Assembly (NCBI RefSeq): GCF_013812825.1
Contig: NZ_JACCSU010000045.1
Span: 83,740 to 147,739 of the forward strand
DNA length: 64,000 nucleotides
Direction of reading: 5' to 3'
Source: Sphingomonas sp.
Lineage (GTDB): Bacteria; Pseudomonadota; Alphaproteobacteria; Sphingomonadales; Sphingomonadaceae
This document shows, piece after piece, positions 1 through 64,000 of this stretch. The notes beneath the pieces are model-generated. The model did not search any database and was not told the DNA's origin. It saw nothing but the letters and a program-made list of their open reading frames with translations. Made by a program: the position numbers and the translations under genes. How positions within the stretch are numbered: position 1 is the stretch's first letter; every line of letters begins with the position of its first letter.

Positions 1-2
1 TG

Positions 3-890
3 CGAATCGACGACGCCCGCGGCCGCTACATCCACTTCGCCAAGTCCACGTTCCCCGATCAGCTGCGGCTGGACGGGCTCAAGATCGTCATCGATTGCGC
101 CAATGGCGCCGCCTATCACGTCGCCCCCGAAGCGCTGTGGGAACTGGGCGCTGACGTCGTGCCACTCGGGGTCAGGCCCGACGGCATCAACATCAACGAC
201 GGCTGCGGCTCGACCCATCCCGAGGTGCTGCAAGCCAGGGTGATCGCGGAGAAAGCCGACATCGGGCTGGCGCTGGACGGGGATGCCGACCGGCTGATGG
301 TCGTCGACCAGAACGGACGGCTGGTCGACGGCGACCAGTTGATGGCGCTGATTGCACTACAGCGGAAGCGCACGGGCAAGCTCAAGGGCGGCTCGGTGGT
401 CGCCACGGTGATGTCGAACCTCGGGCTCGAGCGCCGGCTCGGCAAGGAGCGGGTCAAGCTGATCCGCACTCAGGTCGGCGACCGCTACGTGCTCGAGGCG
501 ATGCGCGAGACGGGCTGCAATGTCGGCGGCGAGCAGTCCGGCCACATCATCCTGACCGATTACACGACGACCGGCGATGGGCTGATCGCCGGGCTGCAGG
601 TGCTTGCCGTGCTGGTCGAGGAAGGCAAGCCGGCGAGCGAGGTTCTCAAGCAGTTCGATCCGGTTCCGCAGCTGCTGAAGAATGTTCGCTTCAACGGCGG
701 CGCGCCGCTCGATTCCAAGACGGTCAAGGCACGAATCGCCGCCGCCGAGGCCGAGCTCCACGGACACGGCCGGCTGCTGATCCGCAAATCGGGCACGGAG
801 CCGGTGATCCGGGTGATGGCGGAAGGCGACGACGAGGCGCTGGTCGAACGGCTGGTCGACGACATCTGCGACGCAGTCGCGGCCGCGTGA
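3..890 (+). CDS. glmM: Phosphoglucosamine mutase, C-terminal part (5' end outside window)
   Basis: Open frame from base 3 ([18 protein letters not shown]...[17 protein letters not shown]...GEQSGHIIL...[15 protein letters not shown]), typical GlmM motifs. Confidence 0.96.
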
Positions 891-2059
891 TCCCCCGAAT
901 CCTCATCATCGCCGGCTCCGACTCGGGCGGCGGCGCGGGGATTCAGGCCGACATCAAGACCGTGACCATGCTCGGCGGCCACGCGATGACGGCGGTGACC
1001 GCGATCACCGCCCAGAACACGCTCGGAGTCACCGCCATTCACCCGGTGCCGGCCGAGGTCATTTTGGCGCAGATCGACGCGGTCGTCAGCGACATCGGTG
1101 TCGATGCCGTCAAGATCGGGATGATCGGCAGCGCGTTCGCCGCCGACCAGGTCGCGCAGCGCCTCCAGCAGCTCCGCCAGGAACAGGCCGAGCTGCCGAT
1201 CGTGTTCGACCCGGTGATGGTCGCAACCAGCGGCGCGGCGCTCGCCGACGAGGCGACGGTTGCGGCTTTCGCCAAGCTGATGGACGTCGCCACCCTCGCA
1301 ACGCCCAACCTGCCCGAGCTGTCGCGGCTGACCCAGGAAGAGGACCCGGTCGCGGCCGCCCTGCACCTGGTGTCCGACCATGGCTGCGCGGTGCTGATCA
1401 AGGGCGGCCATGAGGAAGGCGACGCGCTCGCCGACGCCCTCATCGAGACCGACAACATGACCAGCTGGCAGGGCAAGCGAATCGACACCACCAGCACCCA
1501 CGGCACCGGCTGCTCGCTGGCCAGCGCGATCGCCTTGTTCCTTGGCCAGGGGGCGTCCCTGGCCGACGCGGTGGCGCGAGCGCGAGAATTTGTCCGGGTC
1601 GCGCTGCACGCCGCTCCCGGCCTTGGCGGCGGCGCCGGCCCAATCGGGCAGGGCGATGTCCGGCTCGACGTCGGCGCCGGCCCGCGGCTCAACCAGGTGA
1701 CGGTGACGGTCAACGATTTCGCCAAGGCGGTCGAATTCTACCGGCGGATTGGGGTCAAGCAGATCGTCCACAGCGTCGAGAACGGTTACGCCCGCTTCGA
1801 GACGGCGGGCGGCGCGACCCTGTCCATCCAGTGCGATCCCGAGGAGAAGATTTCAGCGACGACCGCCATCTATCTCGAGTGCGACGACCTCGACGAGCGC
1901 GTCGAGAAGCTCGCGCGGAGCGGGGTTCCGTTCGAGCACGGGCCGCGCGACCAGCCGTGGATGTGGCGTGAAGCGAGGCTGCGCGACCCCGATGGCAACA
2001 TCATCTTCCTCTACAAGGCCGGCGAGGCGCGCCGTTTCCCGCCTTGGCGAATCGACTGA
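887..2059 (+). CDS. thiD: Hydroxymethylpyrimidine/phosphomethylpyrimidine kinase fused to C-terminal VOC/glyoxalase-like domain
   Basis: N-terminal ThiD motifs ([30 protein letters not shown]); C-terminal ~125 aa is VOC-like ([23 protein letters not shown]...[15 protein letters not shown]), one uninterrupted frame. Confidence 0.93.
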
Positions 2060-2120
2060 TCCACAGTTTTTTCGCCGGCCCTCTGGCGGCTCCCGGCGAG
2101 CGCCCATAAGCTGTGCCCTC

Positions 2121-2789
2121 ATGGGCAGGCCGTGCTTCAAGATCGAACTCGATTACCCGGAGCCGCTGGCCGGCGTCGACGAGGCGGGCTGCGCTCCGCT
2201 CGCCGGGCCGGTCGTCGCCGCGGCCGTGATCCTCGATCGCAAATGCTTCCCGCGCGGGATCGACGATTCCAAGAACCTGCCGATCGACAAACGCGAGTCG
2301 ATCCACGCCCGGCTGGTCAAGTGCGCGGTGATCGGCGTCGGCATTGCCAGCGTCGAGGAGATCGACACCCTGAACATCTACTGGGCGCGGATGCTGGCGA
2401 TGACTCGCGCGGTCGAGGCGCTCGGGGTCGATCCGGCGTGGATCCTGGTCGACGGCAACGCCTGCCCGCGCTGGCAGCGGCCGTCACGGGCGATCGTCGC
2501 CGGCGACGCCCGCTGCCGGTCGATCGCCGCCGCCTCGATCGTCGCCAAGGTCACTCGCGATCGGCTGATGGCCGAGCGGGCGCGCGATTATCCGGGCTAC
2601 GGCTGGGAAACGAATCGGGGTTACGGAACGCCCGAGCACTACCGCGGGCTGGAAGCGCTTGGAGTGACTCCGCTGCACCGGCGAAGCTTTGCACCGGTGC
2701 GCGAAATGCTGTCCCGCCATGCCCAGCCCGAGCTGGCGCTGCAGGAATGCCCACCGGCGAGTCCTTTGAGTCACACCACCACCTGTTGA
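2121..2789 (+). CDS. rnhB: Ribonuclease HII
   Basis: GVDEAGCAPLAGPVVAAAVIL, DDSKNL, ILVDGN, SIAAASIVAKVTRDRLM; ATG at 2121 inside longer ORF. Confidence 0.93.
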   Translation: MGRPCFKIELDYPEPLAGVDEAGCAPLAGPVVAAAVILDRKCFPRGIDDSKNLPIDKRESIHARLVKCAVIGVGIASVEEIDTLNIYWARMLAMTRAVEALGVDPAWILVDGNACPRWQRPSRAIVAGDARCRSIAAASIVAKVTRDRLMAERARDYPGYGWETNRGYGTPEHYRGLEALGVTPLHRRSFAPVREMLSRHAQPELALQECPPASPLSHTTTC

Positions 2790-2908
2790 GCCTCTTGCAC
2801 CTGCGATAACGCAAGATGTTGTGCCGGAGGCGTTACGAACCTCTCGGCGACCGTCCTGTTTCCGGACCTCCGTTAACCTCTCCGCGCTTGACCCGGACTC
2901 CCCCCTGA

Positions 2909-4078
<1,170 letters not shown>

Positions 4079-4144
4079 AGGGTTGCGCCGCCGCCTGTTC
4101 CAGACAAGATGCGGCGCTCAATTCACGACCGAAAGTCATCGTCG

Positions 4145-5092
4145 ATGCGACTAGCGCCTGCCGGCTTTGTGGTGGCGGCACTCGCCCTTGCGGTGCTCCC
4201 CACGGCGGCCGCGCCAGCCCAGCCACAGGATGGCCAGCCCGCCAGGATGACTGCCGATTGGGGAGCCGTGCTGGCCCCGCCGGCTCAGCAGCTCTCGGAC
4301 CATCGCCGGATCCATGCGGCGCTTCGCTCTCTCAAGCCGCAACGCAAGGGCGTGGTCGACGCCTATGTCGTCGTCGTCGCGCTCGATTCCGATCCGGTGT
4401 TCAACCGCGAAGCTCGCGAAACGGGAAGGGTGCTCTCCCGACGGTTCGCGGCCGACGGACGGACCATCGTGCTGGCCGCCGATGAGGGCGATTCAAAAGG
4501 TCACGCGCCCGGCTCGCTCAATCACCTCGCGCTGGCGCTGGCCGCGTCCGCGGAGGCCATGGACCGCAACGAGGACGTGCTCGTGCTCTACAGCACCAGC
4601 CACGGTCATCCGCTCGGCGGGCTGCTTTACAAGGATTCGAAGCGCGGGATCGGCGCGGTTCCGCCGGCAAAGCTCGCCCAGCTGATCGGCGCGCTCGGCT
4701 TCCGGAACCGGCTGCTGATTCTCCAGGCTTGTTATTCCGGCCAGTTTGTCCCGGCCCTGGCGGCAGAGGGCACGATCGTCGCCACGGCGGCAGCCGCCGA
4801 CCGCCCTTCCTTCGGCTGCAGTCCAGGCAATGACTGGACGCTTTACGGCCACGCGCTGATCAATGTCGCGATGCGCGAGCCGCAGCCGCTGGAGGCGCAG
4901 TTTCGACGCGCGGCCGAGATCGTCGTCGAAGCGGAACAGCGGGCCGGCCTTCCGGCCTCCGACCCGCAGCTCAGCATCGGCGGAGCGACATCGGGCTGGC
5001 TGAAGGCGCTGGAGGCGCGCGCCCCGAAAACCGCAACCAGGCCGGTCGGGGAGGGGCCCGCCGATGTCGCGGAGCTGAGCCGAACCCAATGA
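4145..5092 (+). CDS. Secreted C13 (legumain-like) family peptidase
   Basis: Signal peptide MRLAPAGFVVAALALAVLPTAAA; catalytic-type STSHGHP (His) and LILQACYSGQF (Cys) motifs. Confidence 0.8.
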   Translation: MRLAPAGFVVAALALAVLPTAAAPAQPQDGQPARMTADWGAVLAPPAQQLSDHRRIHAALRSLKPQRKGVVDAYVVVVALDSDPVFNREARETGRVLSRRFAADGRTIVLAADEGDSKGHAPGSLNHLALALAASAEAMDRNEDVLVLYSTSHGHPLGGLLYKDSKRGIGAVPPAKLAQLIGALGFRNRLLILQACYSGQFVPALAAEGTIVATAAAADRPSFGCSPGNDWTLYGHALINVAMREPQPLEAQFRRAAEIVVEAEQRAGLPASDPQLSIGGATSGWLKALEARAPKTATRPVGEGPADVAELSRTQ

Positions 5093-6159
5093 GACAGCTG
5101 ATTAGCCCGACGGGCTTCGTCGATTCGCCGTTCGGGCACGACGGCAAGGTCGCCCAGCTCGCCGGCGGCCTGTGCTGGTTCAGCGCGGTCGAGCTGCTGA
5201 GCGTCGAGGGCAGCAAAAGGGTCGCGAGCGAGCTGGTGCCCGTCGAGCAGCTCGAACGGCGGCTCGACGAGCCGGGGGCGGCGCAGTGGCAGGCGCTGAC
5301 CGGCAATCGGGCGCCGCTCCAGTTGGGCGAGCGAACGGTGCGCCTCGACCAGCCGCAGGTGATGGGCGTGCTCAACGTCACGCCCGACAGCTTTTCCGAC
5401 GGCGGCCGATTTGCCGATGCCAGTGCCGCGGCGGAGTCGGGCGCCGACATGGCGGCGGAGGGCGCGGCGATCATCGACGTCGGCGGCGAATCGACCCGGC
5501 CGGGTGCCAAGCCGGTGTGGGCGGGCGACGAGACCGAGCGGGTGGTTCCGGTGATCCGCCAGCTTGCGGCAAGCGGCGCGGCGGTGTCGATCGACACCCG
5601 CAAGTCCGAGGTGATGACGGCTGCGCTCGGCGCCGGCGCTCGGCTGGTCAACGACGTCTCGGCGCTGACCTTCGACCCCCGCTCGGCCGAGCTTGTCGCC
5701 GCCGCGGGCGTGCCGGTGGTCCTGATGCATCACCAGGGCAGCCCGGAGACCATGCAGGATTCGCCGAGCTACGACGACGTGCTGGTTGAGGTCTATCAGT
5801 GGCTCGAACAGCGGATCGCGGCGGCGGAAGGCGCCGGAATCGCCCGTCCAAACATCCTCGTCGATCCCGGCTTCGGCTTCGGCAAGACCGTCGCCCACAA
5901 CCTCGAGCTGATGAACGGGCTCGCGCTGTTCCACTCGCTCGGTTGCCCGATCGTGCTTGGAGCGAGTCGCAAGCGGACCATCGGCGCCTTGTCGGGCGAG
6001 GCTGCGGCGGACAAGCGCCTCGGCGGCAGCATCGTCCTGGCAGTGAAGGCGGCCGAGCAGGGCGTCCAGATCATCCGCACTCACGATGTGTTCGAGACCG
6101 TTCAGGCGCTCAAGGTGTGGCGCGGCCTTCGGGACCAGGCTTTGACGCCTCGGGTCTGA
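5089..6159 (+). CDS. folP: Dihydropteroate synthase with N-terminal extension
   Basis: QVMGVLNVTPDSFSDGG, GGESTRPGA, LVNDVSAL, DPGFGFGKT. Confidence 0.95.
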   Translation: MRQLISPTGFVDSPFGHDGKVAQLAGGLCWFSAVELLSVEGSKRVASELVPVEQLERRLDEPGAAQWQALTGNRAPLQLGERTVRLDQPQVMGVLNVTPDSFSDGGRFADASAAAESGADMAAEGAAIIDVGGESTRPGAKPVWAGDETERVVPVIRQLAASGAAVSIDTRKSEVMTAALGAGARLVNDVSALTFDPRSAELVAAAGVPVVLMHHQGSPETMQDSPSYDDVLVEVYQWLEQRIAAAEGAGIARPNILVDPGFGFGKTVAHNLELMNGLALFHSLGCPIVLGASRKRTIGALSGEAAADKRLGGSIVLAVKAAEQGVQIIRTHDVFETVQALKVWRGLRDQALTPRV

Positions 6160-6925
6160 ACGTCCCGGGTTTGAAGGCAACCAGGATCGGGCCAAGCGGG
6201 ACGGTGACGTCGCGGCGGTGATTGGCCGGATCCCACAAGGCGCTCACCGCGCCGTCGAAGAAAAGAGCGTCGCGGCATTTGAGCCGGTCGCGGAAAAAAC
6301 GCGCGAATTTGCCCAGGGAGACCGGGTCCTCGCTGATGACGAAGAGCGGCCGGCCGTCGGGCGCGATGCCGACCCCGTTGCGGATGTGGCGCGAACTGCC
6401 GTCGTGGTCGAACGCCGGATGGAGCTTGCCGCCAATCACCAGCATTGGGCCCGACTGGGTCGCGATCCGGGTGTCGGGCGAGGGTTTCCAATCGGCGGTG
6501 GTGACGATCTCCGAGCGGCCGTCGCCGCGCACCTGGAAGACCCCGTTGGGCATCAGATGGAAATTGCCGCCGCCCTTTCGCCGGTTGATCGCCCGGACCT
6601 GGCGGCCCTCGACGATCGCCAGGCCGATCGGGCGGCCGTCCTCGCCGTACATGCCCGCGTTCATGGCGAAGGCAACTCGGCCGGCGCGGGCGCCCAGCTT
6701 CGACTCGAGATCGGCGAACCGGCGAACCGGAGTCTCGTTGCGGGCCGCCGCGGCCAGCTCGATCCGGCCGCCGCCGGCGTCGCAGACTGTGAAGCGGTCG
6801 TCTTCGAAGATTTGCTGGTTGCAGGGATTATGGGCCGCGATGGCGGTGGGGGCCGCGGGCGCTTTGGAGTCGGCGTCGCCGCAGGCGACGAGCAGGTAGA
6901 GCAGGGGCAGAACTGCGCTTCGCAT
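6110..6925 (-). CDS. Phosphodiester glycosidase family (DUF2233-like) lipoprotein
   Basis: Lipobox LLVACGD; FAMNAGMYGEDGRPIGLAIVEG, GNFHLMPNGVF, ATQSGPMLVIGG, FFDGAVSALWD. Confidence 0.8.
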   Translation of the reverse strand: MRSAVLPLLYLLVACGDADSKAPAAPTAIAAHNPCNQQIFEDDRFTVCDAGGGRIELAAAARNETPVRRFADLESKLGARAGRVAFAMNAGMYGEDGRPIGLAIVEGRQVRAINRRKGGGNFHLMPNGVFQVRGDGRSEIVTTADWKPSPDTRIATQSGPMLVIGGKLHPAFDHDGSSRHIRNGVGIAPDGRPLFVISEDPVSLGKFARFFRDRLKCRDALFFDGAVSALWDPANHRRDVTVPLGPILVAFKPGTFRPEASKPGPEGRATP

Positions 6926-6942
6926 GATGCGAAGCTAGCGGT

Positions 6943-8394
6943 TCAGGCGGCGGTGTCGATGCCGAGCTCGCCAAGCTTGCGGTAAAGCGTCGAGCGGCCG
7001 ATCCCGAGCCGCCGCGCGACCTCGGTCATTCGGCCGCGATAATGGCCGATCGCGAGGCGGATGATGTCGGCCTCGATCTCTTCGAGCGGCCGCAAATGCC
7101 CGTCGTTGCGGTACAAGGTGACCGACGGGGCGCCGGCGATCGCTTCGTCGCTCTTCGACTGGGTGATCTCGGGCGCGAAATCGTTGCGGCGGCCGCTGAA
7201 TCGCGACTGGATCGCGATGTGCGGGAAATCCTCGGCGGTGAGCGAGTTGCCCTGACAATGTAGGCCGGCGCGGAACAGGACTCCGGCGAGCTGGCGGACG
7301 TTGCCCGGCCAGCCGTAGCGCATCAGCACCGCCAGCGCGTCATTGCCGATCGGCAGCGGGCGCAGCTTGGCCTGATCCGCGAATCGCGCGAGCAGATGCC
7401 GGGCGAGCGCCGGGATATCGCCGCTTCGGTCGCGCAGCGGCGGCAAGGTGACGACGGTGGCGCCAATCCGCTCGGTCAGGCCCTCGTCGAATTCCGGCGG
7501 CAGCGGCCGGCTGGTCGTCGCGATGACTCGAACGTCGACCGAATTGCTGCCGTTGCACCCGACCGGGCGCACTTCGCCGGTAGCCAGCACCCGGTCGAGC
7601 ATTTGCTGGGTTTCGGACGGAAGCGCGGCGATCTCGTCGAGCAACAGGGTGCCCCCGTCCGCCTCGACGATCTTGCCCGTCTTGGCTCCAAAAGCACCCG
7701 GGAATGCGCCCTTTTCGTGGCCGAAGAGCTGACTGTCGATGATGTTGGCGGGAATCGCCTTGCAGTCGACGGTGACCAGCGGCCCCTTGGCGCGCAGGCT
7801 CGCCGCGTGGATGGCGCGGGCGAACGTCTCCTTGCCGGTGCCGGGCTCGCCGACAATCAGGATCGGCAGCCGGTTGCGGGCCGCCTTGGCAGCGACCGCA
7901 AGGGTCGCTCGGAAATCGGGCGCTGCACCGACCAGTTGCTCGAGCGACAGGTCCGGAGCGAGCTTCTCGGTCACCGGGGCCAGCTCACCGGCCGCCCGGC
8001 GGCGATCGGAATTGACTGCCAGCGCCTCCAGAAGCCGCTCCTGGACGACCGGGCGGCTGAGGAAATCGGTTGCTCCGGCGCGCATCGCCTCGACCGCGAC
8101 GGCGACCGATTCTCCGTCGGCGACGACGATAATCGGCAGATTTTCGCGGCACGAGCGAAGATCGGCGATCAGGCCCGGGCCCACCTCCGGGTCCCAGTTG
8201 CCGATCAGGGCCGCCTGGACCTCGCTCCCGTGCTGGCCCTGGAGCAATCCGACGGCGGTCTCGCTGCAGGCAGCCCCGACGACGCTCCAGCCGGCGCGCC
8301 CGGCGATCGCCGACACCAGCCGCCGCTCGTCGGGGTCGGCGTCCAGCAACAACAGCGACCGCGTACGGTTCTCGATGATCCGTTCCGGTTTCAT
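6943..8394 (-). CDS. NtrC/DctD-like sigma-54 AAA+ response regulator with degenerate receiver and GAFPGA loop
   Basis: GEPGTGKE Walker A, GGTLLLDEIAALP Walker B, RYGWPGNVRQLAG, C-terminal Fis-type HTH; start MKPERII at 8394. Confidence 0.88.
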   Translation of the reverse strand: MKPERIIENRTRSLLLLDADPDERRLVSAIAGRAGWSVVGAACSETAVGLLQGQHGSEVQAALIGNWDPEVGPGLIADLRSCRENLPIIVVADGESVAVAVEAMRAGATDFLSRPVVQERLLEALAVNSDRRRAAGELAPVTEKLAPDLSLEQLVGAAPDFRATLAVAAKAARNRLPILIVGEPGTGKETFARAIHAASLRAKGPLVTVDCKAIPANIIDSQLFGHEKGAFPGAFGAKTGKIVEADGGTLLLDEIAALPSETQQMLDRVLATGEVRPVGCNGSNSVDVRVIATTSRPLPPEFDEGLTERIGATVVTLPPLRDRSGDIPALARHLLARFADQAKLRPLPIGNDALAVLMRYGWPGNVRQLAGVLFRAGLHCQGNSLTAEDFPHIAIQSRFSGRRNDFAPEITQSKSDEAIAGAPSVTLYRNDGHLRPLEEIEADIIRLAIGHYRGRMTEVARRLGIGRSTLYRKLGELGIDTAA

Positions 8395-8502
8395 CCCGAG
8401 ACTTGTAGCCGCGAGGAGTAAAGGCGCGCTTAAAGGCTTGGGCGCGCTGGACCGGCTTGTTATGGGGCTGTGCCGCAGCACGCAGCCTAACCGGGGAGCA
8501 AC

Positions 8503-8652
8503 ATGGCCGAAGACGAGTCGATCCTGGTCAATCCTCCGACCCAGGACGTCGCCCACCACGTCCGCGATTACTCGCGCTTCACCCAGCTTCTGAAATGGGG
8601 CGCGATCATCTCGTTCATTACGGCGCTCTTCGTCATGATGATCATCAGCTAG
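8503..8652 (+). CDS. aa3-type cytochrome c oxidase subunit IV-like small membrane protein
   Basis: MAEDESILVNPPTQDVAHHVRDYSRFTQLLKWGAIISFITALFVMMIIS, directly upstream of pntAA; RBS-like ccggggagcaac. Confidence 0.75.
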   Translation: MAEDESILVNPPTQDVAHHVRDYSRFTQLLKWGAIISFITALFVMMIIS

Positions 8653-8684
8653 GCCGCATTCCAGCCGATGAAATCCACCCGCCG

Positions 8685-9809
8685 ATGAAAATCGCGATTC
8701 TCAAGGAGCGCGCGCCCGGGGAGACCCGCTGCGCCGCGATTCCGGAGACGGTGAGGAAGTTCGCCGCGTTGGGCGCCGACGTCGCGGTCGAGAGCGGAAC
8801 GGGCGACAAGGCGCTGATTTCCGACCAGGATTTCGAAGCGGCTGGAGCCAAGGTCGGCCCACGGGCGGAGGTGCTCAAGGGCGCCGAAGCGATTTTGTGC
8901 GTGACCGGCCCCGATCCCGCGCAGCTGGACGGAGCGGAGCAAGGCGCGCTGCTGGTCGGTGGCCTCGACCCGGCGGGGCGGCGCGAAGCGATCGCCGGCT
9001 ATGCCGCCGCCGGACTCGAGGCGCTGGCGATGGAATGGATGCCGCGCATTTCCCGGGCCCAGTCGATGGACATCCTGTCGTCCCAGTCGAACCTCGCCGG
9101 CTACAAGGCGGTGATCGCGGCGGCCGCGGCCTACGGACGGGCGCTGCCGATGATGATGACCGCGGCGGGCACGGTCAGCGCCGCCAAGGTCTTCGTCATG
9201 GGCGTCGGGGTGGCCGGGCTGCAGGCGATCGCGACCGCTCGCCGGCTGGGAGCGCAGGTCAGCGCCACCGACGTGCGCTCAGCCACCCGCGAGCAGATCC
9301 TGTCGCTGGGCGCAAAGCCGGTCTTCGTCGAGAATGTCGCCGGCATCGAGGGCGAGGGCGCGGGCGGCTATGCCACGGAGATGTCGGAGGAATATCAAAA
9401 GGCGCAGGCCGAACTGGTGTCGAGCCACATCGCCAAGCAGGACATCGTCATCACCACCGCACTGATCCCGGGCAAGCCGGCGCCGCGGCTGATCAGCGAT
9501 GCGCAGCTGGCGACCATGCGGGCGGGGAGCATCGTCGTCGACCTCGCCGCCGAGGCTGGCGGCAATGTCGAAGGCTGCGTCGCCGGCGAGCGGGCGCGGC
9601 GTCATGACGTCACCATCATCGGCGCCAGCAATCTCGCCCGCAGCCTGCCGGCGGACGCGTCGGCGCTGTTCTCGCGCAATGTCTACAATTTCCTCAGCGC
9701 CTTCTGGGACAAGGAGGCCAACCGCCCGCTGCTCCCGGACGACGACGAGCTGGTCCAGGGCATCCGGCTGACCCGCGGCGGCAAGGTGGTCCACGAGCGG
9801 TTGGCCTAG
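8685..9809 (+). CDS. pntAA: NAD(P) transhydrogenase subunit alpha part 1
   Basis: MKIAILKERAPGETRCAAIPETVRKF..., NLAGYKAVI, VMGVGVAGLQAIATARRLGA. Confidence 0.95.
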   Translation: MKIAILKERAPGETRCAAIPETVRKFAALGADVAVESGTGDKALISDQDFEAAGAKVGPRAEVLKGAEAILCVTGPDPAQLDGAEQGALLVGGLDPAGRREAIAGYAAAGLEALAMEWMPRISRAQSMDILSSQSNLAGYKAVIAAAAAYGRALPMMMTAAGTVSAAKVFVMGVGVAGLQAIATARRLGAQVSATDVRSATREQILSLGAKPVFVENVAGIEGEGAGGYATEMSEEYQKAQAELVSSHIAKQDIVITTALIPGKPAPRLISDAQLATMRAGSIVVDLAAEAGGNVEGCVAGERARRHDVTIIGASNLARSLPADASALFSRNVYNFLSAFWDKEANRPLLPDDDELVQGIRLTRGGKVVHERLA

Positions 9810-10294
9810 GCGGCGGGGCCAGGCTCCTCATCGCGCAAGCGGCAGAGATCGACCCAGCGGCGTCCGACCAGCTCGAACAGGCGCTCGGGAGTCAGTCGCA
9901 CCGAGGCATTGAGCGACCCGGCCGCGGGATAGATGCAGTCGAACGGCCGCAGGCTGAGGTCGAGGTAGACGGGGAGGGGAGTCGCGAGGCCGAACGGGCA
10001 GACGCCGCCGATCGGGTGGCCGGTGAGCGCCAGCGTCTCCTCCGGGCCCAGCATGCGCGGCCGGGCGCCGAACTCGGCCTTGCACTTGGCATTGTCGAGC
10101 CGGGCGTCGCCGCGCGCGACCAGCAGGAACACCTCGTCTCCGGCACGAACCGCCAGAGTCTTGGCGATCCGCGCCGGTTCGACGCCCAGAGCCAGGGCCG
10201 CGGCGTCGACCGTAGCGGTGCTTTGCGCGACCTCGATCAGTTCGACGTCAGGCGCGTGCGCGGCCAGCCACATGCGGGCCGATTCAAGGCTCAT
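9806..10294 (-). CDS. YbaK/EbsC-family aminoacyl-tRNA deacylase
   Basis: ALGVEPARIAKTLAVRAGDEVFLLVARGDARLDNAK...GHPIGGVCPFGL. Confidence 0.88.
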   Translation of the reverse strand: MSLESARMWLAAHAPDVELIEVAQSTATVDAAALALGVEPARIAKTLAVRAGDEVFLLVARGDARLDNAKCKAEFGARPRMLGPEETLALTGHPIGGVCPFGLATPLPVYLDLSLRPFDCIYPAAGSLNASVRLTPERLFELVGRRWVDLCRLRDEEPGPAA

Positions 10295-10311
10295 CGCAAT
10301 GGCTCAAGCCA

Positions 10312-10734
10312 TCATTCCCCGGCGAGATGCACGATGATCTGTCGCGGCGACGGCTCGCGGCGGTGTTCGAACAGATAAATGCCTTGCCAGGTGCCGAGCA
10401 TCATCCGGCCGGACTGGACCGGGATCGCCAGCTGGGTCTGGGTGAGCGCCGCGCGCAGGTGCGCCGGCATGTCGTCCGGCCCCTCGTCGTTGTGGGCATA
10501 GGCCGACGGATTTTCGGGCGCGATCCGCGCGAAATAGGCTTCGAGGTCGCTGCGCGCCGCCAGCGCCGCATTCTCCTGGATGAGCAGGGAGGCCGAGGTA
10601 TGGCGGCAGAACAGGGTCAGCAGCCCATCGCCGATCTCCTGCGTCGAAAGCCAGGCCGCGACCTTCGGCGTGATCTCGTAGAGTCCCTGTCCCTGAGCCT
10701 CGACGGTGATGGTCCCGAGCGAATGGCGCAGCAT
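10312..10734 (-). CDS. YjbQ family protein (secondary thiamine-phosphate synthase)
   Basis: LLTLFCRHTSASLLIQENA, HNDEGPDDMPAHLRAALTQTQLAIPV, GTWQGIYLFEHR. Confidence 0.92.
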   Translation of the reverse strand: MLRHSLGTITVEAQGQGLYEITPKVAAWLSTQEIGDGLLTLFCRHTSASLLIQENAALAARSDLEAYFARIAPENPSAYAHNDEGPDDMPAHLRAALTQTQLAIPVQSGRMMLGTWQGIYLFEHRREPSPRQIIVHLAGE

Positions 10735-10960
10735 TCCGCCCGACTAGTCCAATGTCGCAGGCAGGGCCAGCGGCTCGAATCCGGGGAAACGCACAGCCGA
10801 GTCGTGATCGCAACGACCGGACAGACGGCCGCCGCTTCGATCAGGAGCGAGGCATGCACGCCAGCGCACAACCGACGCCAGGCAGGCGGGCAGCAGGACG
10901 CACGAAAGCGTCCGCTGATTCGCGGACGCTTCGTCTATCACCTTGAAAAATCAGCGTGAA

Positions 10961-10979
10961 AGGGGCGACAAGCGCCCCT
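10961..10979 (-). terminator. Candidate hairpin terminator downstream of the 27-aa ORF
   Basis: aggggcg-acaag-cgcccct stem-loop 9 nt past the stop codon of the minus-strand sORF; only weak T tracts follow. Confidence 0.45.
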
Positions 10980-10988
10980 CGGTCGCGC

Positions 10989-11072
10989 TTAGCCGCTGGC
11001 TCCGGTGCTGCTCTCTCCGCTGCCCCACCACCAGGACCACCAGCCACCACGAGTGGGCTTTTGCTTGGTCAT
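10989..11072 (-). CDS. Candidate 27-aa Trp-rich peptide MTKQKPTRGGWWSWWWGSGESSTGASG
   Basis: ATG...TAA on minus strand, AAGGGGATGTTCG RBS upstream, sigma70-like promoter ~40 nt upstream, hairpin after stop; not in supplied ORF list. Confidence 0.55.
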   Translation of the reverse strand: MTKQKPTRGGWWSWWWGSGESSTGASG

Positions 11073-11118
11073 CGAACATCCCCTTTTTGCACGACTGCCC
11101 CAGATGACAGTTGAGGGG

Positions 11119-11147
11119 ATATTAACCTTAAAAAACGTGGTTAGCAA
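11119..11147 (-). promoter_or_regulatory. Sigma70-like promoter for the Trp-rich sORF (TTGCTA-17 nt-TAATAT)
   Basis: Reverse complement TTGCTA ACCACGTTTTTTAAGGT TAATAT; AT-rich island in GC-rich genome. Confidence 0.5.
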
Positions 11148-11311
11148 TCGATTAACCAAGCCGCCGCGGCGTCAGCCTCCAATCAAAGTGAAGCACGTGC
11201 CCAGCGCAGCGGCGAGCTAGCGACCGTGACTTATCGATCGGTGAGATCAGGGCGGCCGGTACTGCGGCCACAGATTGGATTAGGGGCTGGCTCGAAGGCC
11301 GCCCCGCGACG

Positions 11312-13618
11312 TCAGGCGACTCGCGAGTGCCGCGACGAGGACAGGCGCCTCAGCAGGCTCTCCAGGCTCATCGGCCGGCCAATGACGAAGCCTTGCCCCA
11401 CATCGCAACCCATTTCGACCAGTGCGTCCAGCACCAAATGGCTCTCGACTCCTTCGGCGACAACCTTGCGCCCGAGCGAATGGGCAAGAGCGATCGTGGA
11501 TTGGACCATGACCTGGTCGCTGCGGTTGTCGAGCATGGCCTTCACGAAGCTTTGGTCGATCTTGATCTCGCTTGCTGGAATCTTCTTCAGATAGTCGAGT
11601 GTGGAAAGCCCGGTGCCATAATCATCGATCGAAATCTTCACTCCGAACTCGCGCAGCGCGGCGAGCATGTCGAACGCCGACTCCCGGCCGGCGAGGGCGG
11701 CAGTTTCGGTGAGCTCGAGGGTCAGCAGTTCCGGCGGCAAGTCGTGACGGGCAAGCATCGCCTGCAGGCGAAGGACGAAACCCTTGTCGGCCAGCAGGCG
11801 CGCGGAGAGGTTCACCGCCATCCCGAAGCCGCGCTGCTTGCGGTTTACGGCCGCGGCGGCGCCGATCGCCTGGTCGAGCACAAAGTCGGTGAGCTTGCCA
11901 ATGCGGTCGTGCTGCTCGGCGGCAGTGATGAACTCTGCGGCTGAAATCGGTCCCTTCTCCGGGTGAGTCCAGCGAGCGAGCGCTTCGGCGCCGACGACCT
12001 TGCGCGTCTTCAGGTCGAGCTTGGGCTGGTAGGCTACCCACACCTCGCCTTTGTCCACGGCGCTGTCGAGCTGGCTCAGCATCGACAGCTTCCACGACGC
12101 GTCAGCGAGCATTTCCGGATCGTGATACTTCCACTTCAGGCCGTCGTGGGCCGCTTCCTCGGCGGCGACCAAGGCGCACGCCAGCCGATTCGACAGGGAT
12201 CGGCCGCTGCCGATCTCGACGCCGAAGCTGATGGACAGGTCGACCTGTTGAGCGCCGACGCGCGCCGGGTTGCGCAACAAGGCGTTCAGCGCCTCGATGT
12301 GATTTCCGAACGGCAGTCGCGCTTCCTCGAACCAGGCGAAAATTCCCCCATCGCCCTGATAGAGAGTCCGGTCAGGCGCGCCGACCCTGAGCCGGGAGAC
12401 AATCTGTTCGACCAGCTGCCGTTCCTGCTCCGCCGGAAGGGCCGCGACGATTTCTTCGTAATTCAAGACGCGGGCAGCGATTAGCGCCTGATTCCTTCCC
12501 TCCCGGTTCGACCGAAGCGCGCTCAAATTGGGAAGCCCCGAAATGGCGTGGACCAGACCCCGGCTGCGAATGCTCCGCCGCCCCAGGACTGCCCACACCG
12601 CCAGGATCACGAACAAGGCCGGGGTCACATCGACGAAAATCAAGTAGGCTTCGAGGCCGACCGGCGCGAGCAGCAGGGCGACGGTCGCTGCGCCCAGGTC
12701 CCAGTTGTGGCTGCGCCGCCGCTGCCGAAACAGCACCAGCGCGACAAGCGCGATCGCCAGCAGGAATGGGGGAACCCAGCCAAGGTAGACCGGCTTGCCC
12801 TGCTTCAGGGTCTCGGCGCCGAGGATCTGGATGTACACCCCGCCCATTTGTCCGACGCCGGGAATGAAATATTGATCCCCGATGGCCTTGGTGTCGGTGC
12901 CGATGACCACGTCCTTGCCTTTGACCAGACGCGGGTCGAATCGGCCGGCAAGTACCTTGTCGGCGGCGATCTGGGGAATGCTCGTCGGCTTGACGGAATA
13001 GTCGACGATGAACTCGCCAGTGCTGCCCTCGTGGCCGGCGAGGCTCGCCGCGAATGACGGCAGGCGCTTGCCCCCGACATCGACTGAATAAGGCAGGCGC
13101 CACACTGCGTTCTGATAATTGTAGGTGACGTTGATCGAGGCGAGCTGCGCGCCATTGCCGAACATTCCAAGCGGGCCAGGGCTCGATTGCACCATCCCGC
13201 TTGGCCCGGACTGAGCGCGAACCGGGAGGACCGTTCGTCCCGACCGGCGGATCGCCTCGGAAAGCATCCGGTCGTCCTGCGGATTGCTCCGAGTCTCGAC
13301 CAGTATGTCGAAGAAGATGCGTTTGGCCCCCGCCTCGGTGAGCCGATCGATCATCTCGGCATGCTGGCGCCTCGGCCAAGGCCAGCGGCCGACGGTCTGA
13401 AGCGCCCGATCGTCGATGGTCACGAGCACGATATCGCCGCTCGCCGAGTGGGGGTGAAAGTTGTTGCGGCTCTTGCGAAGCCCGTCTTCGGCCAGCTCGC
13501 CGAAGCCAATGACGCCGAAGATCAATCCGACCACTGCAGTCCACAGCAGCAGCCCGAATGGCGATGGCCCCGAATTCTGTTTCTTTCGCGACGGCACCGG
13601 CGCCCGTTCCCTTCCCAC
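11312..13618 (-). CDS. CHASE2 - degenerate GGDEF - EAL c-di-GMP phosphodiesterase
   Basis: N-terminal CHASE2-type sensor, TM helices (LLAIALVALVLF), EALARW, LELTETAAL, SIDDYGTGLSTLDYLKKIPASEIKID, VAEGVES. Confidence 0.88.
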   Translation of the reverse strand: MGRERAPVPSRKKQNSGPSPFGLLLWTAVVGLIFGVIGFGELAEDGLRKSRNNFHPHSASGDIVLVTIDDRALQTVGRWPWPRRQHAEMIDRLTEAGAKRIFFDILVETRSNPQDDRMLSEAIRRSGRTVLPVRAQSGPSGMVQSSPGPLGMFGNGAQLASINVTYNYQNAVWRLPYSVDVGGKRLPSFAASLAGHEGSTGEFIVDYSVKPTSIPQIAADKVLAGRFDPRLVKGKDVVIGTDTKAIGDQYFIPGVGQMGGVYIQILGAETLKQGKPVYLGWVPPFLLAIALVALVLFRQRRRSHNWDLGAATVALLLAPVGLEAYLIFVDVTPALFVILAVWAVLGRRSIRSRGLVHAISGLPNLSALRSNREGRNQALIAARVLNYEEIVAALPAEQERQLVEQIVSRLRVGAPDRTLYQGDGGIFAWFEEARLPFGNHIEALNALLRNPARVGAQQVDLSISFGVEIGSGRSLSNRLACALVAAEEAAHDGLKWKYHDPEMLADASWKLSMLSQLDSAVDKGEVWVAYQPKLDLKTRKVVGAEALARWTHPEKGPISAAEFITAAEQHDRIGKLTDFVLDQAIGAAAAVNRKQRGFGMAVNLSARLLADKGFVLRLQAMLARHDLPPELLTLELTETAALAGRESAFDMLAALREFGVKISIDDYGTGLSTLDYLKKIPASEIKIDQSFVKAMLDNRSDQVMVQSTIALAHSLGRKVVAEGVESHLVLDALVEMGCDVGQGFVIGRPMSLESLLRRLSSSRHSRVA

Positions 13619-13788
13619 TGCGTCGCTCCACCTGATGCCGTGAAAAGGTTATCAAATCGGAAACCGCTTTTGGGTTAATCGCACTGTGCGCCGCTGGATT
13701 TTCGCCCTCTCGACAGCGTTCACCGGAGCCGCCACAAAGCGCCGCTGGTCAGCGTGCGCTCCATGCTGACGAGATAAAGGGAGGGCCA

Positions 13789-14079
13789 ATGGATTTCGTC
13801 GCGATCCTGTCGATCTTCGTCCTCGCCTGCTTCGTCGGCTATTTTGTCGTCTGGTCGGTGACCCCGGCGCTTCACACGCCCTTGATGTCGGTGACCAACG
13901 CGATCTCCTCGGTAATCGTCGTCGGGGCGCTGATCGCCGCGGCCGCGGCTGGGAGCCCGACCGCGAAATGGCTCGGCCTGGTGGCCGTCGCTTTGGCATC
14001 GGTGAATATCTTCGGCGGCTTTGCGGTCACGGCGCGAATGCTGGCGATGTACAAGAAGAAGGAGCGCCGCGATGCATGA
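13789..14079 (+). CDS. pntAB: NAD(P) transhydrogenase subunit alpha part 2
   Basis: Small polytopic protein VTPALHTPLMSVTNAISSVIVVGAL...FGGFAVTARMLAMYKKK. Confidence 0.93.
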   Translation: MDFVAILSIFVLACFVGYFVVWSVTPALHTPLMSVTNAISSVIVVGALIAAAAAGSPTAKWLGLVAVALASVNIFGGFAVTARMLAMYKKKERRDA

Positions 14080-15481
14080 GGTGGCGGCCGTGCCGGACTG
14101 GGTGCTGCTCGCCTATCTGATCGCCGGAGTCTGCTTCATCCTGGCGCTGCGCGGCCTGTCGCACCCGGAAACCAGCCGCCGCGGCAATCGCGCCGGGATG
14201 GTCGGCATGGCCATCGCCGTCGTCACCACGCTCGCCATCCACGAGATCGGCTCGATCGCCGAGATCGCAGCGGCGATCGCGATTGGCGGCGCGATCGGCC
14301 TCGTCACCGCTCGGCGGATCCAGATGACCGCGATGCCGCAGCTGGTCGCGGCGTTCCACAGCCTGGTCGGAATGGCCGCGGTGCTGGTCGGGGCGGCGGC
14401 GTTCCTCAATCCCACCGCGTTCGACATCACCGACGCGGCCGGTGCGATCCTGCCGGTCAGCCGGGTCGAAATGGGGCTTGGGGTGGCGATCGGCGCGATC
14501 ACCTTCTCGGGCTCGGTGATCGCCTTCCTCAAGCTGAACGGCAACATGTCGGGAGCGCCGATCCTGCTTCCCGGCCGCCATGTGATCAACCTCGGCACGC
14601 TCGCCGCGATCGTCGGCCTGATCGCTTATTTCACGCAGGACCAAGCCCCGTGGATCTTCTGGACCGTGACCGCGCTCGCCTTCGCCATCGGCTTTCTGCT
14701 GATCATCCCGATCGGCGGCGCCGACATGCCGGTCGTGATCTCGATGCTCAACAGCTACTCGGGCTGGTCGGCGGCGGCGATGGGCTTCACGCTCCACAAC
14801 AGCGCGATGATCATCACCGGCGCGCTGGTCGGAAGCTCGGGCGCGATCCTTTCCTACATCATGTGCCGGGCGATGAACCGAAGCTTCATCTCGGTGATCG
14901 CCGGCGGCTTCGGCGCGGTCACCAGCGGCGGCGATGCCGCGGCGATCGACCGGCCGTGGAAGCGCGGCTCGGCCGAGGACGCGGCGTTCCTTCTCAAGCA
15001 GGCCGAGCAGGTGATCATCGTTCCCGGCTACGGAATGGCGGTGTCGCAGGCCCAGCATACGCTGCGCGAGATGGCCGATCTGCTCAAGGAAGCAGGCGTG
15101 CGGGTCAAATATGCGATCCACCCGGTCGCAGGGCGAATGCCCGGGCACATGAACGTGCTGCTGGCCGAGGCCAACGTGCCCTATGACGAAGTCTTCGAGC
15201 TCGAGGACATCAACAGCGAATTCGCGCAGACCGACGTCGCGTTCGTGATCGGCGCCAACGACGTTACCAACCCGGCCGCCAAGACCGACAAGAGCTCGCC
15301 GATCTACGGGATGCCGGTGCTCGATGTCGAAAAGGCGCGCACCGTGCTGTTCGTCAAACGGTCGATGGGCGGCGTCGGCTACGCCGGCGTCGACAACGAA
15401 CTGTTTTATCGCGACAACACCATGATGCTGCTCGCCGACGCCAAGAAGATGGTAGAGGAGATCGTCAAAGCGCTCGCCTAG
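14072..15481 (+). CDS. pntB: NAD(P) transhydrogenase subunit beta
   Basis: MHEVAAVPDWVLLAYLIAGVCFILALRGLSHPETSRRGNR...VIVPGYGMAVSQAQH...IGANDVTNPAA; start ATG 14072 overlaps pntAB stop. Confidence 0.95.
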   Translation: MHEVAAVPDWVLLAYLIAGVCFILALRGLSHPETSRRGNRAGMVGMAIAVVTTLAIHEIGSIAEIAAAIAIGGAIGLVTARRIQMTAMPQLVAAFHSLVGMAAVLVGAAAFLNPTAFDITDAAGAILPVSRVEMGLGVAIGAITFSGSVIAFLKLNGNMSGAPILLPGRHVINLGTLAAIVGLIAYFTQDQAPWIFWTVTALAFAIGFLLIIPIGGADMPVVISMLNSYSGWSAAAMGFTLHNSAMIITGALVGSSGAILSYIMCRAMNRSFISVIAGGFGAVTSGGDAAAIDRPWKRGSAEDAAFLLKQAEQVIIVPGYGMAVSQAQHTLREMADLLKEAGVRVKYAIHPVAGRMPGHMNVLLAEANVPYDEVFELEDINSEFAQTDVAFVIGANDVTNPAAKTDKSSPIYGMPVLDVEKARTVLFVKRSMGGVGYAGVDNELFYRDNTMMLLADAKKMVEEIVKALA

Positions 15482-15611
15482 CCGAGCGAGTGCTTTTACG
15501 ATCTCGTGAAGAACCTCGCCTGATTCGGAAGGTCTTCGAGGAATTCGCACCTGGGTTAGAGCCCCCAGCCGGTCACCCGGTTGAGGGTGGACTGGAAAGG
15601 GGCTGCAAAGA

Positions 15612-16328
15612 GTGCGCAAGCTTGGCATCGTCGGGGGCACCAGCTGGTCCTCCACCGCGCTCTACTACGAGCATATCAACCGCGGCGTCGCCCAGCGGCT
15701 CGGGGCACTCCACAGCGCCCGGCTGGCGATCGAGAGCCTCGACCTCGCGCCGGTTGCCAAGATGGAGCTGTCGGACGACTGGGACGGGGTCGCCGCGGTC
15801 CTCACCCAAGCGGCCAAGAAATTGAAGGCGTCGGGCGCCGAAGGGCTGCTGCTGGCGTCCAACACCTCCCACAAGGTCTTTGACCGGGTGAAAGCCGCGG
15901 TGCGCCTGCCGATGCTGCATATCGGCGAGGCGACCGCCGAGCGGCTGGTCGCCGACAAACGCACCCGGGTCGCCCTGATCGGCACCCGCTTCACGATGAC
16001 CGAGGGCTACATCCGCGACCGGCTCGAAGTGCGCGGGATCAGCCTCGCGCCGGTCCGCGCCGACTGGATGCGCGAGGTCGACCGGATCATCTTCGACGAG
16101 CTCGCCGCGGGCCGAGTCACCCGCGACAGCCAGCGCAAGCTGAAGAGCCTGATCACCGAGCTCGCCAAGCAGAAGGTCCAGGCGGTCGTGCTCGGCTGCA
16201 CCGAGCTGGTGCTCGCCGTCGACGTGCGGGCCAACGTGATCCCGGTCTACGACACCACGGCGATCCACGCCCGCGCCGCCGTCGACTGGATGCTCGAGGA
16301 CGAGGAGCAGGCGAGGGCGGCGGCGTAA
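15612..16328 (+). CDS. Aspartate/glutamate racemase family protein
   Basis: LGIVGGTSWSSTALYYEHINRGV, LLASNTSHKV, VLGCTELVL. Confidence 0.85.
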   Translation: MRKLGIVGGTSWSSTALYYEHINRGVAQRLGALHSARLAIESLDLAPVAKMELSDDWDGVAAVLTQAAKKLKASGAEGLLLASNTSHKVFDRVKAAVRLPMLHIGEATAERLVADKRTRVALIGTRFTMTEGYIRDRLEVRGISLAPVRADWMREVDRIIFDELAAGRVTRDSQRKLKSLITELAKQKVQAVVLGCTELVLAVDVRANVIPVYDTTAIHARAAVDWMLEDEEQARAAA

Positions 16329-16384
16329 TTGTCGCCGAAGGAGCGAAAATGACCTCGCCGGGAACGGTCGCGCCTGACGATAGC

Positions 16385-16413
16385 TAATGTCCGCAATGGG
16401 TGGAAAGCGGACA
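16385..16413 (+). repeat. Dispersed hairpin repeat copy 1
   Basis: taatgtccgcaatgggtggaaagcggaca; GTCCGC...GCGGAC inverted arms. Confidence 0.8.
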
Positions 16414-16421
16414 CTACGGTC

Positions 16422-16626
16422 CTACTCCACTCCGTTTGCACCTGTGCTGCTTAGCTCCTTTCGAACGCGCTCGTCGCAGTCTGCCTCATTATAAGCTCGA
16501 AGCCACTCATCGTAGGCTTCAGAAGCCTCAGGCGGGCTGCTATCGACATATTGCTGGAAGCTCGGGCTGACCGCACGCCGCCAGCAGCAACAGCACTGCT
16601 GCAGATACCTGACGACTAGGCCGCAT
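16422..16626 (-). pseudogene. Small lipoprotein gene with apparent frameshift
   Basis: MRPSRQVSAAVLLLLAACGQPELPAICR* (16626-16540) overlaps a second frame reading SFQQYVDSSPPEASEAYDEWLRAYNEADCDERVRKELSSTGANGVE* ending 16422. Confidence 0.5.
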
Positions 16627-16669
16627 TTCGTTCTTCTACCTCGAAAAAGGTGCGAAGCCTAACCTCGCC

Positions 16670-16697
16670 TAATGAGCGCAATGGGTGGAAAGCAGAC
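16670..16697 (+). repeat. Dispersed hairpin repeat copy 2 (degenerate)
   Basis: taatgagcgcaatgggtggaaagcagac. Confidence 0.75.
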
Positions 16698-16705
16698 CTA
16701 AGCGG

Positions 16706-17554
16706 CTAATGTCTGGAATGGGTGGAAAGCGGACGTTTGGCCGAGAATCTGGAATGGGCCTGGCGGCTACCCTCTTTGAGTCCCCTTACAAGCGGCTCAA
16801 ACGACTTGCTTACGCGAAGATCGGTCCCGGTCCTCAAACGAACCTTCAGCGCTCCCCACCGGGTCCGAGTCATCGATTCGATTCTGTCGGTGTTTACGAC
16901 TGCCGACCGGTGGATGCGCATGAACCCAAGCTCGCTCAATCGCTGTGCTACGGCGCTGATCGACAACCGCTCCAAGTAGGACTCTTCGCCGGAATGAATA
17001 CGCACGCATTCTCCTTCTGCGGATATCCAATCAATCTTCGACACGTTGAGGCGCATCAACTTAGATCCTTTCCGTAACCATAGGTGCGGCTCATCCGCGA
17101 CGTTGGCGCGCAGTCGCCTGAGTGCGTGAAGTTGCTCGGCGACCTCGTTCAAACGCCGGCGCGCCTGCCGATTTTCCACGGCTTCTCGGGCGCGCTCCAC
17201 CGCGCGATCCAACCTGCTCAACCTGACGGGCTTCCTCAGGAAATCGATCGCACCCGAGTCGAACGCCTGGACAGCACGCTCCGAGTGAGCCGTCACAAAC
17301 ACGAGCACCGGCGCCTCATCGGCATCGGACCAGTGCAGACGGGAAAGAGCCTCAACCACATCGAATCCATCGAGTTTTGGCATCTCGATATCGAGCAACA
17401 GCAGGTCGGCGCCGCCTGTGAAGCGGGCCAGCATGTCCTCGCCGCTGAGAAACGTCTGAACGACCTCGACCCCGGGTAGCGCCTCCAGCATTCGCCCCAG
17501 CCGGTCCACTGCAAGTGGCTCGTCGTCGCAGATGATGGTCCTCAGTGTCTTCAT
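16706..17554 (-). CDS. LytTR-family response regulator (C-terminus read from repeat copy 3)
   Basis: IICDDEPLAVDRL, LLLLDIEMPKLDGFDV, FLRKPV receiver; LytTR domain (ISAEGECVRIHSGEESYLERLSI...FMRIHRSAVVNTDRI). Confidence 0.9.
   Translation of the reverse strand: MKTLRTIICDDEPLAVDRLGRMLEALPGVEVVQTFLSGEDMLARFTGGADLLLLDIEMPKLDGFDVVEALSRLHWSDADEAPVLVFVTAHSERAVQAFDSGAIDFLRKPVRLSRLDRAVERAREAVENRQARRRLNEVAEQLHALRRLRANVADEPHLWLRKGSKLMRLNVSKIDWISAEGECVRIHSGEESYLERLSISAVAQRLSELGFMRIHRSAVVNTDRIESMTRTRWGALKVRLRTGTDLRVSKSFEPLVRGLKEGSRQAHSRFSAKRPLSTHSRH
16707..16734 (+). repeat. Dispersed hairpin repeat copy 3, overlapping LytTR gene 3' end
   Basis: taatgtctggaatgggtggaaagcggac. Confidence 0.78.
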
Positions 17555-18765
17555 CGGCCTCTCCGACTAGGGATCGCCATCTGACTCTCAAAACCTCCGT
17601 CTGCCGTGGGCCCGGCTTGGAACTCGGCCTCTTCGCCGAAGTGGATCTTGAGGCGCTTCGCCACGTTCTGGAGCCCCAGGCCAAGGCCGTTGCCGGTAAT
17701 TATGCCTGCGTTGCCGCCGCTGTCTTTGACGCTAATCCTGAGCTTGCCCCCCACCTCCCGCGCGATGATCGAAAGACAGACGCGCCGGGTGCTGTGGGCA
17801 ACGGCATGCTTCATGCTGTTCTCGATAAGCGGCTGCGTGATCAAGTTTGGTACCAGGACGTCGAGCAGCTCCTCCGAAACCTCCTTCACGACGCGGAGAC
17901 GGTGAGGAAACCTGATCTGCTCCATCTCCAGATATAAAGATTGCAGGGCGAGTTCGTCACGAAGGGTAATCTCCTTTTCGGCGTCCAGTTGCAACGTGGA
18001 CCGCAGGAAATCCGCCAAGTTCTCCAGCATGGCTTCCGCGTCACGGTTCCGGCGAGCTGCGACCAGGCTGGCAGCAGAATTCAGCGAGTTGAACAGGAAA
18101 TGAGGATTAAGCTGGTATCGCAACGCGCTCAGACGGGCCCGATCAGCCTCCCCGACCAACTCGGCAATTCGGCGCTCTTGCTGAAGCAAGTTTTCGCCAT
18201 AGGTGATGGAGAGCAGAAAAATGGCAATCGCCAAGTAAACCCATGAGAAGAAGAAGATGAGCGAGGGCAAGTACGGCGCTATCGCTTCGAAGGAAAAGGT
18301 CTCGCCCGGAGGTGGCCCATTGATCGTCCAGAAGACGAGCATATTGATTACCCCATGCAACGCTGCAGCGACCATCGCCAGTGTGATCGCCACCAGAGCG
18401 CGCTTGAAGAAGGAAAGACTCGCGCTTGACCGGAGAACCTTCAACATCACGAGCGAAATAAGCACGCCGAGGGCCGTGATGATCACTCGCGACTGAATGG
18501 TGGACCAGCTTTCGCCCTCCGGCGCTCGAGCTAAACGATCGAGCGAAAAGCCAATGAACTGAAGGGTCCAGAAGAGGATGATGACTGCTGTCGGCATTTG
18601 TGCCAAGTCGCGCTTCGGGCTCCGCGGCCTCGGCGCCGGTGGAAGCGCCGCTCTTGACGGAGCGGGCTCCATCACCTGCAGGGGGGATTCGGCCGTTTTT
18701 TCCGGTGACTTGGCTGCCCGGAGTTCGTTCAACGCACTTTTCGGTTCACTCACAACATCCGCCAT
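17551..18765 (-). CDS. LytS-like (His_kinase family) membrane sensor histidine kinase
   Basis: Multiple TM segments, RYQLNPHFLFNSLNSAASL, PLIENSMKHAVA, GNGLGLGLQNVAKRL. Confidence 0.92.
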   Translation of the reverse strand: MADVVSEPKSALNELRAAKSPEKTAESPLQVMEPAPSRAALPPAPRPRSPKRDLAQMPTAVIILFWTLQFIGFSLDRLARAPEGESWSTIQSRVIITALGVLISLVMLKVLRSSASLSFFKRALVAITLAMVAAALHGVINMLVFWTINGPPPGETFSFEAIAPYLPSLIFFFSWVYLAIAIFLLSITYGENLLQQERRIAELVGEADRARLSALRYQLNPHFLFNSLNSAASLVAARRNRDAEAMLENLADFLRSTLQLDAEKEITLRDELALQSLYLEMEQIRFPHRLRVVKEVSEELLDVLVPNLITQPLIENSMKHAVAHSTRRVCLSIIAREVGGKLRISVKDSGGNAGIITGNGLGLGLQNVAKRLKIHFGEEAEFQAGPTADGGFESQMAIPSRRGR

Positions 18766-18841
18766 GAATCGGGCACCGAAGAGTTGTAATCTTCAGTGAG
18801 AAGCACCGATAGAGCTTTTGACTAAAGAGACGGAGCGTAGA

Positions 18842-19246
18842 ATGGTCAGAATCATTACTTTGGCAGCCATTGCCTTGGGATCGTCGGCCTGCGTAGCCGC
18901 GCCGCAGACCTCGTCGGCTGCGCCGGCTATCCGGTCCACGGCCCAACAGGCGGCTGACAACTCGACCCCCGGGCCGAGCAAGATCTGCAAGCACGTCGTG
19001 ACTGCGGAGCCCGGCAGCAAGCCCTACCAGCTATGCCTGACCAAGGCCGAATGGGAGGCCAAGGAGAAGGCCGACTCACGGAACGCCAACCGAACCGTCT
19101 GCCGATACGTCGAACACAGCGGTAGCATCTTCAAATCGTACAAGGTGTGCATGACCGCCGCCGAATGGGAAAATAAGCGACAGCTCGACCGGCAGCAACT
19201 CGAACGCATTCAGCAGAGCACTTGTGTCAGGGGCGGCGGCTGCTGA
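18842..19246 (+). CDS. Predicted lipoprotein with two tandem Cys-rich repeats
   Basis: Signal/lipobox LGSSACV; repeats CKHVVTAEPGSKPYQLCLTKAEWEAKEKAD and CRYVEHSGSIFKSYKVCMTAAEWENKRQLD. Confidence 0.65.
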   Translation: MVRIITLAAIALGSSACVAAPQTSSAAPAIRSTAQQAADNSTPGPSKICKHVVTAEPGSKPYQLCLTKAEWEAKEKADSRNANRTVCRYVEHSGSIFKSYKVCMTAAEWENKRQLDRQQLERIQQSTCVRGGGC

Positions 19247-19304
19247 GCGGGCACCGCTTGCGCGGTCGGGCGAGCCGCGAAAGTCAGCCACCAGCTAATA
19301 GTGA

Positions 19305-19335
19305 AATGTCCGCTTTGGGTCGAAAGCGGACATTA
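19305..19335 (+). repeat. Dispersed hairpin repeat copy 4
   Basis: aatgtccgctttgggtcgaaagcggacatta; near-perfect inverted arms aatgtccgcttt/aaagcggacatt. Confidence 0.82.
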
Positions 19336-19391
19336 GCGCTACTGGGAGGGCGTCCCTCGCAATGACGGGTGAGTGGTCCTAAATCGGCGAC

Positions 19392-21341
19392 ATGGACCGC
19401 ACGCCCGCTGACCGGCCCGACCACCCGAGCGCCGCCGAGCGCTTCAACGAGGATCAGGCCACCTATGCGGTGAAGGGCTCCGGCGCGCCCGACCTCGAGG
19501 CCGGCGTCGCGGCGATCCGCAACATTTTGAAGACGCTTCCGGCGCGGCCGGGGGTCTACCGGATGCAGGATTCGCGCGGCGACGTGCTCTATGTCGGCAA
19601 GGCGCGGACCCTGAGGTCGCGGGTCAACAGCTACACCCAGGTCGCCCGGCTGCCCAAGAGACTCCAACGCATGGTGGCGCAGACCCGCTCGATGACCATC
19701 GTCACGACGCGCACCGAGGCCGAGGCGCTGCTGCTCGAGGCGCAGCTGATCAAGCGCTTCCGGCCGGCGTACAACGTGCTCCTTCGCGACGACAAGAGCT
19801 TCCCGTTCATCCTGCTTCGCGAGGACCACCCGTTCCCGCGAGTCCAGAAGCACCGCGGCGCGCGGAACGTCAAACGGGGCCACTATTACGGGCCGTTCGC
19901 AAGCGCCGGATCGGTCACCAGGACTCTTAATGCGCTGCAGAAGCTGTTTCTCCTAAGAAGCTGTTCCGACAGCTTTTTCTCCAACCGGTCGCGGCCTTGC
20001 CTGCTCTACCAGATCCGCCGCTGCTCGGCGCCGTGCGTCGGGCGGATCGCCGAGGCCGACTATGCCGAGCTGGTCGAGGACGCAAAGGCGTTCCTGGCCG
20101 GCAAGTCGACCGGGGTCCAGGCGCGGCTCGGCCGGCAGATGGCCGAAGCGGCGGAGGCGCAGGACTACGAGCTCGCCGCCGTCTACCGCGACCGGCTTCG
20201 GGCGCTGACCTACATCCAGGGCAGCCAGACGGTCCACGCCGAGGGGCTGGGCGACGGCGACATCTTCGCGCTTGCCTGCAAGGCCGGGGCGATGTGCATC
20301 CAGGCGTTCTTCATCCGCGGCGGGCAGAACTGGGGCCACCGGGCGTTCTTCCCGGCGCACACCAACGACGTCCCCGAAGCCGAAGTGCTGTCGAGCTTTC
20401 TGGTCCAGTTCTACGAGGACATGCCGCCGCCGCGCCGAATCCTGGTCGACCGCGCGCTTGCCGACCGGGAACTGCTGGAAGAAGCGCTGTGCGAGCGCTC
20501 CGGCCACAAAGTCTCGATCGACCAGCCCAGGCGCGGCTCGCGCGCCAGGCTGATCGAGCAGGCGCGGCGCAACGCCGAGGAAGCGCTCGAGCGGCGGATG
20601 GCCGAGACGACGTCGCAGGCCAAGGTGCTTCGCGAGCTCGCCGACACGTTCGAGCTGCCCGACGTGCCCAAGCGCATCGAAGTCTATGACAACAGCCACA
20701 TCATGGGCACCAACCCGACGGGAGCGATGATCGTCGCTGGCCCCGAGGGCTTCCGCAAGAACAACTACCGCAAGTTCAACATCAAGCGTCTCGAGACCCA
20801 GCCCGGCGACGATTTTGCGATGATGCGCGAGGTGCTCGAGCGGCGCTTCGCACGGCTCGAGAAGGAGGACCCCGACCGGGCCAGCGGCGAGTGGCCGGAC
20901 CTGCTGATCATCGACGGCGGCAAGGGTCAGCTGTCGGCGGCCTGCGAGATGATGGAGAACGCGGGGGTCCACGACATCCCGGTGATCGCGGTGTCGAAAG
21001 GGCCGGACCGAACCGCCGGCCGCGAGACCTTCCATTTGCCCGGCGGCCGCGAGCTGACTCTGCCGCCGAACTCGGCGCTGCTGTTCTATTTGCAGCGGCT
21101 TCGGGACGAAGCGCACCGCTTCGCCATCGGCACCCACCGGGCGAAGCGCTCGAAAAGCCTGACCACTTCGACCCTCGACGAGGTTCCGGGAATCGGCCCC
21201 AACCGAAAGCGCGCGCTGCTGATGCATTTCGGAACCGCCCGGGCGGTGAAGGGCGCGGCGCTCGACGACCTCGAGCGGGCGCCGGGGATCAGCAAGGCAA
21301 TGGCGCGCCAGCTCTACGATTATTTCCACCCGCGCGGATGA
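19392..21341 (+). CDS. uvrC: Excinuclease ABC subunit C
   Basis: [67 protein letters not shown]. Confidence 0.97.
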
Positions 21342-22075
21342 GGATCGAGGTTTCGGCGATCGTCTGCGCTCTGCGCTCCCACGGCGAGCATGGCGCGGTG
21401 GTGCGCCTGATGACCGCCGAGCACGGGCTCCAGGCCGCGTACGTCCGGGGGGCCCGCGGCCGGCGAATGCGACCGGTGCTGATCGCCGGCAATCTGGTCG
21501 CCGCGACTCTGAGCGCCCGGACCGACAGCCAGCTGCCGCAGGCGAGTGTCGAACTGACCCACAGCCGAGCGCCGTTGCTCGGCGAGCCGCTGCCCGCCGC
21601 GGCGATCGAATGGGCGACGGCTCTGACCGCGACCGCGCTTCCCGAAGGCCAGCCGTACCCGCGGCTCCATTCGGCGCTCGATGCCCTGCTGGCGGCGATC
21701 GAGGCGGCGCCGTCGGCCGCCGGCTGGGGAGCGGCGCTGGTCCGCTATGAGCTGCTGCTGCTCGCCGAGCTCGGCTTTGGCCTTGACCTCGAGCGGTGCG
21801 CGGTGACCGGCTCCAGCGACGACCTGGTCGCCGTTAGTCCGCGCTCGGGCCGGGCGGTCAGCGCCGCGGAGGCGGAGCCCTATGCCGGCAAACTGCTGCC
21901 CCTGCCGCGCTTCGTTCGCGACGGCGGGCCGGCGAGCTGGGCGGACATCGCCCACGGCCTCGACCTCACCGGCCATTTCCTGATGCGCGACCTCCTGACC
22001 CAGAAATCGGCGGTGCTCGGCGAGGCGCGCGAGCGGCTGGTCGACCGGCTGCGGCGGGCCGGCGGACTCAGCTGA
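21338..22075 (+). CDS. recO: DNA repair protein RecO
   Basis: [51 protein letters not shown] overlaps uvrC stop. Confidence 0.88.
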
Positions 22076-22119
22076 TTCGCACCATTGTTCCGCGCCGCGC
22101 GCTCGCCTAGCGTCGATCC

Positions 22120-22530
22120 GTGACCGGCACCGACACGATGGCAATGCTGTTTCCGAACGTGGCGACGACTCGCGACATCTCGGTGCGGGTCGCGGTCAGC
22201 TATCTCGCCGAGCAGTCGGACCCAGCGTCGGAGCGCTGGTTCTGGTCTTATCATGTGCGCATCGAGAATGGCTCCGACCGGGCGATCCAGCTGCTGTCGC
22301 GAAGCTGGCGGATCGTCGACGGCCGCGGCACGGTCCACGAGGTGCATGGCGAAGGGGTGGTCGGCGAAATGCCGCTGATCGCTCCGGGCGGAAGCTTCGA
22401 CTATGTGTCGGGATGCCCGCTCGACACTCCGACCGGCTCGATGAGCGGCAGTTACCGGATGGTCGACGAAGACGGCAACGCGTTCGAGGTCGCGATCCCG
22501 CGCTTCACCCTGCTGAGCTCGGTCAACTAG
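22120..22530 (+). CDS. apaG: ApaG protein
   Basis: [47 protein letters not shown]...[22 protein letters not shown]. Confidence 0.95.
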
Positions 22531-23036
22531 AGCAGCTTGCCTTCGTCGGCGGGCTTTTCAGCCTTGCGTTCCGATCCTTCGGCCGCCGGCTGCTCGCCGA
22601 CCTTGCCGGCGATGTCGGCGAAGTCGCCGGGCTCGGTGAAGTCCTTGTAGACGCTCGCGAAGCGGATGTAGGCGACATGGTCGATGGCGTTGAGCCCATC
22701 CATCACCGCTTCGCCGATCTGCACCGCCTGGACCTCGTCGCCGCGGGTCTCGAGCTGGCGCTGGATGCTCGACACCAGCCGCTCGATCCGCTCGGGGGCG
22801 ATGTCGCGCTTGCGGCAGGCGATGGCGATCGAGCGCTCGAGCTTGGCGCGGTCGAACGGCTCGCGCTCGCCGGTCTTCTTGACCACCGTCAGGTCGCGCA
22901 GCTGGACCCGCTCGAAGGTGGTGAAGCGCGCCCCGCAGCCCTCGCACTGGCGGCGGCGGCGGATCGCCGCGCCGTCCTCCGACGGTCGGCTGTCTTTTAC
23001 CTGGCTGTCTTCGTGCGAACAGAACGGGCAGCGCAT
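22527..23036 (-). CDS. nrdR: Transcriptional repressor NrdR
   Basis: [44 protein letters not shown]. Confidence 0.97.
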
Positions 23037-24340
23037 CAGCTATAGATCGGGAAACGCGCGCACAGCTCGCCGACCCGCCGGGCGACCGACTGCTCGACCT
23101 GGGCGTCACCGGCCTCGCCGTTCTTGCGCAGCCCGTCGACGACTTCGGCGATCAGGCCGCCGATCTCGCGGAACTCGGCCTCGCCGAACCCGCGCGTTGT
23201 CCCGGCCGGAGTGCCGAGGCGGATTCCCGAGGTGACGAACGGCTTTTCGGGGTCGAACGGAATGCCGTTCTTGTTGCAGGTGATCCAGGCGCGATCGAGC
23301 GCCTTTTCGGCGTGCTTGCCCTTGGCCTGCTTGGGCCTCAGGTCGACCAGCATCAAATGGTTGTCGGTGCCCCCGGAAACGATGTCGAGCCCGGCGTCCT
23401 GCAGCGCAAGGGCAAGCGCCCGGGCATTGTCGACCACGCTTTGGGCGTAGCTTCGGAAGTCGGGCTGGAGCGCCTCCTTGAAGGCGACCGCCTTGGCGGC
23501 GATCACATGCATCAGCGGGCCACCCTGCAGCCCCGGGAACACCGCGCTGTTCAGCTTCTTGGCGAGATCCTCGTCGTTCGACAGGATCATTCCGCCGCGC
23601 GGGCCGCGAAGCGATTTGTGGGTGGTGGTGGTGACGACATGGGCGTGCGGCACCGGATTGGGGTGGGCGCCGCCCGCGACCAGCCCCGCGAAATGCGCCA
23701 TGTCGACCATCAGGAAAGCGCCGACCTCGTCGGCGATGCGCCGAAACGCTTCGAAGTCCCAGATTCGCGAATAAGCGGTGCCGCCGGCAATGATCAGCTT
23801 GGGGCGTTGCTCGCGGGCGATCCGGGCGACCTCGTCCATGTCGATCAGATGGTCGTCGGGGCGAACGCCGTACGGAATCGGCTTGAACCACTTGCCCGAC
23901 ATGTTGACCGGGGAGCCGTGGGTCAGATGGCCGCCGGCGTTGAGGTCGAGCCCCATGAACGAGTCGCCGGGCTGCAAAAGCGCGAGGAACACGGCCTGGT
24001 TCATCTGGCTGCCGCTGTTGGGCTGGACGTTCGCGAATTTCGCGCCGAACAGCTCGCAGGCGCGGTCGATCGCCAATTGCTCGACGATGTCGACATATTC
24101 GCATCCGCCGTAATAGCGGCGGCCCGGATAGCCTTCCGCATATTTGTTGGTCAGCACCGAGCCCTGCGCCTCGAGCACCGCCCGCGACACGATATTCTCC
24201 GATGCAATCAGCTCGATCTTGTCGCGCTGGCGCCCGAGCTCGCTGGCGATCGCGTCGGCGATCTCGGGGTCGGCGTCGGCGAGTCGCTTGGTGAAGAAAC
24301 CTTCCGGCTGAACCTCGTTAAGCTTGGCGGCGCTGGCCAT
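23036..24340 (-). CDS. glyA: Serine hydroxymethyltransferase
   Basis: [58 protein letters not shown]; start MASAAKLNE at 24340. Confidence 0.97.
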
Positions 24341-24792
24341 CAGTCGCTGTCCTGCAGGAGGGATGAGAGCTGGTCGACGCGCCGCTGGTGGCGGCCGCCG
24401 GCAAAGTCGGTGCCGAGAAAGGCGGCGACGCACGCCTTGGCCATGTCGCTGCCGACCAGCCGGCCGCCCAGAGCGAGCACGTTGGCGTCGTTATGCTCGC
24501 GGGCCAGCGCCGCCGACACCGGCTCGTCGACCCTTGCGCAGCGGCATTTGGGGTTGCGGTTGACGGCGATCGAGATGCCGATCCCGGAGCCGCAGATCGC
24601 GACCCCGCGCTCGGCCGAGCCGGTCGCGATGGTATTGGCGAGCCTGGCTCCGAATTCCGGGTAATCGACGCTTTCGGTATCGGTGGTGCCAAGGTCCGCG
24701 ACCTCGTAACCAAGCTCGCTCAGCCAGGCGGCAAGCTCGCGCTTGAGGGCGAAGCCGGCATGGTCGGAAGCAAGGGCGATGCGCATGCCCAA
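24340..24792 (-). CDS. rpiB: Ribose-5-phosphate isomerase B
   Basis: [51 protein letters not shown]. Confidence 0.94.
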
Positions 24793-24807
24793 TGCTAGGC
24801 CAAGCGC

Positions 24808-25314
24808 TCAGGATTCGCCAGCCTGCCATGGCCTGATTCGCGGCAGCCAGCGCGGGACTGCCGCCGAATAAGCCGCATAGTCGCGCGGGAAGCTGCGCCG
24901 CATCGCCGGCTCTTCGTGGAGACGGACGAAAAGATGGAAAACGAGCCAGACGATGCCCGCGTGGACGAGCAGTTCCGCCTCGCCGAAGAGCAACGCCTCG
25001 CCGGCGATCACGGCCAGCACCGAAACGTACATCGGGTTACGCACGTGTCGGTAGAGGCCGCCGACGATCAGCTTGCGGGCGGGAGTGACCGGGGCCGGGG
25101 TCGCACGGCCGTCGATCGCGAAGCGGGCGAAGCTTTCGACCAGGCCGGCGAGACCGGCGGCGATCAGCAGCGGGCCGGCAACGATCGTCACCGGGCCGCC
25201 GTCGAATTCACGCCGCCCGTCGGCGATCAGCCACGGAAGCAGTCCGGCAAGCGTCCCGGGAGCGATCAGGAACCAGAGAGCCGAGCCCGCAATCGCTGCT
25301 GGCCGGCTCAGCAT
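24808..25314 (-). CDS. Isoprenylcysteine carboxyl methyltransferase / phospholipid methyltransferase-like membrane protein
   Basis: GLYRHVRNPMYVSVLAVIAGEALLFG...FVRLHEEPAMRRSFPRDYAAYSAAVPRWLPR. Confidence 0.8.
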   Translation of the reverse strand: MLSRPAAIAGSALWFLIAPGTLAGLLPWLIADGRREFDGGPVTIVAGPLLIAAGLAGLVESFARFAIDGRATPAPVTPARKLIVGGLYRHVRNPMYVSVLAVIAGEALLFGEAELLVHAGIVWLVFHLFVRLHEEPAMRRSFPRDYAAYSAAVPRWLPRIRPWQAGES

Positions 25315-25317
25315 TCG

Positions 25318-26532
25318 CTAGGCCGCGAGCTTGAGCTCCAGCCGGTCCCAGATTTCGACCAGCGCGCTCGTCAGCTCGTCCATCATCTCGGCGGTGTGGC
25401 ACGGGCCGGGCGTGAAGCGCAGGCGCTCGGTGCCGCGCGGGACGGTCGGGTAATTGATCGGCTGGACATAGAGCCCGTACTCGGCGAGCAGGATGTCGCT
25501 GATCCGTTTGGCTCGAACCGGGCAGCCGACGAGCAGCGGAACGATGTGCGTGACGCTCGGCATCAGCGGCAAAGCGGCATCCTGGAATTTCGCCTTGAGC
25601 ATCGCCGCCGACTGGTGCTGCGCCTCGCGCTCGACCGACGACTGCTTCAGGTGGCGGACGCTGGCCAGCGCGCCGGCGACCAGCACCGGCGATAGCGACG
25701 TGGTGAAGATGAAGCCCGGTGCATAGCTGCGGATGCAGTCGACGATGTTGCAGTCGGCGGCGATGTAGCCGCCCATCACCCCGAACGCCTTGCCGAGCGT
25801 GCCTTCGATCAGGGTGATCCGGTCGGCCACCCCGTCGCGCTCGGAAATTCCACCACCGTGCTCCCCGTACATGCCGACCGCGTGCACCTCGTCGAGGTAG
25901 GTGAGCGCGCCATAGCGCTCGGCGAGGTCGCAGATCGCCGCGATCGGGGCGATGTCGCCGTCCATCGAATAGACGCTTTCGAACGCGATCAGCTTGGGTG
26001 CTTCGGGATCGGCGGCGCTCAGCAGCTGCTCGAGGTGGTCGAGGTCGTTGTGGCGGAACAGCCGCTTCTCGCAGCCGCTGTTCTTGATTCCGGCGATCAT
26101 CGACGCGTGGTTCAGTTCGTCGGAGAAGATCACGCAGCCGGGGAGCAGCTTGCCGAGCGTCGACAGCGCCGCCTCGTTCGACACATAGCCGGAGGTGAAC
26201 AGCAGCGCCGCTTGCTTGCCGTGCAGCGAGGCAAGCTCCACCTCGAGGTCGACGTGGTAGTGCGTGTTGCCGCCGATGTTGCGGGTTCCGCCCGATCCGG
26301 CGCCGACGTCATGGAGGGCTTCTTCCATGGCCTGCACAACCGCCGGGTGCTGGCCCATGCCGAGATAATCGTTCGAGCACCAGACGGTGATCGGCTTGGG
26401 GCCGTTGTGGCCGGCAAAGCAGCGCGCGTCGGGAAACGAGCCCTTGGTCCGCAGGATATCGATGAACACGCGGTAGCGGCCTTCGTCGTGAAGGCGCTCG
26501 ATCGCGGATCGGAAGATGCGGTCGTAATCCAA
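25318..26532 (-). CDS. hemA: 5-aminolevulinate synthase
   Basis: [69 protein letters not shown]. Confidence 0.96.
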
Positions 26533-26613
26533 GTCTTCGAAGTTTCCTTGGCGCTCGCCGCGCCCTTTAGCTTTGGAGGCGCAGCTTTTCCATTGCGAAC
26601 GACTCGCAATTGT

Positions 26614-27405
26614 TCACAGGCCGCGCACCTCCTCGAGGCCGTAGCGCGCGAGCGCGCTGAGCAGCGACCGATTGGGCGAGGAGCCGCTGAACAGCGCGAT
26701 TCCCGGTGAGGGCTCGGCAGGCCACGGCTGCTCGCGCGTCAGCCAGGCAATGCGGCGGGCGATGCCGCGGCCGCCGTCAACCAGCGCAACTCCGGGGAAG
26801 GCCGCGCGCAGCTCCTCGTCGAGCAACCGGAAATGGGTGCAGGCGAGGACGGCGACGTCGATCTCCGAGCCGCGCTCGCCCTCGAACATCGGCCGCGCGG
26901 CCTCGTGGACGGAATCGACGCCGACTTCCGCGCCGGCGAGCTTGGCCTCGGCCAGCTCGACCAGCTCGGGCGATCCGTGGCGGATCACCGTGCAGTCGGC
27001 GGCAAAGCGGGCGGCGAGGTCGTCGACATAGGGCTGGCGGACGGTCGCCTGGGTGCCGAGCACGCCGATCACGCGCGTTTTCGACATTTCGGATGCCGGC
27101 TTGATCGCGGGCACGGTGCCGACCACCGGCAGCTCGAGCGCGGAGCGGACGGTGTCGAGAGCGATCGTCGAAGCGGTGTTGCACGCGATCACCGCGAGCC
27201 GCGGGCGAAAGCGCTCGACGACCCGCCCGAGCAAGGCCGGGATCCTGGCCGCGATATCGGCTTCGCTGCGCTCGCCGTAGGGGAAGCCGGCATTGTCGGC
27301 GACATAGATGATGGAAGCGGTTGGAAGCAGCTCGCGAGTCGGCTGGAGGACCGACAGCCCGCCGACCCCGGAATCGAAGAACAGCAGTGGCGCGTCGGGA
27401 TTCAT
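26614..27405 (-). CDS. murI: Glutamate racemase
   Basis: FFDSGVGGLSVLQPTRELLP, IVADNAGFPYG-type, VIACNTASTIAL, LACTHFRLL. Confidence 0.95.
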   Translation of the reverse strand: MNPDAPLLFFDSGVGGLSVLQPTRELLPTASIIYVADNAGFPYGERSEADIAARIPALLGRVVERFRPRLAVIACNTASTIALDTVRSALELPVVGTVPAIKPASEMSKTRVIGVLGTQATVRQPYVDDLAARFAADCTVIRHGSPELVELAEAKLAGAEVGVDSVHEAARPMFEGERGSEIDVAVLACTHFRLLDEELRAAFPGVALVDGGRGIARRIAWLTREQPWPAEPSPGIALFSGSSPNRSLLSALARYGLEEVRGL

Positions 27406-27419
27406 CGGCGCCTTTAACT

Positions 27420-27512
27420 CCGTTCGTCGCGAGCTTGTCGAGGGACTGTCTTTCTTTCTACAGGAACGCAGGAGAAGGGCAGGGCTTCGACTTCGCTCCG
27501 CCCGAACGGGGA
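27420..27512. repeat. Intergenic REP-like inverted repeat
   Basis: Left arm ccgttcgtcgcgagcttgtcgagg and right arm cttcgacttcgctccgcccgaacgg are imperfect reverse complements. Confidence 0.5.
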
Positions 27513-27556
27513 TTGGAAAAGTCGTTGCAATTGCCTGACCGCCCGAAGCGCAAGGG

Positions 27557-28150
27557 ATGAGCGTCGAACTGCTCTGGGCCTGGCTTCTCGGCTATCTGCT
27601 GGGATCGATCCCGTTCGGCCTGCTTCTGACCCGGGTCGCGGGCAAGGGCGACGTGCGCCAGATCGGCTCGGGCAATATCGGCGCCACCAACGTGCTTCGC
27701 GCCGGCGGCAAGGGGCTCGCCGCGGCGACTTTGCTGCTCGATACGCTGAAGGGCGCCGCGGCCGTGCTGCTCGCTCGAGCGCTGTTGGGACCCGGCAGCG
27801 AGATGTTCGCGGCGACGGGAGCGCTGCTCGGCCACCTGTACCCGGTCTGGCTGCGGTTCAAGGGCGGCAAGGGCGTTGCCACCTTCCTTGGTATATTGAT
27901 CCCGCTGTTGCCGGTCGCGGCGTTGATCTACGCGCTGGTCTGGCTGGCATTGTTGCTCACCGTCCGAATCTCGGCGGCGGCGGGACTGGCCGCCGCGGTC
28001 AGCGCGCCGATCAGCGCGGCGGTGCTCGGCCCCGACTATCTGTTTCCGATGCTGCTCGGTTTCGCTCTGCTCGTGGTGTGGAAACACCGCGTCAACATCG
28101 CCCGGCTTAAAGCCGGTACTGAGCCCCGCATCGGAAAGTCCGGGACTTGA
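27557..28150 (+). CDS. plsY: Acyl-phosphate:glycerol-3-phosphate acyltransferase
   Basis: GYLLGSIPFGLLLTR, IGSGNIGATNVLRAGGKG, FKGGKGVATFLGI. Confidence 0.95.
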   Translation: MSVELLWAWLLGYLLGSIPFGLLLTRVAGKGDVRQIGSGNIGATNVLRAGGKGLAAATLLLDTLKGAAAVLLARALLGPGSEMFAATGALLGHLYPVWLRFKGGKGVATFLGILIPLLPVAALIYALVWLALLLTVRISAAAGLAAAVSAPISAAVLGPDYLFPMLLGFALLVVWKHRVNIARLKAGTEPRIGKSGT

Positions 28151-29238
28151 GCGACGACCTGATCGATCGCCTGCGGCTGGTCCGCTCGCCGGGGATCGGC
28201 CCGATCACCTTCCGCCAGCTGATTGCCCGCTTCGGCAATGCGGCGGCGGCGCTGGCGGCGGTGCCCGACCTCGCGCGTCGCGGCGGCGGCCGGGCCCCGA
28301 GCCTGTTCAGCCGGTCCGATGCCGAGCGCGAAATCGCCAGGGTCGAAGCGCTCGGCGCGCGTTACGTGACCCTGGGGCAGGGGCTCTATCCGCAGCTGCT
28401 CGCCCGGATGGACGACGCGCCGCCGCTGCTGATGGCCAAGGGCGAGCTTCGCCTGCTGGAGCGCACCGCGGTCGCGATCGTCGGCGCGCGCAATGCGTCG
28501 GCCGCGGCGTGCCGGTTCGCCCGCGGGCTCGCGCATGGCCTCGGTCAGCAGGGGGCGGTGGTCGTCTCGGGCCTGGCGCGCGGAATCGACAGCGCGGCCC
28601 ATGACGGAGCGCTCGACAGCGGCACCATCGGCGTCGTCGCGGGCGGCATCGATGTCTTCTACCCGCCCGAAAACAAGGAGCGTCAGGAAGCGCTGTTCGA
28701 GCGCGGGCTGGTGCTCGCCGAAATGCCGCCCGCGACCGAGCCGCGAGCACGCCATTTCCCGTACCGCAACCGGATCATCGCCGGGATTGGCCTTGGTACC
28801 GTGGTGGTCGAGGCGGCTCCGCGGTCGGGTTCGCTGATCACCGCGCGCCTCGCGGCAGAGGCGGGGCGCGAGGTCATGGCGGTGCCGGGCTCGCCGCTCG
28901 ACCCGCGCGCGCAGGGCTGCAACCAACTGATCCGCGACGGCGCGACCCTGGTCCAGTCGGCCGCCGACGTGATGGAGGCGGTGCGGCCGTTCGAGGGCCG
29001 GGTCGAATCGGCGCCGACTCCGTTCGAAGCCCAACCGGCCGGGGAGCCCGAGCTCGACGAGTCGGCGGCGCGTGAGGTCGAGCAGCTGCTCGGGCCGAGC
29101 GCGGTTCCGGTCGACGAAATCATCCGCCTGTCGGGAATATCGAGCGGGGCGGTGCAGATGGCCCTGCTCGAGCTCGACCTCGCCGGCCGGCTCGACCGCC
29201 ACGCCGGCGGCAAGGTCAGCCTTCGCTCAGCGCCTTGA
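28147..29238 (+). CDS. dprA: DNA-processing protein DprA
   Basis: VAIVGARNASAAACRFARGLA, VVSGLARGIDSAAHDGAL, TIGVVAGGIDVFYPPENK, EAAPRSGSLITARLA. Confidence 0.96.
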   Translation: MSDDLIDRLRLVRSPGIGPITFRQLIARFGNAAAALAAVPDLARRGGGRAPSLFSRSDAEREIARVEALGARYVTLGQGLYPQLLARMDDAPPLLMAKGELRLLERTAVAIVGARNASAAACRFARGLAHGLGQQGAVVVSGLARGIDSAAHDGALDSGTIGVVAGGIDVFYPPENKERQEALFERGLVLAEMPPATEPRARHFPYRNRIIAGIGLGTVVVEAAPRSGSLITARLAAEAGREVMAVPGSPLDPRAQGCNQLIRDGATLVQSAADVMEAVRPFEGRVESAPTPFEAQPAGEPELDESAAREVEQLLGPSAVPVDEIIRLSGISSGAVQMALLELDLAGRLDRHAGGKVSLRSAP

Positions 29239-29809
29239 GCTCGGCGTGCATGTTGCGCCGGGCTTGGGCTTCCAACGCTTGGCGGAATCGTTCGTCAGGG
29301 TAGAGCGGATCGGCGGCCAGCAGCGATTGCAGAACAGCTGCCCGGCCTGTTCGCCAGGCATCATCCTGGACATGCGCATATTCCTCGCGAACGGCTCTCG
29401 TGTAGGCGTCATATTCCTCCATTGGAGCGCCCAGAATCGAGAGGTCGATCGACACCAGCAGAGCGCCGAGTCGGTCGCCCGGCTCGACCTTATGTCCTTT
29501 TGTGAGCAGGATGAGCCTCGAAACCTCGTCTGCGTCGGTCGGGCCGACCCCGCACGAGTGGAGTTCTTGCCTCGCCAGCTCCGCGCTGCGTTCCTCATTG
29601 TCCTCTCGCTGAGGATCGTAAACGGCGTCATGCCACAGGATCGCCCAGCCGAGCAGTCGCCGCTCCTGCTCGCTCAGGTCCGCGATGTCGTCGAGCCTGG
29701 CGAGGCAATCGTCCAGATGCCGTTCGTCGTGGTACTGTCGGCCGGGTCGCGCATAGGCCGCGCGTGCCCGCAGTTCGGCTTCGACAAGGCATTCGTCATC
29801 GTTCGCCAT
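29216..29809 (-). CDS. HD-superfamily predicted metal-dependent phosphohydrolase
   Basis: RQYHDERHLDDCLARLD...WAILWHDAVYDPQREDNEERSAELA; start MANDDE at 29809. Confidence 0.78.
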   Translation of the reverse strand: MANDDECLVEAELRARAAYARPGRQYHDERHLDDCLARLDDIADLSEQERRLLGWAILWHDAVYDPQREDNEERSAELARQELHSCGVGPTDADEVSRLILLTKGHKVEPGDRLGALLVSIDLSILGAPMEEYDAYTRAVREEYAHVQDDAWRTGRAAVLQSLLAADPLYPDERFRQALEAQARRNMHAELKALSEG

Positions 29810-30323
29810 GGGGAACCTTGAGCCAGGCGGCGCGGTCGAGCCGCAGGAAGACGCTGTCACAGACGCCGATGTGGGTGTTCCAATTCCCCGGCGCGTAGCC
29901 GGTTTCGACGAAGCCGTGGCACTTGAGCAGCCGAAGCGATCCGGTGTTGCGGGGATCGACGTCCGCGGTCAGGCACTCGACGCAGCGGGATTCGAAAATA
30001 TGCGCGAGGAACACCCGCATCGCTTCAGCGGCATAGCCGCGACCCCAATGGTCGGAATGGATGATGAAGCCGATCTCCGGCAGACGCCACGCACCGAGCT
30101 TGCCGATCACCTGACCGTCGAGGGTGATGACGAAGTCTTCGCTCTCCCCGGCCGGAGCCTCGATCATCGAGTCCAGCCACTGCTTGGTCCTCGCGATATC
30201 CTCGTGCGGGCCATGCGACCAATATTGCATTGCCGTCTCGTCAGAGAGCACCCCGTGCATGGCCTCGAGGTCGTCCGGCCGCGCTCGGCGCAGGATCAGG
30301 CGGTCGGTGCGAAGCGTGGTCAT
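29796..30323 (-). CDS. GNAT family N-acetyltransferase (RimJ-like)
   Basis: MTTLRTDRLILRRARPDDLEAMHGVLSDETAMQYWSHGPHE...HSDHWGRGYAAEAMRVFL. Confidence 0.88.
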   Translation of the reverse strand: MTTLRTDRLILRRARPDDLEAMHGVLSDETAMQYWSHGPHEDIARTKQWLDSMIEAPAGESEDFVITLDGQVIGKLGAWRLPEIGFIIHSDHWGRGYAAEAMRVFLAHIFESRCVECLTADVDPRNTGSLRLLKCHGFVETGYAPGNWNTHIGVCDSVFLRLDRAAWLKVPHGER

Positions 30324-30420
30324 GACGGGTCCCTATCGTTGATTCTTGCTTTGCATCAATCGGGGTTGACGGGCCCGCGTCGGCCTCCTCACCCTATACG
30401 CGTATGCGTGAGGGGCAGAG

Positions 30421-32907
30421 ATGAAGCTGGTTGTCGTCGAATCGCCGGCCAAGGCGAAGACCATCGAGAAATATCTCGGGCCCGGGCACCGAGTGCTGGC
30501 CAGCTACGGCCATGTCCGCGACCTGCCGCCCAAGGACGGCTCGGTCGATCCCGACCAGGGCTTCGAAATGCTTTGGACGACCTCGCCGGACCGAGCCAGG
30601 CAGCTCAAGGCGATTACCGATGAGGCGCGCAACGCCGACACTCTGATCCTCGCCACCGACCCCGACCGCGAGGGCGAGGCGATCAGCTGGCATGTCCAGG
30701 AGGTGCTTCGGTCGAAAAAGGCGCTGCCGCCAAAGGTCGAGCGGGTGACCTTCAACGCGATCACCAGGTCGGCGGTGTCCGACGCGATGGCGAATCCGCG
30801 CCAGCTCGACGACGATCTGATCGACGCCTACCGGGCGCGCCGCGCGCTCGACTATCTGGTCGGCTTCACCTTGTCGCCGATCCTGTGGCGCAAGCTTCCC
30901 GGAGCGAAGTCGGCCGGACGGGTGCAGTCGGTGGCGCTTCGACTGATCGTCGACCGAGAGCGCGAAATCGAAATCTTCAGGGCGCAGGAATATTGGCAGG
31001 TCGGAGCGACGTTCGAGGCCGACGGACAATCGTTCGCCGCCCGCCTGGTCCAGCTCGACGGCAACAGGCTCGACCGGCTGTCGATCGGCAGCAGAGGCGA
31101 GGCGGACGCCGCCAAGGCGGTGGTCGAGGCCGGGCGCTTCACCGTCTCGTTGGTCGAGACCAAGCCGTTCGGGCGCAACCCGCCGCCGCCGTTCACCACC
31201 TCGACCCTGCAGCAGGAGGCGGCGCGCAAGCTCGGCTTCTCGGCCAGCCACACGATGCGGGTCGCCCAATCGCTCTACGAGGACGGGCTGATCACCTATA
31301 TGCGCACCGACGGCGTCGACATGGCCGCCGAGGCGGTCAGCGCGGCCCGGCGAGCGATCGCCAGCCGCTACGACGCGGGCTTCGTCCCCGACCGGCCGCG
31401 CCAATACACCAGCAAGGTCAAGAACGCGCAGGAGGCGCACGAAGCGATCCGGCCGACCGATTTCTCGCTCGCCGCCGCGGCGAGCGGCGACCACGCACGG
31501 CTCTACGGCCTCATCTACAATCGCGCTCTGGCCAGCCAGATGGCCTCGGCGCGGCTCGAGCGGACGACCATCGAATTGACCGACGGCGCGGGCCGGGCGG
31601 TGCTTCGAGCCAGCGGGCAGGTGGTGCTCTTCCCCGGCTTCCTGGCGCTGTACGAAGAAGGCCGCGACGAGAAATCGGAAGACGAGGACGGCGTTCGGAT
31701 GCCGGTGCTTCGCGCGGGCGATGCCCCGGCCAGGACCGGGGTCGAGGCGACCCGGCATTTCACCCAGCCGCCGCCGCGCTACTCCGAGGCGAGCCTGGTC
31801 AAGCGATTGGAGGAGCTCGGCATCGGCCGGCCATCCACCTATGCGGCGACCCTGCAGACCCTCAAGGACCGCGAATATGTGCGGGTCGACAAGGGCCGTT
31901 TCGTCCCCGAGGAGAGCGGCCGCCTGGTGACCGCATTCCTCGAGCGCTTTTTCGAGCGCTACGTCAGCTACGATTACACCGCAGAGCTCGAGGAGGGGCT
32001 CGACGACGTGTCCGGCGGCCGGGCCGGCTGGCAGGACCTGCTCGCCGCCTTCTGGCGCGACTTCAAGCCCAAGGCCGGCGAGGTGATGGAGCAGCAGCCC
32101 TCCGAGATCACCGCCGCGCTCGACGAGTTCCTCGCTCCGTGGCTCTATCCGGAAAGGGAAGACGGCTCCGACCCGCGGCTGTGCCCGGCGTGCGGCGACG
32201 GCCGGCTGTCGCTGCGTGGCGGCAAGTTCGGGGCGTTCGTCGCCTGCTCCAACTATCCCGAGTGCCGCTACACGCAGAAGTTCGGCCAGACCGGAGGCGA
32301 AGCGGCCGGCGACGCACCGGTCGAGCTCGGCGACGGAATCGTCCTCAAGACAGGCCGGTTCGGACCTTATGTCGAGCGCGGCGTGGGCGAGGACGTCAAG
32401 CGCGCCTCATTGCCCAAGGATCTCCCGGTCGACGATCTGACCCCCGAATGGGCCGAGAGACTGCTGTCGCTGCCGCGCGAGATCGGGCCTCATCCCGAAA
32501 CCGGCCAGCCGATCACCGCATCGATCGGCCGCTACGGCCCCTATTTGATGCACGACGGCAAATATGCGCGGCTGAGCTCGACGGCCGAAGTGTTCGAGAC
32601 CGGGATGAACGCGGCGGTGGCCAAGCTTGCCGACGCCGCGGCGGGCGGCGGCAAGCGCCAGGGCTCGCGCGAGCCGATCGCGGTGCTTGGAGAGCACCCC
32701 GAAAGCGGCAAGGAACTCAAGGTGATGGAGGGCAAGTACGGGCCCTATGTGAGCGATGGCTCCACCCATGCCACGCTGCCCAAGGGCACCGACCCCAAAT
32801 CGGTGACGATGGACCAGGCGATCCAATGGGTCGACGCCAAGGCCGCCAAGGGTCCGGGAAAGAAAAAGGGCCGCGGCGGAGCGAAACGGAAGAAAACGAA
32901 GGCTTAG
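30421..32907 (+). CDS. topA: DNA topoisomerase I
   Basis: MKLVVVESPAKAKTIEKYLGPGHRVLASYGHVRDLP, DPDREGEAISWH, ITYMRTDGVDMA, Lys-rich tail. Confidence 0.97.
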   Translation: MKLVVVESPAKAKTIEKYLGPGHRVLASYGHVRDLPPKDGSVDPDQGFEMLWTTSPDRARQLKAITDEARNADTLILATDPDREGEAISWHVQEVLRSKKALPPKVERVTFNAITRSAVSDAMANPRQLDDDLIDAYRARRALDYLVGFTLSPILWRKLPGAKSAGRVQSVALRLIVDREREIEIFRAQEYWQVGATFEADGQSFAARLVQLDGNRLDRLSIGSRGEADAAKAVVEAGRFTVSLVETKPFGRNPPPPFTTSTLQQEAARKLGFSASHTMRVAQSLYEDGLITYMRTDGVDMAAEAVSAARRAIASRYDAGFVPDRPRQYTSKVKNAQEAHEAIRPTDFSLAAAASGDHARLYGLIYNRALASQMASARLERTTIELTDGAGRAVLRASGQVVLFPGFLALYEEGRDEKSEDEDGVRMPVLRAGDAPARTGVEATRHFTQPPPRYSEASLVKRLEELGIGRPSTYAATLQTLKDREYVRVDKGRFVPEESGRLVTAFLERFFERYVSYDYTAELEEGLDDVSGGRAGWQDLLAAFWRDFKPKAGEVMEQQPSEITAALDEFLAPWLYPEREDGSDPRLCPACGDGRLSLRGGKFGAFVACSNYPECRYTQKFGQTGGEAAGDAPVELGDGIVLKTGRFGPYVERGVGEDVKRASLPKDLPVDDLTPEWAERLLSLPREIGPHPETGQPITASIGRYGPYLMHDGKYARLSSTAEVFETGMNAAVAKLADAAAGGGKRQGSREPIAVLGEHPESGKELKVMEGKYGPYVSDGSTHATLPKGTDPKSVTMDQAIQWVDAKAAKGPGKKKGRGGAKRKKTKA

Positions 32908-33665
32908 CCAATCCGTCCGCAAGTCTTGCAGCCAGGGTCCTTGGGCAGCGTCATCTGCCGCCAGCTGAGCGCGGCCGCGTCGAGCAGGAACAGCTTGCCC
33001 GCGACATCCTCGCCGATCCCGAGCAGCGCCCGGAGCACGGTCAGAGCGGCGAAATGGCCCGCGGTGCCGGTTAACGCGCCGAGCACACCGAGCTCGGCGC
33101 AGGTGTCGCAATCGTCGCTGTCGAACGCGTCGCCGACGAAGCAGCGGTAGCAGGGCTGGTCCGCCTCCCAGCCGCGCAGCAGCGCGACCTGCGCCTGGAA
33201 CTGCGCGGCGGCGGCCGAGACCAGCGGAATCGCCAGCGAAACACAGGCCTCGTTGACCGCCAGTCGAGTGACGAAATTGTCGCTTCCGTCGAGCACCAGA
33301 TCGTGACCGGCCAGCAGGTCTCGCGAATTGCTGCCATCGATCCGCTGCGCGACCGCATCGACCTCGACGTGCGAGTTGAGCGATCGCGCGAACGCCGCCG
33401 CCGCCTCGGTCTTGGGTTGCCCGACCTGGTCCTCGCGGAAAATCAATTGGCGGTGGAGGTTGGACAGCTCCACGACATCGTCTTCGATGACGGTCAGCCG
33501 GCCGACACCGGCGCCGGCGAGCGCGGGCAAGGCGGCGCTGCCGATCGCCCCGGCGCCAATCAGCGCGACGCTTGCCGCCTTGAGCTTGCGCTGTCCTGGC
33601 CCGCCGACTTCCCGCAGCACGATGTGTCGCGCATAACGATCGAGCTCGGCGTCCGAGAGGCTCAC
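32904..33665 (-). CDS. HesA/MoeB/ThiF family E1-like adenylyltransferase
   Basis: [72 protein letters not shown] zinc motif. Confidence 0.93.
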
Positions 33666-34099
33666 CGGCCGGTGCTTCCGAACCCCCCGCTGCCGCGAGC
33701 CGTCTCGGCCAGGCTCACGCTTTCGGTGAAATGGGCGCGAAGCACGGGCGCCGGGACGAGCTGGGCGATCCGCTCGCCGCGGCGGATCTCGAACGGCTCG
33801 GAGCCCAGGTTGATCAGGATCACCTTCACTTCGCCGCGGTAGTCGCTGTCGATCGTCCCGGGGGTGTTGAGGCAGGTGATTCCGTTGCGGATCGCCAGCC
33901 CCGAGCGCGGCCGAACCTGGATCTCATAGCCGTGCGGGATTTCGACTGCGAAGCCGGTGGCGACCGCGTGCCGCTCACCCGGCTCGAGCACCAGCTCTTC
34001 GGCCGAAGCGATATCGAGCCCAGCCGCGGCTTCGCTGGCATATTTGGGCAACGGCAGGTCGGCGCCGTGCGGCAGCCGGTGAAGCTTGATCTCGATCAT
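33662..34099 (-). CDS. dut: dUTP diphosphatase
   Basis: [58 protein letters not shown]. Confidence 0.97.
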
Positions 34100-34161
34100 C
34101 GAGACTCCTGAGCGAGGCTGCGGCCCCGCAAGAGGGCCGACGCTCGAAACCGCCGGAAACG

Positions 34162-34575
34162 TCAGCCCTTGCCGCCGAAGCTGAGCTCGCCGCGATACCA
34201 GCCGTTAGCGTTCGCGCCGGTCGGCCTGTAGTCGCCGGCCTGGATCATCTCCAGCAGAACGCCGCCGACCAGGCCCTCGACCTCGGGGCAGTTGAGCCGG
34301 GTCATCACCAGCCGGTCGAGCGATCCGTCCGGAGCGAAATGGGCGGCAAAGGACACGGTGACGTCGTAGTGGGGCCCTTTCTGTCCCGGGAACGTGCATT
34401 GCCGGGCGTGAACGATCTCGTCGATCCGGGCGAGGGCGTCATTGTTCAGATGATCGGATCCGCGCTGCTTCATCAACGGCAGGTAGCTCCAGTTGCCGTC
34501 CGCGACCTCGACCCGGGTTGCCGATGCCGCCGGAACCGGAGCGAGAAGCAGCGCCATGGCCAGCAAGTGCTTCAT
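34162..34575 (-). CDS. Secreted hypothetical protein
   Basis: Signal peptide [19 protein letters not shown]; start 34575; no family recognised. Confidence 0.6.
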
Positions 34576-34640
34576 CGTTCGATCTCCCACTAAGAGCGGC
34601 CACCTTATTGCAAGCGGGGCGCCTTTGTCGATGATCGGCC

Positions 34641-35281
34641 TCAAGTGCTTGCGGCGAGTGCTCCGGCGATCCGTTCGACCAGCTGCCGCGCGACCTCCTC
34701 CTTCGTCGCTTCGGGCCAGTCCTCGACCCGGTCCCCCGTCACCAGATGGACTCGGTTGCGGGCGCCGCCCATCACCTCTCCGGAGACGTCGTTGGCGAGA
34801 ATCCAGTCGGCGCCCTTGGAGTCGCGCTTGGATCGCGCATTGGCGACCAGATCGCCGGTCTCGGCGGCAAAGCCGACCAGCAGGCGCGGCCGGCCCGGAT
34901 GGGCGGCAAGCTCGGCGAGGATGTCGCGGGTCGCAACGAAGCGGAGCTGCGGTGGGCCGTCGCTTTTCTTCAGCTTCTTCGGCGACGGCTCGACCCGCCA
35001 GTCGGCGACCGCGGCGACCAGGATCGCGGCGTCGCAGGGCAGGGCCGCCATCACCGCGTCGGCCATCTCGGCGGCGGTTTCGACGTCAACCCGCTCGACG
35101 CCGTCCGGGGTCGGAAGCGCCACCGGCCCGGCGACGAGGGTCACTCGGGCGCCGGCTTGAGCGGCGGCGGCGGCGATCGCGAAGCCCTGCCGTCCCGACG
35201 AGCGGTTGGCGATCACCCGCACCGGGTCGATCGGCTCGTGGGTCGGACCGGCGGTGACCAGAAAGTGCGTGCCCGCGAGGG

Positions 35282-35285
<4 letters not shown>
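34641..35285 (-). CDS. coaB: Phosphopantothenate-cysteine ligase (CoaB domain as separate ORF, GTG start)
   Basis: LAGTHFLVTAGPTHEPIDPVRVIANRSSGRQGFAIAAAAAQAGA; GTG at 35285 overlaps upstream TGA. Confidence 0.85.
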
Positions 35286-35824
<539 letters not shown>

Positions 35825-35829
35825 GGGCC

Positions 35830-37362
35830 TCAGCCTAGCACAAGCATCGCGATCGCGCCCGCCGCGGCGCCGGCAAGCGCAAGGCCGGCATAACTCCACC
35901 AATGCCGGCGCTCGATCAGCGCGATCTCGGGCAGCGGCGGCGGCGGCGGTGCGGCGCCCGCCGGCGGATAATATTCGTCCATCCGATGGATGAGTTTGGG
36001 GATCAGCTTGATCGCCCGCACCACCTCGGTGATCCGGTCGGCATAATAGGCTTCGGGCCCGAGCTCGGAGCGCAGCCAGTCCTTGAGGAACGGCTCGGCG
36101 GTCTCCCACATGTTGATGTCGGGATCGAGCCTCGTCGCGACTCCTTCCTCCATCACCATGGTCTTTTGCAGCAGCAGCAGATGCGGCTGGGTCGGCATGT
36201 CGAAGTCGCGGGTGATCGAGAACAGGCTTTCGAGCATCCGGCCGACCGAAATGTCCTTGACGGGAAGACCGCGGATCGGCTCGCCGGCGGCTCGAAGCGC
36301 GGTCGCGAATTCCTCGACGCTGTGGTGCGGCGGCACGTATTGCGCCTCGAAATGAATCTCGGCGACGCGCCGGTAATTGCCGGTGATCAGCCCGTAGAGG
36401 ATTTCGGCCAGCCACATCCGCGCCTGGCGGTCGATCCGGCCCATGATTCCGAAATCGATCACCGCGATCCGCCCGTCGGCCAGCGCGAACAGATTGCCCT
36501 GGTGGAGGTCGGCGTGGAAAAAGCCGTCGACCACCGCCTGGCGAAGGAAGGCGCGCACGAGAATCGCCGCGAGCTCCTTGCAGTCGTGGCCGGCGGCGAC
36601 CAGCGCATCGCGGTCGTTCAGCTTGACGCCCTCGAGCCATTCCAGGGTCAGCACTCGCCGCGCGGTGCGGCGCCAGTCGATCTCGGGGACGAAGAAACCC
36701 GGCTCGGCGATCATGTTCTCGCGCAGCTCGGAAGCCGAGGCGGCCTCGCGCTGAAGGTCGAGCTCGCGCACGGTCCACTGCTTGAAATGCGCGACCACCA
36801 GCCGCGGGCGCAGCCGCTCGAACTCGCCGCCGCCGCTCTCGACGTGCGCCGCCGCCCACTCGTATGTCTCGATCGCCCGGGCGAATTCCTGCTCGATCCC
36901 GGGCCGAAGCACCTTGACCGCGACGTCGCGGCCTTCGGTGGTCACGGCCCGGTGGACCTGGGCGATCGACGCCGAGCCGATCGGCTCGGGATCAAAGCTC
37001 GAGTAGAGTTGCTCGAGGGGGGTTTCGAACGCCTTTTCGATCGCCGCTTTGATCGCCGTGAACGGGGCCGGCGGCAATTTGTCCTGGAGCTGCGACAGAT
37101 TTTCGGCGGCGCGGTCGCCGACCAGGTCGGGACGAGTCGACAGCGCCTGGCCGAGCTTGATCGCGGCCGGCCCGATTTCCTGCAGCGCCTTGGCGTAGTC
37201 GGGGGTTGGCGGGACCTTGGCCGCGAAGCGCGCGATCCGGGCCAGCCGGCGGACCTGCGGCGGGGTCAGAGGGTCGGCCTCGATCCCCCGCAGAGCGCCG
37301 TGGCGGGCAAGCGTGCGCCCCCATTTCAGAAGCCGCCACAGATGGGTGACCGAAGCGGTCAA
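35830..37362 (-). CDS. ubiB: UbiB/ABC1-family atypical kinase (TTG start)
   Basis: IKLGQALSTRPDL, IGSASIAQVHRAV, VAVKVLRPGI, FFHADLHQGNLFAL, IDFGIMGRID, C-terminal TM helix. Confidence 0.9.
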   Translation of the reverse strand: MTASVTHLWRLLKWGRTLARHGALRGIEADPLTPPQVRRLARIARFAAKVPPTPDYAKALQEIGPAAIKLGQALSTRPDLVGDRAAENLSQLQDKLPPAPFTAIKAAIEKAFETPLEQLYSSFDPEPIGSASIAQVHRAVTTEGRDVAVKVLRPGIEQEFARAIETYEWAAAHVESGGGEFERLRPRLVVAHFKQWTVRELDLQREAASASELRENMIAEPGFFVPEIDWRRTARRVLTLEWLEGVKLNDRDALVAAGHDCKELAAILVRAFLRQAVVDGFFHADLHQGNLFALADGRIAVIDFGIMGRIDRQARMWLAEILYGLITGNYRRVAEIHFEAQYVPPHHSVEEFATALRAAGEPIRGLPVKDISVGRMLESLFSITRDFDMPTQPHLLLLQKTMVMEEGVATRLDPDINMWETAEPFLKDWLRSELGPEAYYADRITEVVRAIKLIPKLIHRMDEYYPPAGAAPPPPPLPEIALIERRHWWSYAGLALAGAAAGAIAMLVLG

Positions 37363-38090
37363 ATCTTCCAGCCGCTGTGGATTGCGACCAGCCCGCCGAG
37401 CATCGGCTCGACTGCGACGCGGATGAAACCGGCGTCGGCGATCATCCGCTCGAACGCCTGGGCGCGCGGGAACCGGCGGATCGATTCGACCAGATAGCGA
37501 TAGCTCGCCTCGTCGCCGGCGACGGCCCGGCCGAGGCGCGGGATGACGCTCTGGGCATAGGCTTCGTAGGCGCTGGCGAAGCCGGGCCATTCGCTGGTCG
37601 AGAACTCGAGGCAGTAGAAGCGCCCGCCGCGATCGAGGACTCGCCAGGCCTCTCTGAGCGCCGCGCCGATGTCCGTGACGTTCCGGATCCCGAAGGCGAT
37701 CGTGTAGGCGTCGAAGCTGCGGTCCTCGAAGGTCAGGCCTTGCGCGTCCTCGACCTGCCAGTCGAGACGCTCCACGCCGCGCGTCCGGGCGCGCTCGCGG
37801 CCAACTTCGAGCATGTCGGGATTGATGTCGGCGACCGTCACCCGGGCGCCGCGGCGCGCCATCCGGAAGGCGACGTCGCCGGTGCCACCCGCCATGTCGA
37901 GGATGCGCTCGCCGGGCCTCGGCTTCACCCGGGCGACGAAGCGATCCTTCCACAGCCGGTGGAGCCCGCCCGACATCAGGTCGTTCATCACGTCGTATCG
38001 CCGGGCGACCGATGTGAACACCGCTCCGACCCGGCGGGTTTTCTCCTCGGGGCTGACCAGCTCGTCGCCGAAATTCACCTTGGCCGTCAT
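37359..38090 (-). CDS. ubiE: Ubiquinone/menaquinone biosynthesis methyltransferase
   Basis: VFTSVARRYDVMNDLMSGGLHRLWKDRFV, ILDMAGGTGDVAFRMA, IAFGIRNVTD, VAIHSGWKI; start 38090. Confidence 0.95.
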   Translation of the reverse strand: MTAKVNFGDELVSPEEKTRRVGAVFTSVARRYDVMNDLMSGGLHRLWKDRFVARVKPRPGERILDMAGGTGDVAFRMARRGARVTVADINPDMLEVGRERARTRGVERLDWQVEDAQGLTFEDRSFDAYTIAFGIRNVTDIGAALREAWRVLDRGGRFYCLEFSTSEWPGFASAYEAYAQSVIPRLGRAVAGDEASYRYLVESIRRFPRAQAFERMIADAGFIRVAVEPMLGGLVAIHSGWKI

Positions 38091-38136
38091 GGCGGTGCCT
38101 CTAGCGGGCTTGGCGGGCCTTCGCCATATCGGCGCC

Positions 38137-38949
38137 ATGCCCGAGCTTCCCGAAGTCGAGACCACGGTCCGCGGGCTGGCGCGCGTCCTCGCGGGGCGCC
38201 GGCTGACCCGGGTCGAGGCCCGGCGGGCGGACCTGCGCCGGGCGTTTCCCGAGGATCTCGGGCAGCGGCTCACCGGCGCCAAAGTGATGGACGTCGGCCG
38301 CCGCGCCAAGTTCGGGCTGATCGCGACGGATCGCGGCGATACCCTGGTTTTCCACCTCGGCATGTCGGGCCACTGGCGGATCGATCCCGGTGAGGTCGAC
38401 CGGCACGATCATTTGCTGGTCGAGACCGACGAGGGACGGCGTCTGGCGCTCAACGATGCCCGCCGCTTCGGCTCGGTCGACCTGCTTTCCACCGATGCGC
38501 TGGGCGAGTGGCCGCCGATTGCGGCGCTCGGTCCTGACGCGCTCGGCCCCGACCTCGACGCGCGCTGGTTCCGGCGCCGCTTCGAAGGGCGCCGGGCCCC
38601 CGTCAAGGCGCTGCTGCTCGACCAGCGGATCATCGCCGGCCTCGGCAATATCTACGCATGCGAAGCGCTGCACCGGGCGGCCATCCATCCGGCCCGCGCC
38701 GCCGGCTCGATCTCGCTCAGGCGGCTGGATCGACTCGCAGCTGCCATCCCGGAGGTACTCGACGAGGCCGTCGCGGCCGGTGGGTCGAGCTTGCGCGATT
38801 TCGTCAGCCCCGACGGAACGCTCGGCTATTTCTCGGCGCGGTTCGACGTCTACGGCCGGGAGGGCAGGGCGTGCGCGTGCGGCGGCCGGGTCAAGCGAAT
38901 CGTCCAGGGCGGCCGCTCGACCTTCTATTGCCCCCGCTGCCAACGTTGA
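38137..38949 (+). CDS. mutM: Formamidopyrimidine-DNA glycosylase
   Basis: MPELPEVETTVRGL, GLGNIYACEAL, C-terminal zinc finger CACGGRVKRIVQGGRSTFYCPRCQR. Confidence 0.97.
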   Translation: MPELPEVETTVRGLARVLAGRRLTRVEARRADLRRAFPEDLGQRLTGAKVMDVGRRAKFGLIATDRGDTLVFHLGMSGHWRIDPGEVDRHDHLLVETDEGRRLALNDARRFGSVDLLSTDALGEWPPIAALGPDALGPDLDARWFRRRFEGRRAPVKALLLDQRIIAGLGNIYACEALHRAAIHPARAAGSISLRRLDRLAAAIPEVLDEAVAAGGSSLRDFVSPDGTLGYFSARFDVYGREGRACACGGRVKRIVQGGRSTFYCPRCQR

Positions 38950-39076
38950 GCGCCGCCGATTCGCCGGCGGATCGGTTGACCATCACTGCCCCTCCCGCTA
39001 GTGGAGCGGCCGTGTCGGCGCGGGCTTACGGCTCTTTGCGCCGTTTTTTCATTGAGCTGGGATTCAAGAGACCAAG

Positions 39077-39340
39077 ATGGCGAACACCAAGCAGGCCAAG
39101 AAGCGCATCCGCCGGAACGCCAACCGCGAGGCGATCAACGGCGCCCGGGTGAGCCGAATCCGGACCTTCATCAAAGCCGCCGAGTCGGCGCTCGAGTCGG
39201 GCAAGAAGGACGAGGCCGCCAAGGCTTTGCAAGAGGCTCAGCCGGAGCTGGCGCGCGGAGTCGCGCGCGGAGTCGTTCACAAGAACACGGCCGCCCGCAA
39301 ATTTTCGCGGTTGTCCAAAAGGCTTGCCTCTCTGGGTTGA
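39077..39340 (+). CDS. rpsT: 30S ribosomal protein S20
   Basis: [39 protein letters not shown]...[20 protein letters not shown]. Confidence 0.97.
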
Positions 39341-39529
39341 ATCGGCGCCTCAAAAACAGCCGTCTAAGGGCGATCGATACGCCCGCAATTTGGTCCCAAT
39401 TCGGGACCTTTCAAAAAACCCACCTTTTCCCGCGATTCGCGCTTCCGGTAAAATGGAAGCTGGCAAAAAAATCGCTGTTTTCCGGCTTTCTCCCGGCTTT
39501 CCGAGGGTTTTGCCTGTCAAGGCTGATTA

Positions 39530-39545
39530 TTTCACTTTTGTGAAA
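39530..39545. promoter_or_regulatory. 16-bp inverted repeat upstream of dnaA
   Basis: tttcac-tttt-gtgaaa in the AT-rich rpsT-dnaA intergenic region. Confidence 0.35.
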
Positions 39546-39715
39546 AAACAGGTCTTGAAAGCTTGCTCCCAGGCTTCCAGAAACAAGCCTTCCAGGCGCC
39601 GAGTCTGCGTCCGGGGGCTAGAGAGAAAAAACGCCATCGGCGCCAGCGGACTCGCACCCGGCGCAGCGGCCCCTTTTTGTCTCTCGCCGCGATTGTGAGG
39701 GAGGCGAATAGGCAA

Positions 39716-41116
39716 GTGCACGGCGGTCTGTCCTCATCGACTTTGGAGCCGGCTGGCGCAGCCATCGCGGCGCCGCTCGAAGCCGCCTGGGAATCGATTC
39801 GCGGCGGCCTTCGCAGGGACCTCGGGGCGCGGACATTCGACGGCTGGCTCAAACCCGCTGTCCTGGGGGCGTTCGAACCGGACACCGGCGCTCTTGAGAT
39901 CCTGATGCCCAGCCAGTTCATGGCGGACTGGGTTCGCTCCCATTTCGGCGAGCGGCTGACGCTGGCGTGGAAGACGGTGCTGCCGATCGTGCGCGAGGTG
40001 CGGGTCGCCGCCGCCGCCGATGCGCCGCGGCCCTCGCCGCTGCTGATCCTCGAGGAGGTTGTGGAGGCGCGGCCGCCCGAGCGCGACCCGTCGGCTCCGA
40101 ATTTCGATCCGCGCTACCGCTTCGAAACCTTCATCGTCGGCAAGGCCAATGAGGTCGCGGCGACCGCCGCCCGGACGCTGGCCGGGACCGGCGCGGTCGG
40201 CTTCAACCCGCTGTTCATCCATGGCGGGACCGGCCGCGGCAAGACCCATCTGCTGCACGCGATCGGCCACGGCTTCCTGGCCGCCAATCCCGGCAAGCGA
40301 GTCGTGTCGATGTCGGCGGAAAAGTTCATGGTCGAGTTCATCCGCGCGCTCAAAGCCAATGACACGATCGGCTTCAAGGGGCGGTTGCGCAACGCCGACC
40401 TGCTGCTGATCGACGACGTCCAGTTCATCGCCGGCAAGGATTCCACGCAGGAGGAATTCTTCCACACGATGAACGAGATCATCACCGCCGGGCGGCGCCT
40501 GGTGATCACTTCGGACCGGGCTCCGCAGGACCTCGACGGAGTTGCTCCGCGAATCCTGTCGCGGCTGTCATGGGGGCTGGTCGCCGACATCAACGCGGCC
40601 GATTTCGAGCTGCGCTTCAACATCATCCAGGCCAAGCTCGGAGCGCTGCCCGGAGTCGAGATGCCGCGCAACGTCGTCGACTTCCTGGCCCGGCGAGTGA
40701 CGTCGAGCGTGCGCGAGCTCGAAGGCGCTCTCAACCGCATCGCCGCCTACGCGATGATGACCGGCCGGGCGATCGACGTCGCCTTCGTCGAGGAAGTCCT
40801 GGCCAACGTCCTGCGCGCCAACCAGCGGCGGATCTCGATCGACGAGATCCAGACCCAGGTCGCCGAGCATTACCGGATCCGCAAGGCCGAGATGACTTCG
40901 GCGCGCCGGGCTCGCGAGGTCGCCCGCCCGCGTCAGGTGGCGATGTACTTGTCCAAGCAGCTGACCCCCAAGTCGCTGCCCGACATCGGCCGGCGCTTCG
41001 GCGGCCGCGACCACACGACGGTCATTCACGCAGTCAAGCAGATCGAGCGCCTGCGCGCCGCGGACGCCGAGCTCGACGCCGATATCCGGCTGCTGACCCG
41101 ACAGCTCGAGGGCTGA
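39716..41116 (+). CDS. dnaA: Chromosomal replication initiator DnaA (GTG start)
   Basis: FIHGGTGRGKTHLLHAIGH, LLIDDVQFIAGKDSTQEEFFHTMN, ILSRLSWGLVADI, FGGRDHTTVIHAVKQIE. Confidence 0.96.
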   Translation: MHGGLSSSTLEPAGAAIAAPLEAAWESIRGGLRRDLGARTFDGWLKPAVLGAFEPDTGALEILMPSQFMADWVRSHFGERLTLAWKTVLPIVREVRVAAAADAPRPSPLLILEEVVEARPPERDPSAPNFDPRYRFETFIVGKANEVAATAARTLAGTGAVGFNPLFIHGGTGRGKTHLLHAIGHGFLAANPGKRVVSMSAEKFMVEFIRALKANDTIGFKGRLRNADLLLIDDVQFIAGKDSTQEEFFHTMNEIITAGRRLVITSDRAPQDLDGVAPRILSRLSWGLVADINAADFELRFNIIQAKLGALPGVEMPRNVVDFLARRVTSSVRELEGALNRIAAYAMMTGRAIDVAFVEEVLANVLRANQRRISIDEIQTQVAEHYRIRKAEMTSARRAREVARPRQVAMYLSKQLTPKSLPDIGRRFGGRDHTTVIHAVKQIERLRAADAELDADIRLLTRQLEG

Positions 41117-41156
41117 GCGGCAAACAGTTCCCTGGCTGCCCCGATGGCCAGGGAAA

Positions 41157-41190
41157 AAGGCCCATCCGGACCGGTTCCGGGTGGGCCTTT
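41157..41190 (+). terminator. Strong intrinsic terminator downstream of dnaA
   Basis: aaggcccatccgga-ccgg-ttccgggtgggccttt long GC stem with A/T-flanks. Confidence 0.8.
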
Positions 41191-41248
41191 CCGTGCCGTT
41201 GCGGGAACGGCTTAGCGCTGCGGTATCGCTGGTGGCCGCCCGTGCGGG

Positions 41249-41998
41249 TTACGAATCCCGACTACGCTCATGTTTTCGAATGAACAGCCCAAGGACCAGA
41301 TCAAGGATCGGTGGAAGAACACGATGCAGCAACAGCGTCGCTCGAAACACGAAGTAGCTCCCGAAGTGGTAGGACGGCACGGCTGACGTGGTGTAGTGAA
41401 AGACGTCAGCCCCGCCGCTGAAAAATCGCCGAACGTCCTTTGGCCGGTTCAGCTTGTAGGCGGTTGGAAAGACGTCCTCCTCCTTGCGGTGAGGTTGAAC
41501 GCTTCGAAGCAGCCGGCTGTGAACGCGATTGGGAAAGAGCCGGCTTGCAAGGGCCACGTAACCCCATTTGTTGGGCGTCAGTGCGCAGATCCAGCCTCCG
41601 GGCTTGGTGACCCGCAGCAACTCGCGCGCCAGCCATTCAGGATCGGAAACATGCTCGAACACATAGCGTGAAACGACAATGTCGAACCGTTCGTCTTCAT
41701 AGGGAAGGGGCTGGCCTTTCTCGAGCAATTTCGCCTCGTCGAGCGTCGGATTGCCGAGCACCGCGGGATCGATATCGCAACCGTCGACGTGGGCGACACG
41801 GCCACGGAAATTCTGCAGCCAGAGACGGTAGCGGCTCGGCTCGTCGTAGAAGAACTCGCCCCTACCTGCGCCGAAGTCGAGGACGAAATCATCGGCTCTC
41901 ACCAGGGCGGCAATCTGGGTGAAAAAAGCCACTTCTTGATCGATGTGGCTAAAGCCGCTGACGTTCACCTCTTCAAAGGCTTGCCGTTCGAGCCGCAT
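41249..41998 (-). CDS. Class I SAM-dependent methyltransferase
   Basis: FVLDFGAGRGEFFYDEPSRY, FDIVVSRYVFEHVSDPEWLARELLRVTKPGG; start MRLERQ at 41998. Confidence 0.85.
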   Translation of the reverse strand: MRLERQAFEEVNVSGFSHIDQEVAFFTQIAALVRADDFVLDFGAGRGEFFYDEPSRYRLWLQNFRGRVAHVDGCDIDPAVLGNPTLDEAKLLEKGQPLPYEDERFDIVVSRYVFEHVSDPEWLARELLRVTKPGGWICALTPNKWGYVALASRLFPNRVHSRLLRSVQPHRKEEDVFPTAYKLNRPKDVRRFFSGGADVFHYTTSAVPSYHFGSYFVFRATLLLHRVLPPILDLVLGLFIRKHERSRDS

Positions 41999-42143
41999 CT
42001 TCGACGTTTCTCTCGTCCTATCCACCGTGACGACCGGTCCGCGCGAACTCGCTTTGTCGGGTAGTGGGACAGTCACGTTTGAAACAACTCCTTGTTGAAG
42101 CCCAAACGACGGCCGGTCAGTGCGTGATCCGCTCTCGCCACGT

Positions 42144-42175
42144 CTTTCTCCGCCCCGATTGAAAGCGGACGAATG
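42144..42175 (+). repeat. Possible diverged copy of the dispersed hairpin repeat
   Basis: tttctccgccccgattgaaagcggacgaatgg retains tccgc...gcgga arms. Confidence 0.35.
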
Positions 42176-42326
42176 GAGACTCATGGGCAGGGCAGGGCTT
42201 TCCTGCGAGTTCCCCCCGGTGACTTGTTAGCGCACGCCTTGTGCAAAGGCGAAATGTGATTCACAAGCCGGGCGCGACGGGGTCGGCTCGCCTGATGCCG
42301 CCGCGCACCTTCCTGCACGGGTCATC

Positions 42327-43421
42327 ATGTTTCCCTACTGGCTGTTGTTCTTCATTTTCGCTTTTGGCGCGCTTGTGGACGCCTTGAGGCGTTCGCGAAG
42401 TCCGGCGCTTGCGAGCCCGGCGCCTTCGGTCGGCCAGCCAGTGCGTGGTTATGATCCGTTCCTGACCAGCGCGGCGCTGGTGGCCGCGTTGATGATCGGC
42501 TTCCGGTACCAGGTGGGCGGGGATTGGAACCCCTACGAATTCATCTTCGAGCAGATCGGCCGTCTCAGTTTCTGGAAGGCGGTCTGGTACATGGATCCGG
42601 GCTACGCATTCCTGAATTGGGCAGCCAATTCCCTGGGGATCGAAATATGGTCCGTTAATCTCGTTTGCGGCCTGCTTTTCACGTTCGGGCTCACTCGATT
42701 TGCCCGCACTCAGCCGTACCCCTGGCTGGTCTATGTCGTGGCCATTCCCTATCTCGTGATCGGCGTCGGCATGGGTTACTCGAGGCAGGCCGTGGCCATC
42801 GGTTTGTCGCTGGCCGGCCTGGCAGCCATTTCGCGAGGCTCCTTTGGCCGCTTCCTGCTGTGGATTGTGGCAGCCGCTCTATTTCACCGAACGGTCTTAA
42901 TTTTCATCCCGATCATCGGCATATCCTACTCTCGAAATCGGCTTCAGACCCTGTCGCTGACGATCGCCGCCGTCGTTCTTGCCTACCTTCTCCTGCAAGA
43001 AAGCGCCGAGGGGTTTAAAAGGGCCTACGTCACGCGCGTCTACGAATCCCAAGGCGCTGGAATTCGTTTGGCCATGAACATCGTGCCGGCGATCCTATTC
43101 CTCGCCTGGTCGAGGCGCTTTGAAGTCGGCCTTGCCGAACGCACGACCTGGCGAAACCTGTCGATCGTCGCGCTGTTGAGTTTCGCTGTTTGGATGGTGG
43201 TCGAAACCACGGTCGCGGTCGACAGGCTCGCGCTTTACATCATCCCTTTGCAGCTGTTCGTGTTTTCCCGTCTGCCGATCGTTTTTTCGAGGAATGGGAC
43301 TCCAGCGACCGGCGTGTTGCTGATGGTGATCCTCTATTCGGCCCTCGTTCAGTTCGTCTGGCTGTTTTATGCCAATCACTCCAAGTTCTGGATCCCCTAT
43401 CAACTGTACCCGGTATTTTAA
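42327..43421 (+). CDS. EpsG-family putative polysaccharide polymerase
   Basis: Polytopic; ALMIGFRYQVGGDWNPYEFIFEQI, GMGYSRQAVAIGLSLAGLAAI. Confidence 0.78.
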   Translation: MFPYWLLFFIFAFGALVDALRRSRSPALASPAPSVGQPVRGYDPFLTSAALVAALMIGFRYQVGGDWNPYEFIFEQIGRLSFWKAVWYMDPGYAFLNWAANSLGIEIWSVNLVCGLLFTFGLTRFARTQPYPWLVYVVAIPYLVIGVGMGYSRQAVAIGLSLAGLAAISRGSFGRFLLWIVAAALFHRTVLIFIPIIGISYSRNRLQTLSLTIAAVVLAYLLLQESAEGFKRAYVTRVYESQGAGIRLAMNIVPAILFLAWSRRFEVGLAERTTWRNLSIVALLSFAVWMVVETTVAVDRLALYIIPLQLFVFSRLPIVFSRNGTPATGVLLMVILYSALVQFVWLFYANHSKFWIPYQLYPVF

Positions 43422-43422
43422 G

Positions 43423-45000
43423 TTACCGAACGGTCGCGAGAAGCCTTCGAACTCCGGCCAACGGCGAGAATTGGTCTTCGTACCAATCAAACGCCGCACG
43501 TTGACCAGAAAAGTTGAGGGTGTGGGGACCCTTGACCCTGTCCAGCTGCAGTCGGCCGACCGCCTCTTCGCGGTAGTCGCGTACAGTCAGTTCCTGAATC
43601 CGGAATATAGCGATCCCGTTTCCATACTCCTCGTGCCACAGCTGCCCGAGCCTCAGAGGGCCGGCGGCGGAGGGGACAATGAATCCGGCCATGCGCGATC
43701 CGCTGGGCGAGATTCGGATCGGCGATCTCCGGTGCTCCTCAAACCGCCCGAACAGGTCCGGCGCGTGCCATAGCCGGAGCGCGCCGGGTCCTTCATCGAG
43801 CAGATTGCCGAACAGAAAAATTCTCGATCCGTGGCGAAAGAGCGTCGGATCGAGAATTCTCGGGTCGCCCGGAACGTCCATCCTGGCGATCTCGGTCAGC
43901 TGGTCGCCCCGGTACTCATAGATGGCAGGGGGTGCCCAGAGTGCGACTTCCGGGATCAGATAGGTTCTGCCGTCCTCTTCGATCCACGCCGGGTAGCTGT
44001 GATGTCCCCTGGCAGTCGACAGCTTGTGAATCCCGTCGGATCCCAGCTTGAGGATCTCGCCTTTTCCCGTTCGGGACCGCAGGGCTTCCAGCAGCATTTC
44101 CGAGCCCGAGGGGGCGAAAAACGGGTCCGCCAGGAAGCGATATCCCCTGGGCGTCGGATAGGTGTGCCAACTGCTCTGAGCAGGAAATGCGCGATCGGGC
44201 GCAAGCAATTCCTGCGGTTCGAATTCGGCAATGGATACGCGCCAGGCCTTCTCCATGAAGGCGCCATAGGCCAAGCGACCCATGAGCGATCTGGTCGTTT
44301 TCCAGATCAGCCTGAGAACGTCCCAGGTGCGCGGAAGCCGGTAGACTTTTCCATCGCTGGATCGATCCAGCGCCGTCCCGCTGAGCGCATTCTCGATCGC
44401 CGTCTTGAGGAGCAGCGGAGAGCGCCCGAACGCGTCGAGCAGGGTCGCCTTGTAGGAATGGGAGAACACCTTGCTCTCGGCGAAGGCGAGAATCGCGCCG
44501 GCGTCGAGCCGATTGGAGAGGCGCTGCACGACCTGGCCCATGATCTGCTCGCCCCCAAGCAGCTCGTAAAAACCCGCGGGACGCCCCCGGAACTGGGCGG
44601 GATCGCCGTGATGATAGGACAGGATCGGAGTGGCCAGCACGTCCGGGGGCGGGACTTTGAGCAATCCCATCCCGAATTTGAGGATCACGTCCGGCGCGTC
44701 GGCCCTGAGGCATTGAAGGATCGTTGAAGGCAGTTCCTGCCACGCGCCGCTATAAACGGAATCGAAATCGACAGTCCTTTCGACCTTGAGACTCTTCGGT
44801 AAAGCGGTGGCGCGAGTCAGGGCGTTGCGGATCGTGAACAGGTTCAGCGCGTAATAGGCGAAAAACCTCACCCGCCGCTTTTCCGGCCTCGTATTCCGGC
44901 AATTGTAGACAAGCAGCTCGGGCTCGGGCTCGAGCAAAGCCAGCGCATCGGCCTGCCACTTTGCGATGCGCATGTTGTCGACGATCAAGGCGATTTTCAC
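43423..45000 (-). CDS. Formyltransferase-like N-terminal domain fused to C-terminal beta-propeller/GINT1-N-like domain
   Basis: [23 protein letters not shown]...[15 protein letters not shown]-terminus [37 protein letters not shown]...[21 protein letters not shown]. Confidence 0.72.
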
Positions 45001-45283
45001 GGGCGGCCCCCGACTCCACCCGGCAGGGGCGAGAATCGCGGGCGATCGGCGCTGCCAAGCGCTCCCGTGGGACGTTTGCCGTGCATCAGGATGGAAGCGT
45101 TTCGGATTGAAGCCCTGTGGACGGTATCATTCCCCGACGAACGGACGGGCCGGAACCGGGTTGCCGTCGAAGAGGCCAGCCGGCTCGCGAAGCTCGGTTG
45201 CGGTCGCGCAGGCTGGCGAGCTACAGGAGCGGCCCGCATCCGACAAGATCACCCAGCCCCTCCGGAATTTGGACAGCTGTAAT

Positions 45284-46165
45284 ATGAAAGGAATCATCCT
45301 CGCCGGAGGGAGCGGTACCCGCCTTTACCCGGCGACAATCGCGGTCTCGAAGCAACTTCTCCCAATCTTCGACAAACCCATGATTTATTACCCGCTGGGT
45401 GTCCTCATGCTCTCGGGCATTCGCGAAATCCTCATCATTTCGACACCGGAGGAGCTGCCACGCTTCGAGGCCTTGTTGGGCGACGGAAGCGCTCTGGGGC
45501 TGTCGTTCAGCTACGCCGAGCAGAAAGCGCCGAACGGTCTTGCCGAAGCCTTCATCATCGGCCGCGAGTTCGTCGGCTCTGATTCGGTCGCACTGATCCT
45601 TGGCGACAACATCTTCTACGGTGCCGGATTGCGCGAGCTTTGCCTGGGTGCAGCCCAGGAAAATCAAGGGGCCACCGTGTTTGCCTACCAGGTCGAAGAT
45701 CCGCAGCGCTACGGGGTGGTCGCGTTCGAGAAGGGGAGTGATCGCGCGCTTTTCCTCGAAGAGAAGCCGCCCGAGCCCAAGTCGAATTGGGCGGTCACCG
45801 GACTTTATTTTTACGACAATGACGTCCTCGAGATTGCGAGGTCGGTCACGCCTTCCGGCCGCGGCGAGCTGGAGATCACCAGCGTCAACCAGGCCTATCT
45901 GGACCGCGGCGACCTGCGCGTCATGCGGCTCGGCCGCGGCTTCGCCTGGCTCGACACCGGTACCCACGAAATGATGCAGGAGGCTTCCTCCTTCGTTCGC
46001 GCGATCGAGCACCGCCAGGGGCTCAAGATCATGTGCCTCGAGGAGATTGCACTCGACCAGGGCTACGTGACTCCCGACCAGGTCCTGCGCCGGGCAGCCT
46101 TGCTCGGAGACACCCCCTATGCGGCTTACTTGCGGCGTCGGGTGAGCGAGCTCGCCGATGAGTGA
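45284..46165 (+). CDS. rfbA: Glucose-1-phosphate thymidylyltransferase
   Basis: [53 protein letters not shown]. Confidence 0.97.
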
Positions 46166-47237
46166 CGGCCCGGAAACCGTGCTCGTCACCGGCGGCGCCG
46201 GGTTCATCGGCAGCGCGGTTTGCCGCCACCTGATCGCCGCCGGCCGCTATCGAGTCATCAACCTCGACAAGCTGACCTATTCCGGAAACCTGGCTTCGCT
46301 CGCCGACATCGAGGACAGCCCGGATTATCGGTTCCACCAAGCCGATATCGCGGACGATCGGCCGATCCTCGACGTCCTTCGGCAAGAGGGCGTGACGAAG
46401 ATCCTGCATCTCGCCGCCGAGACCCACGTCGACCGCTCGATCGACGAACCGGCGGTGTTTCTGGAAACCAACGTCACCGGCACGTTCCGGCTGCTCCGGG
46501 CGGCGCTCGAATATTGGAGCGGCCTCGGCGGCGACCTGCGGCAACGATTCCGCTTCCATCACGTGTCCACCGACGAGGTGATGGGCGACCTGGCGTTCGA
46601 CGAGGGCGTCTTCACCGAGGAGACGCCATACGATCCTTCCTCGCCCTACTCGGCGTCGAAGGCCGCGTCCGATCATTTGGTTCGCGCCTGGCACCGGACC
46701 TACGATCTGCCGGTCGTCCTCTCCAATTGCTCGAACAACTATGGGCCCTACCAATTCCCCGAAAAACTGATCCCGCTGGTCATCCTCAACGCGATCGCCG
46801 GGCAGACCCTTCCTGTCTACGGCCGCGGGGCCAACGTGCGCGACTGGCTTTACGTGGAGGATCATGCGCGAGCACTGGAGCGGGTGATGGTCGACGGGGC
46901 GGCGGGGGAAACCTATCTGATCGGCGGGCGCGAGGAGCGAACCAACCTGCAGGTCGTCGAGGCGATCTGCGCCGAGCTCGACCGCAAGGCGCCGCTGGCG
47001 AACGGTCGCTCCTACGCGGAGCAAATCGAGTTCGTCGCCGACCGCCCGGGGCACGACCGGCGCTATGCGATCGATCCCTCGAAAATTGAGCGCGAGCTCG
47101 GCTGGCGGGCGGCTGAGAGCTTCGAGACGGGGCTTGCGAGAACGATCGACTGGTACCTCGCGCGCGAGGACTGGTGGCGGCCGCTGCGCGAGCAGCGCTA
47201 CGCCGGGCAGCGGCTCGGGCAGGGTCGCGTGGCCTAG
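46158..47237 (+). CDS. rfbB: dTDP-glucose 4,6-dehydratase
   Basis: [60 protein letters not shown]. Confidence 0.96.
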
Positions 47238-47281
47238 CTGCGTCGGCGCCGGCGCCGGATCCATTTCCCCATTCGCTATCG

Positions 47282-48184
47282 TCAGCGAAGCAGGGGGCGG
47301 GCAAGGCGAAGGAAGCGGTCGACCGCATACCAGGGCGCGTCGGCAACCCGCCACGGCGGCCTGATCGAGAAATATTCGTCGAGAAGCCCGCCAACCTGTT
47401 CCTTTGGACAGACTCCCACGAGCGCGCGGCGGGTCAGTCCGAGCATGAACCGCACGGTCATTCGAGACTGGTTCCGCACGGCTCTCTCATCGAGACGAGC
47501 ATCGACTCCCAGGGCAAGCGATCGGACGGTCGTCCTCCCCCAACCGATCATTTTTTCCGAGTCATAGGTTTTGGGCACCCGTCGGTAGAACATCTTCCCG
47601 CTGCTGGGCCCCACTCGCCGGGCAGCGAGGAACATGCGCCGTGTGTGAACCTCGTCCGACAGGAACCCGTGCACCGAGAAGCCTTCCCACGCTTTCTGGT
47701 AGATGCTCTTGCGGATCACGCCCCAGCCGTGGATGTGCCATCCTCCCATGGTGAGCTCGCAGGCCGTCCTTCCGTCGATCGGCCGATCCGGGGTTGCGAC
47801 CGTGACCCGCGGGTTGGTCCCATCCGCATCGACATCGAAGCATTGGAACAAGACGATGTCGAGCTGGTCGCGGTTGAGGGCTTCCACGGCCTCGGTGACC
47901 GCGCCTTCCTCGAGGAAATCGTCGCCGTCGAGAAAGCAGATGAGGTCGCATGTCGAGGCGCGGACCGCTTCCTGCCGCCCCAGCGTCGCGCCCAGATTCT
48001 TCTCGCCCCGGATCAGCTTGAGCTTCTCCGATCCAAGCCGCTCGAGCATCTCCAGCGACCCGTCCGTCGAACCGTTGTCGTAAACGACGATTTCGCTGAC
48101 CGCCGGGTCCCGGACGAGGGGGCCGGCCCACCCGTCGAGGAACGGGGCGTTGTTGTAATTGGGCATGACGACGCTGACGGACAT
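47282..48184 (-). CDS. Glycosyltransferase family 2
   Basis: MSVSVVMPNYNNAPFLDGW...IVVYDNGSTDGSLEML...LICFLDGDDFL; start 48184. Confidence 0.9.
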   Translation of the reverse strand: MSVSVVMPNYNNAPFLDGWAGPLVRDPAVSEIVVYDNGSTDGSLEMLERLGSEKLKLIRGEKNLGATLGRQEAVRASTCDLICFLDGDDFLEEGAVTEAVEALNRDQLDIVLFQCFDVDADGTNPRVTVATPDRPIDGRTACELTMGGWHIHGWGVIRKSIYQKAWEGFSVHGFLSDEVHTRRMFLAARRVGPSSGKMFYRRVPKTYDSEKMIGWGRTTVRSLALGVDARLDERAVRNQSRMTVRFMLGLTRRALVGVCPKEQVGGLLDEYFSIRPPWRVADAPWYAVDRFLRLARPLLR

Positions 48185-49692
48185 CAAGTTTGATCCGGAC
48201 CGAGCAGTTTGCTGTTGAGGAACGGCAGCAGCGGTTTCCACCGCACGCCCATCCGGCGGACTTCGCGAAGCGAGTAATAGCCGCTCGCCGTAAACACGCA
48301 CAATCCGAATATCATCGCTGCGAGTTCACTAACGAGCGACAAAGCTGCGATCGCGACAAGCAGCAGCATCAGGCCGCCGATGAGCGCGGCGTTGCTTCGG
48401 CTGACTCGAAGCCCGTCTCTGGCCACCGCGGCAACCACGAACAGCAGGACTGCCGCATAGCCGACAAGATAGCCCGCGCCGGCAGCGGCGACGCCGACGT
48501 TGGGCGCTGCAAGCCAGGTGAGCGGAAGGAAAACGGCGGAAAGGACGACCTCGAGGAGGACGTAGACGATGGTCCTCTTGCGGGCGAGCAGCACGAATCC
48601 CAGCACCCAGCCGGCGAGACGCAAGGCATCGGCCGACAGCTGAAGGCGCAGCAACAGGGCAGCTTCACCAAACTCCGACGTGTACAGGACACTCAAGGCC
48701 AGTGGAGCGACGGCCGCGATGCCGAGCAGCGCCGGTGCAGCAACAAGGACCGACACGTGCAGCTGCTCATTCACCAGGCTCCTGACGGCCTGCCGGTCGT
48801 CGGCAACGGCGCTCAGACGCGGATAATAATCGGGGATCATGGCCCCGAGGATCAGTCCGATATTGAGCGACGAGATCGCGAAGCTTGCCTGGTACAGCCC
48901 GGCTGCATCGAGCCCCAGCTGCGAGGCGATGATCCCGCGGATTGCGGCCTGCGTTGCGCTGCCGACCGCGGCGGCGGCGGCGACTGCGAGTCCCAGGTTG
49001 GCGAGCACTCGCCATTCTGACTGGATTGCGCGGCCGGGAAACTTGCCCCACCGGATCGCGACACGCGGTCTGAGCCAGAGGGCCACCAGATAGACGGCAA
49101 CCGGGGTGGCGAGGACGGCGGCGAGCACTCCGGCCATTCCGAACAAGTAGACCGCGGTCACTCCGACGATCGACGAGAACAGCGCGGCCCATATGCGCGT
49201 TCGCGCAAAATCGGCCATCCTGCGCTGCGCCTGCATTTCGGCGATGAGGACCGCGCCGACCACCGTCAGCCCGACGCCGACGGACAGCCAGCCGACATCG
49301 CCGGCGTAGGCCTCCGATCCGGTGGCCAGGTTCGACAGCGGAACCCGGAAAATCCAGCACAGGATCGACCCGAGAGTGGCCAGGACCACCGCATAGGTCC
49401 ACACCCCCCAGCGAGCGATGCGCCACCGCTCCGGATCTTCGCGGGCGGACGAGAGCTGCCTCACGGCGCTGGAGTCGAGACCCATGCCGGCAACGGCATA
49501 TCCCATCGTCATGACGGCGGTCAGGGCGCCGAGCAGGCCCACTCCGGCCGGACCCACAATGAGGGCGATGAGCTTCATCTTGGCCAGGCTGATCACCAAC
49601 CCGGCAAAGGTCGCGCCGCCAACGATCGTCGTTACGCGGAGGATCTGCCGTTTGCTGATGTTGGCGTCGTCCTTGCCCGGCTGCTCGTTCAT
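48184..49692 (-). CDS. Wzx-like O-antigen/polysaccharide flippase
   Basis: Polytopic; VTTIVGGATFAGLVISLAKMKLIALIVGPAGVGLLGALTAVMTMG...AMIPDYYPRLSAVADD. Confidence 0.88.
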   Translation of the reverse strand: MNEQPGKDDANISKRQILRVTTIVGGATFAGLVISLAKMKLIALIVGPAGVGLLGALTAVMTMGYAVAGMGLDSSAVRQLSSAREDPERWRIARWGVWTYAVVLATLGSILCWIFRVPLSNLATGSEAYAGDVGWLSVGVGLTVVGAVLIAEMQAQRRMADFARTRIWAALFSSIVGVTAVYLFGMAGVLAAVLATPVAVYLVALWLRPRVAIRWGKFPGRAIQSEWRVLANLGLAVAAAAAVGSATQAAIRGIIASQLGLDAAGLYQASFAISSLNIGLILGAMIPDYYPRLSAVADDRQAVRSLVNEQLHVSVLVAAPALLGIAAVAPLALSVLYTSEFGEAALLLRLQLSADALRLAGWVLGFVLLARKRTIVYVLLEVVLSAVFLPLTWLAAPNVGVAAAGAGYLVGYAAVLLFVVAAVARDGLRVSRSNAALIGGLMLLLVAIAALSLVSELAAMIFGLCVFTASGYYSLREVRRMGVRWKPLLPFLNSKLLGPDQT

Positions 49693-50570
49693 GCGAACGA
49701 CTGCGCCAGCCTTACCCAGGCCCGAGCGAACCAGGGTTCGCGCCGGAGAGCTTGCAACAGTTTCTCCCGCGCCTCCGACTTTCGTCCGACATCGAGCATT
49801 GCCACCGCCACGTCATAGAACAAGCGCCGAGTGATGGCATAGCGCACCGCCCGCCGGAATGGCGGATAGCGCTCGTGAACAATCTCCAGGTACCGTGCCA
49901 CTTCGTCCAGATTTGCGAATGGATCGCGAGTGACATTTGCATCGTGCTGTCGATAGCGGGCGAACGTGCCGGGGATATAGCCGAACAGGCCGTCGTCCCG
50001 GATCACGTCCACCCAGAGCAACTGGTCTGAGACCACCGGCAGGGCCCCATCGAAGCCATAGGACGGAACCCTGTCGGTCCGGACCATTACCGACGTCGCT
50101 CCATAGGGCCCGTGGCGGATCAGAGCCTCCGCTCCGCGGCCGCTGAGCAGCCGTCGAGTCAGCGGATGAGGCGAACGGGACCCGTTTTCATAGAACACTT
50201 CGACCTGATGGCCGCACAGCACTCGACGCGGATCATTGAGAAACCAGTCGATCTGGGCCGCGACCTTGCCCGCAAGAAGCACGTCGTCCCCTCCCATGAA
50301 GGCGATGAATTCGCCGGAGCAGGCACGCAGTGCTTTATTGGAATTCCTGGTGATTCCCTCGTTGCGCGAGTTGAGAACGGCAATCACAAGATTAGGATAT
50401 TGGAGCGCATATTGTCGGATGATCTCCTGAGTGCGGTCGGTCGACCCGTCATCGGCGACGACGACCTCCAGGTTCGGGTAATCCTGCGCGACCGCGCTTT
50501 CGATTGCCTCCGCGATATACGACTCCTGATTATACGACACGATGCTGATCGAAACTCTTGGAACGCTCAC
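49689..50570 (-). CDS. Glycosyltransferase family 2
   Basis: VSISIVSYNQESYIAEAIESAVAQDYPNLEVVVADDGSTDRTQEII. Confidence 0.92.
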   Translation of the reverse strand: MSVPRVSISIVSYNQESYIAEAIESAVAQDYPNLEVVVADDGSTDRTQEIIRQYALQYPNLVIAVLNSRNEGITRNSNKALRACSGEFIAFMGGDDVLLAGKVAAQIDWFLNDPRRVLCGHQVEVFYENGSRSPHPLTRRLLSGRGAEALIRHGPYGATSVMVRTDRVPSYGFDGALPVVSDQLLWVDVIRDDGLFGYIPGTFARYRQHDANVTRDPFANLDEVARYLEIVHERYPPFRRAVRYAITRRLFYDVAVAMLDVGRKSEAREKLLQALRREPWFARAWVRLAQSFA

Positions 50571-51682
50571 CGTGCGGCTTCATCTGCATAGAAGGCTTGT
50601 ACCGCGGCCTCCACCGCGTCGACCTCCGCCGCGGACATGTGCGGTCCAATGGGCAGGCTCAGCACTTCCGTCGCCAGCTGCTCCGCAATGGGCAGGCTGC
50701 CCCGGGCGAGCCCGAGATCGGCGTAGGCCGCCTGGAGGTGCGGTGGGATCGGGTAATGGATCAATGTCTGCACGCCCGCTTCGCGCAAGTGGTCAACGAG
50801 TGCCTGCCGATGGGGAGCGCGAACGACATACAGGTGCCAGGCCGGGTCGGCCCAGTCGGGTACAACCGGCAAGCCGAGACCAGAATCCGCCAACTGCCGG
50901 CTATAGTGCCCGGCGACCGCCACGCGACGGGCGTTCCATTCGTCGAGGTGCCGCAGCTTGACCGACAAGACCGCTGCGTGGACCGGATCGAGCCTCGAAT
51001 TGTAGCCGCGAACCGGATTTACATATTTGGTCCGCGAGCCGTAATTGCCGAGCATCCGGACCCGCTCCGCAATCTTGGGATCATCGGTGGTCACTGCTCC
51101 CCCGTCGCCCAGTGCGCCAAGATTCTTGCCCGGATAAAAGCTCCAGGCGACCGCATCGCCATGACCGCCGATCCGGCGCTCTTTGTAGCGAGCGCCGTGG
51201 GCCTGTGCCGCGTCTTCGACGAGCCTCAGCCCGTGATGCTTCGCAAGCTCCAGCAACGGGTCGAGATCTGCCGGCTGACCGTAGAGGTGAGTGGGCAGGA
51301 TTGCCTTGGTGCGCGACGTGATCGCGTTGGCCACCCTCCTGGGATCGATGTTGTGGGTGTCCGGGTCGGGCTCGACCGGTATCGGTATTGCTCCAACCAT
51401 CGTCACCGCGAGCCAGGTCGCGATGAAGGTGTTGCTGCTGACGATCACTTCGTCGCCCGGGCCGATTTCAAGCGCGCGCAGGATCAGGTGCAGCGCGTCG
51501 AGCCCGTTGCCGACGCCGATGCAGTGGCGGGCTTCACAATAGGCCGCGAAGGCGGTTTCGAAGCTCTCGACTTCCGGCCCGTGAATGAATTGTCCCGAAC
51601 GGACAACCCGGCGCAATGCAGCGTCGATCTCCGAGGAAAGCTCCTCGTGGGCCGCCTCGAGGTCGAGAAACTTGATCGTCAT
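50567..51682 (-). CDS. DegT/DnrJ/EryC1 sugar aminotransferase, FdtB/QdtB-like
   Basis: MTIKFLDLEAAHEELSSEIDAALRRVVRSGQFIHGPEVESFE, VEDAAQAHGARYKERRIGGHGDAVAWSFYPGKNLGALGDGGAV. Confidence 0.9.
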   Translation of the reverse strand: MTIKFLDLEAAHEELSSEIDAALRRVVRSGQFIHGPEVESFETAFAAYCEARHCIGVGNGLDALHLILRALEIGPGDEVIVSSNTFIATWLAVTMVGAIPIPVEPDPDTHNIDPRRVANAITSRTKAILPTHLYGQPADLDPLLELAKHHGLRLVEDAAQAHGARYKERRIGGHGDAVAWSFYPGKNLGALGDGGAVTTDDPKIAERVRMLGNYGSRTKYVNPVRGYNSRLDPVHAAVLSVKLRHLDEWNARRVAVAGHYSRQLADSGLGLPVVPDWADPAWHLYVVRAPHRQALVDHLREAGVQTLIHYPIPPHLQAAYADLGLARGSLPIAEQLATEVLSLPIGPHMSAAEVDAVEAAVQAFYADEAAR

Positions 51683-52095
51683 GCGGGCGACTGGGCTCGC
51701 GTTTCGGCAAGGAAACTCTCGTAATCGCGGATGTAATCGGCTTCGTCATGAGGAGCGCTGGCGAGGACCAGCACCACGCTGTCTGCAGTGAAGTCGTGCA
51801 TTTCGCGCCACTGCATCCGTCCGATGTGGAGCCCGCGGTCGGGGCGGTCGAGCGTAACCTCGCGCCGCTCGCGACCGTCATCAACGATCAGGCGGCACGA
51901 GCCTTTCACGCAGATCATCAACTGGTCGAGCCGCCGATGGGCATGAAACCCGCGCGAAGCCCCTTCGGCAGCGAGGATGTAATAGACGCGGTTGATCGGG
52001 AAGGGGACGTCCTTGGCTTCGATCGAGACCAGCATGCCTCGGTCGTCAGCATGAGCTTGCAGCGGAACTGGATGTAAAGCGTCGGTGCGTCGCAA
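51679..52095 (-). CDS. FdtA/QdtA-family dTDP-4-oxo-6-deoxyglucose 3,4-ketoisomerase
   Basis: DDRGMLVSIEAKDVPFPINRVYYILAAEGASRGFHAHRRLDQLMICVKGSCRLIVDDG; overlaps aminotransferase ORF. Confidence 0.88.
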   Translation of the reverse strand: MRRTDALHPVPLQAHADDRGMLVSIEAKDVPFPINRVYYILAAEGASRGFHAHRRLDQLMICVKGSCRLIVDDGRERREVTLDRPDRGLHIGRMQWREMHDFTADSVVLVLASAPHDEADYIRDYESFLAETRAQSPA

Positions 52096-52202
52096 TTTGG
52101 ACTACCTGTCGGTGTTTGGGGGCAGAATAGCGGCGAGCGGGTAGCAAAGTCCGCGCACCCGCGCCACAAGCCGTCTCTACCCAGCATTTGCAACAGGACG
52201 TA

Positions 52203-53513
52203 ATGAACGACATCATTTCGAAGCAGGCGAAAATCAGCACAAGCGAAGCGATCGATCGGCCCCAGCCAAAGCTCCTCGTCCTGGACGCCGGCTATACGCT
52301 GGAAGGGATTCGCGAACGTCGGATCGAACAGTCCGTCACTTGCCGCGATCTGGACGGCTTTTTCGCACATGTCTGGAGCGTTCATCCCTTCGCGACGCTG
52401 GTCACGTCCGAGTCCTGGGGCCCCCGCCACGGGCGGCCGCAGCTCTATCAGCTCGCGCCGCGGCACAGCATCATTGAGGGCAAGGTCGGCCGCCATGCCT
52501 GGCTGAGTCGACTGTTTGCGGCCAACTTCCTGCTTAGCCAGATCGACCTGTTCCTGATGCTCTGGCGGCTGATCCGCAAGGAAGGGATCAGCGTCATTCG
52601 CGCCGCAAGCCCCCTCTATCCAGGGCTGTTCGGATGGGCTCTCGCGCGCTTGAGCGGCATCCCGCTGGTGATCCGCGTCGGCGGCAATCACGACAAATAT
52701 TATGAGACCACCGGTCAGCCGATCGAACCGCGCCTGATGCGCAGCCGGCGGATCGAGAAGATCGTCGAGCGCTTCGTCTTCAGCCGCGCCGATCTGGTTG
52801 CGGCGGCCAATCAGGACAACCTCGACTTCGCGCTTGCAAACGGCGCGAGGGCGGAACGCTCGACATTGTTTCGCTACGGTAATCTGATCGACGACCGTCA
52901 TTTCGTGGAGCCTGGCAGGCGCTCCCGGGACGACGCCTATCTGGCGGAGCTCGGGATCAGCCCCGGCAAATTTCTCCTCTACATCGGACGCCTCGAGCCG
53001 GTGAAGCAGCCCGATCATGTGGTGGAGACGCTGGTTGAGGTCCGTCGCCGCGGTTTTGACGTCAAGGCGGTGCTGGCCGGAGAGGGCAGGATGCGCGAGC
53101 AATTGGCTGAACGCGCCCATGCGGCGGGGATCGAGGACAGTTTGATCTTCGCCGGCAATGTCGGCCAGGATCGTCTGGCGCAGCTGATGCCGCTAGCCGC
53201 GGCGATCGTGTCGCCGCATACCGGGCGGGCGCTGACCGAGGCCGCTCTGGGCGCTGCGCCGGTCGTTGCTTATGACGTCGATTGGCAGGGCGAATTGATC
53301 GAGACCGGAGTCACCGGGATCCTCGTGCCGCACGGAGAAGTGGAGCAGATGGCCCAGGGTACGGTGCGGCTGCTTTCCGACCCGGCTTATGCGCGCCAGC
53401 TGGGAGATTCGCTGCGCAAACGGGCGCTCGAGATGCTCGACCCGCTCGCACTCGACGAACATGAGCGGCAGGAATACAGCAAGCTTCTGACACGATTTGA
53501 CCGACCTGAGTGA
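52203..53513 (+). CDS. Glycosyltransferase family 4-like
   Basis: LLYIGRLEPVKQPDHVVETLVEVRRRGFDVKAVLAGEGRMREQLAERA; start MNDIISKQ. Confidence 0.9.
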   Translation: MNDIISKQAKISTSEAIDRPQPKLLVLDAGYTLEGIRERRIEQSVTCRDLDGFFAHVWSVHPFATLVTSESWGPRHGRPQLYQLAPRHSIIEGKVGRHAWLSRLFAANFLLSQIDLFLMLWRLIRKEGISVIRAASPLYPGLFGWALARLSGIPLVIRVGGNHDKYYETTGQPIEPRLMRSRRIEKIVERFVFSRADLVAAANQDNLDFALANGARAERSTLFRYGNLIDDRHFVEPGRRSRDDAYLAELGISPGKFLLYIGRLEPVKQPDHVVETLVEVRRRGFDVKAVLAGEGRMREQLAERAHAAGIEDSLIFAGNVGQDRLAQLMPLAAAIVSPHTGRALTEAALGAAPVVAYDVDWQGELIETGVTGILVPHGEVEQMAQGTVRLLSDPAYARQLGDSLRKRALEMLDPLALDEHERQEYSKLLTRFDRPE

Positions 53514-53524
53514 CCCGAGAACCA

Positions 53525-54388
53525 ATGGATTCGCCACCGCCGCTCGGCGTTAACATCGACCAGAAGACCGTCGAGGGATTTGGCGAGGAGTGGTCCTCCT
53601 ACGACCAGCAGGATCTCGATCAGGCCGAGCATCTCCTGCTGTTCGAGCAATATTTTTCGACTTTTCCCTTCGAGAGCCTGCCCGCCACCGCGGAAGGTTT
53701 CGATCTTGGTTGTGGATCGGGGAGATGGGCCGCTCTCGTTGCGCCGAGGGTTGCCAGGCTCCACTGCATCGACCCGTCTGCCAAAGCTCTGGAAGTTTGC
53801 CGCCGCCGGCTTTCGCAGGCGCCCAATGTGAGCTTTCATCTTGCGGGCGCAGACACGATCCCGCTGGACGATCTAAGCCAGGACTTCGGTTACAGCCTGG
53901 GGGTGCTGCATCATATTCCCGATACTTCCCGGGCCATGCGGGACGCCGTCGGCAAACTGAAGTTCGATGCGCCCTTCCTCGTCTATTTGTACTACAATTT
54001 CGACAATCGCCCCCGCTGGTTCCGGGCGTTGTGGCTCGTCAGCGAGCTCGGCCGGAAAACGATATCGCGGACGCCTTTCAGGATGAGGAAATTCCTCACC
54101 ACGGCCATCGCTGCACTGATCTACTGGCCGCTCAGCCGATCAGCGACCTTGCTCAAACGCCTTGGCCTTGACGTCAGCAGCTTTCCACTGAGCGGCTATC
54201 GCTATCGGAGCTTCTATAGCCTGAGGACGGACGCTCTGGATCGCTTCGGCACGCCGCTCGAACAGCGTTTTTCCCGGGCGGAAATCCAGGCGATGATGGA
54301 GGCGGCTGGGCTTGTCGACATCACCTTTCGCGAGGATGAGCCGTTCTGGGTAGCGTGCGGGCGCAAGGCTGGCCCAACGAGGCGATGA
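53525..54388 (+). CDS. Class I SAM-dependent methyltransferase
   Basis: GFDLGCGSGRWAALVAPRVARLHCIDPSAKALEVC, LGVLHHIPDTSRAM. Confidence 0.88.
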   Translation: MDSPPPLGVNIDQKTVEGFGEEWSSYDQQDLDQAEHLLLFEQYFSTFPFESLPATAEGFDLGCGSGRWAALVAPRVARLHCIDPSAKALEVCRRRLSQAPNVSFHLAGADTIPLDDLSQDFGYSLGVLHHIPDTSRAMRDAVGKLKFDAPFLVYLYYNFDNRPRWFRALWLVSELGRKTISRTPFRMRKFLTTAIAALIYWPLSRSATLLKRLGLDVSSFPLSGYRYRSFYSLRTDALDRFGTPLEQRFSRAEIQAMMEAAGLVDITFREDEPFWVACGRKAGPTRR

Positions 54389-55542
54389 AAGTCGTTCATT
54401 TCGTTCCTTCGCTGGTCAAAGGCGGTGGCGAACGGGCTGTCGTGGATCTTTCCAACTGGCAGATAGACAATGGCCACCAGGTCACCGTCGTGGCCGGCTG
54501 GAAAGTGGACGAGTCTCTCTTGCGGCATCAACTCGATGAGCGGGTCGATGTCGTTTACATCACCGAGTCCGGTACTCGCTGGAGCCGGTACCTGGCCGGA
54601 GTGTCTTGGTTATTGCGTAACCGTAAGTGGGTATTTCGGCAGGACCTCATCCATGCTCACATGACTTGGTCCGCGGTACTGGCGACGCTGATCTATTATT
54701 GGCGAAGGTCGGCAGATTTTTCGAAGCCATTCGTATTCGAAACCTATCACGCCGTGGGAATGCCAATCAGCCGCATGGCTCGCTGGGTGCACTCGCGAAT
54801 GGCAAAGCGGCGCGACGTGCTCATCCTCATGGCCGACGACGCCTATTGGAGCGCGTTCCGTGCCGCCCATCCGACACTCGATGCCGAGGTGATCCTGAAT
54901 GGCCTTGCACAGCCTCGAATAGCGGCGCGCAAAGACCAGGATGTCGAGGAATATCGCCAAAGCGCAGGAGCGCCGGACAGCGGTTCGTTGATTGTCGGCA
55001 GCATAGGGCGCCTCGTGGCCGAGCGCCGTCCCGAGCTGGTGATCCACGCTTTTGCGAAAATTGCGGAGGAGCTCGAAGGAAGGGTCCATCTTCTTTTCGC
55101 CGGCGCCGGACCACAGGTCAGGGCTCTTCGAACGCTCGTGCAGGAATACCGGCTGGAGGACCGAGTCCATTTCCCTGGACTTGCCCTCGATCCAGCCCTG
55201 CCACTGGCTCTGACGGACGTTTACATCTCGGTGAATGTAGGCCCGGTAACGGGATTGGCTGCTGTTCAGGCGGCTTTCTGTGGAGTTCCAATCGTGGGCA
55301 TCCAGCTGGTAGAAGACTATAGGCCGGCGCAGGAGGATTGGATCTGGTCGAGCACCGATATCGCGGCTGTAGCGGCCGAAGTGACGAGGCTTCTCGAAGA
55401 CCCCGACGCGCGCTCGGCTCTGGGCGCTTCCCAGCGGGCCTACGCGTACGAGAACCTGACAATCGATCGGATGGGGCGCTCTTATGAGCTTCTCTACGAT
55501 CGCGCTCGGGCTCGGCGAGGTTTGGCGACTGGCTCGAATTGA
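54385..55542 (+). CDS. Glycosyltransferase family 4
   Basis: MKVVHFVPSLVKGGGERAVVDLSN, VGSIGRLVAERRPELVIHAFAKI, LLFAGAGPQ; ATGA overlap with upstream stop. Confidence 0.9.
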   Translation: MKVVHFVPSLVKGGGERAVVDLSNWQIDNGHQVTVVAGWKVDESLLRHQLDERVDVVYITESGTRWSRYLAGVSWLLRNRKWVFRQDLIHAHMTWSAVLATLIYYWRRSADFSKPFVFETYHAVGMPISRMARWVHSRMAKRRDVLILMADDAYWSAFRAAHPTLDAEVILNGLAQPRIAARKDQDVEEYRQSAGAPDSGSLIVGSIGRLVAERRPELVIHAFAKIAEELEGRVHLLFAGAGPQVRALRTLVQEYRLEDRVHFPGLALDPALPLALTDVYISVNVGPVTGLAAVQAAFCGVPIVGIQLVEDYRPAQEDWIWSSTDIAAVAAEVTRLLEDPDARSALGASQRAYAYENLTIDRMGRSYELLYDRARARRGLATGSN

Positions 55543-55566
55543 CCACCTGACGTTGATGACGGTCCC

Positions 55567-57567
55567 ATGTGCGGGATAGCCGGCATCCTCGGCGAGGGAG
55601 CGAGGAACGAAGCACTGCTCGCCCGGATGGCGTCGGTCATCACCCATCGCGGGCCGGACGACGAGGGCGTGTGGTCGGACGCCGAGGCCCGCATCGGCCT
55701 GGCTCACCGGCGCCTTGCGATCGTCGACCTGTCGCCGCAGGGCCACCAGCCGATGGAGTCGGCAAACGGCCGCTACGTCATCAGCTACAATGGTGAGATC
55801 TACAATCACCTGGAATTGAGAGCCGAGCTCGACCGTTCGGGGCGCAGCCCCAGTCCATCATGGCGCGGTCATTCGGATACCGAAACCCTGCTGGAAGGCA
55901 TCTCGGCCTGGGGTCTCGAACGCGCGGTTTCCAAGGCGGTTGGAATGTTCGCCTTCGCGCTGTGGGACAAGAAAGAGCGCAGGCTGAGCCTGGTTCGAGA
56001 CCGGTTTGGGGAGAAGCCGCTCTATTACGGTTGGGTCGGCCGGGATTTCGTCTTCGGGTCGGAGCTCAAGGCCTTGCGGGTGCATCCCGGCTTCAACAAT
56101 CCGATTGAGCGGCGCGCTGTCGGGCTGCTTGCCGCGCGGAACTATGTTCCCGCCCCTCATTCCATTTACCAGCATGTGTTCAAGCTCGAGCCCGGCTGCA
56201 TCCTCAGCCTGACGCCCGAGGCGGCATCGACGCGGCTTTCGGCGCCGCCAACGGAATCGGACAGCACTCGCGGCATCTCGCTGGTCCGATATTGGTCTTA
56301 CGGTCGGGCGGTCCGGGATGGCCTGGCCAACCCGATCGCGAATGAGTCCGAAGCGGTGGAGCTGCTCGAGCAGGCCCTTGCCAAGGCCGTGCAGGGCCAG
56401 TCGATGGCGGATGTGCCGGTCGGCGCGTTCCTGTCCGGAGGAATCGATTCGTCGACCGTCGTCGCGATGTATCAAAAATATTCGCCGCGACAGGTTCATA
56501 CGTTCACGATCGGCTTCGAGGAGGCGGCCTTCAACGAAGCCGACTATGCCCGGCAGGTCGCAACGCATTTCGGCACCCGCCACCACGAGCGTGTCGTGAC
56601 CGTGCGTGAAGCCCAGGAAGTCATCCCGACGCTTCCCCAGATGTACGACGAACCGTTTGCGGATTCCTCGCAGATACCGATGCATCTCCTCAGCCGTTTC
56701 GCCCGCGAAAAGGTAACCGTCGCTCTATCGGGCGATGGCGGCGACGAACTGTTTGGCGGGTACCAGCGCTACTTCGGCACCGTTCGCCTCTGGCGGCAGC
56801 TGACGAAGCTTCCAGCGCCCATCCGCTCCGCGGCGGGTTCGGTCCTCGGGCGGATTTCGCCGGGAGCCTGGGATCACCTCGGGGGTTTCCTCGGGCGTGG
56901 CCGCCGGCCGCCATCCTTCGGCATCAGGGTCCACAAAACGTTGCGGACAGTCACGGCGGCACGAAGCCTGGATCAGATCTTCAACAGCTTCCTCGACGAA
57001 TGGTCCGGGGAGGCTTCGCCCGCGCTTGGGGTGCAATCGCCCGAGGCCGTTCACCCGTTCGACCTGGATCCTGGCGCGCCGGCGCCCGATGCCGTGCGGA
57101 TGATGTATGCCGACGCGATCAGCTACCTGCCCGACGACATCCTGTGCAAAGTCGACCGGGCATCGATGGCGGTGAGCCTCGAGACTCGCGTGCCGTTCCT
57201 CGATCACCGGGTGGCCGAGCTTGCCGCGAGGATACCGATCGAGATGAAGGTGCGGCGTTCGAGCGGCAAGCATATCCTCAAGCAGCTCCTTTACCGGGAA
57301 GCGCCTCAACAGCTGTTTGAGCGGCCAAAGGTCGGTTTCGGAATTCCCGTTGGGCACTGGATCAAGGGCCCGCTTCGGGACTGGGCCGAAGATTTGCTCG
57401 ACCCGAAGACCATGGCCGGCGAGGGCTTCTTCGATCCCGCGATCGTGCAGGGCCGGTGGCAGGATCATGTCAGCGGCCGACGGGATTCGACGGCCGCGCT
57501 GTGGGCGATCCTGATGTTCGAGTCTTGGCTTCGCGCTCAGCGCCAAGCGCTGTCGGCCGCGGCCTAG
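55567..57567 (+). CDS. asnB: Asparagine synthase (glutamine-hydrolysing)
   Basis: MCGIAGILGEGARNEALLARMASVITHRGPDDEGVW, GAFLSGGIDSSTVVAM, ALSGDGGDELFGGYQRY. Confidence 0.95.
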   Translation: MCGIAGILGEGARNEALLARMASVITHRGPDDEGVWSDAEARIGLAHRRLAIVDLSPQGHQPMESANGRYVISYNGEIYNHLELRAELDRSGRSPSPSWRGHSDTETLLEGISAWGLERAVSKAVGMFAFALWDKKERRLSLVRDRFGEKPLYYGWVGRDFVFGSELKALRVHPGFNNPIERRAVGLLAARNYVPAPHSIYQHVFKLEPGCILSLTPEAASTRLSAPPTESDSTRGISLVRYWSYGRAVRDGLANPIANESEAVELLEQALAKAVQGQSMADVPVGAFLSGGIDSSTVVAMYQKYSPRQVHTFTIGFEEAAFNEADYARQVATHFGTRHHERVVTVREAQEVIPTLPQMYDEPFADSSQIPMHLLSRFAREKVTVALSGDGGDELFGGYQRYFGTVRLWRQLTKLPAPIRSAAGSVLGRISPGAWDHLGGFLGRGRRPPSFGIRVHKTLRTVTAARSLDQIFNSFLDEWSGEASPALGVQSPEAVHPFDLDPGAPAPDAVRMMYADAISYLPDDILCKVDRASMAVSLETRVPFLDHRVAELAARIPIEMKVRRSSGKHILKQLLYREAPQQLFERPKVGFGIPVGHWIKGPLRDWAEDLLDPKTMAGEGFFDPAIVQGRWQDHVSGRRDSTAALWAILMFESWLRAQRQALSAAA

Positions 57568-57594
57568 CGCAAGCGAGGGTCCAAGCTTCCTGAA

Positions 57595-59439
57595 CTAGGC
57601 TCGCGCGGTCCGGATATGTTCGTCGACGTTCCTGGCGAGCACGTCCATCGGGACGTTGCCGCCGATGACCACCGCGTCGTTGAACGCCTTGATGTCGAAG
57701 CGCTGGCCAAGCGCCGCCTTGGCCTTTTCGCGCTGGCGGTTGATCTCGCTGTGGCCGACCTTGTAGCCGCATGCCTGGCCAGGCCAGCTGCAATAGCGGT
57801 CGACCTCGCTGGCGGCCTCGATCTGCTTGGTGCCATTCTCCTCGACGAAGAAGCGCACCGCTCGCTCGCGGCTCCAGCCCTTGGCATGGAGCCCCGTGTC
57901 GACCACCAGCCGGCAGGCGCGAAAGGCGATGCCTTGCAGATAGCCGAGCCGGCCCGGGGTGAAATCGTCGTAGGCGCCGAACTCATCGGCCAGCTGCTGA
58001 GCGTAAAGCGCCCAGCCTTCGGAATAAGCATTGAACGACAGCAGGGTCCGGATCAGCGGCAGCTTGTTGGCATATTCGCCCTGCCAGACATGGCCCGGGA
58101 GCGCCTCGTGGTGGGTAAGATCGGGCAGGTCGAACTTGGTGTGCAGCTCGGTCGTGCGCAGATTGATCCAGAACTTGCCGGGGATGGCGCCGTCGATCGA
58201 ACCGGCGCCGCCATAGGCTCCGGGCGCCCCGAGCTCTTCTTCGGGCGGGATCCGCCGCACCTCGAGGTTGCCGCGCACCATCGTGTTGAACATCTGCGGC
58301 AGCTTGGAGCGGATGATTCGAATGCGCTCTTCGATGAAGGCCATGATCTCGGCGCGGCCCTTGTCGCCGGGCGAGAATTTGTAGCGCGGGTCTCTGCCCA
58401 GCGCCTGCATCCGTTCACCGACCGAGCCCTTGGTGTAGCCGAGGCTGCGCAGGATCGGGTCCATGCGCCCCTGAAGCTCGCGAAGTTCACGAAGGCCCAT
58501 CTGGTGAACCTCGTCGGGCGACATGCTCGTCGTTGTCGAGGCCTTGAGCGCCCAGCGATAATATTCATTGCCATTCGGCCGCGCCGACATTCCGGGATCC
58601 TCGGTCGCCATCCGGCGCTGGAGAGTCATCTCGGCGATTTGGCGCTCGAGCGCCGGCGCGACCTGCTTCTGGGTGATGGCCCGAGCGCGTTCGGCCCATT
58701 TCCCGGGGATTTTCTTCTCGCGGGTGCGGCGCTCGATCGATTCGACAAGGCCGCCGCCTTCGCGGGCGCCCTTGGCGGATTGCTTAAGCTGGTTAAGCGC
58801 CTTGTCGATGAGGAAGCCCGGCGGAATCAGGCCCTTGTAGCGCGCCATGATCACTCGCCCGAGCTCGTTGTCGAGCTGCTGCGGGTAGGAGGCGAGCCGC
58901 GCAAGATAGGCCTCGGCGTCGGCGGCGTTGTTGATCTGGTGGTCGGAGTCGAGGAACCGCGGCACGTCGAGATACGCGCCGACATTCTGGATCACCACAT
59001 AGGGGGTGTTGCGCCAGCCGCCGACGGCGACGTCGCCGTAGGGCAGCTGAAACCCCTCCAGCGCGACCGCATAGGCGCTGCGGACGACCTCGACGCTGGT
59101 TCGGTTCGAATGCGACAGGGTCGAAGTGTCGATGGCGCTGACCCGGGCGAGGTCGGCGCGCAGCGTCTGCGCCAGCCGCTGCTGTCCGATTCCGGACCGG
59201 TCGCTGAGCCTCGAACGAAGCGGCGCTCGCTCGCCCTTGTCGATGCCGAGCGAGGTCGCGCTTTCGGGCGACAGCCACAGCAGGTTCTCGGCAATCGAGT
59301 CGAGCAGCGCTCCGGCGCTGGCATCGTTGCCGGCCGCGGCCTGCGCGAAGGCCGGAGCGGATCGCGAGAAGAGAGGCAGGGCGGTCGTTGCGGCCAAAGC
59401 GGCGAGAGTTTCGCGGCGGGTGAACTGGTGTTCCGGCAA
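57595..59439 (-). CDS. DUF885 family protein (putative metallopeptidase) with Tat-like signal
   Basis: FTRRETLAALAATTALPLF; LPDLTHHEALPGHVWQGEYAN (HExxxGH-like), YSEGWALYAQQLADE, YCSWPGQACGYKVG. Confidence 0.9.
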   Translation of the reverse strand: MPEHQFTRRETLAALAATTALPLFSRSAPAFAQAAAGNDASAGALLDSIAENLLWLSPESATSLGIDKGERAPLRSRLSDRSGIGQQRLAQTLRADLARVSAIDTSTLSHSNRTSVEVVRSAYAVALEGFQLPYGDVAVGGWRNTPYVVIQNVGAYLDVPRFLDSDHQINNAADAEAYLARLASYPQQLDNELGRVIMARYKGLIPPGFLIDKALNQLKQSAKGAREGGGLVESIERRTREKKIPGKWAERARAITQKQVAPALERQIAEMTLQRRMATEDPGMSARPNGNEYYRWALKASTTTSMSPDEVHQMGLRELRELQGRMDPILRSLGYTKGSVGERMQALGRDPRYKFSPGDKGRAEIMAFIEERIRIIRSKLPQMFNTMVRGNLEVRRIPPEEELGAPGAYGGAGSIDGAIPGKFWINLRTTELHTKFDLPDLTHHEALPGHVWQGEYANKLPLIRTLLSFNAYSEGWALYAQQLADEFGAYDDFTPGRLGYLQGIAFRACRLVVDTGLHAKGWSRERAVRFFVEENGTKQIEAASEVDRYCSWPGQACGYKVGHSEINRQREKAKAALGQRFDIKAFNDAVVIGGNVPMDVLARNVDEHIRTARA

Positions 59440-59453
59440 GGATCGAGCGCCTT

Positions 59454-59909
59454 TTATGCGGGTGGGAGGATGCGCTCGGCTTCCACGGTCAGGCAGTTGC
59501 CGTCAACGCCGGTGATCCGGACTTTGTCGCCGGCGGAGGCCGGTCCGCCGCGGGCGCTCCATTCGCTGTCGCCGACTCGGACTCGGCCGCCCTGCGCATC
59601 GATGGGCTCGACGACCGTCACCACCTTGCCGACCATTCTCGCCGAGCGGTCGTTGAGGAGCGGGTCGCTGCTGTCGACGGCCGCGTTGGCGTAGAAGCGC
59701 CGCCCGACCATCACCGCGATCAGACTGTAGAGCGCGAACAAGGCGAGCTGCGAGGCGGCGCCGAGGTCAAACAGCAAGGCGAACGCCCCGGTGGCCAGCG
59801 CCGCGGCGCCGATGAACAGAAGGAAAAATCCGGGGGCGATGATCTCGGCGATCAACAGCAGCACGCCGCCGATCATCCACAGCCAGCCGGGTTCTAGGTT
59901 GTCGAGCAT
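59454..59909 (-). CDS. NfeD family protein
   Basis: GWLWMIGGVLLLIAEIIAPGFFLLFIGAAALATG; C-terminal OB-fold-like GGRVRVGDSEWSARG. Confidence 0.9.
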   Translation of the reverse strand: MLDNLEPGWLWMIGGVLLLIAEIIAPGFFLLFIGAAALATGAFALLFDLGAASQLALFALYSLIAVMVGRRFYANAAVDSSDPLLNDRSARMVGKVVTVVEPIDAQGGRVRVGDSEWSARGGPASAGDKVRITGVDGNCLTVEAERILPPA

Positions 59910-60460
59910 CAGCCCTGGATCCTCGGAACGCCCGGGAGTCCCGGCGTCGCGCCGCGGCCGGCAGTTTGCTCGCGCTTGGGCTGCGGGGCCGGCCGGGAAG
60001 CGGGAGGCTGGTCGCCGAACACTTCGCGCGCGAGCTCACCGATTCCGCCCAGCGTGCCCATCAGCTGCGTCGCCTCGACCGGGAACAGGATCGTTTTCGC
60101 ATTGGGGGAGGTGGCGAACTTGCCGAGCGCCTCGACATATTTCTGGGCGACGAAATAGTTGATCGCCTGGCCGCTCCCGGCCTCGATCGCGTCGCTGACC
60201 GACTTGGTCGCCGAAGCTTCGGCCTGGGCTGCGCGTTCGCGCGCCTCCGCTTCGCGGAACGCCGCTTCCTTGAGGCCCTCGGCCTGGAGGATCTTCGCCT
60301 GCTTCTCGCCTTCCGCCCGAAGGATTTCCGAAGCGCGCATGCCCTCCGATTCGAGGATCGCGGCGCGCTTCTCGCGCTCGGCCTTCATCTGGCGGGTCAT
60401 CGCGTTGACGATATCGGTCGGCGGCCGGATGTCCTTGAGCTCGACGCGGGTGATCTTCAC
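59909..60460 (-). pseudogene. SPFH/stomatin (QmcA-like) C-terminal half, separate frame (GTG start)
   Basis: [58 protein letters not shown]. Confidence 0.75.
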
Positions 60461-60927
60461 GCCCAGGCCTCGGTCGCATGATCGACCACCGCGAGCAGCC
60501 GCGCGTTGATCTCGTCGCGCTTCGAGAGGGTCTCGTCCAGATCCATCGAGCCCATGACCGTTCGCAGATTGGTCGTCGCGAGCGCCAGCAGGGAGGGGTA
60601 GAGCTCGCTGACCTCATAGGCCGCCTTGGCCGCGTCGAGCACCTGGAAGAACACGACTCCATCGACGGCGACCATCGCATTGTCCTTGGTGATGATCTCC
60701 TGGCCCGGGATATCGAGCACCTGCTCCATCATGTTGATCTTGTGGCCGACCCGATAGAAGAAGGGCGGGACGAAGTTGAAACCGGGCTGGGCGACCCGCA
60801 CGAAGCGGCCGAAATGCTCGATGGTGTAACGAAAGCCCTGGTGGACGATTTTTACGCCCATCATCACGAACAGCAGCGCCAGGACGGCGATTGCAATCAT
60901 AAAGGTCGTCAGCATATCCACGGGCAC
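60457..60927 (-). pseudogene. SPFH/stomatin (QmcA-like) N-terminal half, ends ...[13 protein letters not shown]
   Basis: MMGVKIVHQGFRYTIEHFGRFVRVAQPGFNFVPPFFYRVGHKINMMEQVLDIPGQEIITKDNAMVAVDGVVFFQV. Confidence 0.75.
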
Positions 60928-60986
60928 GCTCCATTATTGGCAGCTCATGATGCGACGGTCGGAGGCCGCGTGAAAGAGAAATCGGC

Positions 60987-61793
60987 ATGAAGCTCGACCT
61001 CTTTGCGGTGCGTTCGCTGCTGTTCCTGCCGGCTTCGAACCCGCGCGCCATCGCCAGGGCGCGTGAGGCCGGCGCCGACCTGACGGTCCTCGACCTCGAG
61101 GACGCTGTGAGGCCGGAGGACAAGGCGCTGGCTCGAGCCGCGGCCGTCGATGCGGTCCGCGAGCCGTGGCCAATGCCGGTCGCCATCCGGCTCAATCACG
61201 CCGGCAGCCCCTGGCATGACGAGGACGTCGAGGCGGTCCGCCACTCGGGCGCCGACGCCGTCGTCGTTCCCCGCGCTGCTTCAGCCGACGAAGTGATGGC
61301 GATCAAGGAATGGGCGGCTCGGCCGACGCTGGCAATGGTCGAGACGGCCGCCGGCGTGCTAGCGGCGGTGGAGATCGCGCGCGAAGCGGCGGCGCTGATT
61401 GCCGGCACCAACGACCTTGCCGCCGATCTTCGACTGCCGCCCGATGCCGGGCGCGAGCCGCTGCAGATGGCGCTGCAATCGATCATGCTGGCGGCGCGCG
61501 CCGCCGGGATCGCGGTGTTCGATGGCGTGTTCAACGGGCTCAAGGACCCAAAGGGTTTTCTCGAACAGGCAGCCAGCGGCCGCCGCCTGGGTTTCGACGG
61601 CAAGAGCTTGATCCACCCGGACCAGATCGAGCCGTGCCATCGCGCGTTTGCTCCGAGCGAAGCGGAAATCGAGCGCGCCAGGCGCCTGCTCGCCGCCGCC
61701 ACCGGCGGCGCCGAGCGCTTCGACGACGAGATGATCGAGCGCATGCACGTCGAGGCGGCAGAGAGGCTGTTGGCCAGGGCCAGTCAGGCCTGA
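60987..61793 (+). CDS. HpcH/HpaI aldolase / citrate lyase beta-subunit family (CoA ester lyase)
   Basis: VRSLLFLPASNPRAIARAREAGADLTVLDLEDAVRPEDKALARAAA...GFDGKSLIHPDQIEPCHRAFAPSEAEIERARRLL. Confidence 0.92.
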   Translation: MKLDLFAVRSLLFLPASNPRAIARAREAGADLTVLDLEDAVRPEDKALARAAAVDAVREPWPMPVAIRLNHAGSPWHDEDVEAVRHSGADAVVVPRAASADEVMAIKEWAARPTLAMVETAAGVLAAVEIAREAAALIAGTNDLAADLRLPPDAGREPLQMALQSIMLAARAAGIAVFDGVFNGLKDPKGFLEQAASGRRLGFDGKSLIHPDQIEPCHRAFAPSEAEIERARRLLAAATGGAERFDDEMIERMHVEAAERLLARASQA

Positions 61794-61800
61794 CGCTGCT

Positions 61801-62019
61801 CGGCTGGTTGGCGATTTCGTCCTTGTGAATCAGTCGATCGAACGCTGGACCGAGGCGCCAGATGAGCGTGCCCGGCGGAATGTCCTCGCCCGCGAACACG
61901 CCGACTCCCTCGAAGGCGGACGGACGGACATAGGTCGGGATCAGCAACAAGCGGTTTCGCCCTGTTTTCGTGTCGCGCTGAACCCAGGGCGGCACAGCCG
62001 GTTCCTGCCGATGCAGCAA
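61801..62019 (-). pseudogene. Truncated SET-domain protein fragment
   Basis: IPTYVRPSAFEGVGVFAGEDIPPGTLIWRLGPAFDRLIHKDEIANQP then runs antisense into the CoA lyase 3' end; no NHS/ELTYDY half. Confidence 0.55.
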
Positions 62020-62043
62020 AAGTCCGTGGTCTGGCCAAGCTAG

Positions 62044-63609
<1,566 letters not shown>

Positions 63610-63610
63610 T

Positions 63611-63722
63611 TTTCCCCCTCCCGCTCGCGGGAGGGGCTAGGGGAGGGCATGTTCGTCTGCCGCACCGCGGGTTTCGGACAGTCCCTCCCCCCGGCCCCCT
63701 CCCGCCGGGCGGGAAGGGGAGA
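63611..63722. repeat. Pair of inverted ~42-bp GC hairpin elements between guaB and rsmB
   Basis: ttttccccctcccgctcgcgggaggggctaggggagggcatg versus reverse complement of cagtccctccccccggccccctcccgccgggcgggaaggggagaa. Confidence 0.7.
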
Positions 63723-63728
63723 AGAACC

Positions 63729-64000
63729 ATGACCCCCGCCGCGCGCCTCCACGCAGCGGTCGAAATCCTCGACGAGATCATCGTTGCCGCCCGCGACGAT
63801 GGACCGCCGGCCGACATCCTCGTCACGCGCTATTTCAAGACCCGACGCTATGCCGGATCGGGCGACCGCCGCGCGGTGCGCGAGCTGGTGTTCCGCGCCA
63901 TCCGCCGGTCGGCCGAACGGCCAGCGAACGGTCGCGCGGCGATGCTCGGCCTGGCCGAGGACGATGCGGCGTTGCTTGGGCTTTTCGGGCAGGTCCGGGG
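63729..64000 (+). CDS. RsmB/NOP-family 16S rRNA cytosine methyltransferase, N-terminal part (continues beyond window)
   Basis: MTPAARLHAAVEILDEIIVAARDDGPPADILVTRYFKTRRYAGSGDRRAVRELVFRAIRR. Confidence 0.8.
   Translation, partial: MTPAARLHAAVEILDEIIVAARDDGPPADILVTRYFKTRRYAGSGDRRAVRELVFRAIRRSAERPANGRAAMLGLAEDDAALLGLFGQVR

Follow-up and report, generated by a model that had tools for sequence, protein, structure and literature searches.

The 27-residue reading frame treated here lies in a 64,000-nucleotide stretch of Sphingomonas sp. DNA (hereafter the window) and, judged from its sequence, is a member of a conserved, unannotated family of small proteins of 11 to 41 residues, which extends across one bacterial family, probably the Sphingomonadaceae in the broad sense. 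The coding frame and a short core are conserved, the gene has a covarying leader predicted to mask the ribosome-binding site (RBS) and is followed by a terminator, and its linkage to one orthologue group of EAL genes is near-absolute (Table 1). Peptide, masked ribosome site, terminator and probable enzyme partner appear as one compact unit across the bacterial family.

The first-pass annotation of the window had proposed a Trp-rich peptide gene with its own promoter, RBS and hairpin. The frame was found as described, with five Trp codons, and so were the AAGGGGA element, which lies 6 nt upstream of the ATG, and the GC hairpin, which begins 9 nt after the stop. The masking of the RBS and the link to a CHASE2-EAL gene were absent from that annotation and were found in the present analysis.

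Table 1. Features of the peptide locus in the window, with the evidence for each
Feature	Position	Strand	Evidence
27-aa small-protein ORF, MTKQKPTRGGWWSWWWGSGESSTGASG	10989..11072	minus	sequence; family profile match E=1.3e-7; selection across family
Ribosome-binding site AAGGGGA	11079..11085	minus	sequence; equivalent position in relatives
Masking stem, 5' strand UAUCCCCU	11114..11121	minus	fold; covariation test
Masking stem, 3' strand AGGGGAUG, includes RBS	11077..11084	minus	fold; covariation test
Inner leader hairpin ACUGUC...GGCAGU	11094..11111	minus	fold; inner hairpin recurs in relatives
Conserved GGTTAA element just 5' of masking stem	11122..11127	minus	GGTTAAY in 81/114 loci vs 0-2 in shuffles
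CtrA-like box TTAATCGATTGCTAAC, includes earlier -35 TTGCTA (11147-11142)	11140..11155	minus	only TTAA-N7-YTAAC site in the 64 kb window; strict box in 28/114 loci vs 0-1 in shuffles
First post-stop hairpin GAGGGGCG..., short T tail	10960..10980	minus	fold
Second post-stop hairpin AGCGTCCGC...GCGGACGCT, short T tail	10905..10932	minus	fold; terminator in 106/114 relatives' loci
CHASE2-EAL protein, c-di-GMP phosphodiesterase type, probable partner	11312..13618	minus	Pfam EAL 5e-66, CHASE2 6e-31; directly 5' of peptide in 110/114 loci

A conserved coding frame and aromatic core

When a 301-nt region of the window was searched at the DNA level against 71 genomes of the same genus, some 50 nt (about 11159-11108 in the window) turned out to be strongly conserved in many of them, often 5' of a YjbQ gene. 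On the 3' side of this segment, most of the genomes have an RBS of the AGGGGA type and an ATG from which a peptide such as MKKTKSARGFWTWLMGGGWTGTGGGG can be read. A profile built from 20 genus peptides (A1) matched 53 of the 71 genomes at E<1e-3, and eleven further ones were recognised to carry weak copies in syntenic position, among them MWSWLFGCGWR (G018) and MWSYLFGCGWR (G006), so that the peptide is present in 64 of the 71. Significant profile members were also found in other genera of the same bacterial family (for example MAKRTKQPVRGFWDWLLGGGWSN and MKTKKAVYPAPTKRGFWDWLMGGGWKNG), and peptides of 11-16 residues occur around distant EAL orthologues (MFRSIWDWIYS, MFGSIWDWIFN, MWDIWEWIFRS, MFRSIWDWIFDN and MWNFWEWLLGDGHRKR). 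Two genomes, G024 and G054, carry two tandem copies each (L201 and L202, respectively), every copy having its own leader and the two copies of a pair lying behind the same EAL gene. Outside the bacterial family, two samples of the class, comprising 337 and 385 genomes, yielded no convincing case of the peptide or of a close relative of the EAL protein, and a class-wide EAL search at E<1e-70 returned only members of the same family. The class-wide HMM matches that fell outside it (L246-L251) looked like pieces of longer or unrelated frames and were set aside.

The aligned core of the family reads [GS]-[FI]-W-[DENS]-W-[LVI]-[LMFW]-G, which may be summarised as [F/I]W[D/E/N/S]W[L/I/F][L/F/M]G or, more briefly, as FWDWLxGG. 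Peptide length and the residues outside the core vary widely, and so does net charge, the N terminus being basic in many members; the number of Trp residues also varies, while the non-Trp core residues, an acidic one among them, are conserved. The first-pass annotation had looked to the string GGWWSWWWG at syntenic loci in relatives; conservation at these loci was indeed observed for the core FWDWLxGG, but the literal WWSWWW or GGWWSWWWG does not extend beyond the window and its nearest relatives. Within the genus, the exact WWSWWW motif occurs in the window only, plus TGG-repeat noise, and the exact DNA pattern, searched in a collection of 84,980 species, gave 63 stretches with no convincing relative among them; a match titled Sphingomonadales (L043) is read in a different frame within a longer gene and was rejected as chance. 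Since the exact motif gives only noise in other genomes, the finding would not have survived a search for it, and by the strict criterion of the first-pass annotation it would have seemed unconserved. Three members of the family had no family match in Pfam or NCBIfam. A gene conserved family-wide can stay invisible because gene finders skip ORFs of 11-30 codons.

A comparison of synonymous with nonsynonymous changes had been proposed as a check on the coding status of the frame. Among 55 close pairs of peptide genes, mean pS was 0.33 and mean pN 0.073, and the substitutions at codon positions 1, 2 and 3 of close pairs numbered 123, 109 and 313, that is, mostly third positions. In the closest relative, the frame is kept and the length differs by whole codons (MTKQKPTRGIWDWWWGGGKDDTGSDG). 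Both a conserved frame and constraint on the amino acids, as expected of a small protein, were thus found; the substitution pattern indicates that selection acts on the peptide, and this coding-type conservation makes it almost certain that the first-pass annotation was right to propose a real, translated gene. That the frame arose by chance within a conserved intergenic element might be argued from its shortness and from the chance occurrence of the exact WWSWWW DNA string elsewhere. The probability of this is negligible, because the frame, start, RBS, upstream block and core are conserved at the syntenic place and substitutions fall mainly in third positions, and the profile matches and the linkage described below contradict it as well.

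The leader and the terminator

In the window, the leader is predicted to fold such that UAUCCCCU pairs with AGGGGAUG around the inner hairpin (-16.8 kcal/mol, z -2.2). In the leaders compared, the C-rich strand just 3' of GGTTAA complements the RBS and covaries with it (GTCCCC/GGGGAC, TGCTCCC/GGGAGCA and TCTCCTG/CAGGAGA). The MAFFT alignment of the leaders is not structure-aware, and an alignment-free partner-swap test was therefore used, in which the duplex energy of the 5' strand of a leader with its own RBS is compared with that obtained with the RBS of other loci. Over 114 loci, the native energy was -10.49 kcal/mol against -7.92 kcal/mol after swapping, and 0 of 1000 permutations reached the native value. 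The signal was present separately in the genus (61 loci) and in other genera (53 loci), and no signal was obtained with promoter, coding and post-stop segments, which served as three controls. For 25 loci around distant EAL orthologues, mostly outside the first set, the corresponding values were -9.5 and -7.66, with 0 of 2000 permutations. Since the permutations do not model relatedness, their number is not a strict probability, and the agreement between separate locus sets is the better argument for an RBS-masking stem.

The predicted pairing of the RBS had a median of 0.80 against 0.62 in shuffled leaders and peaks 4-9 nt 3' of GGTTAA, and the letters of the leader outside the pairing drift among relatives. 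An RBS stem kept by covariation was thus found, and it is very likely that the leader masks the RBS. Rfam models gave no match over the window at the gathering score, and a local E-value search gave a chance-level match only. At one locus at least (L293), the RBS hairpin and promoter-like elements are kept and the aromatic core has been lost from the ORF (possibly a GTG-started MIDLIAIALGSRRGS).

A dual-function small RNA, whose transcript would be mainly a regulatory RNA with the peptide as a secondary product, would agree with the persistence of leader and terminator around ORFs of only 11 codons, and with L293, where the hairpin outlasts a degenerate peptide. The clear constraint at the amino-acid level, the constant aromatic core and the drift of leader letters outside the pairing render this reading improbable.

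An intrinsic terminator within 120 nt of the stop was found in 106 of 114 loci, compared with 33 of 342 shuffled sequences. In most relatives the terminator is canonical; the window is one of the eight loci without a terminator by this measure, its two strong hairpins 3' of the stop both lacking a good T tail (TTTC and TTTCG). The gene downstream of the peptide is not conserved, being YjbQ/YbaK in part of the genus only, with other neighbours in other genera. These findings bear on the Trp-responsive leader suggested in the first-pass annotation, namely a Trp-sensing attenuator of a downstream gene, which would account for the five Trp codons and for the hairpins 3' of the ORF. This reading can practically be dismissed, as nearly all loci have a terminator after the ORF, neither a conserved gene nor Trp genes lie downstream, and it is the non-Trp residues of the core that are conserved while Trp number varies.

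The CHASE2-EAL neighbour and the CtrA-like box

In the translation of the CHASE2-EAL gene upstream of the peptide gene, the motifs EALARW and DDYGTG are readable. A homologue lies directly 5' and on the same strand in 110 of the 114 peptide loci, mostly 80-280 nt away; the peptides behind this count were mostly found by genome-wide profile search and not by locus. In a converse survey of 63 CHASE2-EAL loci from 121 genomes of the family, the peptide was clear at 39, weak at 4 and missing at 20; 17 of these 20 belong to one paralogue clade (SH-aLRT 96), and nearly all are without the upstream box. Three genomes, all from genus g2, have the peptide, together with promoter and leader, behind an LpoA-like gene, and the orthologous EAL gene lies elsewhere with no peptide behind it. 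Since these three genomes retain both apart, peptide and EAL gene are kept together in a genome even when unlinked. In several ultra-short lineages (L299, L301-L304, L306 and L307), the stop codon of the EAL gene lies within a GGTTAA element, so that the gene, at its 3' end, shares letters with promoter-like sequence.

The other window neighbours of the peptide gene are YjbQ (UPF0047) and a YbaK-type editing domain. The earlier statement that no modification enzyme is adjacent thus stands, and the RiPP-like precursor that had also been considered is disfavoured, there being no leader/core split either. In the window, a pntA-like transhydrogenase frame (8457-9809, plus strand) is split from pntAB/pntB-like frames (13789-15481, plus strand) by the minus-strand genes for YbaK, YjbQ, the peptide and CHASE2-EAL (assigned by reading translations); the pnt operon in 8457-15481 looks interrupted by this inverted block.

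The promoter of the first-pass annotation (TTGCTA, 17 nt, TAATAT) is present, but its description as near-consensus was too generous: it agrees with 8 of 12 sigma-70 positions and is not called by a standard scan. Its -35 hexamer is part of the CtrA-like box, and its -10 hexamer (11124-11119) borders or overlaps the 5' strand of the masking stem. In the complete genome of a relative (G024), there are 8 TTAA-N7-YTAACCA sites and 0 of the reversed pattern. They are found not only before the peptide gene but also 5' of dnaA, of a gene for a Flp-pilus-type (T2SSE) ATPase, of a DUF4402 gene and, in divergent orientation, of one for an ShlB-type transporter. In the window's own genome, the motif is not enriched, its 3 sites against 2 for the control pattern being too few to judge. 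A BTLCP (LapG-like) protease gene (L310, 571-1485, minus strand) and a DUF4402 gene lie beside the other two of these sites, one of which is placed just 5' of the protease gene. BTLCP proteases are elsewhere tied to c-di-GMP-controlled adhesion. The distribution of the putative sites resembles a CtrA regulon of surface attachment, and CtrA may bind at them. Sphingomonas melonis is reported to tolerate the loss of CtrA (cited in PMC8116508).

Taken together, a functional link of the peptide to the CHASE2-EAL protein or its pathway is probable, while direct action on the EAL protein is put forward only tentatively. A serious, though less probable, alternative is that the peptide acts on another target, for instance a protein of the envelope, the pilus or the cell cycle within the same regulon, and that the linkage reflects shared regulation or history. 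The gene has promoter elements and a terminator of its own, it lies far from the EAL gene in the three g2 genomes, and CtrA-like sites are also found 5' of other surface genes, all of which would fit such a target; the linkage to a single EAL orthologue group in 110 of 114 loci, the absence of the peptide beside EAL paralogues and the joint retention of the unlinked pair argue against it.

The membrane-active peptide of the first-pass annotation fared less well. A type I toxin-like, membrane-active or antimicrobial Trp-rich peptide with a masked mRNA would explain a short, Trp-rich product, the hidden RBS and the basic N terminus of many members. However, the hydrophobic core is short, and with about six hydrophobic positions the members of 11-16 residues are too small to cross a membrane; the acidic core residue is conserved, whereas net charge is variable; and a single stable chromosomal locus is conserved together with the enzyme across the family. 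Such an activity is accordingly very improbable.

Proposed mechanism and comparison with known systems

The best explanation of the whole, held with about even confidence, is a leader-gated micro-peptide that acts most likely on a protein of the c-di-GMP/CtrA pathway, with the EAL enzyme as the leading candidate. A short transcript would begin at the promoter with CtrA-like sites, possibly under the control of CtrA, and readthrough from the EAL gene may also occur. In the transcript, the 8-bp stem around the inner hairpin would hide the RBS, so that efficient synthesis of the peptide would be expected only after some trigger had opened the leader or allowed it to be bypassed. Transcription would usually stop at the terminator right after the ORF, and the product of the gene would be the peptide itself, which has about 11 residues around a FWDWL/IWDWI core in some lineages and would most likely serve as an intracellular short binding motif. 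This aromatic-acidic-aromatic docking motif would most likely target a protein of the c-di-GMP/CtrA pathway, in the first place the adjoining membrane-bound CHASE2-EAL phosphodiesterase, whose activity would be tuned at the switch between the motile and the attached state.

The more specific proposal, that an unmodified peptide of about 11-27 residues under an RBS-masking RNA switch serves across the whole family as the dedicated regulator, acting in trans, of a membrane c-di-GMP phosphodiesterase, must be regarded as doubtful. If it is true, the peptide would be among the smallest conserved genome-encoded regulatory proteins, and if the pairing is functional, it would offer a genetically simple case for the minimum size of a working protein and for the tuning of c-di-GMP enzymes by peptides.

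A survey of c-di-GMP genes in five alphaproteobacterial orders contains neither CHASE2 nor a small protein in its text (PMC9756655). Nothing was found in the literature on FWDWL, on CHASE2-EAL in Sphingomonas or on small proteins from Ribo-seq in Sphingomonas.

SpoVM, MgtS and CydX are bacterial small regulatory proteins of under about 50 residues, which often partner one larger protein. The present family is like them in that the ORF is short, conserved and unprocessed and has an RBS of its own, but no sequence relation was found, its smallest members are much shorter at 11 residues, and an RBS-masking leader covaries here. In the type I toxin mRNAs tisB and hok, the ribosome sites are occluded, and a tiny hydrophobic-aromatic peptide beneath an RBS-hiding leader is common to both systems; here, in contrast, there is no membrane-spanning stretch, an acidic residue stands in the conserved core, the link to a c-di-GMP enzyme is fixed and, to our knowledge, no antisense RNA is known for the gene. 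With RNA thermometers and other RBS-masking leaders, the RBS-pairing stem is shared, but the leader described here has no Rfam match and stands over a small-protein gene. The streptococcal WW peptides of the ComS/XIP type are short and have closely spaced Trp residues; the likeness is only one of resemblance, as a secretion signal and a nearby Rgg-type receptor are missing here and the core is different. The leader peptide of the trp operon, trpL, comes from a short ORF that contains Trp codons and is followed by hairpins, which is also the arrangement seen here, but in the present case no Trp genes lie downstream, the unit is terminated and a non-Trp core is conserved. The small-protein family described here is new within a general kind that is known, and it is unusual for the size of its members, for the masked leader and for an enzyme partner that stays the same.
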